Below, piece after piece: positions 1 through 55,038 of a DNA stretch of 55,038 nt. Origin of the DNA: Bacteroides sp. (lineage in GTDB: Bacteria > Bacteroidota > Bacteroidia > Bacteroidales > Muribaculaceae); assembly GCA_014801955.1 (NCBI GenBank), contig JAAVDE010000021.1, positions 1 through 55,038 of the forward strand. Direction: 5' to 3'. How positions within the stretch are numbered: the stretch's first letter is position 1; each line of letters starts with the position of its first letter. The notes beneath the pieces are model-generated. The model saw only the letters and a list, made by a program, of their open reading frames with translations. It was not told where the DNA came from and searched no databases. The position numbers and the translations under genes are program-made.

Positions 1-61
1 AAATTCAAAAAATATTTGGATTTTAGCATAGAATACGTAGGAGTCTGTATCTGTTACCGTC

Positions 62-348
62 CTACTGCTTGAGGCGTCTCGCATAGCCTAACCAAAGTCG
101 GACGGCAACGCAGAGGCCCACGCTTATATATGCTATCAGCGCTTTCGGCATAGCTTCTCGCGAGGCTGCGTGCCGAAAACGTAAATATACATATCCACGG
201 GCATCTACCGTTGCTCAATCCTTGACTTTGGTTTAGAAAGTTTGCGAGACTTTTCAAGCAGTCAAGAATCAGCGCGGATAAACGCTTTCTTATTATGTCT
301 GCCGACCCGCCCGCTTACCCCGACCGGGGCCTCTGCAAGGCGGTCTGC
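62..348 (-). ncRNA. candidate structured RNA: 5' hairpin plus ~200-nt rod
   Basis: On the minus strand a TAACTTTG box (361-354) predicts a start near 348. The first ~50 nt (348-297) form a nested hairpin: GCCGAC pairs with GTCGGC, CCGCC with GGCGG, and CCCC-GGTC-GGGG closes it. Then 262-64 is one long imperfect palindrome turning at CTCGCGAG (157-164), with arms of about 97 and 102 nt; for example 64-99 pairs with 223-262. No convincing protein frame exists: a 67-codon minus-strand frame (54-257) only runs along the palindrome. A weak A/T-rich hairpin with a T run near 1-24 could end the transcript. A rod with internal mismatches resembles 6S RNA in outline, but I recognise no diagnostic sequence of 6S, tmRNA, RNase P or SRP RNA. 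An inverted-duplication mobile remnant is the main alternative. Confidence 0.5.
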
Positions 349-353
349 GTCGG

Positions 354-361
354 CAAAGTTA
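354..361 (-). promoter_or_regulatory. -7 box TAACTTTG for the left-edge RNA
   Basis: Perfect Bacteroidota -7 element on the minus strand. A TTTG lies about 20 nt further upstream, a fitting -33 element. No protein gene follows leftward, so it most likely drives the structured transcript. Confidence 0.6.
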
Positions 362-495
362 CAACAATAATTAGAAATGAGCAAATAGTAATTAGTAATT
401 TTGTTTAATTAGCAATTAGAAATTAGGAATTAGGAATATTTCGTCTAAGTCCGTGGAGCGTAGGCCTGGGGGTTGTGTTTAACTGTGATGCGAAG
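362..495. other. gene-free A+T-rich spacer
   Basis: About 130 nt with no usable reading frame. It contains repeated short words of the type AATTAG/AATTAGGAAT (about 370-437), a low-complexity pattern often seen between Bacteroidales genes. Nothing else is recognised here. Confidence 0.5.
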
Positions 496-581
496 CTGGG
501 AGCGAGGGCGTCTCGCCCTCGGCTGCGTCGCGAAGCCCCACATTGGCCGCAGATGCGAGGGCGAGACGCCCTCACTCCCAG
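496..581. repeat. nested G+C-rich inverted repeat
   Basis: Two 25-nt arms (496-520 and 557-581) are reverse complements with a single mismatch. Each arm contains its own palindrome, GAGGGCG-TCT-CGCCCTC. The ~36-nt centre has no coding content. The element stands between the RNA candidate and the 3' end of the nuclease gene and could act as a two-way terminator. Its design (palindrome within palindrome) also resembles REP/BIME-type dispersed repeats. Confidence 0.7.
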
Positions 582-623
582 TCGGCAATCTTAAATGAAA
601 GAGCCGTGCTAACAGATTCCTTT

Positions 624-1724
624 TTATATTATCTTTTTAATTTGTTCGGAAGTCGGGAGATTGTCAATCAATTGCTTTATCTCCTTTTCGTATTCAGCGA
701 CTCCAATCGGTCGCTCTATCGCTTCAAATGACCATTCAACAATCGTATCATCTTTTGAACGACAAATAAGTAAACCAATAGTTTGATTATCTTCTTTGCC
801 TCTTAGTAGATGATCTACTGCAGAAACATAGAAATTTAATTTTCCAGCAAATTCAGGCTCAAATGGAACCACCTTTAGTTCGCATACAACATAGCGGTGC
901 GTCGGAATGTGATAAAATATCAAATCCGGGTAATAAGTTGCGCCATTGGGCATAACCAGTTGCATTTGCCGACCCACAAATGAAAAACCTTTACCCAGTT
1001 CAAGAAGAAACTCGGTTATGTGTTTTACCAACTCATTTTCAAAATCCCTTTCCGTATAACTCACCGGCATCTGCAGAAACTCAAAGTTATATGGACTTTT
1101 GAGCATCTGCTTGACAAGCTCGGATTCCCCTTCAGGTAATCTTTTGTCGAAATTGGTAATAGCACTTGAATGTTTCCTATAATAGTCTTCAGAATAATAA
1201 TATTCTAATTCCGAGCGGCTCCATCCATGCTCGCAGACCTGCGACAGATAAAATAGTGCTTCATGCAAAGATTTTGCCTTTGCAGTAATAAAAATATGTT
1301 GACCCCAAGGCACATTTGCAAAAAAATATGGCATGGTCAGCAGGCCATCTTCTGCATTTGGACCAAAAAAGTCAACAGGCTGTTGACCTTTTGTAATCCA
1401 TTGGCTATATGTTTTATACCATCTCCGAGCTGATTTTATATTGGACAAAGACAGGCCAGTATCACCGGGGAATGCAGCCTGCAGATCTAAGGTTATATTT
1501 TTCAGTAAACCATCGCCATATTTGGCGGATTTAGACATGCAACAAATATCTCGGCCTAATTCCCAATAGAAATTAAGCATTTCACCATTGACTTTCACAA
1601 CGGCTTTAACTTGCGCCCGGCGATAACGTTGCTTGAGTTCGGAAAGCCAACTCTTATATTCAGCCGTCATTTCAGCAGGTTCGCGGTTAACGAACATTGG
1701 CTTATTATCCCTACTGTGTGTCAT
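624..1724 (-). CDS. DUF1016 / YhcG-type PDDEXK nuclease domain protein
   Basis: 366 aa. The N-terminal half (about 25-170) is the helical DUF1016 N domain (NFYWELGRDI, SLSNIKSARRWY). The C-terminal half holds a PD-(D/E)xK core with P265/D267 in YYPDLIFYH and E282-L-K284 in CELK, plus a conserved acidic residue near 230. Members are predicted DNA nucleases, often found near restriction or mobile genes; the biological role is not settled. The gene is visibly more A+T rich than everything to its right, uses different codons, and sits beside gene-free DNA with palindromic repeats, which suggests recent gain. It follows the exonuclease gene by 20 nt on the same strand with no obvious promoter of its own. 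An internal ATG at codon 10 is an alternative start. Confidence 0.85.
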   Translation of the reverse strand: MTHSRDNKPMFVNREPAEMTAEYKSWLSELKQRYRRAQVKAVVKVNGEMLNFYWELGRDICCMSKSAKYGDGLLKNITLDLQAAFPGDTGLSLSNIKSARRWYKTYSQWITKGQQPVDFFGPNAEDGLLTMPYFFANVPWGQHIFITAKAKSLHEALFYLSQVCEHGWSRSELEYYYSEDYYRKHSSAITNFDKRLPEGESELVKQMLKSPYNFEFLQMPVSYTERDFENELVKHITEFLLELGKGFSFVGRQMQLVMPNGATYYPDLIFYHIPTHRYVVCELKVVPFEPEFAGKLNFYVSAVDHLLRGKEDNQTIGLLICRSKDDTIVEWSFEAIERPIGVAEYEKEIKQLIDNLPTSEQIKKII

Positions 1725-1744
1725 ACCGCTCTATAATGCTTAGG

Positions 1745-2317
1745 CTATCGGTTTACTAATTGGTTGTAGATGCGGAGGCAGGCGTAGGCGTCGAGGGCGG
1801 CGTAGTGTTGCTGGGCGGGGGTGAGTTCAACGGCTTCCCAGTTGGTCAGGCGCTGACCTTTGGAGATGCGTTTGCCGAAAAGGAGGGCGTAGACTTTGGT
1901 CAGCGAGGCTTCGCCGATGCCGTAGTCTTTGACCAGCGATTGCAGCTCAATGAAGCCGCGGGGTTCGATTGGCGCGAGGCTGTTGAGCATATGGAAGTCG
2001 TCTTTGGTCGACAGGCCGATTTTGGTTACTTTCGGGCTTTCGAGAAATTCTTTGAGCTCGGGAAAGATGCCGAGGCGGTTGAGGCGGATCAGGAAGCAGA
2101 TGTCGGGGGTTGAGAGCTGCATGAGGGCGACTTTGTGGTTGTCGCCTTTGCGGAAGTTGGGGCGGGTTTCGGTGTCGAAGCCAACTATGGGTTGGTCCAT
2201 CAGGTAGCGCATGGCTTTCACGGCGGCGGCGGGGGTCTGAACCATTTCGATCCGGCCGGTGTAGCGCTCGCAGTCGAGTTCGGCCAGGGCGGCTTTATCT
2301 ATAGTTTTGAGTTCCAT
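1745..2317 (-). CDS. DEDDy-type 3'-5' exonuclease domain protein
   Basis: 190 aa, a stand-alone RNase D/WRN-type 3'-5' exonuclease domain. Exo I is FDTET (D48, E50), Exo II is LSTKDDFHM (D106/D107), and Exo III is YAALDAYA (Y172, D176), giving the two-metal DEDDy set. No HRDC or polymerase domain follows, so it is shorter than RNase D (~370 aa). Substrate (RNA or DNA) cannot be told from sequence. It lies 12 nt after the O-methyltransferase gene and looks like the distal end of the metK-trmD transcription unit. Confidence 0.9.
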   Translation of the reverse strand: MELKTIDKAALAELDCERYTGRIEMVQTPAAAVKAMRYLMDQPIVGFDTETRPNFRKGDNHKVALMQLSTPDICFLIRLNRLGIFPELKEFLESPKVTKIGLSTKDDFHMLNSLAPIEPRGFIELQSLVKDYGIGEASLTKVYALLFGKRISKGQRLTNWEAVELTPAQQHYAALDAYACLRIYNQLVNR

Positions 2318-2329
2318 GTGGGGGCAGGG

Positions 2330-2953
2330 TTATTTAACGCGCAGAAGGGTCATTCCGTCGCGCAGGGGAAGGATTACGGGTTGCAGGTCGGCGGCCATTG
2401 ACTTGACCAGGTCGTTAAACTCGCGGATGCCGCGCGTTTGGGCGTCGGTGGCGTCGGGGTCGGTTACCTTGCCGGCCCAGAGGGTATTGTCGGCAATGAT
2501 GAGCGCGCCTGAGGCCATGCGCGGCAGCAGCAGGCTGAGATAGCGGGAATATTCGCGCTTGTTGGCGTCGATAAACGCTAAGTCCCAGTCGCCGGGGAGC
2601 CGGCCGATGAGTTCGGCGGCGTCGCCGATATGGAGGTGAATGCGCGGGTCGCCGCTGAAGAGTTCGGCGAGGGTGTCGGCGTCTTCGTCGTTGTGTTCAA
2701 CCGTGTGGAGTTCGCCGTCGGGGGCGAGACCTTCGGCCAGACAGAGGGCCGAGTAGCCGGTAAAGGTACCGAGTTCAAGGATGCGGCGCGGGGCTTTCAG
2801 CTGCGACAGGAAGGAGAGCACACGCCCCTGCAGGTGGCCCGAACACTGATGGGGATAGAGATGATGGAGCTGCGTGTAGCGGTCGAGCGCGGCGAGCCGG
2901 GCAGGCTCGTCGGCAATATGGCTGAGGATGTATGATTCCAGTTCGTTATCCAC
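2330..2953 (-). CDS. class I SAM-dependent O-methyltransferase (caffeoyl-CoA OMT-like)
   Basis: 207 aa, full length for the bacterial O-methyltransferase_3 family. SAM motif I is ILELGTFTGYS (58-68); the acidic motif II is in HTVEHNDE (83-90). A metal-binding segment DLAFIDANKREY (124-135) and IIADNTLWAGKV (152-163) are typical. The physiological acceptor is unknown; family members methylate catechol-type or other hydroxyls. The start overlaps the aroQ stop by 8 nt, so translation is probably coupled. Adjacency to aroQ is common in Bacteroidales and need not mean a shared pathway. Confidence 0.9.
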   Translation of the reverse strand: MDNELESYILSHIADEPARLAALDRYTQLHHLYPHQCSGHLQGRVLSFLSQLKAPRRILELGTFTGYSALCLAEGLAPDGELHTVEHNDEDADTLAELFSGDPRIHLHIGDAAELIGRLPGDWDLAFIDANKREYSRYLSLLLPRMASGALIIADNTLWAGKVTDPDATDAQTRGIREFNDLVKSMAADLQPVILPLRDGMTLLRVK

Positions 2954-3362
2954 AAATCAGGGCCTCCACGCCCAGGCGATAGCTATTAAGGCCGAAGCCG
3001 GCGATAACGCCGCGGCAAACGCCCGAAATCAGCGAGCGGTGGCGAATTTCCTCGCGGGCATGAACGTTTGAGATATGAACCTCAACGACGGGGAGTTCAA
3101 TGGCTGCGATGGCGTCGGCCAGGGCAAGCGAGGTATGGGTATAGGCGCCGGCGTTGAGCACTATGCCGGCATAGTCTTTGCTGAAGCCGACCTGATGGAG
3201 TTTGTCAATCAGGGCGCCTTCGTGATTGCTCTGGAAGTATTCGATATCGGCGATGCGGTGGCAGGCATCGAGGGCGGCGTCCATCGTTTGCGAGCCATAG
3301 ATTCCCGGTTCGCGGCGACCGAGCAGGTTGAGGTTGGGGCCGTTTATGATTAATACTTTCAT
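2946..3362 (-). CDS. aroQ: 3-dehydroquinate dehydratase, type II
   Basis: 138 aa. It converts 3-dehydroquinate to 3-dehydroshikimate (shikimate pathway, cytosol, usually a dodecamer). The N-terminus carries NGPNLNLLGRREPGIYG with the catalytic Tyr at 22. NAGAYTHTSLALADAI and EVHISNVHAREEIRHRS supply the substrate pocket and the active His. Length is standard. It overlaps the glycosyltransferase upstream by 4 nt and the methyltransferase downstream by 8 nt. Confidence 0.96.
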   Translation of the reverse strand: MKVLIINGPNLNLLGRREPGIYGSQTMDAALDACHRIADIEYFQSNHEGALIDKLHQVGFSKDYAGIVLNAGAYTHTSLALADAIAAIELPVVEVHISNVHAREEIRHRSLISGVCRGVIAGFGLNSYRLGVEALICG

Positions 3363-4060
3363 AGGATTTCGGAAATGTTGGTGATTACGGGGATTCCGGC
3401 GGCGGCAAATTCGCGGGCAACGACCGACTGCGGGTCGGCGACAATGCCGTGGCTAACGCCGTTCATCTGCTCATAGGGGTTGGCGCTATAGCCGACCCAC
3501 TCGATGCGGCGGTCAATTCCGAGCGCACGCGAACGCTGCAAAATCGGGCTGACAATCTTTGCGGGTCCCTGGCCAACGACGCGTAGGCGCCAGGGTCGGT
3601 CGGCCCGCGAACCCAGCTGCTCAATCAGCTCTTTCAGGCCGCAGCCGGCGGTTATGTTGCCGAGCCACATCAGCAGCGGTTCCTCTCCCGCAGCGGGAGC
3701 GGCAACGGCAACCGCCGGAAAGTCGGGCATGGGGCGTTCGTCCATCAGCCGCACGGGTTCTTTGCGGCCAACGAGCTTGAGCGCTCCTTCGGCAGCCTTT
3801 CGGGCCGAGGGGGAATGAACGTAGATTTCGAAGGAGTCGCCGGCAACGTGGCGCAACGCGCGCGAGAGGTTCAACGCCGCGAACCAGCCGCCGAAGGGCA
3901 CGCGAACGACCTCCACCCCACCCTTTTCAAGGCGCTGCACAATGGCGTCGCAGCCGGCGGAAAAAACGATGGCGTCGGCGTCGGCGCGCGCGCAGAGCAG
4001 GGCCGTAGTCGAGGCTCCGGTCCAGGTGTCGGTGTCGGCAGTCAGATGGATTCGCTTCAT
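3359..4060 (-). CDS. short GT-B-type glycosyltransferase (GT4-like)
   Basis: 233 aa. The second half has the nucleotide-sugar fold of GT4 enzymes: WLGNITAGCGLKELIEQL, then RLRVVGQGP, RRIEWVGYS and a terminal VVAREFAAAGIPVITN segment. It stops soon after the donor-binding region and is much shorter than usual GT4 proteins (350-400 aa); the N-terminal acceptor domain is compact. Start and stop overlap both neighbours by 4 nt, so it belongs to the same polycistron as the larger glycosyltransferase upstream. Donor and acceptor are unknown; LPS or capsule sugar transfer is a guess. Confidence 0.75.
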   Translation of the reverse strand: MKRIHLTADTDTWTGASTTALLCARADADAIVFSAGCDAIVQRLEKGGVEVVRVPFGGWFAALNLSRALRHVAGDSFEIYVHSPSARKAAEGALKLVGRKEPVRLMDERPMPDFPAVAVAAPAAGEEPLLMWLGNITAGCGLKELIEQLGSRADRPWRLRVVGQGPAKIVSPILQRSRALGIDRRIEWVGYSANPYEQMNGVSHGIVADPQSVVAREFAAAGIPVITNISEIL

Positions 4061-5094
4061 TGATGAAGAATGTCGGTGTAGTAGTCGAGATATGCGCGCG
4101 CCGTGTTATCCCAGCGGAACTGACAGGCATGCAGACGCAGCGCTTCGGCCGCAGGGGCGTCGGCGAGGCCGCTCAGCAGGTCGCGGGCCATAGCCTCCGG
4201 CTCCAGATCGGACCAGTAGCAGGCAACGTTACCGCCGATTTCGGGCAAAGAGGTCAGAGTCGAAAGGAACACTGGCTTGCCCAAATACATGGCCTCCAGC
4301 GGGGGCAGGCCGAAGCCTTCGGCCCGCGAGGGAAAGAGAAAGGCGGTGCAGTTGGCGTAGAGCCAGTTTTTTTCCTGCTCGCTAACACTGCCAACAAAGA
4401 AAACATTGCTGCGCCTGGCAATCATGGCGGCCAGATGCTCGTCTTTGCAGTTTCCGGCAAGCACGAGGCGGTGGTTCAGCAAATGGTCCATCATTTCAAC
4501 CAGCAGGCGGGCGTTTTTATATTCGTCGAGGCTCGACAGGTGGAGCAGAAACTGACCGTCGGGCACTCCGGCAGGGCGGCTGAGATGCTCAACGTCGGGC
4601 GGGGTCACGCCGTTGTAGATAACGCGCGAGGGTTGCCTGTAGGGAAAGTGGGCGGCAACGTCTTCGGCGGCAAAACGCGAAATGAAGGCCAGATGAGTCG
4701 CCGGTCTGACGCGCGACAGAAAGCGGCCTTCGGCATGGCGGTAGCTGCGACCGGTTTTGGTGTGTACGAAGTTGACGTCGTGGACCGTTACCAGCTGACG
4801 TTCAACGCCGGGGAGCTTCTTCACCATGCAAATCTGGTGCAGCGCGTGAAACAGGTCGGCCTTGACCATCGGAATCGAGCGCATGAGTTTGGCCTTCATG
4901 GTTCCGGCCTCGATATAGCCGGCGTCGCTGCCGAAACAGCCGCTGAATCCGGGCGGAACGATGAACACCAGCTCAATCCCGGCGGGTTTCATGCGCACCA
5001 GGCGCGTGCATACCTGAAACGCATATTCGCGCAGGCCACAGGGAACATAGCCTGCGGCCAGCGCTTCGATTACGATGCGTTTTCGGGAGTTCAT
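4057..5094 (-). CDS. glycosyltransferase family 4-like protein
   Basis: 345 aa. The N-terminal Rossmann half ends in [10 protein letters not shown]...RVIYNGVT. The C-terminal half has [46 protein letters not shown] and the donor-sugar motif [22 protein letters not shown] with its E-x7-E. This is a retaining GT-B enzyme of the GT4 mannosyl-/glucosyltransferase type. It overlaps trmD and the short glycosyltransferase by 4 nt each. The tie to metK-trmD is positional; the substrate is not predictable. Confidence 0.88.
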
Positions 5095-5765
5095 TTCAAC
5101 AAGTCGGGTCGAAGAAGGCGGGTGCGCTCATAGGCCTGCTCCTGGCGCCATTCGGCAATTTTCGCCTCATGGCCGCTGAGCAGAATGTCGGGCACACGCC
5201 AGCCGTTATAGTCTGCCGGACGGGTATAGACCGGCGGAGCAAGCAGATTGTCCTGAAACGAGTCGCTCAGGGCGCTCTGTTCGTCGCCGATAACGCCGGG
5301 AACCAGTCGCACCATAGCGTCGGCAATCACTACGGCAGGGATTTCGCCGCCGGTCAGAACGTAGTCGCCAATACTGATTTCCTTGGTTATCAAGTGTTCG
5401 CGAATACGCCAGTCAATGCCCTTATAATGTCCGCAAAGAATAATGACATTGTTGAGCATAGACAGACTGTTGGCCATCGGCTGCGTCAGCTGCTCGCCGT
5501 CGGGTGAGGTGAAAATCACCTCGTCGTAGTCGCGCTCGGCCTTGAGCTTCGAAATGCAGCGGTCGACCGGCTCAATCTGCATAACCATTCCGGCCTCGCC
5601 GCCAAAGGGATAGTCGTCGACCTTGCGATGCTTGTTGGTCGAGTAGTCGCGGAGATTATGGACATGAAACTCCACGAGTCCTTTGGTCTGGGCGCGCTTG
5701 AGGATGGAGCAGTTCAGCGGCGACTCCAGCATTTCGGGCAGAACGGTCAGAATATCAATGCGCAT
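5091..5765 (-). CDS. trmD: tRNA (guanine37-N1)-methyltransferase
   Basis: 224 aa, SPOUT trefoil-knot enzyme that makes m1G37 in tRNAs reading CNN codons and prevents +1 frameshifting. Visible: [13 protein letters not shown] at the start, [13 protein letters not shown] (about 50-62), the knot region [13 protein letters not shown]...[11 protein letters not shown], and [15 protein letters not shown] in the C-terminal helical part. It starts on the base right after the metK stop (TAA-ATG), so the SAM producer and this SAM user are co-transcribed. Confidence 0.97.
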
Positions 5766-7034
5766 TTATTTGATATTAAATGCGTTGCGAAGTTCATTGA
5801 CCATATCTTCCTTTTCCCAGGCAAAGAGTTCAACGTCGATTAGGCGGTCTTCAGCCTCGTAGGGGGAATGGAAGCGCTTGGTCACGCGCTGCGGCTCGCG
5901 GCCGAAGTGGCCGTAGGTTGCGGTTTCGAGATAAATGGGCTTGCGCAGGCCGAAACGCTGTTCGATTGCAAAGGGGCGCATGTCGAACAGGTCGTTGACC
6001 TTGGCCGAGATTTCGGCGTCGGTGAAGTTGACCTTCGCAGTGCCGAAAGTGTTGACGCATAGGCTCACCGGGCGGGCAACGCCGATGGCATAGGCAACCT
6101 GAACGAGCACTTCGTCGGCAACGCCTGCAGCAACGAGGTTACGGGCAATATGGCGCGCTGCGTAGGCTGCCGAGCGGTCAACCTTCGAGGGGTCTTTGCC
6201 GGAGAAGGCACCGCCGCCGTGGGCTCCGCGGCCGCCATAGGTGTCAACAATGATTTTTCGACCGGTCAGACCGGCGTCGCCGTGGGGGCCGCCGATAACG
6301 AACTTGCCGGTCGGGTTAACGTGGAGAATAACCGTTTCGGGGTCATAGAGCGCGGCGACCTCGGGGGTCAGGTGAGCCAGCACGCGGGGCATCAGAATGG
6401 CGCGCACGTCCTGTTCGATCTGGCGACGCATGGTTTCGTCGTCGGCGTGAAATTCGTCGTGTTGAGTGGAAACAACAACCGTGTGGATTCGGACCGGGCG
6501 GCGGGTATCACCGTCGTATTCAACCGTTACCTGGCTCTTTGAGTCGGGGCGCAGGTAGGTCATTTCTTTGCCTTCGCGGCGAATTGCGCTCAACTCGCGC
6601 AGAATCAGGTGGCTGAGTTCCAGGGTGAGAGGCATGCGGTTAGCGGTTTCGTTAACGGCATAGCCAAACATCATTCCCTGGTCGCCGGCTCCCTGGTCGG
6701 CGAGTTCGGAGCGTTCGACGCCCCGGTTAATGTCGGCGCTCTGCTCGTGGAGAGCCGAAAGCAGACCGCAGGCCTCGGCGTCAAATTTGAGTTCCGAGCG
6801 GTTATAGCCGATGCGGCCGATAACTCCGCGAACAACGTCGTGGAGGTCAACGTAGGCGTTACTTTTAACCTCGCCGGCAACAACAACCTGGCCGGTGGTC
6901 ACCAGGGTTTCGCAACCCACCTTGCTGTTGGGGTCATAGGCGAGAAACTGGTCGAGAATGGCATCGGAAATCTGGTCGGCAACCTTATCGGGATGTCCCT
7001 CGGAAACCGACTCGCTCGTAAAGAGATAGTTCAT
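5766..7034 (-). CDS. metK: S-adenosylmethionine synthetase
   Basis: 422 aa. It makes SAM from methionine and ATP. Visible: [18 protein letters not shown] at the N-terminus (ATP and metal site), QGMMFGYA near 120, [28 protein letters not shown] (about 270-297, phosphate loop and catalytic Lys/Asp), and a C-terminal HFGR. Length is the longer Bacteroidota form. First gene of metK-trmD-GT-GT-aroQ-OMT-exonuclease. The 101-nt gap upstream has a hairpin-prone GGTGG...CCACC around ACAAATTTGT (about 7070-7100) but no clean -7 box and no SAM riboswitch I can recognise. Confidence 0.97.
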
Positions 7035-7135
7035 AGCTTTTTAATTGGGGTTTTTAGCATTTTTTATTATGGTGGTTGCAAGCAGACAAATTTGTCCACC
7101 TTCAATGTCAATGTTCGGAGATGCGCGGCGCCGGA

Positions 7136-7684
7136 TCAGTCATCCTCGGGAATCTCGTAGGTCGGAACATCTTTCAGTTCAACCTCGAAACCGAGCGACG
7201 AATAGGGCGGCACGCTGCTGCCGTAGCCGGTGCTGCCATAGGCAGCGGTGTAGGGCACGATAAGTTCGACGCGGTCGCCGACGTGCATCTTCTCGAGCGC
7301 CACAATCCAGCCGTCCATCAGCGTCGAGGGGCCGAAGGTCACTACGCTGTCGGTTCTGAGATAGGAGGAATCGAAAGGCGTACCGTCATAGAGCCAGCCC
7401 TTGTATTTGACCGTAACGGTCGACGAATAGAGCGGAATGAGGTTGCCGGAGGTCTCGGTCGTGTCGTTGAGCCAGCGCATCAGGATTTTCTGCTCGGTGT
7501 TCCAGGCGGGCACAACCTTGGTGTAGTCGCCGCTGAGCTCTTTTTCGTGAAACCAGGCTTCGTTGGTAACGCGCCAGTCCTCATACTTATCCCAGGTTTT
7601 CTCCTGGTCAGACTTATGGCAGGCGGCGAGACCTGCAGCGAGGCCGAGCGCAATAAAGGCGCGGGTAAAAATCTTTCCGTTCAT
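7136..7684 (-). CDS. FKBP-type peptidyl-prolyl isomerase, lipoprotein
   Basis: 182 aa. A lipoprotein signal ends in GLAAC (Cys22), so it should be tethered in the periplasm or on the outer membrane. The FKBP fold occupies about 85-175: VTVKYKGWLYDGTPFDSSY, VTFGPSTLMDGWIVALEKMHVGDRVELIVPYTAAYGSTG and a terminal YSSLGFEVELKDV. Expected role is prolyl cis-trans isomerisation of exported proteins. The start shares one base with the lemA stop (TGATG), so the two are coupled. Confidence 0.92.
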   Translation of the reverse strand: MNGKIFTRAFIALGLAAGLAACHKSDQEKTWDKYEDWRVTNEAWFHEKELSGDYTKVVPAWNTEQKILMRWLNDTTETSGNLIPLYSSTVTVKYKGWLYDGTPFDSSYLRTDSVVTFGPSTLMDGWIVALEKMHVGDRVELIVPYTAAYGSTGYGSSVPPYSSLGFEVELKDVPTYEIPEDD

Positions 7685-8277
7685 CAGAAGCTAACTTTAG
7701 GGGCCTGTTCGGCACCGGCCGCCGATTGGAAATAGGGCTTTTTCTGGAATCCGAAGAAGCCGGCGAAAATATTGGTGGGGAAAAGCGACATCTGCGTGTT
7801 GTAGCTGCGCACGACTTCATTATAGTCGCGGCGGGCAACCTGGATGCGGTTTTCCGTTCCGGCGAGTTCGTCCTGGAAGCGCATGAAGTTCTCGTTGGCC
7901 TTCAGTTCGGGATAGGCTTCGCTAACGGCGAGCAGCGATTTCAGCGCGCCGCTCAGCTGGTTCTGGGCCTGCTGGAATTTTTCGAGGGTCTGCTCGTTGA
8001 GGTCGTCAACGCTGATGGTCATGCTGCCGGCCTTTGCGCGCGCTTCGGTAACGGCCTCGAAAGTCGAGGACTCATGCTGGGCATAGCCCTTGACCGTGGC
8101 CTCCAGATTGGGAATCAGGTCGGCGCGGCGCTGATATTGCGTTTCAACGTTGCTCCATGAGCTTTCAACCTCCTGGAGGGAGCGGGTCAGGGAGTTATAT
8201 TTGCTGCATCCGGCGCCGCAGAAAAGAACTACGGCGGCCAGGATAACAACAAGGACGATGGTTACGGTTTTCTTCAT
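7684..8277 (-). CDS. lemA: LemA family membrane protein
   Basis: 197 aa. One N-terminal membrane helix (about 3-24, ending near a Cys in GAGCS) is followed by the LemA helical bundle: YNSLTRSLQEVESSWSNVETQYQRRADLIPNL and SAYPELKAN-like SEAYPELKANENF, with NEVVRSYNTQMSLFPTNIFAGFFGFQ at the C-terminal side. Family members face the outside; their molecular function is unknown. It follows glyS by 4 nt and is coupled to the FKBP gene. Confidence 0.93.
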   Translation of the reverse strand: MKKTVTIVLVVILAAVVLFCGAGCSKYNSLTRSLQEVESSWSNVETQYQRRADLIPNLEATVKGYAQHESSTFEAVTEARAKAGSMTISVDDLNEQTLEKFQQAQNQLSGALKSLLAVSEAYPELKANENFMRFQDELAGTENRIQVARRDYNEVVRSYNTQMSLFPTNIFAGFFGFQKKPYFQSAAGAEQAPKVSF

Positions 8278-8281
8278 TGAA

Positions 8282-9826
8282 TTATTTGAGTTTGCGGAGG
8301 AGGGAGTTGATGCTCACGCGGTCATGGATGAGCTTATGGAGATCGTCAACGCTGACGCGGGTCTGCTCCATTGAGTCGCGCTCGCGGAGAGTAACGGTGT
8401 TGTCCTCGAGAGTCTGGTGGTCAACGGTGATGCAGAAGGGGGTGCCGATAGCATCCTGGCGGCGATAGCGCTTGCCGATAGAGTCTTTTTCGTCGTAGTG
8501 GGTCGAGAAGTCAAACTTCAGCTCGCCAACGATTTCGCGGGCCTTTTCGGGCAGGCCGTCTTTTTTAACGAGCGGCATAACGGCACACTTGACGGGAGCC
8601 AGAGGAGCGGGCAGGTGGAGAACCACGCGCTTGTCGCCGCCTTCGAGCTGCTGCTCTTCGTAGCTGCTGCAGAGAACGCTGAGGAACATGCGGTCAACGC
8701 CGATCGAGGTTTCAATAACGTAGGGCGTATAGCTCTCGTTGAGTTCCGGGTCGAAGTATTTGATGTTCTTGCCCGAGAATTTTTCGTGCTGCGAAAGGTC
8801 GAAGTTGGTACGGGAGTGAATACCTTCAACTTCCTTGAGACCAAAGGGCATCTGGAATTCGATGTCGGTAGCGGCGTTGGCGTAGTGGGCCAGCTTTTCG
8901 TGGTCGTGGTAGCGATATTTTTCGTCGCCGAGGCCGAGAGCCTTGTGCCATTTCAGGCGGAATTCCTTCCAGGTCTGGAACCATTTGAGTTCCTCGCCGG
9001 GGCGAACAAAGAATTGCATTTCCATCTGTTCGAACTCGCGCATGCGGAAAATGAACTGACGGGCAACGATTTCGTTGCGGAACGCCTTACCAATCTGGGC
9101 AATGCCGAAAGGAATGCGCATGCGGCCGGTTTTCTGAACGTTCAGGAAGTTCACAAAGATACCCTGAGCGGTTTCCGGGCGGAGGTAAACGGTCATGGCG
9201 CCGTCGGCCGTAGAGCCCATTTCGGTTTTGAACATCAGGTTGAACTGACGGACTTCGGTCCAGTTGCGGGTGCCGGAAATGGGGCAAACGATTTCGCGGT
9301 CAATGATAATCTGGCGGAGCTCGTCGAGGTTGCCGTCGTTCATTGCCTTGGAGAAGCGTTCGTGGAGAGCCTCGCGCTCCTCAACGAGCTTTGCAACGCG
9401 CTCGTTGGTTTGGCGGAACATGGCTTCATCGAAGCTGTCGCCGAAGCGCTTGCGGGCCTTTGCCACTTCTTTTTCGATTTTGTCGTCAATTTTGGCAATG
9501 TCGTCTTCGATGAGCACGTCGGCGCGATAGCGTTTTTTGCTGTCGCGGTTGTCAATCAAGGGGTCATTGAAGGCATCAACGTGGCCTGAGGCCTTCCAGA
9601 TTGTGGGGTGCATGAAGATTGCACTGTCGATGCCGACGATGTTTTCGTGGAGCAGCGTCATTGCGTCCCACCAGTAGCGCTTGATGTTATTTTTGTTTTC
9701 TACGCCATTTTGGCCGTAGTCATAAACGGCTGAAAGGCCGTCGTATATTTCGCTGGAGGGGAACACAAAGCCGTATTCCTTAGCGTGGGAAACGATTTTT
9801 TTGAAAACGTCGTCTTGCTGTGCCAT
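8282..9826 (-). CDS. glyS: glycyl-tRNA synthetase, dimeric class II type
   Basis: 514 aa, the alpha2-type GlyRS of Bacteroidota and archaea/eukaryotes, not the alpha2beta2 type. Visible: KEYGFVFPSSEIYDG near the N-terminus, YLRPETAQGIFVNF (class II motif with Glu-tRNA site), IGKAFRNEIVARQFIFRMREFEQMEMQFF (motif 2), SIGVDRMFLSVL (motif 3 vicinity) and a C-terminal anticodon-binding domain (LAPVKCAVMPLVKK on). It charges tRNA-Gly in the cytosol. A TAAATTTG box 37 nt upstream drives a glyS-lemA-FKBP unit. Confidence 0.96.
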   Translation of the reverse strand: MAQQDDVFKKIVSHAKEYGFVFPSSEIYDGLSAVYDYGQNGVENKNNIKRYWWDAMTLLHENIVGIDSAIFMHPTIWKASGHVDAFNDPLIDNRDSKKRYRADVLIEDDIAKIDDKIEKEVAKARKRFGDSFDEAMFRQTNERVAKLVEEREALHERFSKAMNDGNLDELRQIIIDREIVCPISGTRNWTEVRQFNLMFKTEMGSTADGAMTVYLRPETAQGIFVNFLNVQKTGRMRIPFGIAQIGKAFRNEIVARQFIFRMREFEQMEMQFFVRPGEELKWFQTWKEFRLKWHKALGLGDEKYRYHDHEKLAHYANAATDIEFQMPFGLKEVEGIHSRTNFDLSQHEKFSGKNIKYFDPELNESYTPYVIETSIGVDRMFLSVLCSSYEEQQLEGGDKRVVLHLPAPLAPVKCAVMPLVKKDGLPEKAREIVGELKFDFSTHYDEKDSIGKRYRRQDAIGTPFCITVDHQTLEDNTVTLRERDSMEQTRVSVDDLHKLIHDRVSINSLLRKLK

Positions 9827-9862
9827 AATCTATTTTTGAGTTTCAGTTACAATTCTAAGCCG

Positions 9863-9870
9863 CAAATTTA
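9863..9870 (-). promoter_or_regulatory. -7 box TAAATTTG for glyS
   Basis: Minus-strand Bacteroidota -7 element in the 55-nt gap between umuC and glyS; predicted leader is about 30 nt. Confidence 0.7.
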
Positions 9871-9881
9871 CGAAAAGTTCC

Positions 9882-11153
9882 TCACTCCCGCAAATTTATT
9901 TCAATGATGTCGGAAAGCAGGGTCGTGAACAGGCGCGATTCGTGCTCGCGGCGGGTCAGGCGGGTCAGCGGTGAATCAATCGAGGCCAGATGGAGGGCGT
10001 TGCGGTTGGCCGGCGAGGCATTTATGCGGTCCATGGCGGCCATCAGGCGCCGCCGGCGCTCGCGCTCTTCGGTGTCGACAAAGAGGTTGTTGGTAACGGC
10101 GTCGCGGTCGATGCAGCGCGTAATCGTCACTCCGGCTTTCTTATAGCCATAGCCGGGGCGATAGGCGCCTTCGAGAGCCTTCATGGCCGCCTTGACCAGC
10201 TCAACGGTGTCGTCGGTAGGGTCGCTCAGCCGCTGCGCAACGGCGTTGAAATATTGCGGGCCCGAGGTGTGGAAGCGGTTCGTCGCAACGAACACCTCCA
10301 GCGCCTCGGCGACCAGATGCTGGCCGCGTATGCGGCGGCCCACCGTGGCAGTGAAGTCGGCAATAGCCTTGCGCAGCTCCTCATAGTCGTAAATATCGGC
10401 CTGAAACGAGCGCGAGCAGGTAATTGTTTTGCGCTGCGGCGGCACTATTTCGCGGCTGATACAGGATTCGCCGTTGAGCTCCTTCCACATTCGGTGGCCA
10501 ACGATGTTAAACAGCTCCTTGACGCGCTCTTCCTCCAGGTCGGCCAGCTGCAGGGCGGTCGTGATTCCCTGGCGCCGGAGCTTCGGCGCATTGCGGCGCC
10601 CAACACCCCAGATGTCGTTAATCAAAGTCAGCTCCAGGGCTTTGCGCCGCTTGTCATCGGAATCAATAACACACGCACCGCGATAGGCGGGATATTTTTT
10701 TGCAAACCGGGCGGCAACCTTGGCCAGGGTTTTGGTCGACGACAGTCCGAGCGAAATCGGAATGCCGGTATTGCGCATAACGGTTCTGACAATCTGACGG
10801 CCAAAGTCGGCCCAGTCGCCAAACGAGTCGCTGAAAAACATAAAACCTTCGTCGACCGAATAGATTTCGATTTCTTCGCAAAAGGAGCGCAGAGTGGTCA
10901 TCACCCTACCCGACATATCTTCATAAAGCCGGTGGTTCCCGGAGAAAACATACACACCGTTGGCCTCGGCCTGATCCTTGATTTTGAAATAGGGGTCGCC
11001 GCGTTTGAAGCCGAGCGCCTTGGCCTCGTTGCTCAACGCAACGGCGCAACCGTCGTTATTGCTCAAAACGATTACAGGCCGCGCAACCAACTCGGGGCGG
11101 AACACTCGTTCGCACGACACAAAAAAGTTATTGCAGTCGGCGAGTCCAATCAT
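9882..11153 (-). CDS. umuC: Y-family DNA polymerase (UmuC-like)
   Basis: 423 aa, the catalytic subunit of a translesion polymerase. Metal-binding residues D6 (LADCNNFF) and D101-E102 (IYSVDEGFM) are intact. SNNDGCAVALSNEAKALG and LGLSSTKTLAKVAARFAKK are finger/palm hallmarks. A helix-hairpin-helix part (IWGVGRRNAPKLRRQGI) and a little-finger domain with a DUF4113-like end (YGYKKAGVTITRC) follow. It overlaps the S24 peptidase gene by 4 nt, the classic umuDC order. Expected to be SOS-induced and error-prone. Confidence 0.95.
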   Translation of the reverse strand: MIGLADCNNFFVSCERVFRPELVARPVIVLSNNDGCAVALSNEAKALGFKRGDPYFKIKDQAEANGVYVFSGNHRLYEDMSGRVMTTLRSFCEEIEIYSVDEGFMFFSDSFGDWADFGRQIVRTVMRNTGIPISLGLSSTKTLAKVAARFAKKYPAYRGACVIDSDDKRRKALELTLINDIWGVGRRNAPKLRRQGITTALQLADLEEERVKELFNIVGHRMWKELNGESCISREIVPPQRKTITCSRSFQADIYDYEELRKAIADFTATVGRRIRGQHLVAEALEVFVATNRFHTSGPQYFNAVAQRLSDPTDDTVELVKAAMKALEGAYRPGYGYKKAGVTITRCIDRDAVTNNLFVDTEERERRRRLMAAMDRINASPANRNALHLASIDSPLTRLTRREHESRLFTTLLSDIIEINLRE

Positions 11154-11590
11154 CGGCGACGGCGGTTGTTTTTAATCGTGTAGAGCACAACGCCCCACAC
11201 CATAAACTCATTATCGGGCGTCACTTCAATCGGCTGGTACTTTCGGTTCGACGGCATCAGATACAGCTTCTTTGACCGGCGGTCAAACTTGATGCGCTTC
11301 AGCGTGAAATCGCCGTCGAGACAGCAAACGGCCAGATCGCCGTCTTCCGGCTCGAGCGATTTGTCGATAACGAGAATATCGCCTTCGGTGATACCCTCCT
11401 CACGCATGGAGTCGCCGACCACACGGCCATAAAACGTTGAGGCCGGGTGTTGAATCAGGTCGCGGTTCAGATCAATAGTTTCGCCGGCATAATCCTGTGC
11501 CGGACTCGGGAATCCGGCCTGAATCCCCGCGTCGGCATACTCCAGCTCAAGGCTCGAATCAGTCTCTGCTCTAAAAATTTCCAGTTCCAT
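11150..11590 (-). CDS. umuD: S24 LexA/UmuD-like self-cleaving peptidase
   Basis: 146 aa from the ATG at 11590. A GTG six bases further out overlaps the -7 box and is unlikely to be used. The Ser/Lys dyad is visible: Ser61 in GRVVGDSMREEGI and Lys98 in DFTLKRI. The likely cleavage bond is Ala-Gly in the segment IQAGFPSP (about residue 25-26). There is no N-terminal DNA-binding domain, so it is UmuD-like rather than LexA. RecA-stimulated cleavage would activate the partner polymerase. Its -7 box is only 5 nt from the ATG, which predicts a leaderless mRNA. Confidence 0.92.
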   Translation of the reverse strand: MELEIFRAETDSSLELEYADAGIQAGFPSPAQDYAGETIDLNRDLIQHPASTFYGRVVGDSMREEGITEGDILVIDKSLEPEDGDLAVCCLDGDFTLKRIKFDRRSKKLYLMPSNRKYQPIEVTPDNEFMVWGVVLYTIKNNRRRR

Positions 11591-11595
11591 ACCCA

Positions 11596-11603
11596 CAAAG
11601 TTA
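11596..11603 (-). promoter_or_regulatory. -7 box TAACTTTG, 5 nt from the umuD ATG
   Basis: Minus-strand element followed by TGGGT and then the ATG. With the usual start a few bases after the box, the transcript begins at or within a couple of bases of the start codon. I do not recognise a damage-response operator nearby. Confidence 0.7.
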
Positions 11604-11712
11604 CGAAAACTTTACTCTCCCACCATAAAATTTCACAGTTTTAACGCACGCTTCCCGCAGCGGTTTGGTGCGACATTTTTGGGTAGACGTTGCGCAGTTT
11701 AATAATTTTGGT

Positions 11713-11720
11713 TAACTTTG
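11713..11720 (+). promoter_or_regulatory. -7 box TAACTTTG for the flavodoxin gene
   Basis: Plus-strand element with a TTTTGG word just before it; the predicted leader is about 30 nt before the ATG at 11757. Confidence 0.7.
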
Positions 11721-11756
11721 TGGCAAACTAACAACATAAATTTTTGTAAAATAACT

Positions 11757-12329
11757 ATGAAGAAATTTTTGATGATGGCCGCATTGTCGGCCGGGTTGAT
11801 GTTCTCTGCCTGCGCAGGCAACAAGGGCGACAACGACAACAATGCCGCAACCGAAGCAGACGGCTCGAAGGTTCTGGTAGCGTATTATTCCGCAACAGGA
11901 ACGACCGCCAAGGCCGCCGACGAGATTGCAAAGGCAACCGGCGGAACGCTCTATGAAATCGAACCGGAACAGAAGTATTCCGACGCGGATCTCGACTATG
12001 AGAATGAAAACTCAAGAAGCGCCGTGGAAAATAAGAATCCCGACATGCGCCCCGCAATCAAGACAGGGCTCGACGTTGCTCCCTATGAAACCGTTTATCT
12101 CGGCTTCCCCGTGTGGTGGGATAAGGCTCCTCTGGTCGTAAACACTTTCCTTGATTCATATGATTTCTCGGGAAAGAAGATTATCGTGTTCGCAACGGCT
12201 CATTCAAGCGGTCTGAAACCCAGCTTCGAGGCCCTGAAAGCTACTTATCCCTCTCTTGACCTTATCGAAGGCAAGATTCTCAACATTACTTCCGAGGATT
12301 CATTCCACGAATGGGTAAAGGGACTTTGA
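11757..12329 (+). CDS. flavodoxin-domain lipoprotein
   Basis: 190 aa from ATG 11757 (the frame is open upstream through the promoter). A lipoprotein signal ends in FSAC (Cys19), followed by an Asp/Asn-rich linker. The flavodoxin fold (Flavodoxin_4 type) starts at VLVAYYSATGTTAKAADEIA, whose S-x-T-G-x-T loop binds FMN phosphate. It continues with LGFPVWWDKAPLVVNTFLDSY and VFATAHSSGL. Cytosolic flavodoxins are common; an exported, lipid-anchored one implies extracytoplasmic electron transfer. The next gene, a PepSY-type membrane protein, overlaps it by 19 nt and is a plausible membrane electron partner. Confidence 0.9.
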   Translation: MKKFLMMAALSAGLMFSACAGNKGDNDNNAATEADGSKVLVAYYSATGTTAKAADEIAKATGGTLYEIEPEQKYSDADLDYENENSRSAVENKNPDMRPAIKTGLDVAPYETVYLGFPVWWDKAPLVVNTFLDSYDFSGKKIIVFATAHSSGLKPSFEALKATYPSLDLIEGKILNITSEDSFHEWVKGL

Positions 12330-12973
12330 GAACAGTTCGTTTTATACATCGATGGACAGGCCTTGTTATGGGCCAGTTCTTCGTTATATCCTGCCTGACG
12401 GGGTTGCTGATCGTGTTCGGAAAGATTATCGGTTCCTACGCTCCGATATTCAGGTTCGCAAAAACTCTGCACACCACCCTTTTCGCCGGTGCGTTTGGCA
12501 GGGATATAATCTCCTGGGCCACTCTTTTGGCGCTCGTTGAAATCATTACGGGCTATTTGCTCTGGGGCAAACAGACACTGGCCCTTGGACGCTCGCTACA
12601 TAAAAGAGGCGGGAGTCGCCTCGGAGCATTGATTAAGATGGCAGGCTTTCGGTTTCCAAATCGAACGATGGGGCTACACAATGGTGCAGGATTCTGGAGC
12701 GGCATACCGTTGCTGGTAATGATATTGACCGGCCTGACATGGGGTTTCGGATGGTATGGCAGACTTGTTTATGCCCTCTTCGATTCGGCTGACTCGGGAG
12801 GCTGGGAAAATAATCTGTTTCATACTCTCCAGGGCCTGCACACCGGCAGCTGGGAGGGAATTTTCTCGAGAGTGCTTTGGCTGATAGCCGTGGCGCTGGG
12901 CTGCACACTTCCGATTACCGGCTGGATGATGTTTTTCAGGAAAAGGAAGAAATCGCGCCCCGCGGCAGACTGA
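12311..12973 (+). CDS. PepSY-associated transmembrane protein
   Basis: 220 aa. It has a PepSY-TM-type core: an N-terminal IHRWTGLVMGQFFVISCLTGLLIVF helix, a helix with IISWATLLALVEIITGYLLWG, then GLHNGAGFWSGIPLLVMILTGLTWG and a last helix LIAVALGCTLPITGWMMFF with a basic tail. His13, His54 and His121/His172 near helix ends could ligate heme. The large periplasmic PepSY modules of the usual ~400-aa proteins are missing, so this is a minimal form. Its start lies inside the flavodoxin gene (19-nt overlap), pointing to a common redox function such as iron or flavin reduction. Confidence 0.8.
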   Translation: MGKGTLRTVRFIHRWTGLVMGQFFVISCLTGLLIVFGKIIGSYAPIFRFAKTLHTTLFAGAFGRDIISWATLLALVEIITGYLLWGKQTLALGRSLHKRGGSRLGALIKMAGFRFPNRTMGLHNGAGFWSGIPLLVMILTGLTWGFGWYGRLVYALFDSADSGGWENNLFHTLQGLHTGSWEGIFSRVLWLIAVALGCTLPITGWMMFFRKRKKSRPAAD

Positions 12974-12975
12974 GG

Positions 12976-13962
12976 TCAGCAACCGGGAGTGAGGGGAATG
13001 ACGCGGCCGGAGGAAAGGGTCAGGAGAGCTGCGGAAGGAGTGACGCGAAGGAGCGCGCGGGCATAGCGGCGACGGAGGGCAAGGGCAACGAAGCCCATAG
13101 TGGTCCGCAGATTGACTTCGACAGTGGGGCAAATCAGGCGATTCGGGCCATAAATCATCATGTCAACGCCAAACGGCCCGCGATAATCGTTGCCAAGAAT
13201 GGCAGTCATGGCGCGGGCGACTTCGGCAGCCGTTTCGGCCAGATACGGAACATTGAGTTCGGCGGCGAGTTCCTCCTCGGGCGCGATGATATTGCCGCCA
13301 TAGGCCGTTGCGCCGGCGTTGAAAAAGAGCGAGAGCCCGCGATAAACGACGCCACTGTCGGTAGCCTCAAAAAGCATTGCGAAGTCGCGGATTTTTTCGA
13401 GCCGCGGCTCGAACATAACGGAGCCTTGCCGGCGAATAGTGTCGGCAGCCCGGCGGTTCATAACGTCGGGCGAGAGTTCCGAGCAGTCGGCAACTCCGCG
13501 TCCCGAGCAGCTCCAGGGAGCCTTGAGAAACCAGTCCTTGCCGGGCGGCAGGTCATTTATATCGCTTATTTCCAGCGGCTCGGGCGGCAGCGGATAAGGC
13601 AATCGGCCGACGAGGGCACGATGGAGCCTCAGGGCCGTGCGCCGATGCGAAAGAGCGCGGATAGCATCAACGTTTGGAAACGGCCCCGGGGAGCCGGCGC
13701 GCCTGAAAAGGCTAACCGCATGGGCACTCCAGCCCCAGGGAGTCGGGTCGCCTTCGGGCGCCAGGCCAACGTTGAGGCCATTGGCCTCGAGCCAGCGGGG
13801 ATCAACGCCGGGGGCGAGGATATTGTCGCCGTCGTCGGCCAGCCATGCAGGGAGCGCGGCCAGGGCCGTGCGGAAGCGAACCACGCTGGCCGGAGGAGTG
13901 TAGTTCGCAATGCCGGCGGCAAGCGCCAGGTCGTTTTCGGGATTGAACAGGTGGAGCCTCAC
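12976..13962 (-). CDS. ATP-grasp-like protein of unknown function
   Basis: 328 aa. I recognise an ATP-grasp pattern but no named enzyme. After an N-terminal segment LHLFNPENDLALA, the nucleotide region has DWFLKAPWSCSGRGV (Lys147, loop 153-156) and MFEPRLEKIRDFAMLF (Glu185, Asp193). The metal region is YRGPFGVDMMIYG...PTVEVNLRTTMG (Asp267, Glu282, Asn284). Such folds ligate a carboxylate to an amine or thiol. It overlaps rimO by 4 nt, so it is the third gene of ftsY-rimO-this. Convergent with the PepSY gene, 2 nt apart. Confidence 0.72.
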   Translation of the reverse strand: MRLHLFNPENDLALAAGIANYTPPASVVRFRTALAALPAWLADDGDNILAPGVDPRWLEANGLNVGLAPEGDPTPWGWSAHAVSLFRRAGSPGPFPNVDAIRALSHRRTALRLHRALVGRLPYPLPPEPLEISDINDLPPGKDWFLKAPWSCSGRGVADCSELSPDVMNRRAADTIRRQGSVMFEPRLEKIRDFAMLFEATDSGVVYRGLSLFFNAGATAYGGNIIAPEEELAAELNVPYLAETAAEVARAMTAILGNDYRGPFGVDMMIYGPNRLICPTVEVNLRTTMGFVALALRRRYARALLRVTPSAALLTLSSGRVIPLTPGC

Positions 13963-15254
13963 AGCGCCTTGGCCATCAGCTCAAAGGCCGTTGCCGACGT
14001 TATGTTGACCTCGGCGAAGTTGCCGATAATGAGCGGTTTTTCTTTGGTTATCAACACTTCGGGGTCAACTTCGGGCGAGTCCCATTCGGTTCGGCCGATA
14101 AAGAACTCGTCTTCTTCGCGGTCAACGATTACGCGCAGGTTTCGGCCAACTTTCTCGGCCTGGATTTCGGCGGAAATCTCCTCCTGAAGCGCCATGAGTG
14201 CATCGAGGCGCGCCTGCTTGACATCGTCGGGCGTAGCGTCCTTGAAGCTTTTGGCCGCATAGGTGTCGTCTTCCTCGCAATAGGCAAATGCACCCATGCG
14301 CTCAAAGCGAGCCTCGCGCGCAAAGTCCATGAGCTCGGCAAACTCGCGGTCGCCCTCACCGGGGAAGCCGACCATCAGAGTGGTTCGCAGGTGCAGGTCG
14401 GGCACACGGCGACGCATTTCGGCGATGAGGTCGCGGGTGCGTGCCCCGTCGATGTGGCGGCGCATGTTTTTCAGAACCGGGTCGGAGATATGTTGCAACG
14501 CAATGTCGAGATAGTTGCAAACGTTGGGGCGCGCGGCCATCACGTCCATAACCTCCATCGGGAAGTCGGCGGGATAGGCATAGTGCAGTCGCAGCCACTC
14601 AACGCCGGGAATGTCGGCCAGGCGGTTGACCAGGTCGGGAAGCAAATAGTTCTTGCCGGGCAGGTCGCGGCCATAGCTCGTCAGGTCTTGGGCAACGATG
14701 TTGAACTCCTTGACTCCGCGGTCGACCATGCGGCGCACCTCTTCCTCAATAGACTCGGGAGTGCGCGAGTGCATGCGGCCCGTTATCAGCGGAATGGCGC
14801 AGAACGCACAGAAGCGGTCACACCCCTCGGCGATTTTCAGATAGGCCTGGTGGGGAGGCGTGGTGATTACGCGGTCGGGCGACTCGGGGTCGGCCTTGCC
14901 GCCAAGAACGTCAACGATTTTCGGCCAGTCGAACTTGCCGCACCAGGCATCGACCTCGGGCAGCTCGGCGGGGAGCTCCTTGGCATAGCGTTCGCTCAAG
15001 CAGCCGAACACCATTATTTTGCCAACGCGGCGGCGCTTCTTGGCCTCGGCAGCAGCGAGAATAGTATTAATCGACTCTTCTTTGGCATCGCCGATGAAGC
15101 CGCAGGTGTTGATAACCACGGCGTCGGCGCGCCCCGTGGGCTCGTCGACCAAACGGGCGTCGAAACCCTCCTTGGCGAGCATTGCAAGCAGGCGCTCGGT
15201 GTCAACAAGATTTTTGAAGCATCCGAGCGAAACGATGTTTACGCGCTTCTTCAT
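13959..15254 (-). CDS. rimO: ribosomal protein S12 methylthiotransferase
   Basis: 431 aa, radical-SAM enzyme adding a methylthio group to an Asp of S12. N-terminal UPF0004 domain begins VSLGCFKNLVDTE with further Cys in TCGFIGDAKEES and FGCLSERY (three Cys for the auxiliary cluster). The radical SAM motif is CDRFCAFCAIP, about residues 146-156. A C-terminal TRAM domain contains RVIVDREEDEFFIGRTEWDSPEVD. The VSLGCFKN opening and DEFFIGRTEWDSPE ending separate RimO from MiaB. It shares one base with ftsY's stop (TGATG). Confidence 0.95.
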   Translation of the reverse strand: MKKRVNIVSLGCFKNLVDTERLLAMLAKEGFDARLVDEPTGRADAVVINTCGFIGDAKEESINTILAAAEAKKRRRVGKIMVFGCLSERYAKELPAELPEVDAWCGKFDWPKIVDVLGGKADPESPDRVITTPPHQAYLKIAEGCDRFCAFCAIPLITGRMHSRTPESIEEEVRRMVDRGVKEFNIVAQDLTSYGRDLPGKNYLLPDLVNRLADIPGVEWLRLHYAYPADFPMEVMDVMAARPNVCNYLDIALQHISDPVLKNMRRHIDGARTRDLIAEMRRRVPDLHLRTTLMVGFPGEGDREFAELMDFAREARFERMGAFAYCEEDDTYAAKSFKDATPDDVKQARLDALMALQEEISAEIQAEKVGRNLRVIVDREEDEFFIGRTEWDSPEVDPEVLITKEKPLIIGNFAEVNITSATAFELMAKAL

Positions 15255-16237
15255 CAGTTATCTTTCGATGCGAACAGAGAGTCAACAAACTCTTCCTTAT
15301 TGAACACCTGAAGGTCGTCGATACCCTCGCCCAGACCGATGTAGCGCACGGGAATACGCATCTGGTCGGAGATGCCGATGACTACCCCGCCCTTTGCCGT
15401 TCCGTCGAGTTTCGTAACGGCCAGCGCGGTCACTGTTGTTGCCTGCGAGAACTGGCGGGCCTGCTCAAAGGCATTCTGGCCGGTGGAGCCGTCGAGAACG
15501 AGCAGCACTTCGTCGGGGGTGTCGGGCACTACCTTTTGCATTACGCGGCGAATCTTCGCGAGCTCTTCCATCAGCGGCTTCTTGTTGTGGAGGCGGCCGG
15601 CGGTGTCGATGATAACCACGTCGGCATGCTGGGCCACGGCGCTCTGCAAAGTGTCGAACGCAACGGCGGCGGGGTCGGCGCCCAGTTTCTGCTTGACGAT
15701 GGCGACTCCGGAGCGCTCGGCCCAAACGTCGAGCTGCTCGGTTGCGGCGGCGCGGAAGGTGTCGGCAGCGCCGATGACTACCTTGTTACCTGCCTTTTTG
15801 AACAGGTTGGCGAGCTTGCCGATAGTGGTTGTTTTGCCGGCGCCGTTAACGCCGACAACCATTATTACATAAGGACGGCGCGCACCGGCGGGAAGGCGAA
15901 AATTCTCGTCGGGAGCGTTGGAGTCAACGCGGTCGTTTTCGGCCAGCATGGCGGCCACCTCCTCGCGCAACATTCGGTGGAGCTCGGAGGTGTTGACATA
16001 CTTGTCGCGGCTGACGCGGTCGCGGATGCGGTCAATAATCTTAACGGTGGTTTCAACGCCCACGTCGGAAGTGATGAACACCTCTTCGAGTTCGTCGAGG
16101 AAATCATCGTCGATGGTGCTGTGGCCGGCCAGGGTGCGTTTCAGTTTGCCCCAGAAGCCTTCCTTGGTTTGCTCAAGACCCTTGTTGAGGGTTTCTTTTT
16201 TCTTTTCGCGGGAGAAGATTTTGTCAAAAATACCCAT
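15254..16237 (-). CDS. ftsY: signal recognition particle receptor GTPase FtsY
   Basis: 327 aa, the NG-domain form with a very short acidic/basic N-terminus. N domain: LEELEEVFITSDVG-like DELEEVFITSDVGVETT. G domain: G1 [17 protein letters not shown] (about 126-142), the insertion with DTFRAAATEQLDVWAER, G3 VVIIDTAGRLHNKKPLMEEL, G4 VTKLDGTAKGG, and IPVRYIGLGEGIDDLQVF at the end. It docks SRP-ribosome complexes at the membrane. Promoter and a perfect palindrome lie directly upstream. Confidence 0.97.
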   Translation of the reverse strand: MGIFDKIFSREKKKETLNKGLEQTKEGFWGKLKRTLAGHSTIDDDFLDELEEVFITSDVGVETTVKIIDRIRDRVSRDKYVNTSELHRMLREEVAAMLAENDRVDSNAPDENFRLPAGARRPYVIMVVGVNGAGKTTTIGKLANLFKKAGNKVVIGAADTFRAAATEQLDVWAERSGVAIVKQKLGADPAAVAFDTLQSAVAQHADVVIIDTAGRLHNKKPLMEELAKIRRVMQKVVPDTPDEVLLVLDGSTGQNAFEQARQFSQATTVTALAVTKLDGTAKGGVVIGISDQMRIPVRYIGLGEGIDDLQVFNKEEFVDSLFASKDN

Positions 16238-16253
16238 AAATTAGCGCTAATTT
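16238..16253. promoter_or_regulatory. 16-nt perfect palindrome in the ftsY 5' leader
   Basis: AAATTAGCGCTAATTT abuts the ftsY start codon and lies between the TAACTTTG box and the ATG. It could be a protein-binding operator or a hairpin hiding the start; which one is not decidable here. Confidence 0.5.
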
Positions 16254-16259
16254 TGCCCG

Positions 16260-16267
16260 CAAAGTTA
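16260..16267 (-). promoter_or_regulatory. -7 box TAACTTTG for ftsY-rimO
   Basis: Minus-strand box. A GGGTTGACG word about 18-20 nt upstream is a fair -33 region. Confidence 0.7.
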
Positions 16268-16291
16268 CGAAAAAAAACGTCAACCCCCAAA

Positions 16292-16927
16292 CTAAAACGC
16301 CCGTTCGGTCAAAAGGCGGCGTTCGGCGCCAACGGTTATCGGCGAGGAGTGGCCGGAAAGGAGCACGGTGTTGTCGGGCAGGGTCAGAATACGCGACTCA
16401 ATCGAGCGGGCGAGTTTCGCAGGGTTGCCGCCCGGAAAATTGGTCAGCCCGGGGCCATGCTCATAGAGCGTGTCGCCAACGAAGGCAACGCCGGCCTCGG
16501 GAGCATAGAAAGTAACCGAGCCGGGAGTGTGGCCGGGAGTGTGGATAACCTTCAGGTAGAAACCGGAGTTGGCCTTCAGGCGAATAACTTCGCCATCGGT
16601 GAACTCCTCGTAGTGGGCAACGGTTATCGGGTCGCCGGAATTGGCGCTGAGGTTCAGATACGGGTCAGTCAGATAGCGGGCATCGTCGGGATAAACGTAG
16701 ATCGGCGCAACGAGCTTTTCGCGCAGCAGTTCGGCGGCGCCCATATGGTCGAAATGACCGTGGGTAAGCAGGATTTTTTCAATATGCCAGCCGTTGCGCT
16801 GAATGACCTCATAAATCAGACCGGCCTGGGCGCCGGGGTCGATAAGAAACCCCGAGCGCGAGTGGTCGTCGATATAGAAATAGGTGTTTTCGGCAAATAC
16901 ACCGCGTACTTGAAGTTCTTTAACCAT
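16292..16927 (-). CDS. MBL-fold metallo-hydrolase (glyoxalase II-like)
   Basis: 211 aa. The zinc motif is THGHFDH (55-61); later His and Asp ligands sit in VIHTPGHTPGS and FVGDTLYEHG, and the last His in LLSGHSSPITVG. This set matches the hydroxyacylglutathione-hydrolase-like subfamily, which splits thioesters. Whether the substrate is a glutathione, bacillithiol or CoA thioester is open. It is 18 nt downstream of the DsbA/FrnE-like gene and probably co-transcribed, a thiol-chemistry pairing. Confidence 0.9.
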   Translation of the reverse strand: MVKELQVRGVFAENTYFYIDDHSRSGFLIDPGAQAGLIYEVIQRNGWHIEKILLTHGHFDHMGAAELLREKLVAPIYVYPDDARYLTDPYLNLSANSGDPITVAHYEEFTDGEVIRLKANSGFYLKVIHTPGHTPGSVTFYAPEAGVAFVGDTLYEHGPGLTNFPGGNPAKLARSIESRILTLPDNTVLLSGHSSPITVGAERRLLTERAF

Positions 16928-16945
16928 AAGGCATCGAAAAAATCG

Positions 16946-17668
16946 TTAGAGCAACTGGCAGCCGTCGGGACCGCAAACATGGGGGCGCTCGCCTGTTTCA
17001 GCGGCTGCTTTTTCGGCCTCCTTAACGCGGCGTTCGGCGCGTTCGAGAGCCGACTTCATGCCGTCGATGGTCAGCGCGCCGGGCACTGCGAAGTCGCCGT
17101 TGAAAACCATGTAGGGCACTCCGCGCACTCCGCGCATCCCGGCTTCGCGTTCGTCGAAGCGAACATCGTCGGCATAGGCATTGCCGGCCAGCAGGTCCTT
17201 CACGTCTTTCTCGTCGATACCGGCCTCCTTGGCAACGGCCTCAAGCACTGCCGCATCGGCCAGTACGAGGTTACGGGTGAAATACGCGTCGAAGAGCAGA
17301 TGATTGAGTCGCTGAACGGTAGCGTAGTCATATTTAGCCTCGGCGAGCTTCATGAGGCGATGGGCGTCGAACGTGTTTGAATAGCGGGTCGTTGCATAGC
17401 GAAAATCGATGCCTACCTCGCGACCCAGCTCCGAGATATGTTCAATCTGCTTCTCGGCGTCGGCCAGGCTCAGGCGATATTTCATCGCAAAGCGTTCGGG
17501 AGTAGTGGAAACGACCTCTTTCGGAGCAGTCGGGTCGAGCTCGAACGCACGGTAGTCGATTTTCACTTTGTCGGTCATTTCGAGCTGTTCAATAGCCTGA
17601 TCCAAACGAGTTTCACCAATGTAGCAATACGGGCAGGCGAAGTCACTCCAAACGGTAATTGTTATCAT
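16946..17668 (-). CDS. DsbA-family oxidoreductase, FrnE-like
   Basis: 240 aa from the ATG at 17668, which is preceded by GAAAGGAAATT; upstream codons in frame lack a family match. The thioredoxin-type site is CPYC (Cys12-Cys15) in TITVWSDFACPYCYIGE. The helical insert and VRGVPYMVFNGDFAVPGA (cis-Pro loop) place it with 2-hydroxychromene-2-carboxylate isomerase/FrnE-like proteins. It has no signal peptide, so it acts in the cytosol. A second Cys pair ends the protein (HVCGPDGCQLL), also seen in FrnE relatives, suggesting an internal disulfide relay under oxidative stress. Confidence 0.9.
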   Translation of the reverse strand: MITITVWSDFACPYCYIGETRLDQAIEQLEMTDKVKIDYRAFELDPTAPKEVVSTTPERFAMKYRLSLADAEKQIEHISELGREVGIDFRYATTRYSNTFDAHRLMKLAEAKYDYATVQRLNHLLFDAYFTRNLVLADAAVLEAVAKEAGIDEKDVKDLLAGNAYADDVRFDEREAGMRGVRGVPYMVFNGDFAVPGALTIDGMKSALERAERRVKEAEKAAAETGERPHVCGPDGCQLL

Positions 17669-17780
17669 AATTTCCTTTCTTGATTTAGATTTTGGGTTAT
17701 TAAAGATCAATCTTAAAACAACCACCCGCCGAAAATAGTTTTTCCGCAGAATTTGGAGGACTCAGATTTGACTCCTTGGG

Positions 17781-18653
17781 TTACTGCAATCCGCGAACCA
17801 TTTCATATTGGCGGCAGCTGAGGCTGAAGCCGACGCTTTCGAGGAAGCGCTTAGCAGGTCCGGCTGCCTCGGAGTCTTCGATGTTCAGTACCTTGGCGCT
17901 GCCAATATGATTTTTCTTTATGAGTTCAAGCAGCAGACGCGAACCAACGCCGCGGCGGCGATAGCGGCGGTCAACGGCCAGAAGCGTAATGTCGCCATAG
18001 GCGGTTTCCGACACGCCCCACCCTATCGGCCGTTCGCCATCGTATGCCATCACGCAAAGGAAAGCCTCCGGGTTGCGCTTAACCGATTCCAAGGAGTTCT
18101 GCCACGAAGGAGCGAAATCCATGAACTCCGCATGGCGTTCGATGTCGGCGACCGAGACGGCCTCAACCCGAACCGCGGCGGCAGCCTTGGCCGACAGCAG
18201 GGCGACGGCCTGAGCGTTCGGTGCCGTGTAGCACTCAAACTCGCGCACAACGCTGAAACCCTGGCGGCTGTAAATCTTAACTGCCGGCGCATTGTGCGTC
18301 AATACTTCAAGTAAATATCGCTCGACTCCAGCTTCAACGAGCCGGCTGACCGAATAGTTGAAAATACGGTCTGTCAGCCCCCGGCCTCGAAATTCCTTAA
18401 CCGTACCCGTGCCGGTATCATAGGCCGTTATCTGGCCCGCAAACTCGCCAACGCCGTTGATTATAAACGAAACAATCCGATTGCCGGCAAAGGCCGCGAA
18501 CGACAAGTCAAACCGGGCGCCGCGCCGCTTCAACATCGCCGCCAGCGACTCGTTATCCAGCGTCATGCCATAGTCGGCAAACGCCGCCAAAAACGCATCG
18601 GCAACCGCCTCAAACGGCACCTCCGCCAAACTGTCAATCCGAATATCCTCCAT
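17781..18653 (-). CDS. tandem GNAT-fold acetyltransferase
   Basis: 290 aa with two GNAT-like halves. The N-terminal half has VKEFRGRGLTDRIFNYSVSRLVEAG followed by VKIYSRQGFSVVREFE. The C-terminal half has the acetyl-CoA loop LLAVDRRYRRRGVGSRLL and AAGPAKRFLESVGFSLSCRQYEM. Both halves could in principle bind acyl-CoA. Substrate is unknown. It stands alone: a large hairpin separates it from the PNGase gene, and about 110 nt separate it from the redox pair. Confidence 0.85.
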   Translation of the reverse strand: MEDIRIDSLAEVPFEAVADAFLAAFADYGMTLDNESLAAMLKRRGARFDLSFAAFAGNRIVSFIINGVGEFAGQITAYDTGTGTVKEFRGRGLTDRIFNYSVSRLVEAGVERYLLEVLTHNAPAVKIYSRQGFSVVREFECYTAPNAQAVALLSAKAAAAVRVEAVSVADIERHAEFMDFAPSWQNSLESVKRNPEAFLCVMAYDGERPIGWGVSETAYGDITLLAVDRRYRRRGVGSRLLLELIKKNHIGSAKVLNIEDSEAAGPAKRFLESVGFSLSCRQYEMVRGLQ

Positions 18654-18695
18654 TGTAGTGTGTCTGTTATCTGCTTGACTATAAATGCTGCTGTT

Positions 18696-18770
18696 GTGGG
18701 GTCAAGACGGCGGTGGAGTCGCAACCGACCAATTGAGCAGACACCACCGCCGCCTGACTTGTTTAACCCA
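18696..18770. repeat. long hairpin between PNGase F and GNAT genes
   Basis: TGGGGTCAAGACGGCGGTGG (18696-18715 region) pairs with CCACCGCCGCCTGAC (18744-18758) and on to TTAACCCA at 18770, with small bulges and a ~27-nt loop. The core GGCGGCGGTGG/CCACCGCC stem is near perfect. It follows the PNGase stop on the minus strand by 16 nt and precedes the GNAT start. No T run follows on either strand, so a simple Rho-independent terminator is not certain. Confidence 0.6.
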
Positions 18771-18785
18771 CTGTTTCTTTTATTG

Positions 18786-19896
18786 TTATTTCTTGGAATC
18801 TGATGCGGGGTCCATCGTTAGGTAAACGGACAACGGGAAGTCGCCCTGAGCGTCGGCAAACTGAGCGTCGGGAACGGAAACCCGCAAAGAGTGGGTGCCG
18901 GCGGGGAGATTACCAAGCTGAATATGGCGCACAGGGATAGCCGAGCCGGGACACCAGTTATTCCAAGCGGCCCAATCTTCGGGAGTGCGTGGCTGACGTC
19001 CGTAGATGCCGTTGGGCTGGGTGTTATATTTGCGATAGGGTTCGCAGTCGCCGAAGCCGGGAATGAAGTCAAGAACGAGTTCGTCGTCAAAATAAACCAG
19101 ATGACGGCGGCGGATATACTCCTCGCCTCCTGCGTTGGCGCCGTGGTTGGAGATGATAACCGTTGCGCGGGCGTTGGTGACCGGGTGGTCGAGAGTGAAG
19201 CTCAGAGTGCGCGTGGTTTGGCCGAGGGTGTCGGTGGCCAGCGGGGAGTAGTTATTGAGGTTGTTGCCGTTCAGCTCCGACTTGCGGATAATCAGCGGCA
19301 GGAGTTCGATGGTTGAGTCGGCTCCGGCGGCAAGGGAGTCGGAAACGAGGGTCAGCGAGCCGGAAAACACGTCGTTGCGCCCGGCGCAACCCTGAACCTG
19401 CTCGTTGGCGGCATAGGGCACGCCGAATACCTCGAGCTCAGCCCAAAAGTCGAACCGGCTGCGCAGGTCGGCGGAGCGAAGAATGCGGCTGATTGCGGAG
19501 TCGGGAAACTCGTAGACTACGCGGTCGGGCTCCACGTTTTTGTTCATAAACGGCGTTATGAACCGGGCCAGCTCGATGCGCTGAACCGAGTCGGCGCAAT
19601 AGTCGGCGGCCCCGCGAGGCACCAGCGCGAGATTCACCGAGCCGATGCGGTCATAGTTATCGCAAAGGGCGCCGATTTCAACGCGCAGGGTCATGTCGCG
19701 CCCGAGGCGATCGAGGTCGGCGGCCTCCAGGCGGGTGGCATAGCGCGAATTTGAGTGGCGCAAAATGCCGTCGCGCTTCTGGGCGTCAACGATTTCGGCC
19801 CGATAGCCGTCATAGAAAACAACGTCGGAGAAGACTTCGACTGTTTCGGCGGCCAATGTGAATGTAAATGTGGCCGCAAGGAGAGATAGCAACTGC

Positions 19897-19904
<8 letters not shown>
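18786..19904 (-). CDS. PNGase F-like peptide-N-glycosidase (secreted)
   Basis: 372 aa with a signal peptide (about 1-19, LAA-ETV). By eye it matches both domains of Elizabethkingia PNGase F. CDNYDR (81-86) corresponds to CDEWDR, whose Asp is catalytic (D85 here). ELARFITPF matches [17 protein letters not shown] (E156) the second acidic site; GGEEYIRR (E262) the GCAEW segment with the catalytic Glu; and [12 protein letters not shown] matches GWCPGMAVPTR. It should cleave Asn-linked glycans from host glycoproteins outside the cytoplasm. It overlaps the lptB stop by 8 nt, so it is read with udk-lptB. Confidence 0.88.
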
Positions 19905-20630
<726 letters not shown>

Positions 20631-20634
<4 letters not shown>

Positions 20635-21245
20635 TCCTTTCCGAGTCGGCTTTCAATATAGTCGGTCAGCAGGCGCATGGCAACAATGTTATGGCCACCC
20701 TGCGGCACGATCAGGTCGGCATAGGCCTTGGAAGGCTCGATGTGCATCCGGTGCATAGGCTTGAGCACCCGCGCATAGCGGTCGAGTACCTGCTGGGGAG
20801 TGCGACCGCGCTCAACGCAGTCGCGCGCAATCAGGCGAATGAGGCGGTCGTCGGCATCGGCGTCAACAAACACTTTCACGTCCAACATCGAACGCAGCTG
20901 CTCGTCGCAAAGAGCCAGAATACCCTCGACGATAACAACGTCGCGCGGCTCAACGCGCACCGTTTCCGGCTGGCGCGTACACGTCAGATAGCTGTAGGTG
21001 GGCATCTCAATCGCCTCGCCGCGCTTGAGCGCCTCGAGATGTTCAACCAGCAGAGGCCAATCAAAAGCAGCCGGCTCGTCGAAATTGATATTCTGGCGCA
21101 GCTCGGGAGGAATATGGCTCGAATCCTTATAATAGGAGTCTTGGGAAATCACCGCAACCTCGCCCGGAGGAAGCTCGGCGATGATTTTGCGAACAACGGT
21201 CGTTTTGCCGCTACCCGTGCCGCCTGCAATGCCAATAATCAACAT
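20631..21245 (-). CDS. udk: uridine kinase
   Basis: 204 aa. It phosphorylates uridine and cytidine (pyrimidine salvage, cytosol). Walker A is [12 protein letters not shown] near the N-terminus. [30 protein letters not shown] carries the nucleoside-binding residues, and VIVEGILAL with [23 protein letters not shown] completes the family pattern. First gene of udk-lptB-PNGase F. Confidence 0.95.
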
Positions 21246-21277
21246 AAGCTATAAATATAGGTGGTTACAATTTTCGG

Positions 21278-21285
21278 CAAAGTTA
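21278..21285 (-). promoter_or_regulatory. -7 box TAACTTTG for udk
   Basis: Minus-strand element 32 nt from the udk ATG, in the divergent gap with bioB. Confidence 0.7.
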
Positions 21286-21328
21286 AGCATTTTTCCGCGC
21301 CGCTCCAACTTTTTTCAGAATTTATGAC

Positions 21329-21336
21329 TAACTTTG
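21329..21336 (+). promoter_or_regulatory. -7 box TAACTTTG for bioB
   Basis: Plus-strand element. It rules out the in-frame codons at its own position as starts and favours the ATG at 21376. Confidence 0.72.
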
Positions 21337-21375
21337 CGGCCTCAACCATTCATCAACCAATCAAACAATCAAACA

Positions 21376-22365
21376 ATGGAACCTGAAAAAGAAACCGCCA
21401 TAGTCGCCGACGCCCTCAACCGGGTGCTCAACGGCGAAACCCTCCCCGACGAAACTCTCTACTCCCTGACCGAAATTGACTCGCCCGCAGGCATAGAAGC
21501 CCTGCTCAACGGCGCTCAGCAGATAACCGAACGCTTCTGCCCGCGCAAATTCGACTCCTGCTCAATCGTCAACGCCCGCTCCGGCAAATGCTCCGAAAAC
21601 TGCAAATGGTGCGCCCAGTCCGCCCACTTCCATACCGGCTGCAATACCTACGACATCATCCCCGCCGACGAAGCCCGCCGCGTTGCGCGCTACAACGCCG
21701 AGCGCGGCGTCGGCCGCTTCTCGCTCGTGGCCTCCGGCCGCGCCGTCAGCGGCAAAGCCCTCGACCAAATGTGTGAAATCCTCCGCGACGTCAAGGAAAA
21801 AGACGGCATATCGACCTGCGCCTCACTGGGACTGCTCTCGGCCGAAAGCCTCCAAAAGCTCTGGGATAGCGGCGTTCACCGCTACCACTGCAACCTCGAA
21901 ACCGCTCCCTCCTTCTTCCCCACCCTCTGCACCACCCACACCATCGACGACAAACTCCGCACTATCCGCGCCGCCAAACAAATCGGCTTCGAAGTCTGCT
22001 CCGGCGGCATCATAGGCATGGGCGAAACTCGCCGCCAGCGCATGGAACTCGCCATCACCCTCCGCCAGGTCGAACCCGCCTCCATTCCTATTAATATCCT
22101 CTCGCCCATCAAAGGCACCCCCCTGCAAGACACCGCGCCAATCTCTGAACAAGAAATCCTCATAACCTGCGCCCTGTTTCGGTTCGCCCACCCAACGACG
22201 CAGCTCCGCTTCGCCGGCGGTCGCGCACGTCTCAGCCGCCAAACAGAGCTCCGAGCCATCCAAATCGCCATGAATGGCGGCGTTGTTGGCGACCTGCTGA
22301 CCACCATCGGCTCCACAATTGCCGAAGATAAACAGCTAATTACGGAAGCCGGCTACACATTCTGA
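21376..22365 (+). CDS. bioB: biotin synthase
   Basis: 329 aa from the ATG at 21376. Radical-SAM enzyme that inserts sulfur into dethiobiotin. The [4Fe-4S] motif is GKCSENCKWCAQSAHF (Cys72, Cys76, Cys79). SLVASGRAVSG, ISTCASLG, YHCNLETAPSFF and INILSPIKGTPL follow the family order, and ARLSRQTE supplies the conserved Arg of the [2Fe-2S] site. No other bio gene is near; it stands alone between udk and a tRNA gene. Confidence 0.96.
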   Translation: MEPEKETAIVADALNRVLNGETLPDETLYSLTEIDSPAGIEALLNGAQQITERFCPRKFDSCSIVNARSGKCSENCKWCAQSAHFHTGCNTYDIIPADEARRVARYNAERGVGRFSLVASGRAVSGKALDQMCEILRDVKEKDGISTCASLGLLSAESLQKLWDSGVHRYHCNLETAPSFFPTLCTTHTIDDKLRTIRAAKQIGFEVCSGGIIGMGETRRQRMELAITLRQVEPASIPINILSPIKGTPLQDTAPISEQEILITCALFRFAHPTTQLRFAGGRARLSRQTELRAIQIAMNGGVVGDLLTTIGSTIAEDKQLITEAGYTF

Positions 22366-22397
22366 CAAAAAAATTTGCATATCTGAAAAATTATCCC

Positions 22398-22405
22398 TAA
22401 CTTTG
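22398..22405 (+). promoter_or_regulatory. -7 box TAACTTTG for tRNA-Pro
   Basis: Ends 12 nt before the mature tRNA 5' end, giving a very short precursor leader. Confidence 0.75.
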
Positions 22406-22417
22406 CACTCGCCTTCT

Positions 22418-22490
22418 CGGGGTGTAGCACAGTTGGCAGCGCGCCACGTTCGGGACGTGGAGGTCGGAAGTTCGAGTCTTCTCACCCCGA
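22418..22490 (+). tRNA. tRNA-Pro (anticodon CGG)
   Basis: 73 nt. Acceptor CGGGGTG (22418-22424) pairs with CACCCCG (22483-22489), discriminator A at 22490. The anticodon stem CCACG/CGTGG encloses TTCGGGA, anticodon CGG at 22451-22453. The T arm is GGAAG-TTCGAGT-CTTCT. CCA is not encoded (ACA follows), so it is added after transcription. The D stem has an A-C opposition. Confidence 0.95.
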
Positions 22491-22502
22491 CAAAGACTCA
22501 GC

Positions 22503-22538
22503 AAAATGGGTGTAACTCAACCGGTTACACCCATTTTT
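22503..22538 (+). terminator. Rho-independent terminator after tRNA-Pro
   Basis: A perfect stem, AAATGGGTGTAAC with GTTACACCCATTT, around a 7-nt loop and followed by a T run. It starts 12 nt after the tRNA. Confidence 0.85.
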
Positions 22539-22840
22539 CCAAATCAGCCGGAACAAAAACGGAACCCGCCGTTTTCCCGGGTCTATGTAAAATACACGTT
22601 TGAATTGTTAAATTTTTTCATCGGGAATAATATTTTCAAGAGCACGGTTTCAATTGCTGAAAAAGATAAGGTTGGCATACAATTTAGGCGCTATTCATGG
22701 CAAGAAACTCGCACCTAAGGCCGAAAAAATCGCCGTTAAAGCCCGGTTTTATGAAAAATAGCCCCGAAGCGCTTTGCCACCGCTTGTACAACTCCCCGGC
22801 TTTCGCTAACTTCGCCATGAAAAAAAACTAACCGATTCAT
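22539..22840. other. gene-free stretch before the RavA-like gene
   Basis: About 300 nt, A+T richer than its surroundings. Frames here are short and show no recognisable protein. A TAACTTCG word (22807-22814), one base off the -7 consensus and preceded by TTTCGC, is the best promoter for the AAA+ gene. Nothing else is recognised. Confidence 0.5.
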
Positions 22841-22867
22841 ATGAACAAATCTGAATTATGGAAATGA
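22841..22867 (+). CDS. possible 8-codon leader ORF (MNKSELWK)
   Basis: ATG at 22841 opens an 8-codon frame whose TGA (22865-22867) overlaps the ATG at 22864 of the following gene as ATGA. The main gene has two candidate starts, 22858 and 22864; the overlap fits translational coupling to 22864. No typical Shine-Dalgarno word is visible. It may be chance. Confidence 0.3.
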   Translation: MNKSELWK

Positions 22868-24681
22868 GTCCTGAAGAGAAATGGAATGAATGTTGCCGCC
22901 TTTTGAGCGAAAAGCTTTCACGCCAAGAGTTCGACCACTGGTTCAGGCCAATCCGATTTCATTCTTATAATGAGACCTCGTTGAGCCTGAATGTTCCTTC
23001 AGCTGAATTCCGGGCGCAACTCGAAGCGACCTATCTGCCACTGCTCGCAAACGTGCTGCGAAGTGTTTTCGGCCCGGATGTGAAACTCTTTTACGAATAT
23101 AGCACCAATAAGCATAAGAAGTTATCACCCAGGAAGCATATAGCGAGCTTGATAAAGTGGATGTCGCAGGGAGTGTATGAAAAGGAGCAGATTATTGCTA
23201 TGGCATTGCTTTGTGCGGTTGCAGGCGAGAATATGTTTCTGCTCGGCCCTCCCGGAACGGCCAAAAGTATGGTTGCGAGCCGCTTGAAAATGGTGTTCCG
23301 CGGCGGCAAATCGTTTGATTATCTGATGTCGCGGTTCAGCACTCCCGATGAAATTTTCGGGCCGATATCGATTTCCAGACTAAAGAACGAGGATCGCTAT
23401 GAACGCCTGACTGCAGGTTATCTGCCGGAGGCCGACGTTGTTTTTCTGGATGAAATTTGGAAAGCCGGGCCATCGATTCAAAATACTCTGCTGACAGTCA
23501 TTAATGAACATATCTTTCATAACGGAGGGCAGGTGGTCCGCACTCCGCTGAAGGTGCTTATAGCAGCATCAAATGAGTTGCCGGCCAAGGATGAAGGGCT
23601 GGAAGCTCTGTGGGACCGTTTTCTTGTGAGGATGGTTTCAAACTGCATCGAGAGCGACGCTGCGTTTTTCAAAATGATTAAAGGAGCCGATGTTGCGATG
23701 TCGGAACTGCCGGAGCAACAATCCATCACCGACGAAGTGTACAGTCGGTGGCAACAGGAATCTAAAACCGTTGATATTCAGGAGTCCGTAGTCTGCGCCA
23801 TCAAAGCCCTTCGCAAAAGTCTTGCAGAATTGGAGAAAGAAGATGGCCATCAACTCCGCTATTATATATCGGACCGCCGCTGGCGCAAGGCATACCGGCT
23901 GATGCAGACCTCGGCTTATCTTAACGGACGCAATGAGATTAACCTGACGGACTACCTTCTGCTGATACATAGTTTCTGGAATGATGTGGAATGTATTCCT
24001 AACGTTCTGAATGCGTTTACTTCAAGTATCTCGGATTCCATATTGAAGGAACTGGCAAAAATCGACAAGTCCATACGCAGGCTTATGACTCCTCAAAAGC
24101 CAATGAGTCAACAGGAGGTTGCTCCGCGGATGAGCTCTGATAGTGTTGATTTCGCAGAGTTCGACTATTTTTATTACCTCATTGAGAATTATCCGGGAGG
24201 TGACACTTATTTTTCTAAATGGGATTATGCCGCGCTGTCAAATCAGACATGCGACGGCGTGCAATATTTCGAACACAAACTGAAAAAGAATATCATCCAC
24301 ACACTCATTCCCGGCAGACCCTTTGTTGCATCAACACAAAATTCGGGAAAACTAACGAAAGTCAAGATACAGAAGTGCCGGAACGGCGCGCTAATTAACG
24401 GAACGCCATATGCTTTCAAACGCAAAAACAGTCAGGTATCAGGTAGCTATGCCTCAACGCCGGAGTCGTCGGTCAACCAACGGGTGGCAATGATTCAGAA
24501 GCAGTTAAAGGCAGCAACCGACGAGTGGCAAACGAGCGTCGCAGCTATTTGGGCGGATAATGACAATCTTTTCCTGTCGGCCAACGACCTTGCGCTTATC
24601 AACAAAATGTTGAACTATGTCAACGAACAGATTAAAACCATTGATGTAAAGCTCAATAATATAATCACGATGGTAAAATGA
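22858..24681 (+). CDS. RavA/MoxR-type AAA+ ATPase with N-terminal DnaA domain I-like region
   Basis: 607 aa (605 if the ATG at 22864 is used). Residues 5-82 look like DnaA domain I: W-x-x-C-x-x-x-L at the start, then LSRQEFDHWFRPI, SLSLNVPSAEFRAQLEATYLPLL and LRSVFGPDVKLFYE. Residues about 90-400 are a RavA-type MoxR ATPase: Walker A GPPGTAKS (130-137), Walker B VVFLDEIW (194-201), sensor LIAASNELP (234-242), and LWDRFLVR (251-258) with an Arg finger. DRRWRKAYRLMQTSAYLNGR fits the lid. The last 200 residues do not resemble a known domain to me, though the end looks coiled. It overlaps the VWA gene by 4 nt, the RavA-ViaA arrangement. RavA-ViaA acts as a chaperone-like pair at the membrane in E. 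coli; the DnaA-like head is not part of that protein. Codon use is more A+T rich than the flanks. Confidence 0.85.
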   Translation: MEMSPEEKWNECCRLLSEKLSRQEFDHWFRPIRFHSYNETSLSLNVPSAEFRAQLEATYLPLLANVLRSVFGPDVKLFYEYSTNKHKKLSPRKHIASLIKWMSQGVYEKEQIIAMALLCAVAGENMFLLGPPGTAKSMVASRLKMVFRGGKSFDYLMSRFSTPDEIFGPISISRLKNEDRYERLTAGYLPEADVVFLDEIWKAGPSIQNTLLTVINEHIFHNGGQVVRTPLKVLIAASNELPAKDEGLEALWDRFLVRMVSNCIESDAAFFKMIKGADVAMSELPEQQSITDEVYSRWQQESKTVDIQESVVCAIKALRKSLAELEKEDGHQLRYYISDRRWRKAYRLMQTSAYLNGRNEINLTDYLLLIHSFWNDVECIPNVLNAFTSSISDSILKELAKIDKSIRRLMTPQKPMSQQEVAPRMSSDSVDFAEFDYFYYLIENYPGGDTYFSKWDYAALSNQTCDGVQYFEHKLKKNIIHTLIPGRPFVASTQNSGKLTKVKIQKCRNGALINGTPYAFKRKNSQVSGSYASTPESSVNQRVAMIQKQLKAATDEWQTSVAAIWADNDNLFLSANDLALINKMLNYVNEQIKTIDVKLNNIITMVK

Positions 24682-26015
24682 TTGATTATAGCGACGTTGA
24701 CGCAAAACTGGAAGAATATAGCAACGCTTTCGACGCGTATATGGAACGAGGCGAGATGCCTCAGTCGATTGATCCGGGCGACTGTCTTGCCCGTTATTTG
24801 CAGACCGTCATTGACAATAATCCCCAGGTCGACGGTTCCGACCCTCTATGGGTTGAGGTGATGAAAGAAGACCTGATCGCCTTCTTTGCAATCTTGCTGG
24901 AACAATTCAGGGCGCTCCAACTCGAGGCCATGAAGGAGCTGGGACTGATTGAGCGGTTCAAGACAGCTCCAATTGAGGAAAAGCGAATGCTCTGGCAAGA
25001 AGTGTCTGACACGATTGAGTCGCAATATTCCAAGTATGAAGTTAATCTTTCGGGATATTCGGCTCAGTTTCAGACCCACGACAAAGAGGCAGTATTCTCC
25101 GCACTGACGAGCGATTGGGAAAACGCATGTCGGCGAAAGCTTGACCAAAAGGAACACATGGTTCTGGACCGCTCCAAACTGCGGTTTGAACAAATCTGTC
25201 AGGACTCGGGAACTAAAGATTATGAAGACCGAAAGAAGCTAAACAAATACATCTACCGCCACCCGCAATTGAAGGAGATTGTTGATCTGATCGGTCGCGA
25301 AAAAGATCCGTCGAAAGAAGAAAAAGACACGGTTATTTACCGCTTCATGCCAACTTCCGTTGCTAAAAATAGTTCAGTTGAAGAACTCGACAGAGTGGAA
25401 TCGGGCAACAATCTGGAGCGGGTCCTGCCGGTTGAGTTGTCAATGCCTGAAGATTTGTTTTTCAAGAGATATGCAACGAAGGAGCTGCAACAATTTTCCG
25501 GCCCGGGCAAAGATAAGCCGAAAAAGATTAAAGAGCAACGCAAGGACCCGCGTCTGACAAAAGGTCCTATCATCGTTGCAATAGACACCAGCGACTCCAT
25601 GTTGGGACAACCGCAGAAAATAGCCTTCTCACTCCTGAAACAGCTGCTCGGCATGGCCAAGAAGCAGAAGCGTTCCTGCTTTCTAATCACCTTCTCTGTC
25701 AGATCGAAGTCCATTGACCTGGCTAAACCGCGAAACTGGGGTAAGGTCGACAAGTTTCTGGAGCAGAGCTTCTGTGGCGGCACGGACGGAGAGCAAATGT
25801 TGGCCGAGTCAATCCGGGTTCTGCAGCAGGGCACTTACGAGATGGCCGACGTCCTCATAATATCAGACTTCCTATTCCCTGTGCCCGCGAAAGAAACGCA
25901 AGATAAAATTGACACGGAGAAAGCTCTCGGTACTCGCTTCTACGGCCTTAGAATCGGCCAATACGGCTCGAAAGAGTATGAGAGCAAAATCCTGGATAAA
26001 ATGTGGACTATATGA
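24678..26015 (+). CDS. ViaA-like VWA domain protein
   Basis: 445 aa. The N-terminal ~280 residues are helical and poorly conserved, with charged segments (KKIKEQRKDPR just before the VWA). The VWA domain (about 297-440) starts IIVAIDTSDSMLG with the full MIDAS motif D303-T-S-D-S307. Thr and Asp of the site follow in SFCGGTDGEQML and VLIISDFLFP. This is the partner of MoxR/RavA ATPases. Its start overlaps the ATPase stop (ATGA). It ends 4 nt before the convergent imelysin-like gene. Confidence 0.9.
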   Translation: MIDYSDVDAKLEEYSNAFDAYMERGEMPQSIDPGDCLARYLQTVIDNNPQVDGSDPLWVEVMKEDLIAFFAILLEQFRALQLEAMKELGLIERFKTAPIEEKRMLWQEVSDTIESQYSKYEVNLSGYSAQFQTHDKEAVFSALTSDWENACRRKLDQKEHMVLDRSKLRFEQICQDSGTKDYEDRKKLNKYIYRHPQLKEIVDLIGREKDPSKEEKDTVIYRFMPTSVAKNSSVEELDRVESGNNLERVLPVELSMPEDLFFKRYATKELQQFSGPGKDKPKKIKEQRKDPRLTKGPIIVAIDTSDSMLGQPQKIAFSLLKQLLGMAKKQKRSCFLITFSVRSKSIDLAKPRNWGKVDKFLEQSFCGGTDGEQMLAESIRVLQQGTYEMADVLIISDFLFPVPAKETQDKIDTEKALGTRFYGLRIGQYGSKEYESKILDKMWTI

Positions 26016-26019
26016 GGGG

Positions 26020-26883
26020 TTAGAGGGTGTAGGCGGCGGTGAGGGAGAGGGCGGCGCGGGCTTGAGTCCAGGCTTGGTTGAAGGCGGCGAAGGTGGTGTC
26101 GCCGGGGTTGGCGGCGAGGGCGCGCGCAAGGTCGGCAAGATTGGATGCGGCCGGAGCGAGCCGGCGATAGGTCGGGAGAACTACGTCGTCGACATAGGTA
26201 GCCACAATGGCTTCGCTGTCGGCCGCGGAAACGCCGGCGAGGATGGGTTTGAGTGCGGCGAGGCTCGCGGCAAGTTCGGAGGCCGAGGTGCGGGCCGCAT
26301 CCGACAGTTGCGTGCCTTCGCCCGATTGCTGAACGGCCTGAAGGGTGGTTCCGATGAGCCGGCGAACTTTTGCGTCGGCCTCGGGGTTGATTGCGGCAAC
26401 CGTGGCGGCAAGGGAGCCGGTGACTGCTTCGCCGGTCAGAGAGCCGAAGTAGACGTTGCGGATGGAGAGGACGTTGCCGGCATAGTCGCTGACGGAGTGG
26501 AGGCCGAACCAGATTTCAACTCCCGCAACGGCTTGCATTCCGTAGCCACCCACGAGGAGGGCCATCGGGTCGTCGACGCGTCCGGTGGAGATGGTTTGGG
26601 CCGTGAGGGTGCAGCCGTCGATAATTTTTTGAACGGATTCCTCAGCCTCGCGGGCTTTGAATTCGTCGGCCACGGTGGTTTCCCAGTTTTCGAGCAGCGC
26701 CGCAGCGCGTTTTTCAACGCCTTCGGCGAGCCGGGCAACATAGGCGCTCCATTTTTCGGGATTCTCAATGGTGATTTTAATGGAACCGTCGGAAAGAGTC
26801 AGCGACCGGGAGGGTTCATCGTTGTTGGAGCATGCGGCGAGGCCAAGGAGTGCGACGCCGGCCAGTAGTATTTTCTTGAACAT
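26020..26883 (-). CDS. imelysin-like lipoprotein, circularly permuted type
   Basis: 287 aa with a lipobox ending LAAC (Cys18). Motifs of the imelysin (M75) superfamily appear in swapped order. The usual C-terminal block SVSDYAGNVLSIRNVYFGS is at 130-148. The usual N-terminal block VDDVVLPTYRRLA is at 231-243, followed by AWTQAR at 271-276. Bacteroides ovatus imelysin-like proteins are known to be circularly permuted, and this one fits. The protein ends where classical members go on to the SEAFLFG segment. Role is believed to be in iron uptake at the cell surface, not proteolysis. It follows a 50-codon ORF by 7 nt on the same strand. Confidence 0.8.
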   Translation of the reverse strand: MFKKILLAGVALLGLAACSNNDEPSRSLTLSDGSIKITIENPEKWSAYVARLAEGVEKRAAALLENWETTVADEFKAREAEESVQKIIDGCTLTAQTISTGRVDDPMALLVGGYGMQAVAGVEIWFGLHSVSDYAGNVLSIRNVYFGSLTGEAVTGSLAATVAAINPEADAKVRRLIGTTLQAVQQSGEGTQLSDAARTSASELAASLAALKPILAGVSAADSEAIVATYVDDVVLPTYRRLAPAASNLADLARALAANPGDTTFAAFNQAWTQARAALSLTAAYTL

Positions 26884-26890
26884 AGGAGGA

Positions 26891-27043
26891 TTAGCGGCAG
26901 TTGATTACACAGGCCATTACGCGTCGACGCTGCCAGGCGGGAACGGCAACAGGCTCGGCGGCATAGCGGGATTCTTCGATTGAGATTATTCGGGAGCCGG
27001 AATCGGCAACGGTTAGGGGCATGAATACAGAACGCTTAATCAT
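26891..27043 (-). CDS. small ORF (50 aa) upstream of the imelysin-like gene
   Basis: ATG at 27043 to TAA at 26891. Its stop runs into TCCTCC-TATG, so only 7 nt separate it from the start of the lipoprotein gene. The product starts MIKRSVFMPL and ends RRRVMACVINCR, with basic ends, an acidic centre (SIEESRY) and two Cys. There is no signal peptide or known domain. Codon use resembles real genes here (GCC, GTT, CGC, ATC). It may be a small protein or a leader peptide. I do not recognise a family. Confidence 0.45.
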   Translation of the reverse strand: MIKRSVFMPLTVADSGSRIISIEESRYAAEPVAVPAWQRRRVMACVINCR

Positions 27044-27151
27044 AATGCAATTAATGTTAAATTTTATCATCTTGTTTTAACAACAATGCCACCAACGGAA
27101 TTGTTCGGCATTATTTTGCGGCACTATTGGAATAGTTTGCGATATTTTCGC

Positions 27152-27159
27152 TAACTTTG
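27152..27159 (+). promoter_or_regulatory. -7 box TAACTTTG for the aldo/keto reductase
   Basis: Plus-strand element after GATATTTTCGC, a T-rich spacer, and about 30 nt before ATG 27190. Confidence 0.72.
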
Positions 27160-27189
27160 CACTATATTCTACGACCAATAGCAACAGCT

Positions 27190-28206
27190 ATGATTAATCC
27201 TCCCTACAACGCATCGGAAAGCCGCTACGACGGCACTATGACATATGAGCGCTGCGGCAGAAGCGGACTGCTGCTCCCCCGCATTTCATTGGGACTATGG
27301 CAGAACTTCGGCGACGTGAATCCGCTGGCCACGAGCCGCGACATGCTTCATTTCGCTTTTGACCACGGCATTACCTGCTTCGACCTGGCCAACAACTACG
27401 GCCCGTCCTACGGGTCGGCAGAGGAGACGTTTGGCCTGATAATGAAGAAGTCGTTTGCTCCATATCGCGACGAAATGGTCATTACGACCAAGGCAGGCCA
27501 CGACATGTGGCCCGGCCCGTATGGCGACCGGGGTTCGCGCAAGTATCTGATGGCGTCGCTCGACCAGAGTCTGCGGCGGATGAATCTCGACTACATTGAT
27601 ATTTTCTATAGCCATCGGTTCGATCCCGAGACTCCGATGGAAGAAACCTTGCAGGCGCTAGTCGACATTGTGCGCCGCGGCAAGGCGCTCTATGTCGGCA
27701 TTTCCAAATGGCCGTTTGAAGCGGCTCAGTTCGCCTACGACTATTTGAAAGCCCACGACACGCCCTGCCTTATCTATCAGGGGCGCTACAACATGATCGA
27801 CCGCAAGGTCGAGGAAAGCGGCATCCTCGGGCAGGCGGCCGACAACGGGGTAGGATTCACGGCTTTTTCGCCGCTGGAACAGGGCATTCTGACCGCCCGC
27901 TACCTCGACGGTATTCCCGAAGGTTCGCGAGCAACAAAGAACCGCTTCCTGACCGCAGACCGCATAACCCCCGAACTGGTCAGCCGGATTCGGCAGCTCA
28001 ATGAAATCGCGGCGCAGCGCGGCCAATCATTGGCCCAGATGGCTCTTTCCTGGCTGCTGAAAGACTCCCGGGTAACCTCCGTTATTATCGGCAGCAGCTC
28101 CGTTGGCCAGCTTTCCGACAGCCTCGGCTGCCTGCGCAATCTCTCGTTCAGCTCCGATGAACTATCGGCAATAAACGATATTCTTCTGCCTCAGAAGCCG
28201 GAGTAA
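27190..28206 (+). CDS. aldo/keto reductase (YghZ-like)
   Basis: 338 aa from ATG 27190; the ATG at 27238 is an alternative. TIM-barrel NAD(P)H reductase. Catalytic tetrad residues: Asp in CFDLANNYG with Tyr following, Lys in VITTKAGHDMW, and His in IFYSHRFDPE. The GPSYGSAEETFG and WPGPYGDRGSRKYL loops are characteristic of the L-glyceraldehyde-3-phosphate reductase/YghZ group. It likely reduces small aldehydes such as methylglyoxal. It is 11 nt upstream of tamL on the same strand. Confidence 0.92.
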   Translation: MINPPYNASESRYDGTMTYERCGRSGLLLPRISLGLWQNFGDVNPLATSRDMLHFAFDHGITCFDLANNYGPSYGSAEETFGLIMKKSFAPYRDEMVITTKAGHDMWPGPYGDRGSRKYLMASLDQSLRRMNLDYIDIFYSHRFDPETPMEETLQALVDIVRRGKALYVGISKWPFEAAQFAYDYLKAHDTPCLIYQGRYNMIDRKVEESGILGQAADNGVGFTAFSPLEQGILTARYLDGIPEGSRATKNRFLTADRITPELVSRIRQLNEIAAQRGQSLAQMALSWLLKDSRVTSVIIGSSSVGQLSDSLGCLRNLSFSSDELSAINDILLPQKPE

Positions 28207-28217
28207 CGACCGATTTG

Positions 28218-30524
28218 ATGGCGAAGCGAGTGTTGATCGGGCTGATGGTTGCCGTTGCCGTAGTGGCAACGGCGCTGACGTCATGTTCATCTACCAAGCA
28301 TGTTCCCGAAGGGGAATATCTGCTCGACCACTCCCGCATCGTTATCTGCGACTCCGCGTCGGAACTCCGCCCCGCCGATTTCACCAACTACCTGCGCCAG
28401 AAGCCCAACGCACGCACCCTGGGCCTATTTCGGCTGCGGCTACACACCTATTCGCTCTCGGGCCGCGACTCAACGCGCTGGTATAACCGCTGGCTGCGCC
28501 GCCTGGGCGAGCCGCCGGCGATTTTCTCGCAGGAGCTGACCGATGCCTCTACGCGCCAGCTGCGCCAGGCGCTCATCAATAAAGGCTACATGCACTCGAC
28601 GGCAACGGTCGATACCCTCCGCCGCGGCCCGAAAAAAGTTGACGTTACCTATAGGATTTCGGCCGGCGAGCCCCATCGGCTCCGCTCGGTTCGGGTTGAG
28701 TGTCAGGACTCGCTGGTTGGAACGTTCGTTGCCCGCTCATGGGGCGAAACTATGCTTCGCCCGGGCGAGAATCTCGACATGACCCTGCTCGACGGAGAAC
28801 GCACGCGCATTGTCAGCGACCTGCAAACCAAAGGCTACTACGGCTTTGCGAAGGACCGCATCGTTTTTACGGCCGACACGGTCAGCGGCTCCGGCAACGT
28901 TGACCTGACCCTGAGCGTTTTAGGCCGCAACCACCGCCGCTTCACCATTCGCCGCGTAATTTTCCAACCCGACTACTCCCCCACCCTGACGCCCGACCGG
29001 GCCGCGCTGTTCGACACTATCCCCTACGGCAACATCTACATCATAACCGACCCCGCCGACCCCAAAACATACATTGCCCCTAAAGTGCTGGAAAGCAGCA
29101 ACTGGATTACTCCCGGAGCGCCCTATAACGCCTCGGAGTTCAACCACACCTACGAGTCGCTGGCCCGGCTGGGTATCGTGCGCTCAACCTCAGTTGCGCT
29201 GGAACCTGCCGGCGACGAGGAGCTCGACGCCGTTGTCAGACTGTCGCGCAATCCGCTCCAAGGAGTCAGCATTGAGCTCGAGGGCACCAACTCCGAGGGC
29301 GATTTGGGTGCCGGAGTGGGCGTCACCTACCAGCACCGCAACCTTTTTCACGGCTCGGAAACGCTGACGGTCAAGGCCCGCGGCTCCTACGAAAGCCTGT
29401 CGGGCAACCTCGAGGGGCTCATCAACAACCACTACACCGAAGGCGCAGCCGAAATCGCCCTGTCGTTTCCGAAGCTCCTGGCTCCGCTGCTGTCGCGCAA
29501 CTATAAGCGCAAAATGCTCGCCTCGACCGAGGTCGACATCAACGGCAACTACCAGGAGAGGCCGGAATATACACGCGTCATCGCCGGAGCGGCCTGGAAA
29601 TACAAATGGAACAACCGAAGCAACACCAACCGACGCGTTTTCGACTTCCTCGACGTGAGCTACGTTTTTCTACCCCGCTCGACCATTAACTTTCTCGACG
29701 ACGTTGCCGGCGGCAATCCGCTGCTGCGCTACTCCTATGAGAATCACTTCATCATGCGCATGGGCTACTCGGCATTCCTGACCAACAAGCGAACCTTGAC
29801 ACCGCTGCCCGGAGTGCGCACTCCGGCTCAGCAGCGCCTGATATGGACGTTCCGGGGGTCGGTCGAAGTTGCCGGCAACCTGCTCTATGCGATTTCAAAC
29901 CTGGTTGGACAACGTAAGAGCGACGGCGCATATAAAATCTTCGGCACCCAGTATGCCCAATACGCCAAAGGCGAAGCCGACTATGCGGTGACGCGCCGCC
30001 TGTCTGCTCGCGCATCGCTGGCTTTCCGCGCAGGCGCCGGCCTGGCGGTGCCCTATGGCAACTCGTCGATGGTTCCGTTTGAAAAGCGCTTCTATGCCGG
30101 CGGCGCCAATAGCGTTCGCGGCTGGGGAGTGCGCACTCTCGGCCCGGGGCGCTACAATGCGCAAAACACCGTCAGCAACTTCATCAACCAGTGTGGCGAC
30201 ATTCGCCTCGACCTCAACCTGGAGGCTCGCCTGAAGCTCTTTTGGGTGCTCGAGGGCGCCGCGTTTATCGACGGCGGCAACGTCTGGACCATCCGCAACT
30301 ACGAAAACCAACCGGGCGGCCTGTTTAAGTTCAACACCTTTTATAAAGAGCTGGCCTGGGGCTACGGCGTTGGCCTGCGAATGGACTTCACCTATTTTCT
30401 GCTGCGCCTCGACCTGGGCCTGAAAGCCTACAATCCGGCAATGGACAGCCGGCGCTGGCCGCTGACCCGGCCTAACTGGCATCGCGACGCAACGCTTCAC
30501 TTCTCTGTTGGCTATCCCTTTTAA
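28218..30524 (+). CDS. tamL: Omp85-family outer-membrane lipoprotein (TamL type)
   Basis: 768 aa from ATG 28218 (an adjacent TTG at 28215 is less likely). The lipoprotein signal ends ALTSC (Cys23), which distinguishes Bacteroidota TamL from TamA. POTRA-like segments follow (about 40-320; ALINKGYMHSTATVDT, LQTKGYYGFAKDRI). A C-terminal beta barrel (about 350-768) has the FYAGGANSVRGWGVRTLGPG segment that in Omp85 proteins forms the VRGW loop, and ends in GYPF. It should assemble or insert outer-membrane proteins, normally with TamB, which is not in this window. Confidence 0.9.
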   Translation: MAKRVLIGLMVAVAVVATALTSCSSTKHVPEGEYLLDHSRIVICDSASELRPADFTNYLRQKPNARTLGLFRLRLHTYSLSGRDSTRWYNRWLRRLGEPPAIFSQELTDASTRQLRQALINKGYMHSTATVDTLRRGPKKVDVTYRISAGEPHRLRSVRVECQDSLVGTFVARSWGETMLRPGENLDMTLLDGERTRIVSDLQTKGYYGFAKDRIVFTADTVSGSGNVDLTLSVLGRNHRRFTIRRVIFQPDYSPTLTPDRAALFDTIPYGNIYIITDPADPKTYIAPKVLESSNWITPGAPYNASEFNHTYESLARLGIVRSTSVALEPAGDEELDAVVRLSRNPLQGVSIELEGTNSEGDLGAGVGVTYQHRNLFHGSETLTVKARGSYESLSGNLEGLINNHYTEGAAEIALSFPKLLAPLLSRNYKRKMLASTEVDINGNYQERPEYTRVIAGAAWKYKWNNRSNTNRRVFDFLDVSYVFLPRSTINFLDDVAGGNPLLRYSYENHFIMRMGYSAFLTNKRTLTPLPGVRTPAQQRLIWTFRGSVEVAGNLLYAISNLVGQRKSDGAYKIFGTQYAQYAKGEADYAVTRRLSARASLAFRAGAGLAVPYGNSSMVPFEKRFYAGGANSVRGWGVRTLGPGRYNAQNTVSNFINQCGDIRLDLNLEARLKLFWVLEGAAFIDGGNVWTIRNYENQPGGLFKFNTFYKELAWGYGVGLRMDFTYFLLRLDLGLKAYNPAMDSRRWPLTRPNWHRDATLHFSVGYPF

Positions 30525-30528
30525 CGCA

Positions 30529-31203
30529 ATGAAAAAACTCGCTATCTTCGACCTCGACGGCACCCTGCTCAACACTATCGACGACCTGGGCCACGCCGCA
30601 AACCACGCGCTCGAAAAATCGGGCTACCCCACCCACGACATCGACTCCTATCGCTTCTACGTCGGCAACGGCGTTGGCCGCCTGCTCGAACGCGTTCTGC
30701 CTCCCGACCACCGCACGCCCGAAAAGGTTGCCCGCCTGCGCGAAATCTTTCAGGAATACTACGACCGCCACCTCTGGGACCACACGCGCCCCTATCCAGG
30801 AATCGAGGAGCTGCTGACCGAACTGACCGCCCGCGGCGTCAGGCTGGCCGTTGCCTCCAATAAATACCAGTCGGCAACGTCGGCGCTGGTGGCCCACTTT
30901 TTTCCGCGCCTGCCGTTCGACGCCGTCCACGGCATGCGCCCCGACATTCCGGCCAAGCCCGACCCGTCGATTGTGTTCAACGTTTTGACCGACGTTCCAA
31001 CGCCGAAGGCCGACGTTATCTACATCGGCGACAGCGGCGTTGACATGGAAACCGCCCGCCGCGCCTGCGTCGAGAGCGTCGGCGTTACCTGGGGCTTCCG
31101 TCCGGTCAGCGAATTGCGCCAATTTCTTGCCGAACACATTATAACCGACCCGGCCGACCTGCTGCCTCTGATCGACGACCGTCGCAACCTCCACAGGAGC
31201 TGA
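30529..31203 (+). CDS. HAD-superfamily phosphatase (phosphoglycolate phosphatase-like)
   Basis: 224 aa from ATG 30529, 4 nt after the tamL stop. HAD motif [13 protein letters not shown]; motif [10 protein letters not shown]; motif III Lys in AKPDPSIV; motif [15 protein letters not shown]. The cap and length match Gph-type enzymes. Substrate is probably a small phosphoester; 2-phosphoglycolate is the family default, not shown here. Confidence 0.9.
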
Positions 31204-31250
31204 CGCGCACCGCCCGAAAATTTCAGTTTGGCGGTTTGGAAAAATTTTCG

Positions 31251-31258
31251 TATCTTTG
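31251..31258 (+). promoter_or_regulatory. -7 box TATCTTTG for aspS
   Basis: Matches TAnnTTTG; TTTGG 15-20 nt upstream could serve as -33. It sits 36 nt before the aspS ATG. Confidence 0.65.
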
Positions 31259-31294
31259 CTGGCTGAAAACGAACCAACGCATCACGTTAAATCT

Positions 31295-33058
31295 ATGTAT
31301 AGAACCAATACCTGCGGCGAACTCCGCATTGAGAATGTTGGTCAGGAAGTGACCCTGGCCGGATGGGTGCAGCGCATCCGAAAAATGGGCGGCATGACCT
31401 TCGTTGACCTCCGCGACCGCTACGGCCTGACCCAGGTGGTCTTCAACGTTGAAAACGACGCAGCCCTCTGCGAAGCTGCCAACCACCTTGGCCGCGAATA
31501 CGTTATCCAGGTAACCGGCAAGGTTGCCGAACGCACCGCCAAGAACCCGAACCTGCCCACCGGCGACATTGAAATCATTGCAACCTCGCTCAAGGAGCTG
31601 AACCCCTCGCTGACTCCCCCGTTCACCATCGAAGAGGAGAGCGACGGCGGCGACGACCTGCGCATGCGCTACCGCTACCTTGACCTGCGCCGTCCCAACG
31701 TGCGTGCAAACCTTGAGCTGCGCCACAAAATGACCATGGCCGTCCGCTCCTATCTCGACTCCAAAGGCTTCCTCGAAATCGAAACGCCGATGCTCGTTGG
31801 CTCGACCCCCGAAGGCGCTCGCGACTTCGTTGTGCCCTCGCGAATGAATCCCGGCCAGTTCTATGCCCTGCCCCAGTCGCCCCAAACGCTGAAGCAGCTC
31901 CTGATGGTCAGCGGCATGGACCGTTACTTCCAGATTGTTAAGTGTTTCCGCGACGAAGACCTGCGCGCCGACCGTCAGCCCGAGTTCACTCAGATTGACT
32001 GCGAAATGAGCTTCGTTGAGCAGGAAGACGTTATCAGCCTCTTCGAAGGCATGGCCAAATACCTGTTCAAGGAAATCCGCGGCGTTGAACTGACCGAAGC
32101 ATTCCCCCGCATGAGCTGGGCCGACGCAATGAAATATTATGGCTCCGACAAGCCCGACACCCGCTTCGACATGAAGTTCGTTGAGCTCGACGGCATTCTG
32201 AAAGGCCACGGCTTCAGCGTGTTCGACAACGCTGCCTACATCGGCGGCATCTGCGCCAAGGGAGCCGCAAGCTACACGCGCAAACAGCTCGACGCCCTGA
32301 CCGACTACGTCAAGCGCCCCCAAATCGGCGCCAAAGGCATGGTTTATGCCCGCGTTGAAGCCGACGGCAACGTGAAATCGTCGGTCGACAAGTTCTACAC
32401 CCAGGAAACCCTCCGCGAAATGGCCTCGGCCATGAACGCCGAGCCCGGCGACCTGATTCTGATTCTGTCGGGCGACGACGTTAATAAAACCCGCAAGCAA
32501 CTCTGCGAATTGCGCCTTGAAATGGGCCGTCAGCTCGGTCTGCGCGACAAAAACAAGTTCTCTTGCCTCTGGGTCGTTGACTTCCCGATGTTTGAGTGGA
32601 GCGACGAGGAGCAGCGCCTCATGGCCATGCACCACCCCTTCACCCACCCCAAGGACGAGGACATTCCGCTGCTCGACAGCGACCCCGCAGCAGTGCGCGC
32701 CGATGCCTACGACATGGTTATCAATGGCGTTGAAGTCGGCGGCGGCTCAATCCGAATCCACGACAGCGGCCTGCAGGCCAAAATGTTTGAAATTCTCGGC
32801 TTCACCCCCGAAAAGGCTCAGGAGCAGTTCGGCTTCCTGATGAATGCCTTCAAGTTCGGCGCTCCGCCCCACGGCGGCCTGGCCTATGGTCTCGACCGCT
32901 GGGTCAGCCTCTTCGCCGGCCTCGACAGCATCCGCGACTGCATCGCCTTCCCGAAAAACAATTCGGGCCGCGACGTTATGCTCGATGCCCCTGCCGCGCT
33001 CGACCAGAAGCAGCTCGATGAACTCAACCTCGCACTGAACCTACCCTCAGCCGAATGA
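31295..33058 (+). CDS. aspS: aspartyl-tRNA synthetase
   Basis: 587 aa from ATG 31295, the usual bacterial length. N-terminal OB fold ([37 protein letters not shown]), class II motif 2 in [26 protein letters not shown] insertion (about 290-410), and motif 3 in [14 protein letters not shown]. It charges tRNA-Asp. Coupled to the nif3-like gene by a 4-nt overlap. Confidence 0.97.
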
Positions 33059-33846
33059 GCAATCAACCGACGATAGGTCAAATCATTGCCGCCATTGAGG
33101 AGGCTGCGTCCCGCTCGCTCCAGGAGCAGTGGGACAACAGCGGCCTGCTCGTTGGCTCGCCCGCCGGCGCCTGCCGCGGCGTTATGCTCTGCCTTGACGT
33201 AACGCCCGGAGTCATTGACCAGGCGCGCGAAAAGGGATGTAACCTCGTCATTGCCCACCACCCGCTGATTTTCAAAGGAATAAAAGTCGTTAACGACGAA
33301 ACGGTTCAGGGACGCGCGCTAATCGACGCCATTCGCGCCGACATTGCCGTTTACTGCGCCCACACGTCGCTCGACAACGCTCCCGCCCCCTATGGCGTCA
33401 GCTGCGAAATGGCCCGCCTGCTCGGCGCCGAAGTGTCGGCGACCCTGTCGCCCTCGGGCACCGGCGTCATTGCCCGCCTGCCGCAACCGATGGAAGCCGA
33501 GGAGTTTGCCCGTGCCTGCCGCCGGGTTTTCGAAGCCGACCACTTGCGTCATTCCCCCTTTGCCGCAGCTCCTGCCGGACAGATTGAAACCGTTGCACTT
33601 GGAAGCGGCGCCTGCGGATTTCTCATTCCCGACGCCATAGCCGCCGGAGCGCAGGCAATCGTAACCTCCGACGTTCGCTATCACGACTTTTTAGACTACG
33701 GCGGGCGCATTTTAATCGTTGACCTGACACATTTCGACACCGAAAAGTGCACAAAGGAGATTTTTAAGCGTATAATCTCGCAAAAAATTCCTAACTTTGC
33801 ACCCGTGTTTTGCGCCAGCGAAACCAACCCGATTGAATATATGTAA
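33055..33846 (+). CDS. Nif3-like dinuclear metal centre protein
   Basis: 263 aa, full length for the single-domain NIF3/DUF34 family. N-terminal [34 protein letters not shown] (two His metal ligands) and [10 protein letters not shown]-terminal [28 protein letters not shown] with His and Glu ligands. Family members are toroidal hexamers; some act as GTP cyclohydrolase-like or metal-handling proteins, but function is uncertain. It is followed by the zinc-ribbon gene, a pairing conserved in many bacteria. Confidence 0.93.
33792..33799 (+). promoter_or_regulatory. -7 box TAACTTTG inside the end of the nif3-like gene
   Basis: Perfect box 47 nt before the nif3-like stop. The predicted start (~33804) gives a ~60-nt leader to the zinc-ribbon gene at 33865, so that gene can be transcribed alone. 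Confidence 0.65.
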
Positions 33847-33864
33847 GATATACCATAATAGCAG

Positions 33865-34632
33865 ATGGCAACAACAAAAACCGAACAACCGATGAGCACC
33901 GAAGAACGCCTGACCGCGCTCTATAAGCTCCAGACAATCCTGACCGAAATCGACCGCATCCGCACTATCCGCGGCGAACTCCCCATGGAAGTCAAAGACC
34001 TCGAAGACCAAATCGAAGGTCTGAAAACCCGAGTGGCCAACATCAAGGCCGAAATGGACGCCATTAAAAAGGCAACTGCCGAAGAAAACAACAAAATCGC
34101 CGACGCGAAGGCTCAGATCGAAAAATACGAAGAGCAGATCAAAACCGTTCGCAACAACAAGGAATACGACATCCTTTCCAAAGAAATCGAGTTCCAGCAG
34201 CTCGAAGTTCAGCTCGGCGAAAAGCGCCTCGGCGAATATGCCCGCGCCCTCGACGGCAAAAAGCGCGAATCGTCCGCTACCCAGGAAATGATTGCCGACA
34301 CCAACCACATGCTGGAAGCTAAAAAGGCTGAACTCGACGAAATCGTTTCGGAAACCAAAAACGAAGAAGAAAACCTGCGCGAAGAAGCCAAGCAGCTCGA
34401 AGAAAACTTCGACGACGAACGCCTGCGCACCGCCTTTAAGCGCATCCGCAAAAACGCCCGCAACGGTCTGGGCATCGTAACCATCGAACGCGACGCCTGC
34501 GGCGGCTGCTTCAACCGCATCCCCCCGCAGAAACAGGCCGAAATCCGCATGCACAAGAAAGTCATTGTCTGCGAATACTGCGGTCGCATTCTTATCGACC
34601 CGGACCTGACCGCCGAAATCAACCACGACTAA
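33865..34632 (+). CDS. zinc-ribbon coiled-coil protein (DUF164/CT398-like)
   Basis: 255 aa. Residues about 10-195 form a long charged coiled coil (heptads rich in E, K, L). The C-terminus holds a zinc ribbon: CGGCFNRIPPQ and CEYCGRI, two CxxC pairs. Family name C4-type zinc ribbon; in Chlamydia a relative binds flagellar/sigma-54 components, but no general role is established. It has its own promoter within the nif3-like gene. Confidence 0.92.
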   Translation: MATTKTEQPMSTEERLTALYKLQTILTEIDRIRTIRGELPMEVKDLEDQIEGLKTRVANIKAEMDAIKKATAEENNKIADAKAQIEKYEEQIKTVRNNKEYDILSKEIEFQQLEVQLGEKRLGEYARALDGKKRESSATQEMIADTNHMLEAKKAELDEIVSETKNEEENLREEAKQLEENFDDERLRTAFKRIRKNARNGLGIVTIERDACGGCFNRIPPQKQAEIRMHKKVIVCEYCGRILIDPDLTAEINHD

Positions 34633-34684
34633 TTTCTCCGAAACAGAACAACAACCAACTTATAAACCAACCATATACCCAGAT

Positions 34685-35872
34685 ATGAAGCTTCTGCAGC
34701 AGAAACTCGCCCGATACGACGAGCCCCAAAAGGCTAAAGCCGCCGGAATTTATCCCTACTTCCGTGCCATTGACTCAGAGCAGGACCCCGAAGTGACCAT
34801 CAACGGTCGCCCGGTGTTGATGTTCGGTTCAAACTGCTATACCGGCCTGGTCAATGACCCTCGTATCAAAGAAGCTGCCATCGAAGCCATCAAGAAATAT
34901 GGCACCGGATGCGCCGGCTCCCCCTTCCTTAACGGCACTCTCGACCTCCACAAGCAGCTCGAAGCACGTCTGGCCGAATATATCGGCAAGGAAGACGTTA
35001 TGATTTACTCGACCGGCTTCGGCGTTAACCTCGGCGTTGTCAGCGCGCTGACCGGCCGCGAGGACTATATTCTCTGGGACGAACAGGACCACGCCTCCAT
35101 CATCGAAGGCCGCCGCCTGAGCTTCAGCCAGAGCCTGAAGTACAAGCATAACGACATGGCCTCGCTCGAGCAGCAACTCAAAAAGTGCGACCCCGACAAG
35201 GTGAAACTCATCGTTACCGACGGCGTGTTCTCAATGGAAGGCGACGTTGCCAACCTGCCGGAAATCGTTCGCCTCGCAAAGCAATATAACGCTTCGGTTA
35301 TGGTTGACGAAGCCCACTCGATTGGCGTGTTTGGCCGCGGTGGCCGCGGAACCGCCGACCACTTCGGCGTTACCAAAGACGTTGACCTCATCATGGGCAC
35401 GTTCTCCAAGAGCTTCGCATCGCTCGGCGGCTTCATCGCTACCGACAAGGAAATCACCAACTTCCTGCGCCACCACTCCCGCTCCTATATCTTCACGGCC
35501 TCCATCACTCCGGCAAGCACCGCCGCAGCCCTCAAGGCAATCGACATCATGGAGCAGGAACCCGAACGCCAGCAGCGCCTCTGGGACCTGACCAACTTCG
35601 CCCTCGAAGGCTTCCGCAACATGGGCGCCGAAATCGGCAATACCTCAACCCCGATTATCCCGCTCTATATCCGCGATAACTTCAAGACCTTCAAGGTTAC
35701 TACCGAACTGTTCAACGAAGGCATCTTCGTTAACCCGGTAGTTTCGCCCGCAGTTGCGCCCCACGACACCCTGATTCGCTTCTCGCTGATGGCCACCCAC
35801 ACCCAGGCTCAGGTTGAGCGTGCGCTGGAAGCCATCGAACGAGTGTTCCGCGCAAACGATATTATCAAATAA
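34685..35872 (+). CDS. spt: serine palmitoyltransferase
   Basis: 395 aa. PLP-dependent alpha-oxoamine synthase that condenses serine with an acyl-CoA, the first step of sphingolipid synthesis. The PLP lysine is Lys242 in GTFSKSFASLGG; His136 (DHASIIEGRR) stacks on PLP and Asp208 (MVDEAHSIG) bonds its nitrogen. The long match to the Bacteroides enzyme (YPYFR, VLMFGSN-YTGL, GCAGS-FLNGTLDLH, SFSQ-LKYKHNDM) favours Spt over glycine C-acetyltransferase (Kbl), although Kbl is the main alternative. Sphingolipids are a Bacteroidales hallmark. Other sphingolipid genes are not adjacent. Confidence 0.87.
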   Translation: MKLLQQKLARYDEPQKAKAAGIYPYFRAIDSEQDPEVTINGRPVLMFGSNCYTGLVNDPRIKEAAIEAIKKYGTGCAGSPFLNGTLDLHKQLEARLAEYIGKEDVMIYSTGFGVNLGVVSALTGREDYILWDEQDHASIIEGRRLSFSQSLKYKHNDMASLEQQLKKCDPDKVKLIVTDGVFSMEGDVANLPEIVRLAKQYNASVMVDEAHSIGVFGRGGRGTADHFGVTKDVDLIMGTFSKSFASLGGFIATDKEITNFLRHHSRSYIFTASITPASTAAALKAIDIMEQEPERQQRLWDLTNFALEGFRNMGAEIGNTSTPIIPLYIRDNFKTFKVTTELFNEGIFVNPVVSPAVAPHDTLIRFSLMATHTQAQVERALEAIERVFRANDIIK

Positions 35873-35890
35873 ACCGAGGGGCTAAGCATT

Positions 35891-37765
35891 TTGGATACCC
35901 CGAAAGTCAATTCACCCGAGCAGTTGCGCAGCCTGAAGGTTGAGCAACTGCCCGACGTTTGCGACGACATCCGCCGCACGCTGATTCACGAGCTTTCGGA
36001 GAATCCGGGCCACTTCGCATCGAGCATGGGCGCCGTTGAAATAGCGGTTGCCCTGCACTATGTTTTCAACACCCCCTATGACCGCATAGTTTGGGACGTA
36101 GGCCACCAGGCTTATGCCCACAAGGTTCTGACCGGACGCCGCGAACGCTTCGCAACGAACCGCAAGTTAGGCGGCCTGTGTGGCTTCCCCTCGCCCGCCG
36201 AGAGCGAATACGACACCTTCACCGCCGGCCATGCCTCGAACTCCATTTCCGCCGCGCTGGGAATGAGCATTGCCTCCAAATTGCAGGCCGACAAGCCTGA
36301 GCGCCAGGTCGTTGCCGTTATCGGCGACGCTTCGATTTCGGGTGGCCTCGCATTCGAAGGGCTCAACAACGTTGCCAACACGCCGAACAATATGCTCATT
36401 ATTCTGAACGACAACGAAATGAGCATTGACCCCAACGTTGGCTCGCTGAGCAAATACCTGACCCGTCTCAACACCTCGAAACGCTACAACAACCTGCGCT
36501 ACAACCTTTTCCGCTTGTTCCGCAAAATCGGCTTGGTCGACGACAGTTCGCGCGGCCCCATCATGCGATTCGCCAATAGCCTGAAATCGCTCGTTTCGCG
36601 TCAGCAAAACATCTTCGAGGGGCTGAACATCAGATATTTCGGTCCTTTTGATGGCAACGACGTTAAAAAGGTGGTCGGCGTTTTGAATGACATTAAGAAC
36701 ATGGAGGGTCCGAAGCTGCTCCACCTGCGCACCCGCAAAGGCGCCGGCTTCGCAGCCGCCGAAGCCGATCCGGCCCACTGGCACGCTCCCGGCAAGTTCA
36801 ATGCCGAAACCGGCGAACGCCTTACAGGCAACTCAACAGTTGCCAAGTGGCAAGACGTTTTCGGCTCATCGCTGCTTGAGCTTGCCCGCCGCGACAATCG
36901 CATCGTTGGCATAACCGCCGCCATGCTCTCCGGCACCTCAGTCGCCACCCTTCAAAAAGAATTTCCCAAGCGCGTTTTCGACGTCGGCATCTCCGAAGGC
37001 CACGCCGTTACCTTTGCCGGAGGCCTTGCAAAAGATGGCATGAAACCGTTCGTTGCCATCTACAGCTCGTTCCTCCAGCGCGCCTATGACCATGTTTTCC
37101 ACGACGTTGCGCTCGCCAATCTGCCGGTAACCTTCTGCATTGACCGCGCAGGCATCGTTGGCGAAGACGGCGCGACCCACCACGGCGCGCTCGACCTGGC
37201 CTATATGCGCTCAATCGCCGGCATAACCATTGCCGCTCCCTCGACCGCCGACCAGTTGCGCGGCCTGATGGCAACCGCCGCCGAGCAGTCGCCCGGCCCG
37301 ATGGCAATCCGCTATCCCCGCGGCAACTCAGTTGGCAATGCCGATGCGCCGCTGACCCCGATTGAAATCGGCAAGGGAATAAAGATTTCCGACGGCTCTG
37401 ACCTCGTGTTCCTGACCGTAGGCCCGATAGCCGACAATGTTCGCAAGGCAATTGACAAGTTGCGCGCCGACGGAATCTCGGCCGCACACTACGACATGAT
37501 ATTCGTTCGCCCGCTCGACCAAGAGATTCTTCGCGAGGTGGCCGCCAAGGGCCTCCCCGTTATCACGGTTGAGGACGGCATTCGAAACGGCGGCTTCGGC
37601 TCAGCCGTCAGCGAATGGCTCTCAGACAACGGCTCAACGCTGAAAGTCACCCGCTTAGGCCTGCCGACAGACTCATTCGTTACCCACGGAACCCCGGCCG
37701 AGCTTTATGCTCTTTGTGGCCTCGACCCCGACTCAATTGCCAAAACCGCCAAGAGCCTCCTATGA
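35891..37765 (+). CDS. dxs: 1-deoxy-D-xylulose-5-phosphate synthase
   Basis: 624 aa. First enzyme of the MEP isoprenoid pathway (thiamine-diphosphate dependent). Visible: WDVGHQAYAHKVLTGR, the TPP motif GDASISGGLAFEGLNN, HLRTRKGAGFAAAEADP, and FCIDRAGIVGEDGATHHGALDL in the pyrimidine domain. The start is TTG (35891), with GAGGGG about 10 nt upstream; no in-frame ATG occurs before codon 46, which is inside conserved sequence. It follows spt by 18 nt and overlaps trkA by 4 nt. Confidence 0.95.
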   Translation: MDTPKVNSPEQLRSLKVEQLPDVCDDIRRTLIHELSENPGHFASSMGAVEIAVALHYVFNTPYDRIVWDVGHQAYAHKVLTGRRERFATNRKLGGLCGFPSPAESEYDTFTAGHASNSISAALGMSIASKLQADKPERQVVAVIGDASISGGLAFEGLNNVANTPNNMLIILNDNEMSIDPNVGSLSKYLTRLNTSKRYNNLRYNLFRLFRKIGLVDDSSRGPIMRFANSLKSLVSRQQNIFEGLNIRYFGPFDGNDVKKVVGVLNDIKNMEGPKLLHLRTRKGAGFAAAEADPAHWHAPGKFNAETGERLTGNSTVAKWQDVFGSSLLELARRDNRIVGITAAMLSGTSVATLQKEFPKRVFDVGISEGHAVTFAGGLAKDGMKPFVAIYSSFLQRAYDHVFHDVALANLPVTFCIDRAGIVGEDGATHHGALDLAYMRSIAGITIAAPSTADQLRGLMATAAEQSPGPMAIRYPRGNSVGNADAPLTPIEIGKGIKISDGSDLVFLTVGPIADNVRKAIDKLRADGISAAHYDMIFVRPLDQEILREVAAKGLPVITVEDGIRNGGFGSAVSEWLSDNGSTLKVTRLGLPTDSFVTHGTPAELYALCGLDPDSIAKTAKSLL

Positions 37766-39096
37766 AAATACTGATTGCCGGTGCAGGCGAGGTTGGCTCG
37801 CATTTAGCAAAACTGCTCAGCCGCGAGGCCCAGGACGTAGTTGTTGTTGACCGCGACGCCGCGCGCCTCGACGTGCTCGACTCGAAATTTAACCTGCTGA
37901 CGGTTTGCGGCTCTCCAACCTCATTTTCGATTCTCAACGAAGCCAATGCCGGCAAGTGCGACCTGTTTGTTGCCGTTACTCCGTTTGAGACCGACAACGT
38001 AACGGCCTGTGCCATCGCAAAATCGCTCGGCGCCAAGAAAACGGTTGCGCGTGTCGATAATTTCGAGTACATGAAGGATAAACACCGCGACTTTTTCCGC
38101 TCCCACGGCGTTGACTCCGTTATCTACCCGGAATATCACGCAGCGGTTGAAATCATGACCGCGCTCAATAAAACCTGGACGCGCCACTGGTTCGAGATGT
38201 GGAACGGCGAACTGATTCTGATCGGCGTTAAACTCCGCGCCAATGCCTCTATCGTTGGCATGAAGCTGCGCGAGTTCGGCGCTTCGAGCCGCAACTTCCA
38301 CGTTTCGGCCATACGCCGCCGCCACGACACCATCATTCCTAACGGCGAAGACGTCATCAAGGAGGGCGACATCGTTTACTTCATGACCCGCCGCGAGCAC
38401 GTCGACGAACTCCGAAACCTTTGCGGAAAAACGGAAACCGAGGTCAAGAACGTTATGATTCTCGGTGGCGGACGCATTGCCAGCGGCCTTTGCACGATGA
38501 CAGCCGGCAAATATAACGTTAAGATTATCAACGACGACGCCGACGCGTGCATGAAAATTGCCGAGTTTTGTCCGGATGCAGACGTTGTTTGCGGCGACGG
38601 ACGCGATAATGACCTGCTCATCGACGAAGGCATCGGCAACTTCGACGCCTTCCTGGCTCTTTCCGACAGCTCCGAAAGCAACATCCTCGCCTGCCTGACA
38701 GCCAAAGAGTTCGGCGTTAAGAAAACCATTGCCGAAGTCGAAAACATTCAATACATAGGCGAGGCCGAAGCGCTCAACATCGGAACCATCGTTAACAAAA
38801 AACTGCTCGCCGCCGGCGCAATCTTCCAGCAACTGCTCGACCAGGATGCCTCGAACTCAAAGTGCATGGCCCTGGCCGACGCCGAAGTGGCCGAAATCGA
38901 GGTCAAGGAAGGTAGCAAAATAACCCGCGCTGCCGTTAAGGACCTGAAGCTCAGCCACGACATGACCATTGCCGGACTGATTCGCGACGGCAAGGGCCAG
39001 CTCGTTGGCGGCCAAACGGTTATTCGCGGCGGCGACCGCGTCGTCGTGTTCTGCCTGACGGGAGCAATCCATAAATTCGAAAAACTCTTTAACTGA
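37762..39096 (+). CDS. trkA: Trk potassium uptake regulator TrkA
   Basis: 444 aa from ATG 37762, which overlaps the dxs stop as ATGA. Two RCK units: the first starts KILIAGAGEVGSHLAKLL with NAD-binding GxGxxG, the second VMILGGGRIASGLC. Each is followed by a TrkA-C module (GELILIGVKLRANASIVG; ALADAEVAEIEVKEG). Cytosolic, NAD(H)-responsive gating subunit for the TrkH channel encoded next, coupled by a one-base overlap (TGATG). Confidence 0.95.
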   Translation: MKILIAGAGEVGSHLAKLLSREAQDVVVVDRDAARLDVLDSKFNLLTVCGSPTSFSILNEANAGKCDLFVAVTPFETDNVTACAIAKSLGAKKTVARVDNFEYMKDKHRDFFRSHGVDSVIYPEYHAAVEIMTALNKTWTRHWFEMWNGELILIGVKLRANASIVGMKLREFGASSRNFHVSAIRRRHDTIIPNGEDVIKEGDIVYFMTRREHVDELRNLCGKTETEVKNVMILGGGRIASGLCTMTAGKYNVKIINDDADACMKIAEFCPDADVVCGDGRDNDLLIDEGIGNFDAFLALSDSSESNILACLTAKEFGVKKTIAEVENIQYIGEAEALNIGTIVNKKLLAAGAIFQQLLDQDASNSKCMALADAEVAEIEVKEGSKITRAAVKDLKLSHDMTIAGLIRDGKGQLVGGQTVIRGGDRVVVFCLTGAIHKFEKLFN

Positions 39097-40562
39097 TGCG
39101 CCGGCTCAACGTTGCCCTCATTGCCCGAACGCTCTGCTCGCTGCTGATGTTTGAGGCGCTCTTCATGGTGGTGCCGCTCAGCGTTGCGTGCTACTATGGC
39201 GAATACGATGCCGCCCAGGCTTTTGGTGCCGGAGCGGTAATCACGCTGCTGGTCGGCCTCATCGGCCATATCGGCATCACCCCCTCGCGCCGCGAACTGA
39301 CGAAATACGACGGCGTTATGCTGACCACGCTCATCTGGGTCGTGTTCTCGCTGTTTGGTCTGCTCCCCTATCTGTTGGCGCCATCGACCCACATGAGTTT
39401 CTCGGCCAGCTTTTTCGAGGCCATGAGCGCATTCACCACTACCGGCGCGTCGCTGACCGACTCGTTCGACAGTCTGAGCCATGCGATCCACATCTGGCAC
39501 TGCCTGTCGGAATGGATTGGCGGCCTGGGTATTATAATCTTCACGGTGGCACTCGTGCCGATGCTCAACTCCTCCGGTGGCATTCAGCTGTTTAATGCCG
39601 AGCAGGCAAAGATTTCGCAAGAAAAAGTCAGCCCGCGCATATCAACCACCGCCCGCCGCATCTGGATGGTCTACATTCTGCTGACGGCAGTGTTGTTCGG
39701 CTTGCTCTGCCTGGGTCCGATGTCGGTTTTCGAATCGGCCTGCCATGCGCTGGCAACCGTTTCGACCGGCGGATTCTCAACTACGTCGACCGGCATCAAC
39801 GCCTTTGCAACAGTCTACGTTAAAATCGTTATCACGCTGTTCATGTTTCTGGGCGGCATCAACTTCGCGCTTGTTTATCGCGCATCGACCGGGCGCGCGC
39901 GCATGGTTGCCCGCAACGACACCTTCAAGACCTACTGCAAGGTCATTCTGGGCTTCACGCTGCTGTTCATCGTCGGCATTCTGATCAACGGCGCTTTCAG
40001 CGGCTGGGAAAGCATAACAATCGACCCGCTCTTTCAGGTCGTTAGCTTCATAACCTCCACGGGCTATATGCTCGGCGACTTCAACTGCTGGGGGCAGTCG
40101 GTTTTCATTCTCTCGCTGGCGCTGATGTTCATTGGCGGCTGCGCAGGCTCAACCTCCGGCGGCGCCAAGATTGACCGCATCGTTTATATGATAAAGGATA
40201 TGAGCAACTCGGTCAAAAACTCGCTGCGCCCCAACGCCGTTCTTCCTGTCAGGGTCAATGGCCGCGTAGTTCCGTCGCGCCAGGTATCGATAGTCGTTGC
40301 CTTTATCTGCATCTACGTCGTAATCGTTATTTGCGGAACCATTCTGCTCTCCTTTTCCGGCATTCCCATCAATGGCGCCTTCGTTTCGGCCCTGAGCGCA
40401 ATGGGCAATAACTCGCTGTCGGTCGCCGACAGCACTCTGGGCTGCGACTACCAGGCCCTCAGCCCCTTTGCCCACTACGTTCTGTCGCTGCTGATGCTCA
40501 CCGGACGCCTGGAAATCTACTCCGTGCTGGTGATTTTCACGCCCTATTTCTGGCGGCGTTAA
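39096..40562 (+). CDS. trkH: Trk potassium channel/transporter TrkH
   Basis: 488 aa, polytopic inner-membrane protein. It carries four pore repeats with selectivity glycines, such as [12 protein letters not shown] (about 112-123), [26 protein letters not shown] and [15 protein letters not shown]. Length and order fit TrkH/KtrB. It takes up K+ with TrkA, just upstream. Confidence 0.95.
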
Positions 40563-40605
40563 AAAAAGTTGCGCCCGCAGGCCTGAAAATCCAAAGAATT
40601 TGCGT

Positions 40606-40613
40606 AAATTTGC
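40606..40613 (+). promoter_or_regulatory. -7 box TAAATTTG for pyrBI
   Basis: Plus-strand element 32 nt before the pyrB ATG; the leader is too short for a pyrBI-type attenuator and shows none. Confidence 0.7.
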
Positions 40614-40645
40614 AGAAACTATTAAACGGTTCTGTTTCTCAGTCT

Positions 40646-41569
40646 ATGGAACATAAAAGCCTCGTTTCAATTGACAGTCTCTCCAAAGAGGAGATACTTC
40701 AGATTTTGCGCACCGCTCAATACTTTGAGCAAAACCCTAACCAAAAGATTCTCGACGGAAAAATCGTTGCGACGCTCTTCTTCGAACCCTCGACCCGAAC
40801 CCGCCTGAGTTTCGAAACCGCAGTTCAGCGCCTCGGTGGCCGCGTTATCGGTTTTTCCGACCCCGCAGCGACCTCTACCTCAAAAGGCGAAACGCTGAAA
40901 GACACAATCAAGATGGTGAGCAACTATGCCGACCTCATCGTTATGCGCCACTATCTCGAAGGAGCCGCGCAATATGCAACCGAGGTTACCGACATTCCGA
41001 TTGTCAACGCCGGCGACGGCGCCAACCAACACCCCTCGCAAACCCTGCTCGACCTCTACTCGCTCTATAAAACCCAGGGAACGCTCGAAAACCTGACAAT
41101 AACAATGGTAGGCGACCTGAAATATGGCCGTACGGTTCACTCCCTGCTGATGGCCATGCGCCACTTCAACCCGACGTTCCGATTCGTTGCCTGCCAGGAA
41201 TTGAGAATGCCCGAGGTCTACCGCAGCTTCTGCGAAAAGAACAATATTCCGTTTACCGAACACACCGACTTCAACCAGGCGGTTATCGACACCAGCGACA
41301 TTATTTACATGACCCGCGTGCAGCGCGAGCGCTTCACCGACATCATGGAATATGAAAAAGTCAAGGACCTCTACACGCTGCGCAACTCGATGCTGGCAAC
41401 CTCGCGCCCCAACCTGCGCATCCTCCACCCGCTGCCGCGCGTGAACGAAATTGACCGCGACGTCGACGACAATCCCAAAGCATACTACTTCCAGCAAGCA
41501 GGCAACGGTCTCTTTGCCCGCCAGGCAATCATTTGCCGCGCCCTCGGAATCGAACTCCCCGTTAAGTAA
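40646..41569 (+). CDS. pyrB: aspartate carbamoyltransferase, catalytic subunit
   Basis: 307 aa from ATG 40646. It joins carbamoyl phosphate and aspartate in pyrimidine synthesis. Visible: [21 protein letters not shown] (carbamoyl phosphate site with S-T-R-T-R), [43 protein letters not shown] and [10 protein letters not shown]. Length matches the class with a separate regulatory subunit, encoded 14 nt downstream. Confidence 0.97.
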
Positions 41570-41583
41570 CCCAGCCTCCAGCT

Positions 41584-42021
41584 ATGAATACCGAAAAGAA
41601 GGAACTCGCAGTCGCCGCCCTGCGCTGCGGCACCGTAATCGACCATATTCCGGCCGCAGTGCTCTTCGAAGTTGTCAAACTGCTGCAACTCGAGAACTCA
41701 AAGTGTCAGCTGACCATCGGCAACAACCTGCCGTCGAAAACCCTCGGGCTCAAAGGAATCATAAAAGTTGCCGACACTACTTTTCCCGAAGCCGTTATGA
41801 ACCGCATTGCGCTGCTCGCCCCGGAGGCCAACGTTAACGTTATCGAGAACTACGAAGTCGTTGAAAAACGCCGCGTTGAACTCCCCGACACTCTCATCAA
41901 CGTTGTTCGCTGCCATAACCCCAAGTGCATCACCAACAACGAGCCGATGGCAACGCGCTTCATCGTTATTGAACGTAACCCTGTTAAAATCCGCTGCAGC
42001 TACTGCGGCCAGGTTCACTGA
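41584..42021 (+). CDS. pyrI: aspartate carbamoyltransferase, regulatory subunit
   Basis: 145 aa. Allosteric (ATP/CTP) domain at the N-terminus (LRCGTVIDHIPA) and a C-terminal zinc domain with CHNPKCITN and CSYCG (four Cys). It lets the PyrB trimers form the regulated dodecamer. Confidence 0.97.
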   Translation: MNTEKKELAVAALRCGTVIDHIPAAVLFEVVKLLQLENSKCQLTIGNNLPSKTLGLKGIIKVADTTFPEAVMNRIALLAPEANVNVIENYEVVEKRRVELPDTLINVVRCHNPKCITNNEPMATRFIVIERNPVKIRCSYCGQVH

Positions 42022-42027
42022 TAGCGA

Positions 42028-42606
42028 ATGAAACAGCAATGGCGCCCCGGAACTATGGTCTACCCGCTCCCTGCGGCTCTTGTCAGCTGCGGAACCGGCG
42101 TTGACGACTCAAACCTGATAACCGTTGCCTGGACCGGGACCATCTGTTCCGACCCGGCGATGCTCTATATTTCCGTGCGCCGCGAGCGGTTCTCCTATGA
42201 TATTATCCGCAAAACAATGGAGTTCACGCTCAACCTGACGACCGAAGCAATGGCCGCCGCAACCGACCGCTGCGGCGTTACCTCAGGCCGCGACCGCAAC
42301 AAGTGGACCGACAACTCACTAACGCCGAAGCCGGGAATCAAGGTCGGCTGCCCCTACGTTGAGGAGTCGCCGCTGAGCATCGAATGTCGAGTGCGCTCAA
42401 TTATTCCTCTCGGCAGCCACGACATGTTTCTGGCCGAGGTGGTCAACGTTTTGGCCGACGACCGCTTCATCAACCCCGAAACCGGCGCTTTCGACCTTGC
42501 ATCGTCGGGACTCATGGCCTATGCCCACGGCGGCTACTACCGGCTGGGCGCGAAAATAGGCAAATTCGGCTTCTCGGTCGAAAAGAAAAAGAAACAAAAA
42601 AACTAA
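42028..42606 (+). CDS. flavin reductase-like FMN-binding protein (flavoredoxin type)
   Basis: 192 aa. Flavin_Reduct split-barrel: [10 protein letters not shown] near the N-terminus, [20 protein letters not shown] (FMN site), EFTLNL, and [21 protein letters not shown] Lys-rich tail (KKKKQK) ends it. Flavoredoxin relatives pass electrons from FMN to unknown partners in anaerobes. It is 6 nt after pyrI; the link to pyrimidine synthesis is only positional. Confidence 0.88.
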
Positions 42607-42629
42607 CCCCTATATTCATCACACTCAGA

Positions 42630-43910
42630 ATGGAAAGAGATACTGAAATTTTCGACATCATTGAGCAAGAAAACATCCGTCAGCACAAAGGCATTGAACT
42701 CATCGCCTCCGAAAACTTTGTTTCGGACCAGGTTATGCAGGCAATGGGCTCGTGCCTGACCAACAAATATGCCGAAGGCTATCCCGGCCACCGCTACTAT
42801 GGCGGCTGCGAGGTCGTTGACAAAGCCGAGCAGGTTGCCATCGACCGCGTGTGCAAGCTCTTCGGAGCCGAATATGCCAACGTTCAGCCCCACTCCGGCG
42901 CCCAGGCCAACATGGCGGTCTTTATGACCTGCCTCAACCCCGGCGACAAGTTCCTGGGTCTGAACCTCAGCCACGGCGGCCACCTCAGCCACGGCAGCCC
43001 CGTTAACTTCAGCGGCCTGATGTATGAAGCGCTGGAATATAATGTTCGCGAATCCGACGGCCTAATCGACTACGAACAGATGGAAGAAGTTGCCCGCCGC
43101 GAACGCCCGAAACTGATCGTTGGCGGCGCGTCGGCCTACTGCCGCGAATGGGACTATGCCCGCATGCGCAAACTCGCCGACGAAATCGGCGCCATTCTGA
43201 TGATCGACATGGCCCACCCCGCCGGCCTCATCGCCGCCGGCGAGCTCGACAACCCCGTTAAGTACGCCCACATCGTTACCTCCACGACCCACAAAACCCT
43301 GCGCGGCCCCCGCGGCGGCCTGATTCTGATGGGCAAAGACTTCCCCAACCCCTGGGGTAAAACAACTCCCAAGGGCGAGGTTAAAATGATGTCGGCCCTG
43401 CTCAACAGCGCCGTGTTCCCCGGCGCCCAGGGCGGCCCGCTCGAACACGTTATCGCCGCCAAGGCCGTTGCCTTCGGCGAAGCGCTGACCCCCGAGTTCA
43501 AGGAATATGGCAAGCAAATCCGCAAAAACGCCAAAGCTATGGCCGAAGCTCTCAACGCCAAAGGCTACAAGCTGATTTCCGGCGGCACCGACAACCACTG
43601 CATTCTGATTGACCTGCGAACCAAGTTCCCCGAACTGACCGGCAAGGTTGCAGAAAAAGTGCTCGTTGAAGCCGACATCACCGCCAACAAGAACATGGTG
43701 CCCTTCGACTCGCGCTCACCCTTCCAGACCTCCGGCATCCGCCTGGGCACCGCCGCCATCACAACCCGCGGCGTCAAAGAAGACAAAATGGCCGATATCG
43801 TTGATATGATCGACACCGTTCTCTCCAACGTTGACAAACCTGAGGTCATTGCCGACGTCCGCGCCCGCGTGAACGCCATGATGGCCGAATATCCCATCTA
43901 CGCCTACTAA
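42630..43910 (+). CDS. glyA: serine hydroxymethyltransferase
   Basis: 426 aa from ATG 42630; the frame is open far upstream into the flavin reductase gene but the conserved N-terminus starts here ([15 protein letters not shown], then [11 protein letters not shown]). PLP lysine in [30 protein letters not shown] and [11 protein letters not shown] are typical. It converts serine and THF to glycine and methylene-THF. Next gene starts on the base after its stop. Confidence 0.97.
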
Positions 43911-45344
43911 ATGGAACTGTGGGACTACGTTCAGCAACCGTGGCTCTACGCCACTCTGTCGGCAACGTATGCCCTATCCATCATAACGGTAATTTTCGTT
44001 ATTATCGGTGAGAACCGTAACCCGGTCAAGTCATTGGCCTGGGTAACGGTTCTCATCCTTCTTCCGGCCATAGGCCTGGTGCTATATTTCTTTTTCGGAA
44101 GAAACCTGAAGAACAAGCGAATGATTTCGCGGCGCAACAAGCGTCGCCTCCGCCGCGCTATCAGGCTCCCCCGCCAGCCGCGGCGCCCGAAAGACCTGCC
44201 CGCCGAGAGCGAGCAGCTGGCCCGCCTGACCGAAACGCTGGTGCAATGCCCCTACTATTCGGGCAACAAGGTTGAGATTTTCAGCTCCGGCGCCGAAAAA
44301 TTCGAAGCGCTGAAGGCCGACCTGCTTGCGGCCAAGCAAACAATCAACCTGCAATACTACATTTTTGAAAACGATAAACTCGGCTGCGAGATTGCCCGGA
44401 TTCTGAAGCAAAAAGTCGCCGAAGGCGTTAAAGTCAGGGTTATCTACGACCACGTCGGCTCGTTTCATGTAGCCTCCGACTTTTTCAAAAGCCTCTGCAA
44501 AGCCGGAGTCGAGGCCTTTCCGTTTTTCAAGGTAACGTTCGTTGCCTTCGGCTCGAAAGTTAACTGGCGCAACCACCGCAAAATAGCCGTTATCGACGGA
44601 ACCATCGGCTACATCGGCGGCATGAACATCGCCGACCGATACATCGACGGTGGCAAGAAATTCCCCCTCTGGCGCGACTGCCACCTGAGAGTGCAGGGCC
44701 CGGCAATCGCCGCGCTCCACTATTCGTTTGCCCGCGACTGGAACTTTATGGGTCGCGAGCTGCTCGAGGAAACGCCCAATGGCGAACCGACGGGCAACGT
44801 AGGCATCCAGGCCGTTACCGGCGGCCCGATGAGCCAGTGGAACACCCTGGGCCAGATTTTCCTCCAGGCCATTTCCAATGCCAAGAAGCGAATTTGGGTC
44901 CAGACCCCCTATTTCCTGCCGCCCGACTATCTGGTCAAGGCGCTCCAGAACGCCGCCCTGGCCGGAGTGGACGTGCGCATCATGTTGCCGCGCCATAGCG
45001 ACTCGCGCATGCTCGGCTACGCCTCGCGCAGCTACTTTACCGAATGTTTGCGCGCAGGCATTAAATTCTATCTCTTCGAAGCCGGCATGCTCCACTCAAA
45101 GGTCGTTATCATCGACAACGACCTGGCAACCGTAGGCTCCACCAACTTCGACTTCCGCTCGTTTGAACATAACTTCGAGGGCAACCTGCTGCTCTACTCC
45201 GAGGAGCTGAACGAAAGCCTGCGCAACGTTTTTTTGAAAGACCAGGAGCAGTCGATGCGAATTACCGGCGACCTCTGGCGCCGCCGGCCCCTGATTCAGA
45301 AACTAACCGAGTCAACAATCCGCCTGCTCGCCCCGATTCTCTAA
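43911..45344 (+). CDS. cls: cardiolipin synthase (phospholipase D family)
   Basis: 477 aa. Two N-terminal membrane helices (about 13-60, LAWVTVLILLPAIGLVLYFFFG), then two HKD motifs. HKD1 is NHRKIAVIDGTIGYIGGMN (H-x-K-x4-D); HKD2 is LHSKVVIIDNDLATVGSTNFD. This is a bacterial Cls that condenses two phosphatidylglycerols at the membrane. It starts directly after the glyA stop and ends directly before the permease gene. Confidence 0.94.
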   Translation: MELWDYVQQPWLYATLSATYALSIITVIFVIIGENRNPVKSLAWVTVLILLPAIGLVLYFFFGRNLKNKRMISRRNKRRLRRAIRLPRQPRRPKDLPAESEQLARLTETLVQCPYYSGNKVEIFSSGAEKFEALKADLLAAKQTINLQYYIFENDKLGCEIARILKQKVAEGVKVRVIYDHVGSFHVASDFFKSLCKAGVEAFPFFKVTFVAFGSKVNWRNHRKIAVIDGTIGYIGGMNIADRYIDGGKKFPLWRDCHLRVQGPAIAALHYSFARDWNFMGRELLEETPNGEPTGNVGIQAVTGGPMSQWNTLGQIFLQAISNAKKRIWVQTPYFLPPDYLVKALQNAALAGVDVRIMLPRHSDSRMLGYASRSYFTECLRAGIKFYLFEAGMLHSKVVIIDNDLATVGSTNFDFRSFEHNFEGNLLLYSEELNESLRNVFLKDQEQSMRITGDLWRRRPLIQKLTESTIRLLAPIL

Positions 45345-46700
45345 ATGAACGAAACCCCAAAAGTCAAACTCGGCTTCATCGGCCTGGCCGCAATGGTCGT
45401 AGGCATGGTTGTCGGTGCCGGAATCTTCAACATTCCGCAAAACATGGCCGCCGACGCAGGCCCCGCAGCCGTGGGCCTGTCGTGGATAATAACCGCGATG
45501 GGCATGCTGCTGCTTGTCTTTACCTTCAAAACCCTCTCCGACTCCCGGCCGGAGCTCAACGCCGGAATCTATGAATATGCCCTGCGGGGCTTCGGCCTGC
45601 TGGCCGGCTTCCTGATTGCCTGGGGCTACTGGCTCAGCGCCGCTTTTGCCAACGTTGCCTACGCCGTTATGCTCAACGACGCCTTCGGCACCTTTTTCCC
45701 TCGGCTGCTATCCCACGGCTGGATAACCGTTGGCTTCGGCAGCGCACTCATCTGGATAATCTATCTCATCGTTATCAACGGCCTGAAAACCGCAAAGATA
45801 CTGACAACGCTGCTCGTCGGCGTTAAAATCTCAACCATCGGCCTGATTATCGTTCTGATGGTTATGAACTTCCGCATAGGAACGTTCAGCGCCGAGCTTT
45901 GGTCATCGCTGACCGACCTGGCCGGCCTGGGCGAGCAGGTGCGCTCAACCATGCTCGTGACCCTCTGGTGCTTCGTCGGCATCGAAGGCGCCACGGTAAT
46001 GTCGGGCCGCGCCGCGCGCAAACGCGACGTCGGGCGTGCCTCCGTTGCCGGATTCTTCTGCGCCTGGACGCTCTATGTCCTCGTTTCGCTCCTCTGTTTC
46101 GGCTGCATGGCCCGCGCCGAACTGGCGGGAATGAACAACCCCTCGGTGGCCTACGTTCTGCGCACGCTCTGCGGCGACTGGGGCTTCTACTTCGTAATCA
46201 TTTCCGTTATCATCTCGCTCCTGGGCGGCTGGCTCGCCTGGTCGGTGATCTGCGGCGAAGTCCCCTACTCCGCCGCAACCGTCGGCATCATGCCAGGTTG
46301 CTTCCTGCGCCTGAACCGCTACGGGATGCCAGCCCTGGGCCTGCTGGTCAGCAGCGTAATCATGCAGCTGTTTCTGATGCTCGTTGCTATGGCCGACGAT
46401 GTTTATCTGACCGCGCTTAACGCTACCGGCATGATGATTCTTCCCTGCTATCTGCTCTCGGGCGCCTACCTCTGGAAAATCGCCCGCGGCTCGCAGCGCC
46501 TGCTCGGAATCGGCTGCACTCTGTTTTGCGCCTGGATGATATATGCCGGCGGACTGAGCCTCTTCCTGAGCACCGCCCTTTTCTATCTGCTCGGCATCGG
46601 CTTCCATCTGCGCGCCCGCGTTGAACGCGGTCAGCCAATGCTTTCCCGCCGCTTGGCAATAGCAATTGCCCTCCTCCTCGCCCTCGCAATCATCTTCTGA
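45345..46700 (+). CDS. APC-superfamily amino acid permease/antiporter (ArcD-like)
   Basis: 451 aa, about 12 hydrophobic helices. The N-terminal GMVVGAGIFNIPQNMAADAGP in helix 1 is the substrate loop of the APA (basic amino acid/polyamine antiporter) group. FKTLSDSRPELNAGIYEYALRGFG and LWCFVGIEGATVMSGRAARKRDVGRA are also typical. Arginine/ornithine or lysine exchange is the likely function; specificity cannot be read. No arc genes are adjacent. It begins on the base after cls and is 15 nt before the sulfatase. Confidence 0.88.
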   Translation: MNETPKVKLGFIGLAAMVVGMVVGAGIFNIPQNMAADAGPAAVGLSWIITAMGMLLLVFTFKTLSDSRPELNAGIYEYALRGFGLLAGFLIAWGYWLSAAFANVAYAVMLNDAFGTFFPRLLSHGWITVGFGSALIWIIYLIVINGLKTAKILTTLLVGVKISTIGLIIVLMVMNFRIGTFSAELWSSLTDLAGLGEQVRSTMLVTLWCFVGIEGATVMSGRAARKRDVGRASVAGFFCAWTLYVLVSLLCFGCMARAELAGMNNPSVAYVLRTLCGDWGFYFVIISVIISLLGGWLAWSVICGEVPYSAATVGIMPGCFLRLNRYGMPALGLLVSSVIMQLFLMLVAMADDVYLTALNATGMMILPCYLLSGAYLWKIARGSQRLLGIGCTLFCAWMIYAGGLSLFLSTALFYLLGIGFHLRARVERGQPMLSRRLAIAIALLLALAIIF

Positions 46701-46715
46701 TAACTTCTTCGCTTT

Positions 46716-48257
46716 ATGAATAAGACGCTTTGCCTTCTTCCGGCACTCGCAACCATGCTCCCGGCTGTCGCAACCGCCGCCGATGAGCGGCCAAACATAA
46801 TCCTGTTCATGGTCGACGACATGGGCTGGCAGGACACCTCTGTGCCTTTCGCGCCGGACACTACGGCCAATAACCGCCTCTTCCTGACGCCAAACATGGA
46901 GCGCCTCGCCGCCTCGGGCATGAAGTTCACCAGGGCCTATGCGTCGCCAATCAGCTCGCCCTCGCGATGCTCCCTGTTTACCGGCGCCAACGCCGCGCGC
47001 CACGGCGTTACCAACTGGACTCTCAACCGCGACCAAACGACCGACGAACACAACGACACCATCGCCCCGGCCTCGGACTGGAACTTCAACGGCATTCAGC
47101 GCGTTCCCGGAATTAACAACACGTTCGTCGGCCCCTCGTTCGTTCAGGAGCTTAAAGACGCCGGCTACCACACCATCCACGTTGGCAAAGCCCACCTCGG
47201 CGCATTCGACACTCCAGGCGAAAATCCCCATCACTGGGGCTTCGAAGTAAACGTTGCCGGCAGCGCCATCGGCGGCCTGGCAACCTATCTCAGCGAAAAA
47301 AACTTCGGCCACGACGCTCAAGGCAACCCAACGTCGCGCTTCGCCATCGAAGGCCTCGAAAAATATTGGGGCACCGGCACTTTCGCAACCGAAGCCCTGA
47401 CGCTCGAAGCCATCAAGGCGCTCAACCGGGCAAAGAAATACAATCAGCCCTGGTTTCTCTACATGGCCCACTACGCCGTCCATATCCCCATTGACCGCGA
47501 CCCGCGCTTCTTCCAAAAGCACCTCGACCGCGGCCTGACGCCGAAAGACGCCGCCTATGCCTCGCTGATCGAAGGCATGGACAAAAGCCTCGGCGACATT
47601 CTCGACTGGGTTGACGCCAACGGCCAAGCCGACAACACCATCATCATTTTCATGAGCGACAACGGCGGCCTGGCCGCTGCCCCCGGCTGGCGCGACGGCG
47701 AAATTCACACCCAAAACGCGCCGCTCTCATCCGGCAAAGGCTCCCTGCTGGAAGGCGGCATACGCGAACCGCTCATCATTCGCTGGCCCGGCCATACAAC
47801 CCCCGGCTCCCAATGCGGCTCCTACCTGATGATCGAAGACTTCTACCCGACCATCACCGAAATGGCCGGCATAGACCCCCTGAAATCCGACCACTACGGC
47901 CACACCATAGACGGCATCAGCTTCGTTCCGATGATCGACGGCACAGGCGACACCTCCACCGACCGCGTCCTCATCTGGAACTACCCCCACGTCTGGGGAC
48001 TCTCCGGCCCCGGCATAGACCTGAGCTGCTCAATCATGAAAAACCAATGGAAACTCATCTATAACTACGCCGACCGCAGCAAGCAACTCTTCAATGTTGA
48101 AGCCGACATTGCCGAAACCACAAACCTGGCAGCCGAACGGCCCGACCTCGTCAACGCCCTCTCAGCCGAACTCGGCCAACGCCTGCGCGCCGTCAACGCC
48201 TCCCGCCCCACCGTCCGCTCCACGAACCTCCCCTGCCCCTGGCCCGACGAACCCTAA
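46716..48257 (+). CDS. secreted S1-family sulfatase, serine type
   Basis: 513 aa with a signal peptide (about 1-21). Metal-binding DD34-35 in NIILFMVDDMGWQD; the activation motif is SSPSRCSLFTG, with Ser80 at the formylglycine position (S/C-x-P-x-R). Serine-type enzymes need an anaerobic radical-SAM maturase (anSME), not encoded here. HVGKAHLGAFD, SDNGGLAA and GKGSLLEGGIREPLIIRWPG complete the pattern. It should desulfate host or dietary glycans outside the cytoplasm. No polysaccharide-utilisation (Sus) genes flank it. Confidence 0.92.
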   Translation: MNKTLCLLPALATMLPAVATAADERPNIILFMVDDMGWQDTSVPFAPDTTANNRLFLTPNMERLAASGMKFTRAYASPISSPSRCSLFTGANAARHGVTNWTLNRDQTTDEHNDTIAPASDWNFNGIQRVPGINNTFVGPSFVQELKDAGYHTIHVGKAHLGAFDTPGENPHHWGFEVNVAGSAIGGLATYLSEKNFGHDAQGNPTSRFAIEGLEKYWGTGTFATEALTLEAIKALNRAKKYNQPWFLYMAHYAVHIPIDRDPRFFQKHLDRGLTPKDAAYASLIEGMDKSLGDILDWVDANGQADNTIIIFMSDNGGLAAAPGWRDGEIHTQNAPLSSGKGSLLEGGIREPLIIRWPGHTTPGSQCGSYLMIEDFYPTITEMAGIDPLKSDHYGHTIDGISFVPMIDGTGDTSTDRVLIWNYPHVWGLSGPGIDLSCSIMKNQWKLIYNYADRSKQLFNVEADIAETTNLAAERPDLVNALSAELGQRLRAVNASRPTVRSTNLPCPWPDEP

Positions 48258-48259
48258 CC

Positions 48260-48985
48260 TTAGTGCCAGAGGGGGAGGTGGAGGCGCTGCCAGAGGGGGG
48301 CGGGGAGATGGCGCTGGAGGGTGCAGAGGAGTTGCCAGCGGAGGCCGATGATGGCGGTGCGGCGGGCGCGGAGTATGGCGCGGAAGATGCTGCGGCAAAC
48401 GGTTTGCTGGTCCATTTCGAGCAGGTAATGTTTGTTGTCGTCGAGCAGCGGGGTGCGGGTCCAGCCGGGGCGGATGTCAACGACCCGCAGCGGCAGTTTT
48501 TCTTTGTCGGCCAGCTGACGCAGGGCTTCAAGATAGGTTGAGTCGTAGGCCTTGGTTGCGGAATAGCATGGCAGGTCGCCGAGGCCGCGGGTGCCGGCAA
48601 TGGATGAAATGGCAACAAGGCGCCCCGCCGAGCGGGTGCGGCGGAAATAGCCGAAGGCGGCGCTGACCATGCGCGTAAAGCCGCCAACGTTGGTAGCCAC
48701 GGTTGCCTGCGGATCGCTTTCGCGCAGAATGCCCGAGCAATGGAAATAGATGTCGATTCCGCCCATGGTTTCAATCAGAGCAAGGAGCTTTTCGGCAGCA
48801 TCGGCAGCGGTTATGTCGATAACGGCGGTCTGCACCCGGTCGGGAGCGAGCTCGCGAAGGCGCCCGAGCGCTTCAACGTTGCGCCCAACGGCTCCCACCC
48901 GCCAGCCTTCGGCAATGAATCGCCCGGCAATATTGAGGCCCAGCCCGGAGGTTGCGCCGACGATGATTATTCTTTTCGGTTCCAT
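48260..48985 (-). CDS. short-chain dehydrogenase/reductase
   Basis: 241 aa from ATG 48985. Rossmann NAD(P) loop IIIVGATSGLGLNIA at the N-terminus, catalytic Ser in VAISSIAGTRG, and YSATKAYDS (Y-x3-K). A hydrophobic C-terminal tail follows. Substrate is unknown. Its -7 box TAAATTTG lies 5 nt from the ATG, so the mRNA should be leaderless. It is convergent with the sulfatase (2-nt gap) and divergent from the outer-membrane protein gene. Confidence 0.9.
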   Translation of the reverse strand: MEPKRIIIVGATSGLGLNIAGRFIAEGWRVGAVGRNVEALGRLRELAPDRVQTAVIDITAADAAEKLLALIETMGGIDIYFHCSGILRESDPQATVATNVGGFTRMVSAAFGYFRRTRSAGRLVAISSIAGTRGLGDLPCYSATKAYDSTYLEALRQLADKEKLPLRVVDIRPGWTRTPLLDDNKHYLLEMDQQTVCRSIFRAILRARRTAIIGLRWQLLCTLQRHLPAPLWQRLHLPLWH

Positions 48986-48990
48986 GTGTG

Positions 48991-48998
48991 CAAATTTA
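48991..48998 (-). promoter_or_regulatory. -7 box TAAATTTG, 5 nt from the SDR ATG
   Basis: The box is followed by CACAC and ATG, the spacing that predicts initiation at the start codon. Confidence 0.7.
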
Positions 48999-49010
48999 CG
49001 CAAAAATTAT

Positions 49011-49018
49011 TAACTTTG
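49011..49018 (+). promoter_or_regulatory. -7 box TAACTTTG, 5 nt from the outer-membrane protein ATG
   Basis: The box is followed by CGGAG and ATG. Back-to-back with the SDR promoter 12 nt away, so polymerases on the two strands would collide or share a site. Confidence 0.7.
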
Positions 49019-49023
49019 CGGAG

Positions 49024-49851
49024 ATGTTTCAACGATTATTCATACCTCTCATATTACTGATTAGCTCGGCTGCGGCGGCACAAGAGCCCGTGCGCCCGAT
49101 CAGCTCTGCCTGGATGGCCGAGGGGGGGTCATCGCATTTGGCCGACACCTATCTGAGCCGGTCGCACTACGGCGGCGCCCGCTACGGGCTGACCTATTCG
49201 CGCCTGCAGGCCATGAAGTCGCCGCTGGCGCGCTGGGTTCAGGGCTGGGATGCGGGCGTTAGCTTCAGCAGCGCGCGCAACCGCGCCGGCAATGCGCGGA
49301 TGCTTGGCGCCGGAATCGAGGGGTCGTGGCGCATGATGCGCCGCTGGCAACTCGCGGCAGGCTTCCAGGCGGGCATAGGCGGATACGCGGGCGTGGAGCT
49401 GGGGGCTCTGTATCTGAGCCGCAATTCCAACAATCCCGCGCAGGCAATCGCCGCCGCCGGCATCGGACCCGAAGGATTCGTTCAGTGGAGCGGAAAGCTG
49501 AAGCGGCTGCCGCTGGCAGTGCGCTGGCAGGTTTCGTCGCCGCTGACGGGCGTGTTTTTCTGTCCGGACTACGGGGAGCTTTACTATGAAATCCAGCTGG
49601 GCAACCGCTCCGACCTGGTTCATGGAGCATGGCCCGGCAACCGCCGCGCCCTGCGCTCGCTTCTGAGCGTTGATTTGAACTTCGGACGCTCAACGTTGCG
49701 GCTCGGCTATCGGTTCAACGGAGTGTCGGCGCGCGCCAACGGCATAACGTCGAGAAACATCAGCCACTGTGCGGTCGTCGGCGTCGTTTGCGACCTCGTA
49801 ACCATCAATCCACGAAACTGCGATGAAAAAACTGTTCCTGCCTGCTATTAG
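49024..49851 (+). CDS. outer-membrane beta-barrel protein, DUF3316-like
   Basis: 275 aa. Signal peptide MFQRLFIPLILLISSAAAAQ. The rest alternates polar and hydrophobic residues, with aromatic-rich strands (WDAGVSFSSAR, GAGIEGSWRMMRRWQLAAGFQAG, VRWQVSSPLTGVFF, TLRLGYRFNGVSA), as in small Bacteroidota barrels annotated DUF3316. It is the first gene of a five-gene unit with a peptidase and an ABC importer, so a surface or uptake role is likely. Its end overlaps the S41 peptidase gene by 29 nt. Confidence 0.75.
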   Translation: MFQRLFIPLILLISSAAAAQEPVRPISSAWMAEGGSSHLADTYLSRSHYGGARYGLTYSRLQAMKSPLARWVQGWDAGVSFSSARNRAGNARMLGAGIEGSWRMMRRWQLAAGFQAGIGGYAGVELGALYLSRNSNNPAQAIAAAGIGPEGFVQWSGKLKRLPLAVRWQVSSPLTGVFFCPDYGELYYEIQLGNRSDLVHGAWPGNRRALRSLLSVDLNFGRSTLRLGYRFNGVSARANGITSRNISHCAVVGVVCDLVTINPRNCDEKTVPACY

Positions 49852-50836
49852 TCTGGCTGTTGCCGCAGGGCTGACCGGGTGTCACCCAATCGAGGAGTTC
49901 CAGGCCGATAACCGGGGGAATTTCAATGCCCTCTGGACGGCGCTCGACGAGCACTATTGCTTTTTCGACGAAAAGGACATTGACTGGAATGAGGTGCGCG
50001 CGCACTACGAGCCAATGGTCAACGAAGGGCTGACGCAGCGACAGCTGTTTGGCGTTTGTGCGGAGATGGTTAACGAGCTGCGCGACGGCCACACGAATCT
50101 TTCCGCGGCCTTCGAAACGTCGTACTACCGCAACTGGTGGAGCGACTATCCGCAGAACTACGACGCACGTCTGATTGAGCAAAACTATCTCAACTTCGAC
50201 TACCATCAGCTGGGGGCGGTAACATTCGGCATACTGCCGCAGAACGTTGGCTACATTTCGATTCCGTCGTTCAGCTCCGGGCTGGGCAACGGCAATATAG
50301 ATTGGGTGCTGAACTCGCTGTCGACGGCCAACGGCCTGATTATCGACTTGCGCGATAACGGCGGCGGCTCCATGAACCTCGCTGAAAACTGGGTTCGCCA
50401 CTTCATCCGCGAGCCGCAGACCGTTGGCTACATGCTCCACAAGACCGGGCCGGCACACGATGCGTTTTCCGAGCCGTGGCCCATCACGTTCGAGCCGCTC
50501 GGCGGCAACAGCATGGTTTGGATAAAGCCGGTCGTTATTCTGACCAACCGGTCAACCTTCTCGGCGGCGAACTATATGGTGATGTGTATGCGCGCGCTGC
50601 CCAACGTTCGCCATGCTGGCGCAACGACCGGCGGAGGTGCCGGAATGCCGATGACGTGGGACCTGCCCAACGGCTGGAGCATCCGAATGAGCTCCGTTCG
50701 CGTAACTGACTCCGAGATGCGCTCGACCGAGGCGGGTATCGCACCTTCGCCCGGCTGCGCCGCTGACCTCGACCCGCAGCAGGCGCTGCTGGGCCACGAC
50801 ACTATGTTGGACCTCGCTATTTCCCTTTTGCAATGA
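49823..50836 (+). CDS. S41-family peptidase lipoprotein
   Basis: 337 aa. Lipobox LTGC (Cys20). The N-terminal part FNALWTALDEHYCFFDEKDIDW and ELRDGHTNL are typical of the Bacteroides S41 group with a short or missing PDZ. GLIIDLRDNGGGS and KPVVILTNRSTFSAANYMV carry the nucleophile Ser (in STFSAA), and GATTGGGAGMP closes the core. Target is unknown; periplasmic or surface location. It overlaps the binding-protein gene by 4 nt. Confidence 0.9.
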   Translation: MKKLFLPAISLAVAAGLTGCHPIEEFQADNRGNFNALWTALDEHYCFFDEKDIDWNEVRAHYEPMVNEGLTQRQLFGVCAEMVNELRDGHTNLSAAFETSYYRNWWSDYPQNYDARLIEQNYLNFDYHQLGAVTFGILPQNVGYISIPSFSSGLGNGNIDWVLNSLSTANGLIIDLRDNGGGSMNLAENWVRHFIREPQTVGYMLHKTGPAHDAFSEPWPITFEPLGGNSMVWIKPVVILTNRSTFSAANYMVMCMRALPNVRHAGATTGGGAGMPMTWDLPNGWSIRMSSVRVTDSEMRSTEAGIAPSPGCAADLDPQQALLGHDTMLDLAISLLQ

Positions 50837-51831
50837 AACTGAAACTGATTCCACTGCTGATAGCGGCGTGCTGCTCCTGCACCCACACGGTCAGCATCGA
50901 CACCCTCCCCGAAGACTTCTCAACCGAAGTTTACACTCCCTCGCACGCCACCGGCTTCAGGCTGCTGGCCTGCGACAGCGACTCAACGCTACTGGCCCTG
51001 GAGGTCTACCGGCCCGACACGATGAGGATTGCCATTCCCCGCGGGGGATTCGCGCAGTTGCTCTGCATGTCGTCGACCTACGTCGGCGCGCTGACAACCC
51101 TCGGCGCCGACAACCGCATAGTTGCCGTCAGCGGCAAGCAGTATCTGACCAACCGTCGCGTGGCCGAACGCGCGGCTGAGGTCGGCTACGAGGGTGCGAT
51201 GGACTACGAAACTCTGCTAGCAGCCAAACCCGACCTGGCGCTGATCTATGGCGTCGGGGGTGAGAGCGCCTTGGCCGCGAAGCTCGCGGAACTGAGCGTG
51301 CCCTACGTTTATATCTCCGACTTTGAGGAGCAGAGCCCGATAGGACGCGCCGAATGGATGGTTGCGCTCGGGGCGCTCGCCGGAGTTGACGGCACTGAAC
51401 GATTCGAGCAGATACGGCAGGCCTACAGGCCGGTCGCCGACAGCACGGCGGCAGTTATGATCAACGCCCCCTACTCCGGCTCCTGGTTCATTCCGGGCCG
51501 GGATAACTACATGTCGCAGCTGCTTCGCGACGCCGGCGCGCGACTGACGGCACCGCAGCCCGCGGGCTACGAAAGCCGGCCCATCGACCGGGAGCAGGCG
51601 CTGCCGGCGCTGGAGCAAGCCGACTATTGGCTCAATCCGGGTCAGGCGGAAACGATGGAGCAGGTTCGTGCGCTCGTGCCTCAGGCCAAGTTCGGCGGCA
51701 GCGTGTGGAACCAGACGCCTGACTTCTACGAATCGGGAGCGTCGCGCCCCGACCTCGTTCTTGAAGAACTGCAAAAAATATTTTCATCATCGGCGCCCGA
51801 CTCGATGCGCTATTTCAAACGAATCAGATGA
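50833..51831 (+). CDS. ABC importer substrate-binding lipoprotein (BtuF/FepB family)
   Basis: 332 aa. Signal peptide with a cluster of Cys (AACCSC, Cys14 or Cys16 lipidated). The type III binding-protein fold: GGFAQLLCMSSTYVGALTTLGADNRIVAVSGK, TLLAAKPDLALIYG, VPYVYISDFEEQSPIGRAEWMVALGALAG, and a closing YFKRIR. Family members bind cobalamin, heme or ferric siderophores. Which one is not clear; B12 or iron complex is the safe call. Confidence 0.88.
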   Translation: MKLKLIPLLIAACCSCTHTVSIDTLPEDFSTEVYTPSHATGFRLLACDSDSTLLALEVYRPDTMRIAIPRGGFAQLLCMSSTYVGALTTLGADNRIVAVSGKQYLTNRRVAERAAEVGYEGAMDYETLLAAKPDLALIYGVGGESALAAKLAELSVPYVYISDFEEQSPIGRAEWMVALGALAGVDGTERFEQIRQAYRPVADSTAAVMINAPYSGSWFIPGRDNYMSQLLRDAGARLTAPQPAGYESRPIDREQALPALEQADYWLNPGQAETMEQVRALVPQAKFGGSVWNQTPDFYESGASRPDLVLEELQKIFSSSAPDSMRYFKRIR

Positions 51832-52790
51832 AAAGAACCGGATGGCTGCTGAGCGCGCTGGCGCTGCTGATGGCGGTGCTGTTTGCCGCCGACGTCTGCC
51901 TGGGCAGCGTCGACATTCCGCTTCGCCAGGTTGTGCAGGCGCTCTTCGGCAGCGGAGTCGATGCCCGAACGCGCACCATCGTTATTGACCTGCGACTGGT
52001 CAAGGCCGCAACGGCGCTGCTTGCCGGCATAGCCCTCAGCGTCAGCGGCCTCCAGATGCAAACGCTGTTTCGCAACCCGCTGGCGGGGCCCTATGTGCTC
52101 GGCCTCAGCTCCGGCGCTTCGCTGGGCGTTGCTCTGCTGCTGCTGGCGGGCGTAGGCTCGTCGAGCGGTATTGCCGCGGCGGCAATGGCCGGTGCGGCGG
52201 CGGTTATGGGGCTGCTGCTCATAATCAACGAGCGCGTCAGAAACGTTATGACCCTGCTGATTTTAGGCATACTGTTTTCGTCGGCCATCGGCTCGGTCGT
52301 TCAGATTCTTCAATTTATGAGCCATGAGCAGGCCCTGAAATCCTACGTTGTCTGGACCATGGGTTCGCTCAGCGAAGTAACAGCGCCGCAGCTCGGCATT
52401 CTTGGCGGCTGCGTTGCCGCGGGGCTGCTGCTGTCGGTCGTAACGGCCAAGCCGCTCAACCTGCTTGAGCTGGGCGAGGTGTTCGCACGCTCGGCCGGAG
52501 TTGACCTTCGCCGCTCGCGGCTGGCGATACTGGCGTCGACCACTCTGCTGGCCGGGAGCGTAACGGCCTTCTGCGGCCCGATAGGCTTTATCGGCATGGC
52601 AATGCCCCACATTGCGCGAACGCTGACCGGAGCGTCGGACCATAGGGTTCTGCTCGGAGCCTCGGCGCTGGTCGGGGCATGCGTCCTGATCGGGTGTGAC
52701 ATCATTGCGCGCCGCTATCTTATTCCGATAAATGCCGTTACCTCTCTTGCGGGGATTCCGGTGGTAATCTACGTTGTTATAAAAAAATGA
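51828..52790 (+). CDS. FecCD-family ABC transporter permease
   Basis: 320 aa with about 9-10 membrane helices. Conserved LRLVKAATALLAGIALSVSGLQMQTLFRNPLAGPYVLGLSSGASLG and the cytoplasmic coupling loop CGPIGFIGMAMPHIARTLTGASDHR are diagnostic for BtuC/FhuB-type permeases. Inner membrane. Start overlaps the binding-protein stop by 4 nt. Confidence 0.95.
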   Translation: MKRTGWLLSALALLMAVLFAADVCLGSVDIPLRQVVQALFGSGVDARTRTIVIDLRLVKAATALLAGIALSVSGLQMQTLFRNPLAGPYVLGLSSGASLGVALLLLAGVGSSSGIAAAAMAGAAAVMGLLLIINERVRNVMTLLILGILFSSAIGSVVQILQFMSHEQALKSYVVWTMGSLSEVTAPQLGILGGCVAAGLLLSVVTAKPLNLLELGEVFARSAGVDLRRSRLAILASTTLLAGSVTAFCGPIGFIGMAMPHIARTLTGASDHRVLLGASALVGACVLIGCDIIARRYLIPINAVTSLAGIPVVIYVVIKK

Positions 52791-53506
52791 TAGAGCTGCA
52801 AAACATAACCATTGCCAATAACCCGAAGCACCCGCTGGTTCAGGATCAGTCGCTCTCAATTCCCCGGGCAACGCTGACGGCGCTGATTGGCCGCAACGGG
52901 TGTGGCAAGTCAACGCTCTTGCGGGCTATGGCCGGGATTCAGCGCCCGCTTCAGGGAACGGTTACGATCAACGGCGTTGACGTCAACCACGCATCGGCGC
53001 GGAAGCTGGCCCGGCTGGTTGCGGTCATAACGACCGAGAGCATCAAGGTAGATAATCTGACCTGCCGCCAGCTCGTTTCATATGGGCGCGCCCCACACAC
53101 GGGGATGCTCGGGCGCCTGTCGGCCTCGGACGAACAGATTGTTGACGAGGCCCTGCAAACCGTTGGGATGGAACAGTTCGCGCAGCGCAAGGTCGGACAG
53201 ATTTCCGACGGCGAAGGCCGACGCATCCTGCTGGCACGGGCACTGGCGCAACAAACGCCGGTTATTCTGCTCGACGAGCCAACGAGTTTTCTCGACGTTC
53301 CTGGACGCTATGAGATTTCGGCGCTCTTGGGTCGGCTGGCCCGCGAGCAGGGAAAAACCATCGTTTATTCAACCCACGAACTCGACCCGGCCTATCTCAA
53401 CGCCGACAACCTGCTCTACAAGAGCAAACAAGGCCTGAAATTCGCGGCACCCGACTCGGCAGAAATGCAAGCCGTTCGCCGCGAATTTGAGGGCGCGCGC
53501 AATTGA
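52787..53506 (+). CDS. ABC transporter ATP-binding protein (BtuD/FecE family)
   Basis: 239 aa. Walker A GRNGCGKST (36-44), Walker B VILLDEPTSFLD, H-loop STHELD. The signature is ISDGEGRRI, with Asp where SGG is usual, a change also common in Bacteroides importers of this type. Start overlaps the permease stop by 4 nt. It powers the importer encoded by the two genes before it. Confidence 0.93.
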   Translation: MIELQNITIANNPKHPLVQDQSLSIPRATLTALIGRNGCGKSTLLRAMAGIQRPLQGTVTINGVDVNHASARKLARLVAVITTESIKVDNLTCRQLVSYGRAPHTGMLGRLSASDEQIVDEALQTVGMEQFAQRKVGQISDGEGRRILLARALAQQTPVILLDEPTSFLDVPGRYEISALLGRLAREQGKTIVYSTHELDPAYLNADNLLYKSKQGLKFAAPDSAEMQAVRREFEGARN

Positions 53507-53507
53507 C

Positions 53508-54089
53508 TTATTGAAGTTCCAGCGAGCCTTCGCGCACGATTTCGGGATTGGCCGAATCGAGCAGCGAAACGATGGTTGAGCTCTGAACGTCAACATCATA
53601 CTCCTTGACGCCATCGACCAGCATCAGCTCAACGGCATGGTCGAGCTCGGTCGGGTCGGAAGTTCCCAGCGAGCCGCTCAGCAGCGGATGGCCCAGCTCG
53701 GCGGCCAGAGCGCGGGCAATGTCGTTGTCGGGGATGCGGACTCCGACCTCTTTTCGACCTTTATAGACCTTCGGCAGAGTTGTTGCCGGCGGGAGGATGA
53801 AGGTGAAGGGGCCGGGAGAATTGCGCTTAACAATCTGAAAAGCGCGGTTATCGATGCGGGCATATTGCGCGGCGGTTGCAATGGAGTCGCAAACGAGGGT
53901 CAGCGTGTGCTTGTCGGGGTTCACCCCCTTTAGCCGGCAAAGAGCCGCAATGGCGGCGGGATTCAGCGAGTCGGCAGCCAGGGCCGGATGGGTATCGGTC
54001 GGGTAAATAACGAGCTTGCCGTCGCGCAAAGCGTCAACAGCCTGCTCGATTGCCCTCATATCGGCAGAGTAAAGAGTCAGTATTTCCAT
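53508..54089 (-). CDS. tsaC: threonylcarbamoyl-AMP synthase (TsaC/Sua5/YrdC)
   Basis: 193 aa. YrdC fold: LVIYPTDTHPALAADSLNPAAI, RLKGVNPDKHTLTLVCDS and SPGPFTFILPAT-like PGPFTFILPPAT are the nucleotide/bicarbonate/threonine site. No Sua5 C-terminal domain. It starts t6A37 tRNA modification. A TAGGTTTA word (54111-54104) is the nearest promoter-like sequence, overlapping the end of the rpsP terminator. Confidence 0.92.
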   Translation of the reverse strand: MEILTLYSADMRAIEQAVDALRDGKLVIYPTDTHPALAADSLNPAAIAALCRLKGVNPDKHTLTLVCDSIATAAQYARIDNRAFQIVKRNSPGPFTFILPPATTLPKVYKGRKEVGVRIPDNDIARALAAELGHPLLSGSLGTSDPTELDHAVELMLVDGVKEYDVDVQSSTIVSLLDSANPEIVREGSLELQ

Positions 54090-54110
54090 AATTCAATTCA
54101 GATTAAACCT

Positions 54111-54137
54111 AAAAAAGCCCGCACGGAGGCGGACTTT
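54111..54137 (-). terminator. terminator after rpsP
   Basis: On the minus strand AAGTCCGC-CTCCGT-GCGGGCTT followed by TTTT, 28 nt after the rpsP stop. Confidence 0.85.
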
Positions 54138-54164
54138 CTTAGTGGTTGTCGACGCAGTCGGCTC

Positions 54165-54725
54165 TTATTCAGCAGCTTCAGCAGCGGGAGCTTCCTCGGC
54201 GGGAGCTTCGTTAGCAGCGGCTTCGGCAGCTGCAGCAGCTTCAGCTTCAGCCTTTGCGGCAGCGAGTTCGGCTTTTTTCTTGGCTACGGCTTCAGCCTTA
54301 GCTTTGTTAACAGCCTGCTCGGCTTCGAGGCGAGCTTTCAGAGCTTCTTCCTTCTTGGAGGCCATAGCGGTCTTGTCGGCGTTAACGGCAGCCTGTTTCT
54401 GCTGCTTCCAGGCCTCGAAACGACGCTGAGCTTCAGCTTCGTCGAAAGCGCCCTTCTTAACGCCACCCTGGAGGTGCTTCATCAGGAGCACACCCTCTTC
54501 GGAAAGGATGGTGCGGACGGTTGCGGTGGGGAGAGCACCGACGTTGAGCCAATACAGAGCCCGCTCGAAGTTCAAAGTTACCGTAGCGGGATTGGTGTTG
54601 GGGTTGTAGCTACCAATGCGCTCGATAAATTTGCCATCACGTGGCGCTCTGCTGTCGGCGATTACGATGGGATAGAAGGCGTAGTCCTTGTGACCACGAC
54701 GCTGCAGGCGAATCTTAGTTGCCAT
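54165..54725 (-). CDS. rpsP: 30S ribosomal protein S16, long form
   Basis: 186 aa. The S16 core is residues 1-85: [41 protein letters not shown], then [25 protein letters not shown]. The remaining ~100 residues are a charged helix turning into an Ala/Glu-rich tail ([26 protein letters not shown] region). Bacteroidota S16 proteins are usually extended; this tail is at the long, low-complexity end. Here rpsP is alone, away from trmD, with which it is paired in Proteobacteria and Firmicutes. Confidence 0.97.
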
Positions 54726-54794
54726 ACTGTAGAGATTGTTTTGAAGTTAGTTAATGAGTTGGGTTAATATTGGACGTCTCAGTTAAGACGGGTG

Positions 54795-54802
54795 CAAAGT
54801 TA
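54795..54802 (-). promoter_or_regulatory. -7 box TAACTTTG for rpsP
   Basis: Minus-strand element giving a ~65-nt leader. The leader contains a small CGTCT-TAACTG-AGACG hairpin (about 54775-54790). Confidence 0.7.
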
Positions 54803-54851
54803 CGAAAATAATTGGAATTAAGCAATTAATGGGCGGATTTTTTTGATTGAA

Positions 54852-54912
54852 CGGCGGTTTTAAGCGCCGATAAGGTCCGGGAGGGGCCTTAAAGACCTTA
54901 AAGTCCTTAGGG
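54852..54912. repeat. short hairpin and CTTAAAGnC direct repeats
   Basis: CGGCG-GTTTTAAG-CGCCG (54852-54869) forms a hairpin. It is followed by three imperfect 9-nt copies, CTTAAAGAC, CTTAAAGTC and CTTAGGGTC (54888-54914). Function unknown; such words recur in Bacteroidales spacers. Confidence 0.45.
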
Positions 54913-54962
54913 TCGTTAAGTGTCTCGCCCTGAAAAAAGTTGACTCCTAAAAGAGTCACAAG

Positions 54963-55038
54963 ATGATTAAATTTCAAAGTCTGCCGAGACAGAAACGGCA
55001 AGCTATCCGCGACGAGGTGTTGCGCCTTTACGCAGAAA
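54963..55038 (+). CDS. partial gene, 25 codons visible to the window edge
   Basis: ATG at 54963 followed by a basic, helical-looking segment (MIKFQSLPRQK...VLRLYAE), open to the window end. Just upstream GACTC-CTAAAA-GAGTC (54942-54957) forms a small hairpin ending 6 nt before the ATG. I do not recognise the family; a DNA-binding or mobile-element protein is possible but unproven. Confidence 0.4.
   Translation, partial: MIKFQSLPRQKRQAIRDEVLRLYAE

Follow-up and report, generated by a model that had tools for sequence, protein, structure and literature searches.

RavA-ViaA-type pairs are widespread, being present in many bacteria, and to our knowledge the choice of substrates by such pairs is poorly understood. 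The pair analysed here lies in the draft genome of a Bacteroides species (G000), on a stretch of 55,038 nucleotides that we call the window. It resembles E. coli RavA-ViaA in that the AAA+ core is about 47% identical to that of RavA, a VWA gene follows the ATPase gene, and the arms are predicted to be helical with a beta-rich insert. However, the window ATPase has an additional 84-residue DnaA domain I in front, both proteins fall below the NCBIfam equivalog cut-offs, the arm/LARA region is nearly without a sequence match, and nothing points to LdcI or respiratory partners. The front domain, hereafter the head, shares with DnaA domain I (PF11638) the fold, eight invariant columns, and descent within the DnaA clade of the genus, but what follows it is a MoxR ATPase in place of DnaA domains II-IV, and it has lost the equivalent of F46.

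Headless RavA-like proteins occur in the same bacterial family, with ATPases 43-75% identical to that of the window (14 headless rows of alignment A4; 65-75% for the eight closest) and a ViaA-like gene adjoining in most of the fetched loci; they differ in starting with a short leader, often MAKK. MoxR-vWA ternary conflict systems, as presented in PMC7159879, likewise contain a MoxR and vWA pair, and the window MoxR passes the bpMoxR profile. Unlike the MoxR-vWA-beta-propeller systems, the window vWA protein carries no beta-propeller, and no third component was recognised next door. The word "DnaA" has no occurrences in the main text of that paper. In full-text searches of an open-access collection, a scope outside which most subscription papers fall, we found no report of a DnaA domain I-RavA fusion.

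A DnaA domain I in front of a RavA-like ATPase

The ATPase consists, in order, of the DnaA domain I head, a RavA-like MoxR AAA+ module, and helical arms with a beta-rich insert (Table 1). The Pfam profile DnaA_N (PF11638; cut-off 24.6 bits) matched residues 7-68, scoring 45.2 bits with the full-length sequence; restricting the scan to residues 1-96 raised this to 48.1 bits. With residues 1-84 as the query, phmmer retrieved DnaA domain I of B. subtilis (4tps, E 1.2e-7). The AlphaFold model of the head, based on a 35-row alignment (pLDDT 87.9, pTM 0.69), has the predicted fold helix-helix-strand-strand-helix-strand, and all five Foldseek matches at E<=0.001 were DnaA domain I (4tps, 2wp0, and 2e0g; TMq 0.69-0.79). 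Ranks 6-8 were the DnaB loader DciA, which has a similar fold, at E 0.0098 or worse. The DnaA initiator model TIGR00362, which would need domains III and IV, gave 32.8 bits over residues 9-89 only, against a cut-off of 343.9. Profile and structure searches of the kind that the initial annotation had proposed thus confirmed its DnaA domain I-like head as a true DnaA domain I. Of the motifs it listed, one is off by a residue, the sequence reading L-x-V-P-S-x2-F and not L-x-V-P-S-x-F.

Table 1. Positions of the headed pair, its parts, and nearby features in the window
Feature	Position	Strand	Evidence
Cassette	22846..26015	+	blastn vs G523 locus, 85%, ungapped; mismatch profile
ATPase gene, 607 aa	22858..24681	+	Uninterrupted frame; Pfam/NCBIfam; AlphaFold pLDDT 79.4
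DnaA domain I head, residues 1-84	22858..23109	+	PF11638; PDB 4tps/2e0g; AlphaFold and Foldseek; DnaA tree
Glu50 codon, at the position of E. coli DnaA Phe46	23005..23007	+	Alignment to 2e0g_A and 4tps_B; column counts
Short linker, residues 85-90	23110..23127	+	pLDDT about 55 for block 81-90
AAA+ module with lid, residues 91-371	23128..23970	+	AAA_5, bpMoxR, AAA_lid_8; RavA 3nbx/6q7l, E 2e-85
Long helices 377-410, 539-565, 575-606 and beta-rich insert about 439-520	23986..24678	+	AlphaFold secondary structure
ViaA-like VWA partner, 445 aa	24678..26015	+	NF008230 ViaA, 137.7 bits, residues 180-444; weak VWA_CoxE
Promoter-like word TAACTTCGC	22807..22815	+	Outside the shared cassette
tRNA-Pro(CGG)	22418..22491	+	G523 homology ends just behind, at 22494; different cargo then in G523
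Perfect 14-bp inverted repeat, terminator-like, behind tRNA	22503..22537	.	Repeat search

The claim of a RavA/MoxR AAA+ core also held. The core scored 185.6 bits with bpMoxR, 92.3 with AAA_5, and 73.5 with AAA_lid_8, and its closest solved structures were the E. coli RavA chains. As judged by the invariant columns of alignment A4, the core has intact motifs, GPPGTAKS, VVFLDE, and SDRRWRK, which we take to be Walker A, Walker B, and the sensor-2 region, respectively. The RavA equivalog model NF010054 reached 349.5 bits over residues 93-392, below its cut-off of 681. In the AlphaFold model the beta-rich insert sits where the LARA domain of E. coli RavA, which binds LdcI, would be, and the sequence match of the arm/LARA region to that protein amounted to only 1.5 bits. 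When the whole ATPase was modelled, the head was predicted to fold apart from the rest, attached through a linker of low confidence. In this linker the ATG that starts the headless relatives is no longer present. There are in-frame GTG codons at residues 66 and 75, so a headless product from an internal start may exist.

The partner overlaps the ATPase gene by 4 nt (ATGA, 24678-24681); the overlap, coordinates, and frame given earlier were all correct. Its NF008230 score lies below the cut-off of 500, and judged by sequence it is a ViaA-like protein outside the ViaA equivalog. It was said to have an intact MIDAS, and DTSDS (residue 303), GGT (367), and ISD (395) indeed fit the pattern DxSxS...T...D as given in PMC11090510. 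At E<=1e-5 it is the only ViaA relative in G000, a genome that also encodes a second, headless RavA-like copy (C11).

Distribution, ancestry, and mobility of the headed pair

Among 64 other RavA/MoxR-like loci, only one had a head, that of G523, a sister species within this genus; 67 loci had been supplied, of which three with less than 300 nt of upstream DNA were excluded, and second RavA copies without a locus were not included. Scanning the species genomes of GTDB with a pattern gave G523 as the sole further headed copy. Its ATPase is also 607 aa long and 88% identical, and the reading frame runs uninterrupted across the head-ATPase junction in both species. The fusion is thus rare, found in two related Bacteroidales species and known from two draft genomes, both 84-85% complete and one of them a MAG. 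As had been expected, the head is unusual for RavA: with 63 of the 64 other loci headless, it could not be an ordinary RavA N-terminal linker. Two DnaA_N matches were found in 16 further genomes of the phylum (of 345). In viral sequences, 69 stretches matched the head patterns, and none encodes a relative; the ten RavA relatives on viral contigs all matched from query residue 90 or later. Likewise, among the matches listed for plasmid (30 of 93) and phage (20 of 24) records, all begin at residue 81 or later. The neighbours of 19 headless loci included an RtcB cluster (7), WYL (9), RNase T-type (7), and an FtsZ-like cluster (7), none of which was seen in the stretch available at either headed locus.

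In a tree built on 84 columns, both heads nested inside the DnaA clade of the genus, together with the DnaA of G000 and G523 (support 98/96), on a long stem branch (0.88); the head lineage split off near the G000/G523 divergence. Both heads retained all eight columns invariant across 33 DnaA and had lost 8 of the 24 positions invariant in eight DnaA of the genus, a loss that relaxed constraint could explain. The dN/dS was 0.26 for the head and 0.044 for the AAA+ core; since the value for the head rests on seven synonymous and seven non-synonymous changes, constraint on it is weakly shown. The head is 56% identical to the DnaA of either species. A recent copy of the dnaA of this genome was rejected as its source, given 47 of 84 identical residues, a GC3 of 0.52 vs 0.73, and the branching near the G000/G523 split. 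These results show that, within this genus, domain I of the lineage's own DnaA was copied to the N terminus of the ATPase.

The pair occupies different loci in the two species, and the only DNA around it common to both runs from 12 nt ahead of the ATG to the ViaA stop, indicating that it moved as a bare cassette. The two other blastn matches, of 31-36 nt, were dispersed repeats at window 407-525. The pair is A+T richer than its neighbours, as had been noted as a hint of transfer: its genes have a GC of 0.47-0.49 (GC3 0.52-0.58) vs 0.54-0.63 (GC3 0.67-0.76) for eight other window genes, although GC is also low (0.44-0.45) over the opening 2 kb of the window. That hint is borne out by the different loci.

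The word TAACTTYGC occurs 11 times in the window, vs 0.80 expected, and TAACTTCGC is presumably a Bacteroidota -7 promoter element; promoter and terminator scans gave values near the shuffled means. The next gene after the pair, on the opposite strand, encodes an imelysin-domain protein. The tRNA-Pro was rejected as an attachment site, its 3' end having no second copy in the window. Short direct repeats flank the stretch, one of 20 nt (90%) at 22390 and 27144, containing the promoter-like word, and one of 17 nt (94%) at 22606 and 27055; such two-copy repeats are often due to chance, and nothing was drawn from them. In G523 a gene, Y, lies upstream of the pair. It was rejected as a fixed partner, being present in 4 of 297 family genomes including G523 and followed by other genes in a further genome (G467), and the idea that the window pair was cut off from a Y operon was rejected as well. 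The G467-G523 homology at Y ends at L049:6140, 10 nt into the cassette, which starts at 6131, so that the end of Y is the probable insertion point of the cassette.

The partner-binding edge and possible roles of the head

The aromatic residue F46 of E. coli DnaA (F49 in B. subtilis) is important for binding DnaB, DiaA, and SirA (PMC5448010), and the prophage protein YfdR, according to PMC4776307, binds E. coli DnaA domain I and needs F46 to do so. This position is F in 25 and Y in 8 of 33 DnaA, vs Glu in both heads (position 50). Within residues 16-28 and 49-53, segments picked post hoc with the data already seen, the DnaA of the two species agree at 16 of 18 places, and each head retains just five of these 16; outside them, the window head kept 37 and the G523 head 35 of 47 agreed positions. 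Six positions that 70% or more of the DnaA share (18, 19, 23, 24, 50, and 53) were altered in both heads. At seven published hot-spot positions, the window head differs from the host DnaA at two (24 and 50) and the G523 head at three. In the self-pairing patch, the Trp at E. coli W6 and the Cys at C9 are retained in both heads as W9 and C12, which may serve the fold only; according to a 2026 paper (PMC13270200), any E. coli domain I dimer is unlike that of Actinomycetes. The altered docking surface suggests a domain that was borrowed and later re-purposed.

It had been proposed that the head acts as it does in DnaA, bringing the machine to the replicative helicase, its loader, or DiaA-type regulators, so that the pair would act on initiation or forks. 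A true domain I from the lineage's own dnaA, with Trp and Glu at the positions of E. coli W25 and E21, is in line with this, as are the DciA matches. But the Glu at the F46 position and the rewritten stretches leave plain recruitment of the DnaB/DiaA type unsupported, and the six altered conserved positions also argue against it; we consider this role unlikely. Action at a replication protein, which had been suggested too, is possible, with W9 and C12 kept.

The reading we favour, tentatively and somewhat short of calling it probable, is that of a re-targeted adaptor head, taken from the lineage's DnaA and rewritten at its edge, on a RavA-ViaA-type remodelling machine. We infer that the ATPase would form a MoxR-type hexamer, which together with the VWA protein would remodel bound substrates, and that six flexibly tethered DnaA-derived heads would act as an adaptor array by which the machine reaches its target. 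The head has kept the fold of DnaA together with the helix-1 face through which domains I self-pair, but much of the edge that binds partners of the DnaB/DiaA/SirA type (the end of helix 1, helix 2, and the start of helix 3) has been rewritten. With this edge rewritten, competition with DnaA for partners of these types is probably lost, and the head may instead bind a new ligand or pair with DnaA through the domain I of each. A fuller version is more doubtful: a mobile MoxR-VWA cassette may have captured the host DnaA domain I and rewritten its edge, and the six heads on the hexamer may engage DnaA, or an invader protein that attacks DnaA, and couple it to ViaA-dependent remodelling, which would tie a RavA-type conflict machine directly to the initiation of chromosome replication.

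The head could also be an integrated decoy that mimics the host DnaA domain I, such that a bound anti-DnaA protein of a phage or plasmid would trigger a MoxR-VWA defence alarm. Its fast evolution from the local DnaA would suit such a role, and headless relatives do lie in defence-like surroundings (the RtcB cluster at 7 of 19 loci, a GmrSD and a PLD gene); MoxR-vWA pairs form the cores of conflict systems according to PMC7159879, and YfdR shows that a prophage protein can bind this domain. However, the F46 that YfdR requires is lost in the heads, the window pair has no annotated effector alongside, and PADLOC gave no good match, with two weak RtcR AAA cross-matches for the ATPase (21.4 and 13.7 bits) and none for the partner. 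Such a decoy is improbable in our estimation. An accidental joining, in which the head adds bulk or self-association without a specific ligand, would accord with the higher dN/dS of the head than of the core, its long stem, the lost genus-invariant positions, and its restriction to two species; but the open frame, the equal length, and the eight DnaA-invariant columns are kept in both species, and the changes cluster at the known binding edge, albeit in segments chosen post hoc. We regard a neutral fusion as quite unlikely. That both genomes are drafts, one a MAG, raises the thought of an assembly chimera or of a wrong start fusing two unrelated frames. An artefact is hardly credible: the same 607-aa fusion stands in the assemblies of two species at 85% DNA identity, in a single frame through the junction, and with a head just 56% identical to the DnaA of either. 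Because the second species carries the fusion, this explanation is already refuted unless reads contradict both assemblies.

Since the grafted domain has a known origin and known binding surfaces, the question of target selection becomes a defined pull-down. A head from the host initiator with an altered hot spot would tie a RavA-type machine to replication initiation, or else would be a bacterial example of an integrated decoy.

Domain architecture of the ATPase and its partner

The two genes, described in the initial annotation as overlapping by 4 nt, are indeed real open frames sharing an ATGA.

Open reading frames of the headed cassette
Feature	Coordinates	Strand	Remarks
ATPase ORF, 607 aa	22858-24681	+	ATG start; single open frame
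VWA partner ORF, 445 aa	24678-26015	+	Open frame; overlaps ATPase ORF by ATGA

Pfam DnaA_N (cut-off 24.6 bits) matched residues 7-68 of the ATPase at 45.2 bits in the whole protein and at 48.1 bits when residues 1-96 were searched alone. By sequence, the solved chains nearest to the head (residues 1-84) were 4tps (E 1.2e-7), 8btg (1.5e-6), and 2e0g (0.0021); the first two are B. subtilis and the last E. coli DnaA domain I, with species names in part as given in PMC5448010. The AlphaFold model of the head, built with 34 relatives, had a pLDDT of 87.9 and the order H5-19, H22-28, E33-38, E41-46, H49-70, E76-81. In a Foldseek comparison with the PDB, the five best matches, and the only ones with E<=0.001, were DnaA domain I entries; the helicase loader DciA came next. 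Together with the Pfam score, this confirms the proposed DnaA domain I-like head. The motifs quoted for it were also present, one having been misspelt (the actual form is L-x-V-P-S-x2-F).

The ATPase body contained the Pfam domains bpMoxR, AAA_5, and AAA_lid_8 and matched E. coli RavA chains at E 2e-85. The RavA equivalog model scored 349.5 bits on residues 93-392 (cut-off 681) and the ViaA model 137.7 bits on the VWA partner (cut-off 500). Because both scores are under the equivalog cut-offs, the sequences classify the ATPase as RavA-like and the partner as ViaA-like, with neither belonging to the curated equivalogs. The MIDAS reported for the partner was found, with its letters at residues 303, 367, and 395. 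In the full-length ATPase model (pLDDT 79.4, pTM 0.62), the head formed a separate unit, followed by a weak linker (83-90), an AAA+ module to about residue 371, and finally long helices that carry a beta-rich insert. This predicted layout resembles the RavA plan, with domain names as used in PMC6987120.

Rarity and origin of the head

In the order search, 15 of 393 genomes had a match at E<=1e-20, and only the window's own ATPase gave full 1-607 coverage. The family search gave matches at E<=1e-15 in 72 of 397 genomes, many being DnaA hit through the head alone; a single row spanning 1-607 occurred only in the window's genome (G000) and in that of a sister species of the same genus (G523). These two were also the only genomes with a headed ATPase among 11 of the genus, and the phylum search (matches in 14 of 395 genomes) revealed no additional one. 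A scan of 84,980 GTDB r220 species genomes with the head, using two short peptide patterns that detect close relatives only and may omit the window's own record, returned one relative. It lies on contig CAMWSP010000059.1 of an uncultured Porphyromonadaceae MAG (Bacteroidales), which equals G523 contig C59 in length and match position. For the DNA upstream of RavA/MoxR-like loci, 67 loci were collected, some of them distant MoxR relatives (25-40% identity), and 3 with <300 nt upstream were set aside; the profile of the head alignment found the domain in 1 of the remaining 64, that of G523, indicating that the head is not an ordinary RavA N-terminal part. Most of 345 phylum genomes had one DnaA_N match, 5 had none, and 17, G000 included, had two. 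The other 16 (e.g., G788, G930, and G966; 13 in families f148 and f154) may carry a second DnaA or another fusion.

We built a tree of the 2 heads with 33 DnaA domain I sequences from 84 columns. Both heads branched within the clade that holds the 8 DnaA sampled from the genus (99/98), grouping with those of G000 and G523 (98/96). The G000 DnaA was nearest (88/79, weak), and the stem branch of the heads was long (0.88). Since the heads are nested in the genus clade, the donor was most likely a dnaA of this lineage. The window head was identical to its own genome's DnaA at 47 of 84 positions; both begin with MEM and have DVKLFY near the head's end. The GC3 of the head (0.52) was cassette-like, unlike that of dnaA (0.73). 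By their ATPase cores, the two headed proteins formed a clade of their own (100/100), separate from a second RavA of G000 that has no head (contig C11, truncated at the contig end) and clustered with other headless ones (95/89).

Partner surface and selection

According to PMC5448010, E21 and F46 (helices 2 and 3) of E. coli DnaA domain I bind DnaB; DiaA contacts E21, W25, N44, F46, and W50; W27, N47, F49, and A50 of B. subtilis DnaA are important for SirA binding; and domain I self-pairs via helix 1 with W6. Prophage YfdR likewise requires F46 (PMC4776307). When aligned to 2e0g and 4tps, head position 50 corresponded to E. coli F46 and B. subtilis F49. Of the 33 DnaA, 25 have F here and 8 have Y; both heads have E, which makes simple recruitment by DnaB/DiaA-type partners less likely than the initial annotation had suggested. 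Position 24 (E. coli E21) was Q in 26 of 33 DnaA and E in the heads. The window head agreed with the host DnaA at positions 28, 48, 51, 54, and 58, so that 2 of the 7 mapped hot-spot positions differed; in the G523 head, 3 did.

Both heads retained every one of the 8 columns that do not vary among the 33 DnaA, and both retained 16 of the 24 positions invariant in the 8 genus DnaA. Seven columns at least 70% conserved in DnaA were altered in both heads (13, 18, 19, 23, 24, 50, and 53). Within segments 16-28 and 49-53, 16 of 18 positions were the same in the DnaA of the two species, and 5 of these 16 were retained in each head; outside, 37 and 35 of 47 agreeing positions were retained (Fisher p 0.001 and 0.003, optimistic values because the segments were picked after inspection). 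Helix 1 (5-15) of the window head was identical to the G000 DnaA at 9 of 11 positions. The picture suggested by these comparisons is a head with its fold and helix-1 face retained and its partner edge largely rewritten.

Between the two cassette copies, Nei-Gojobori dN/dS was 0.26 for the head (7 and 7 changes), 0.044 for the AAA+ core, 0.23 for the tail, and 0.10 for ViaA. The head dS was unusually low (0.14 vs 0.56-0.80). Identity was 93.5% over the cassette's first 522 nt (window 22846-23367 vs L049:6131-6652 of G523) and 83.4% over the remainder. This looks like a recent exchange of the 5' part, which makes the dN/dS estimate less reliable.

At the junction, the start codon (ATG) of headless relatives was absent; GTG codons at residues 66 and 75, in frame in both species, may yield a headless product. 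In the window, a TAACTTCGC element ended 42 nt upstream of the ATG. The word class to which it belongs, TAACTTYGC, occurred 11 times in the window vs 0.80 expected (sites include 21329, 22398, 22807, and 27152), several directly upstream of genes. In this genus it is probably the -7 promoter element known from Bacteroidota.

Probable transfer of the cassette, and headless relatives

Around the pair, the only stretch common to the window and G523 was 22846-26015 (3170 nt, 85%), running from 12 nt upstream of the ATG through the ViaA stop; the two remaining matches, both at window 407-525, were short dispersed repeats. The G523 pair lies behind another gene, whose 3' end it overlaps. The G467 version of that gene (78.5% DNA identity) lacks a pair of this kind downstream, and homology ends within 10 nt of the cassette start. 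The window pair lies behind tRNA-Pro. The homologous bioB-tRNA-Pro stretch of G523 stops at the tRNA, and the cargo next to it is different and includes an IetA-like AAA gene. The different loci, the limited shared DNA, and the low GC support the view that the pair was transferred as a bare cassette, in line with the transfer first hinted at by A+T richness. A second copy of the tRNA end was sought and none was found; two short direct repeats flanking the window stretch may be chance or promoter words.

After the same bioB-tRNA-Pro stretch (window 22418-22494; L091 from 5838 onward), the cargo thus differs between the two species, comprising in G523 the IetA-like AAA+ gene plus genes of 203 and 500 aa on the minus strand. 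The downstream site is likely a cargo hotspot. An uncharacterised module (L049:3379-6174, L169, L170), with genes of 328, 325, and 271 aa in G523, had no Pfam, NCBIfam, or PADLOC match; the 271-aa gene is present in 4 of 297 family genomes, and in G656 it adjoins what seem to be relatives of the 328- and 325-aa genes.

Flanking DNA of unequal length was retrieved for 19 headless loci. With cluster families assigned from single members, the RtcB cluster occurred at 7, WYL at 9, RNase T-type at 7, and FtsZ-like at 7; a GmrSD gene and a PLD gene were also nearby. These surroundings fit conflict or RNA-repair cassettes. MoxR-vWA pairs are described as cores of conflict systems in PMC7159879; unlike these, the window pair has no recognisable third component, and PADLOC models gave no good fit to it. 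The headless RavA on C11 (L066, 8004 bases) is 88% identical over residues 89-253 and lies among genes arranged like an operon, which encode an FtsZ-like protein (a weak, partial hit to TIGR00065), an RNase T exonuclease, a WYL regulator, and an RtcB ligase. On contig C2 of G644, a headless RavA-ViaA pair adjoining an RtcB-cluster gene (L064) is split into several open pieces and is apparently a decayed copy.

We found no report of DnaA domain I fused to a RavA/MoxR ATPase in the open-access full text searched, which includes few subscription journals. The fusion is real, rare, made within the lineage, and present in two species, as a variant of RavA-ViaA. We infer that the DnaA-derived head would most likely act as a re-targeted adaptor on a RavA-ViaA-type machine.
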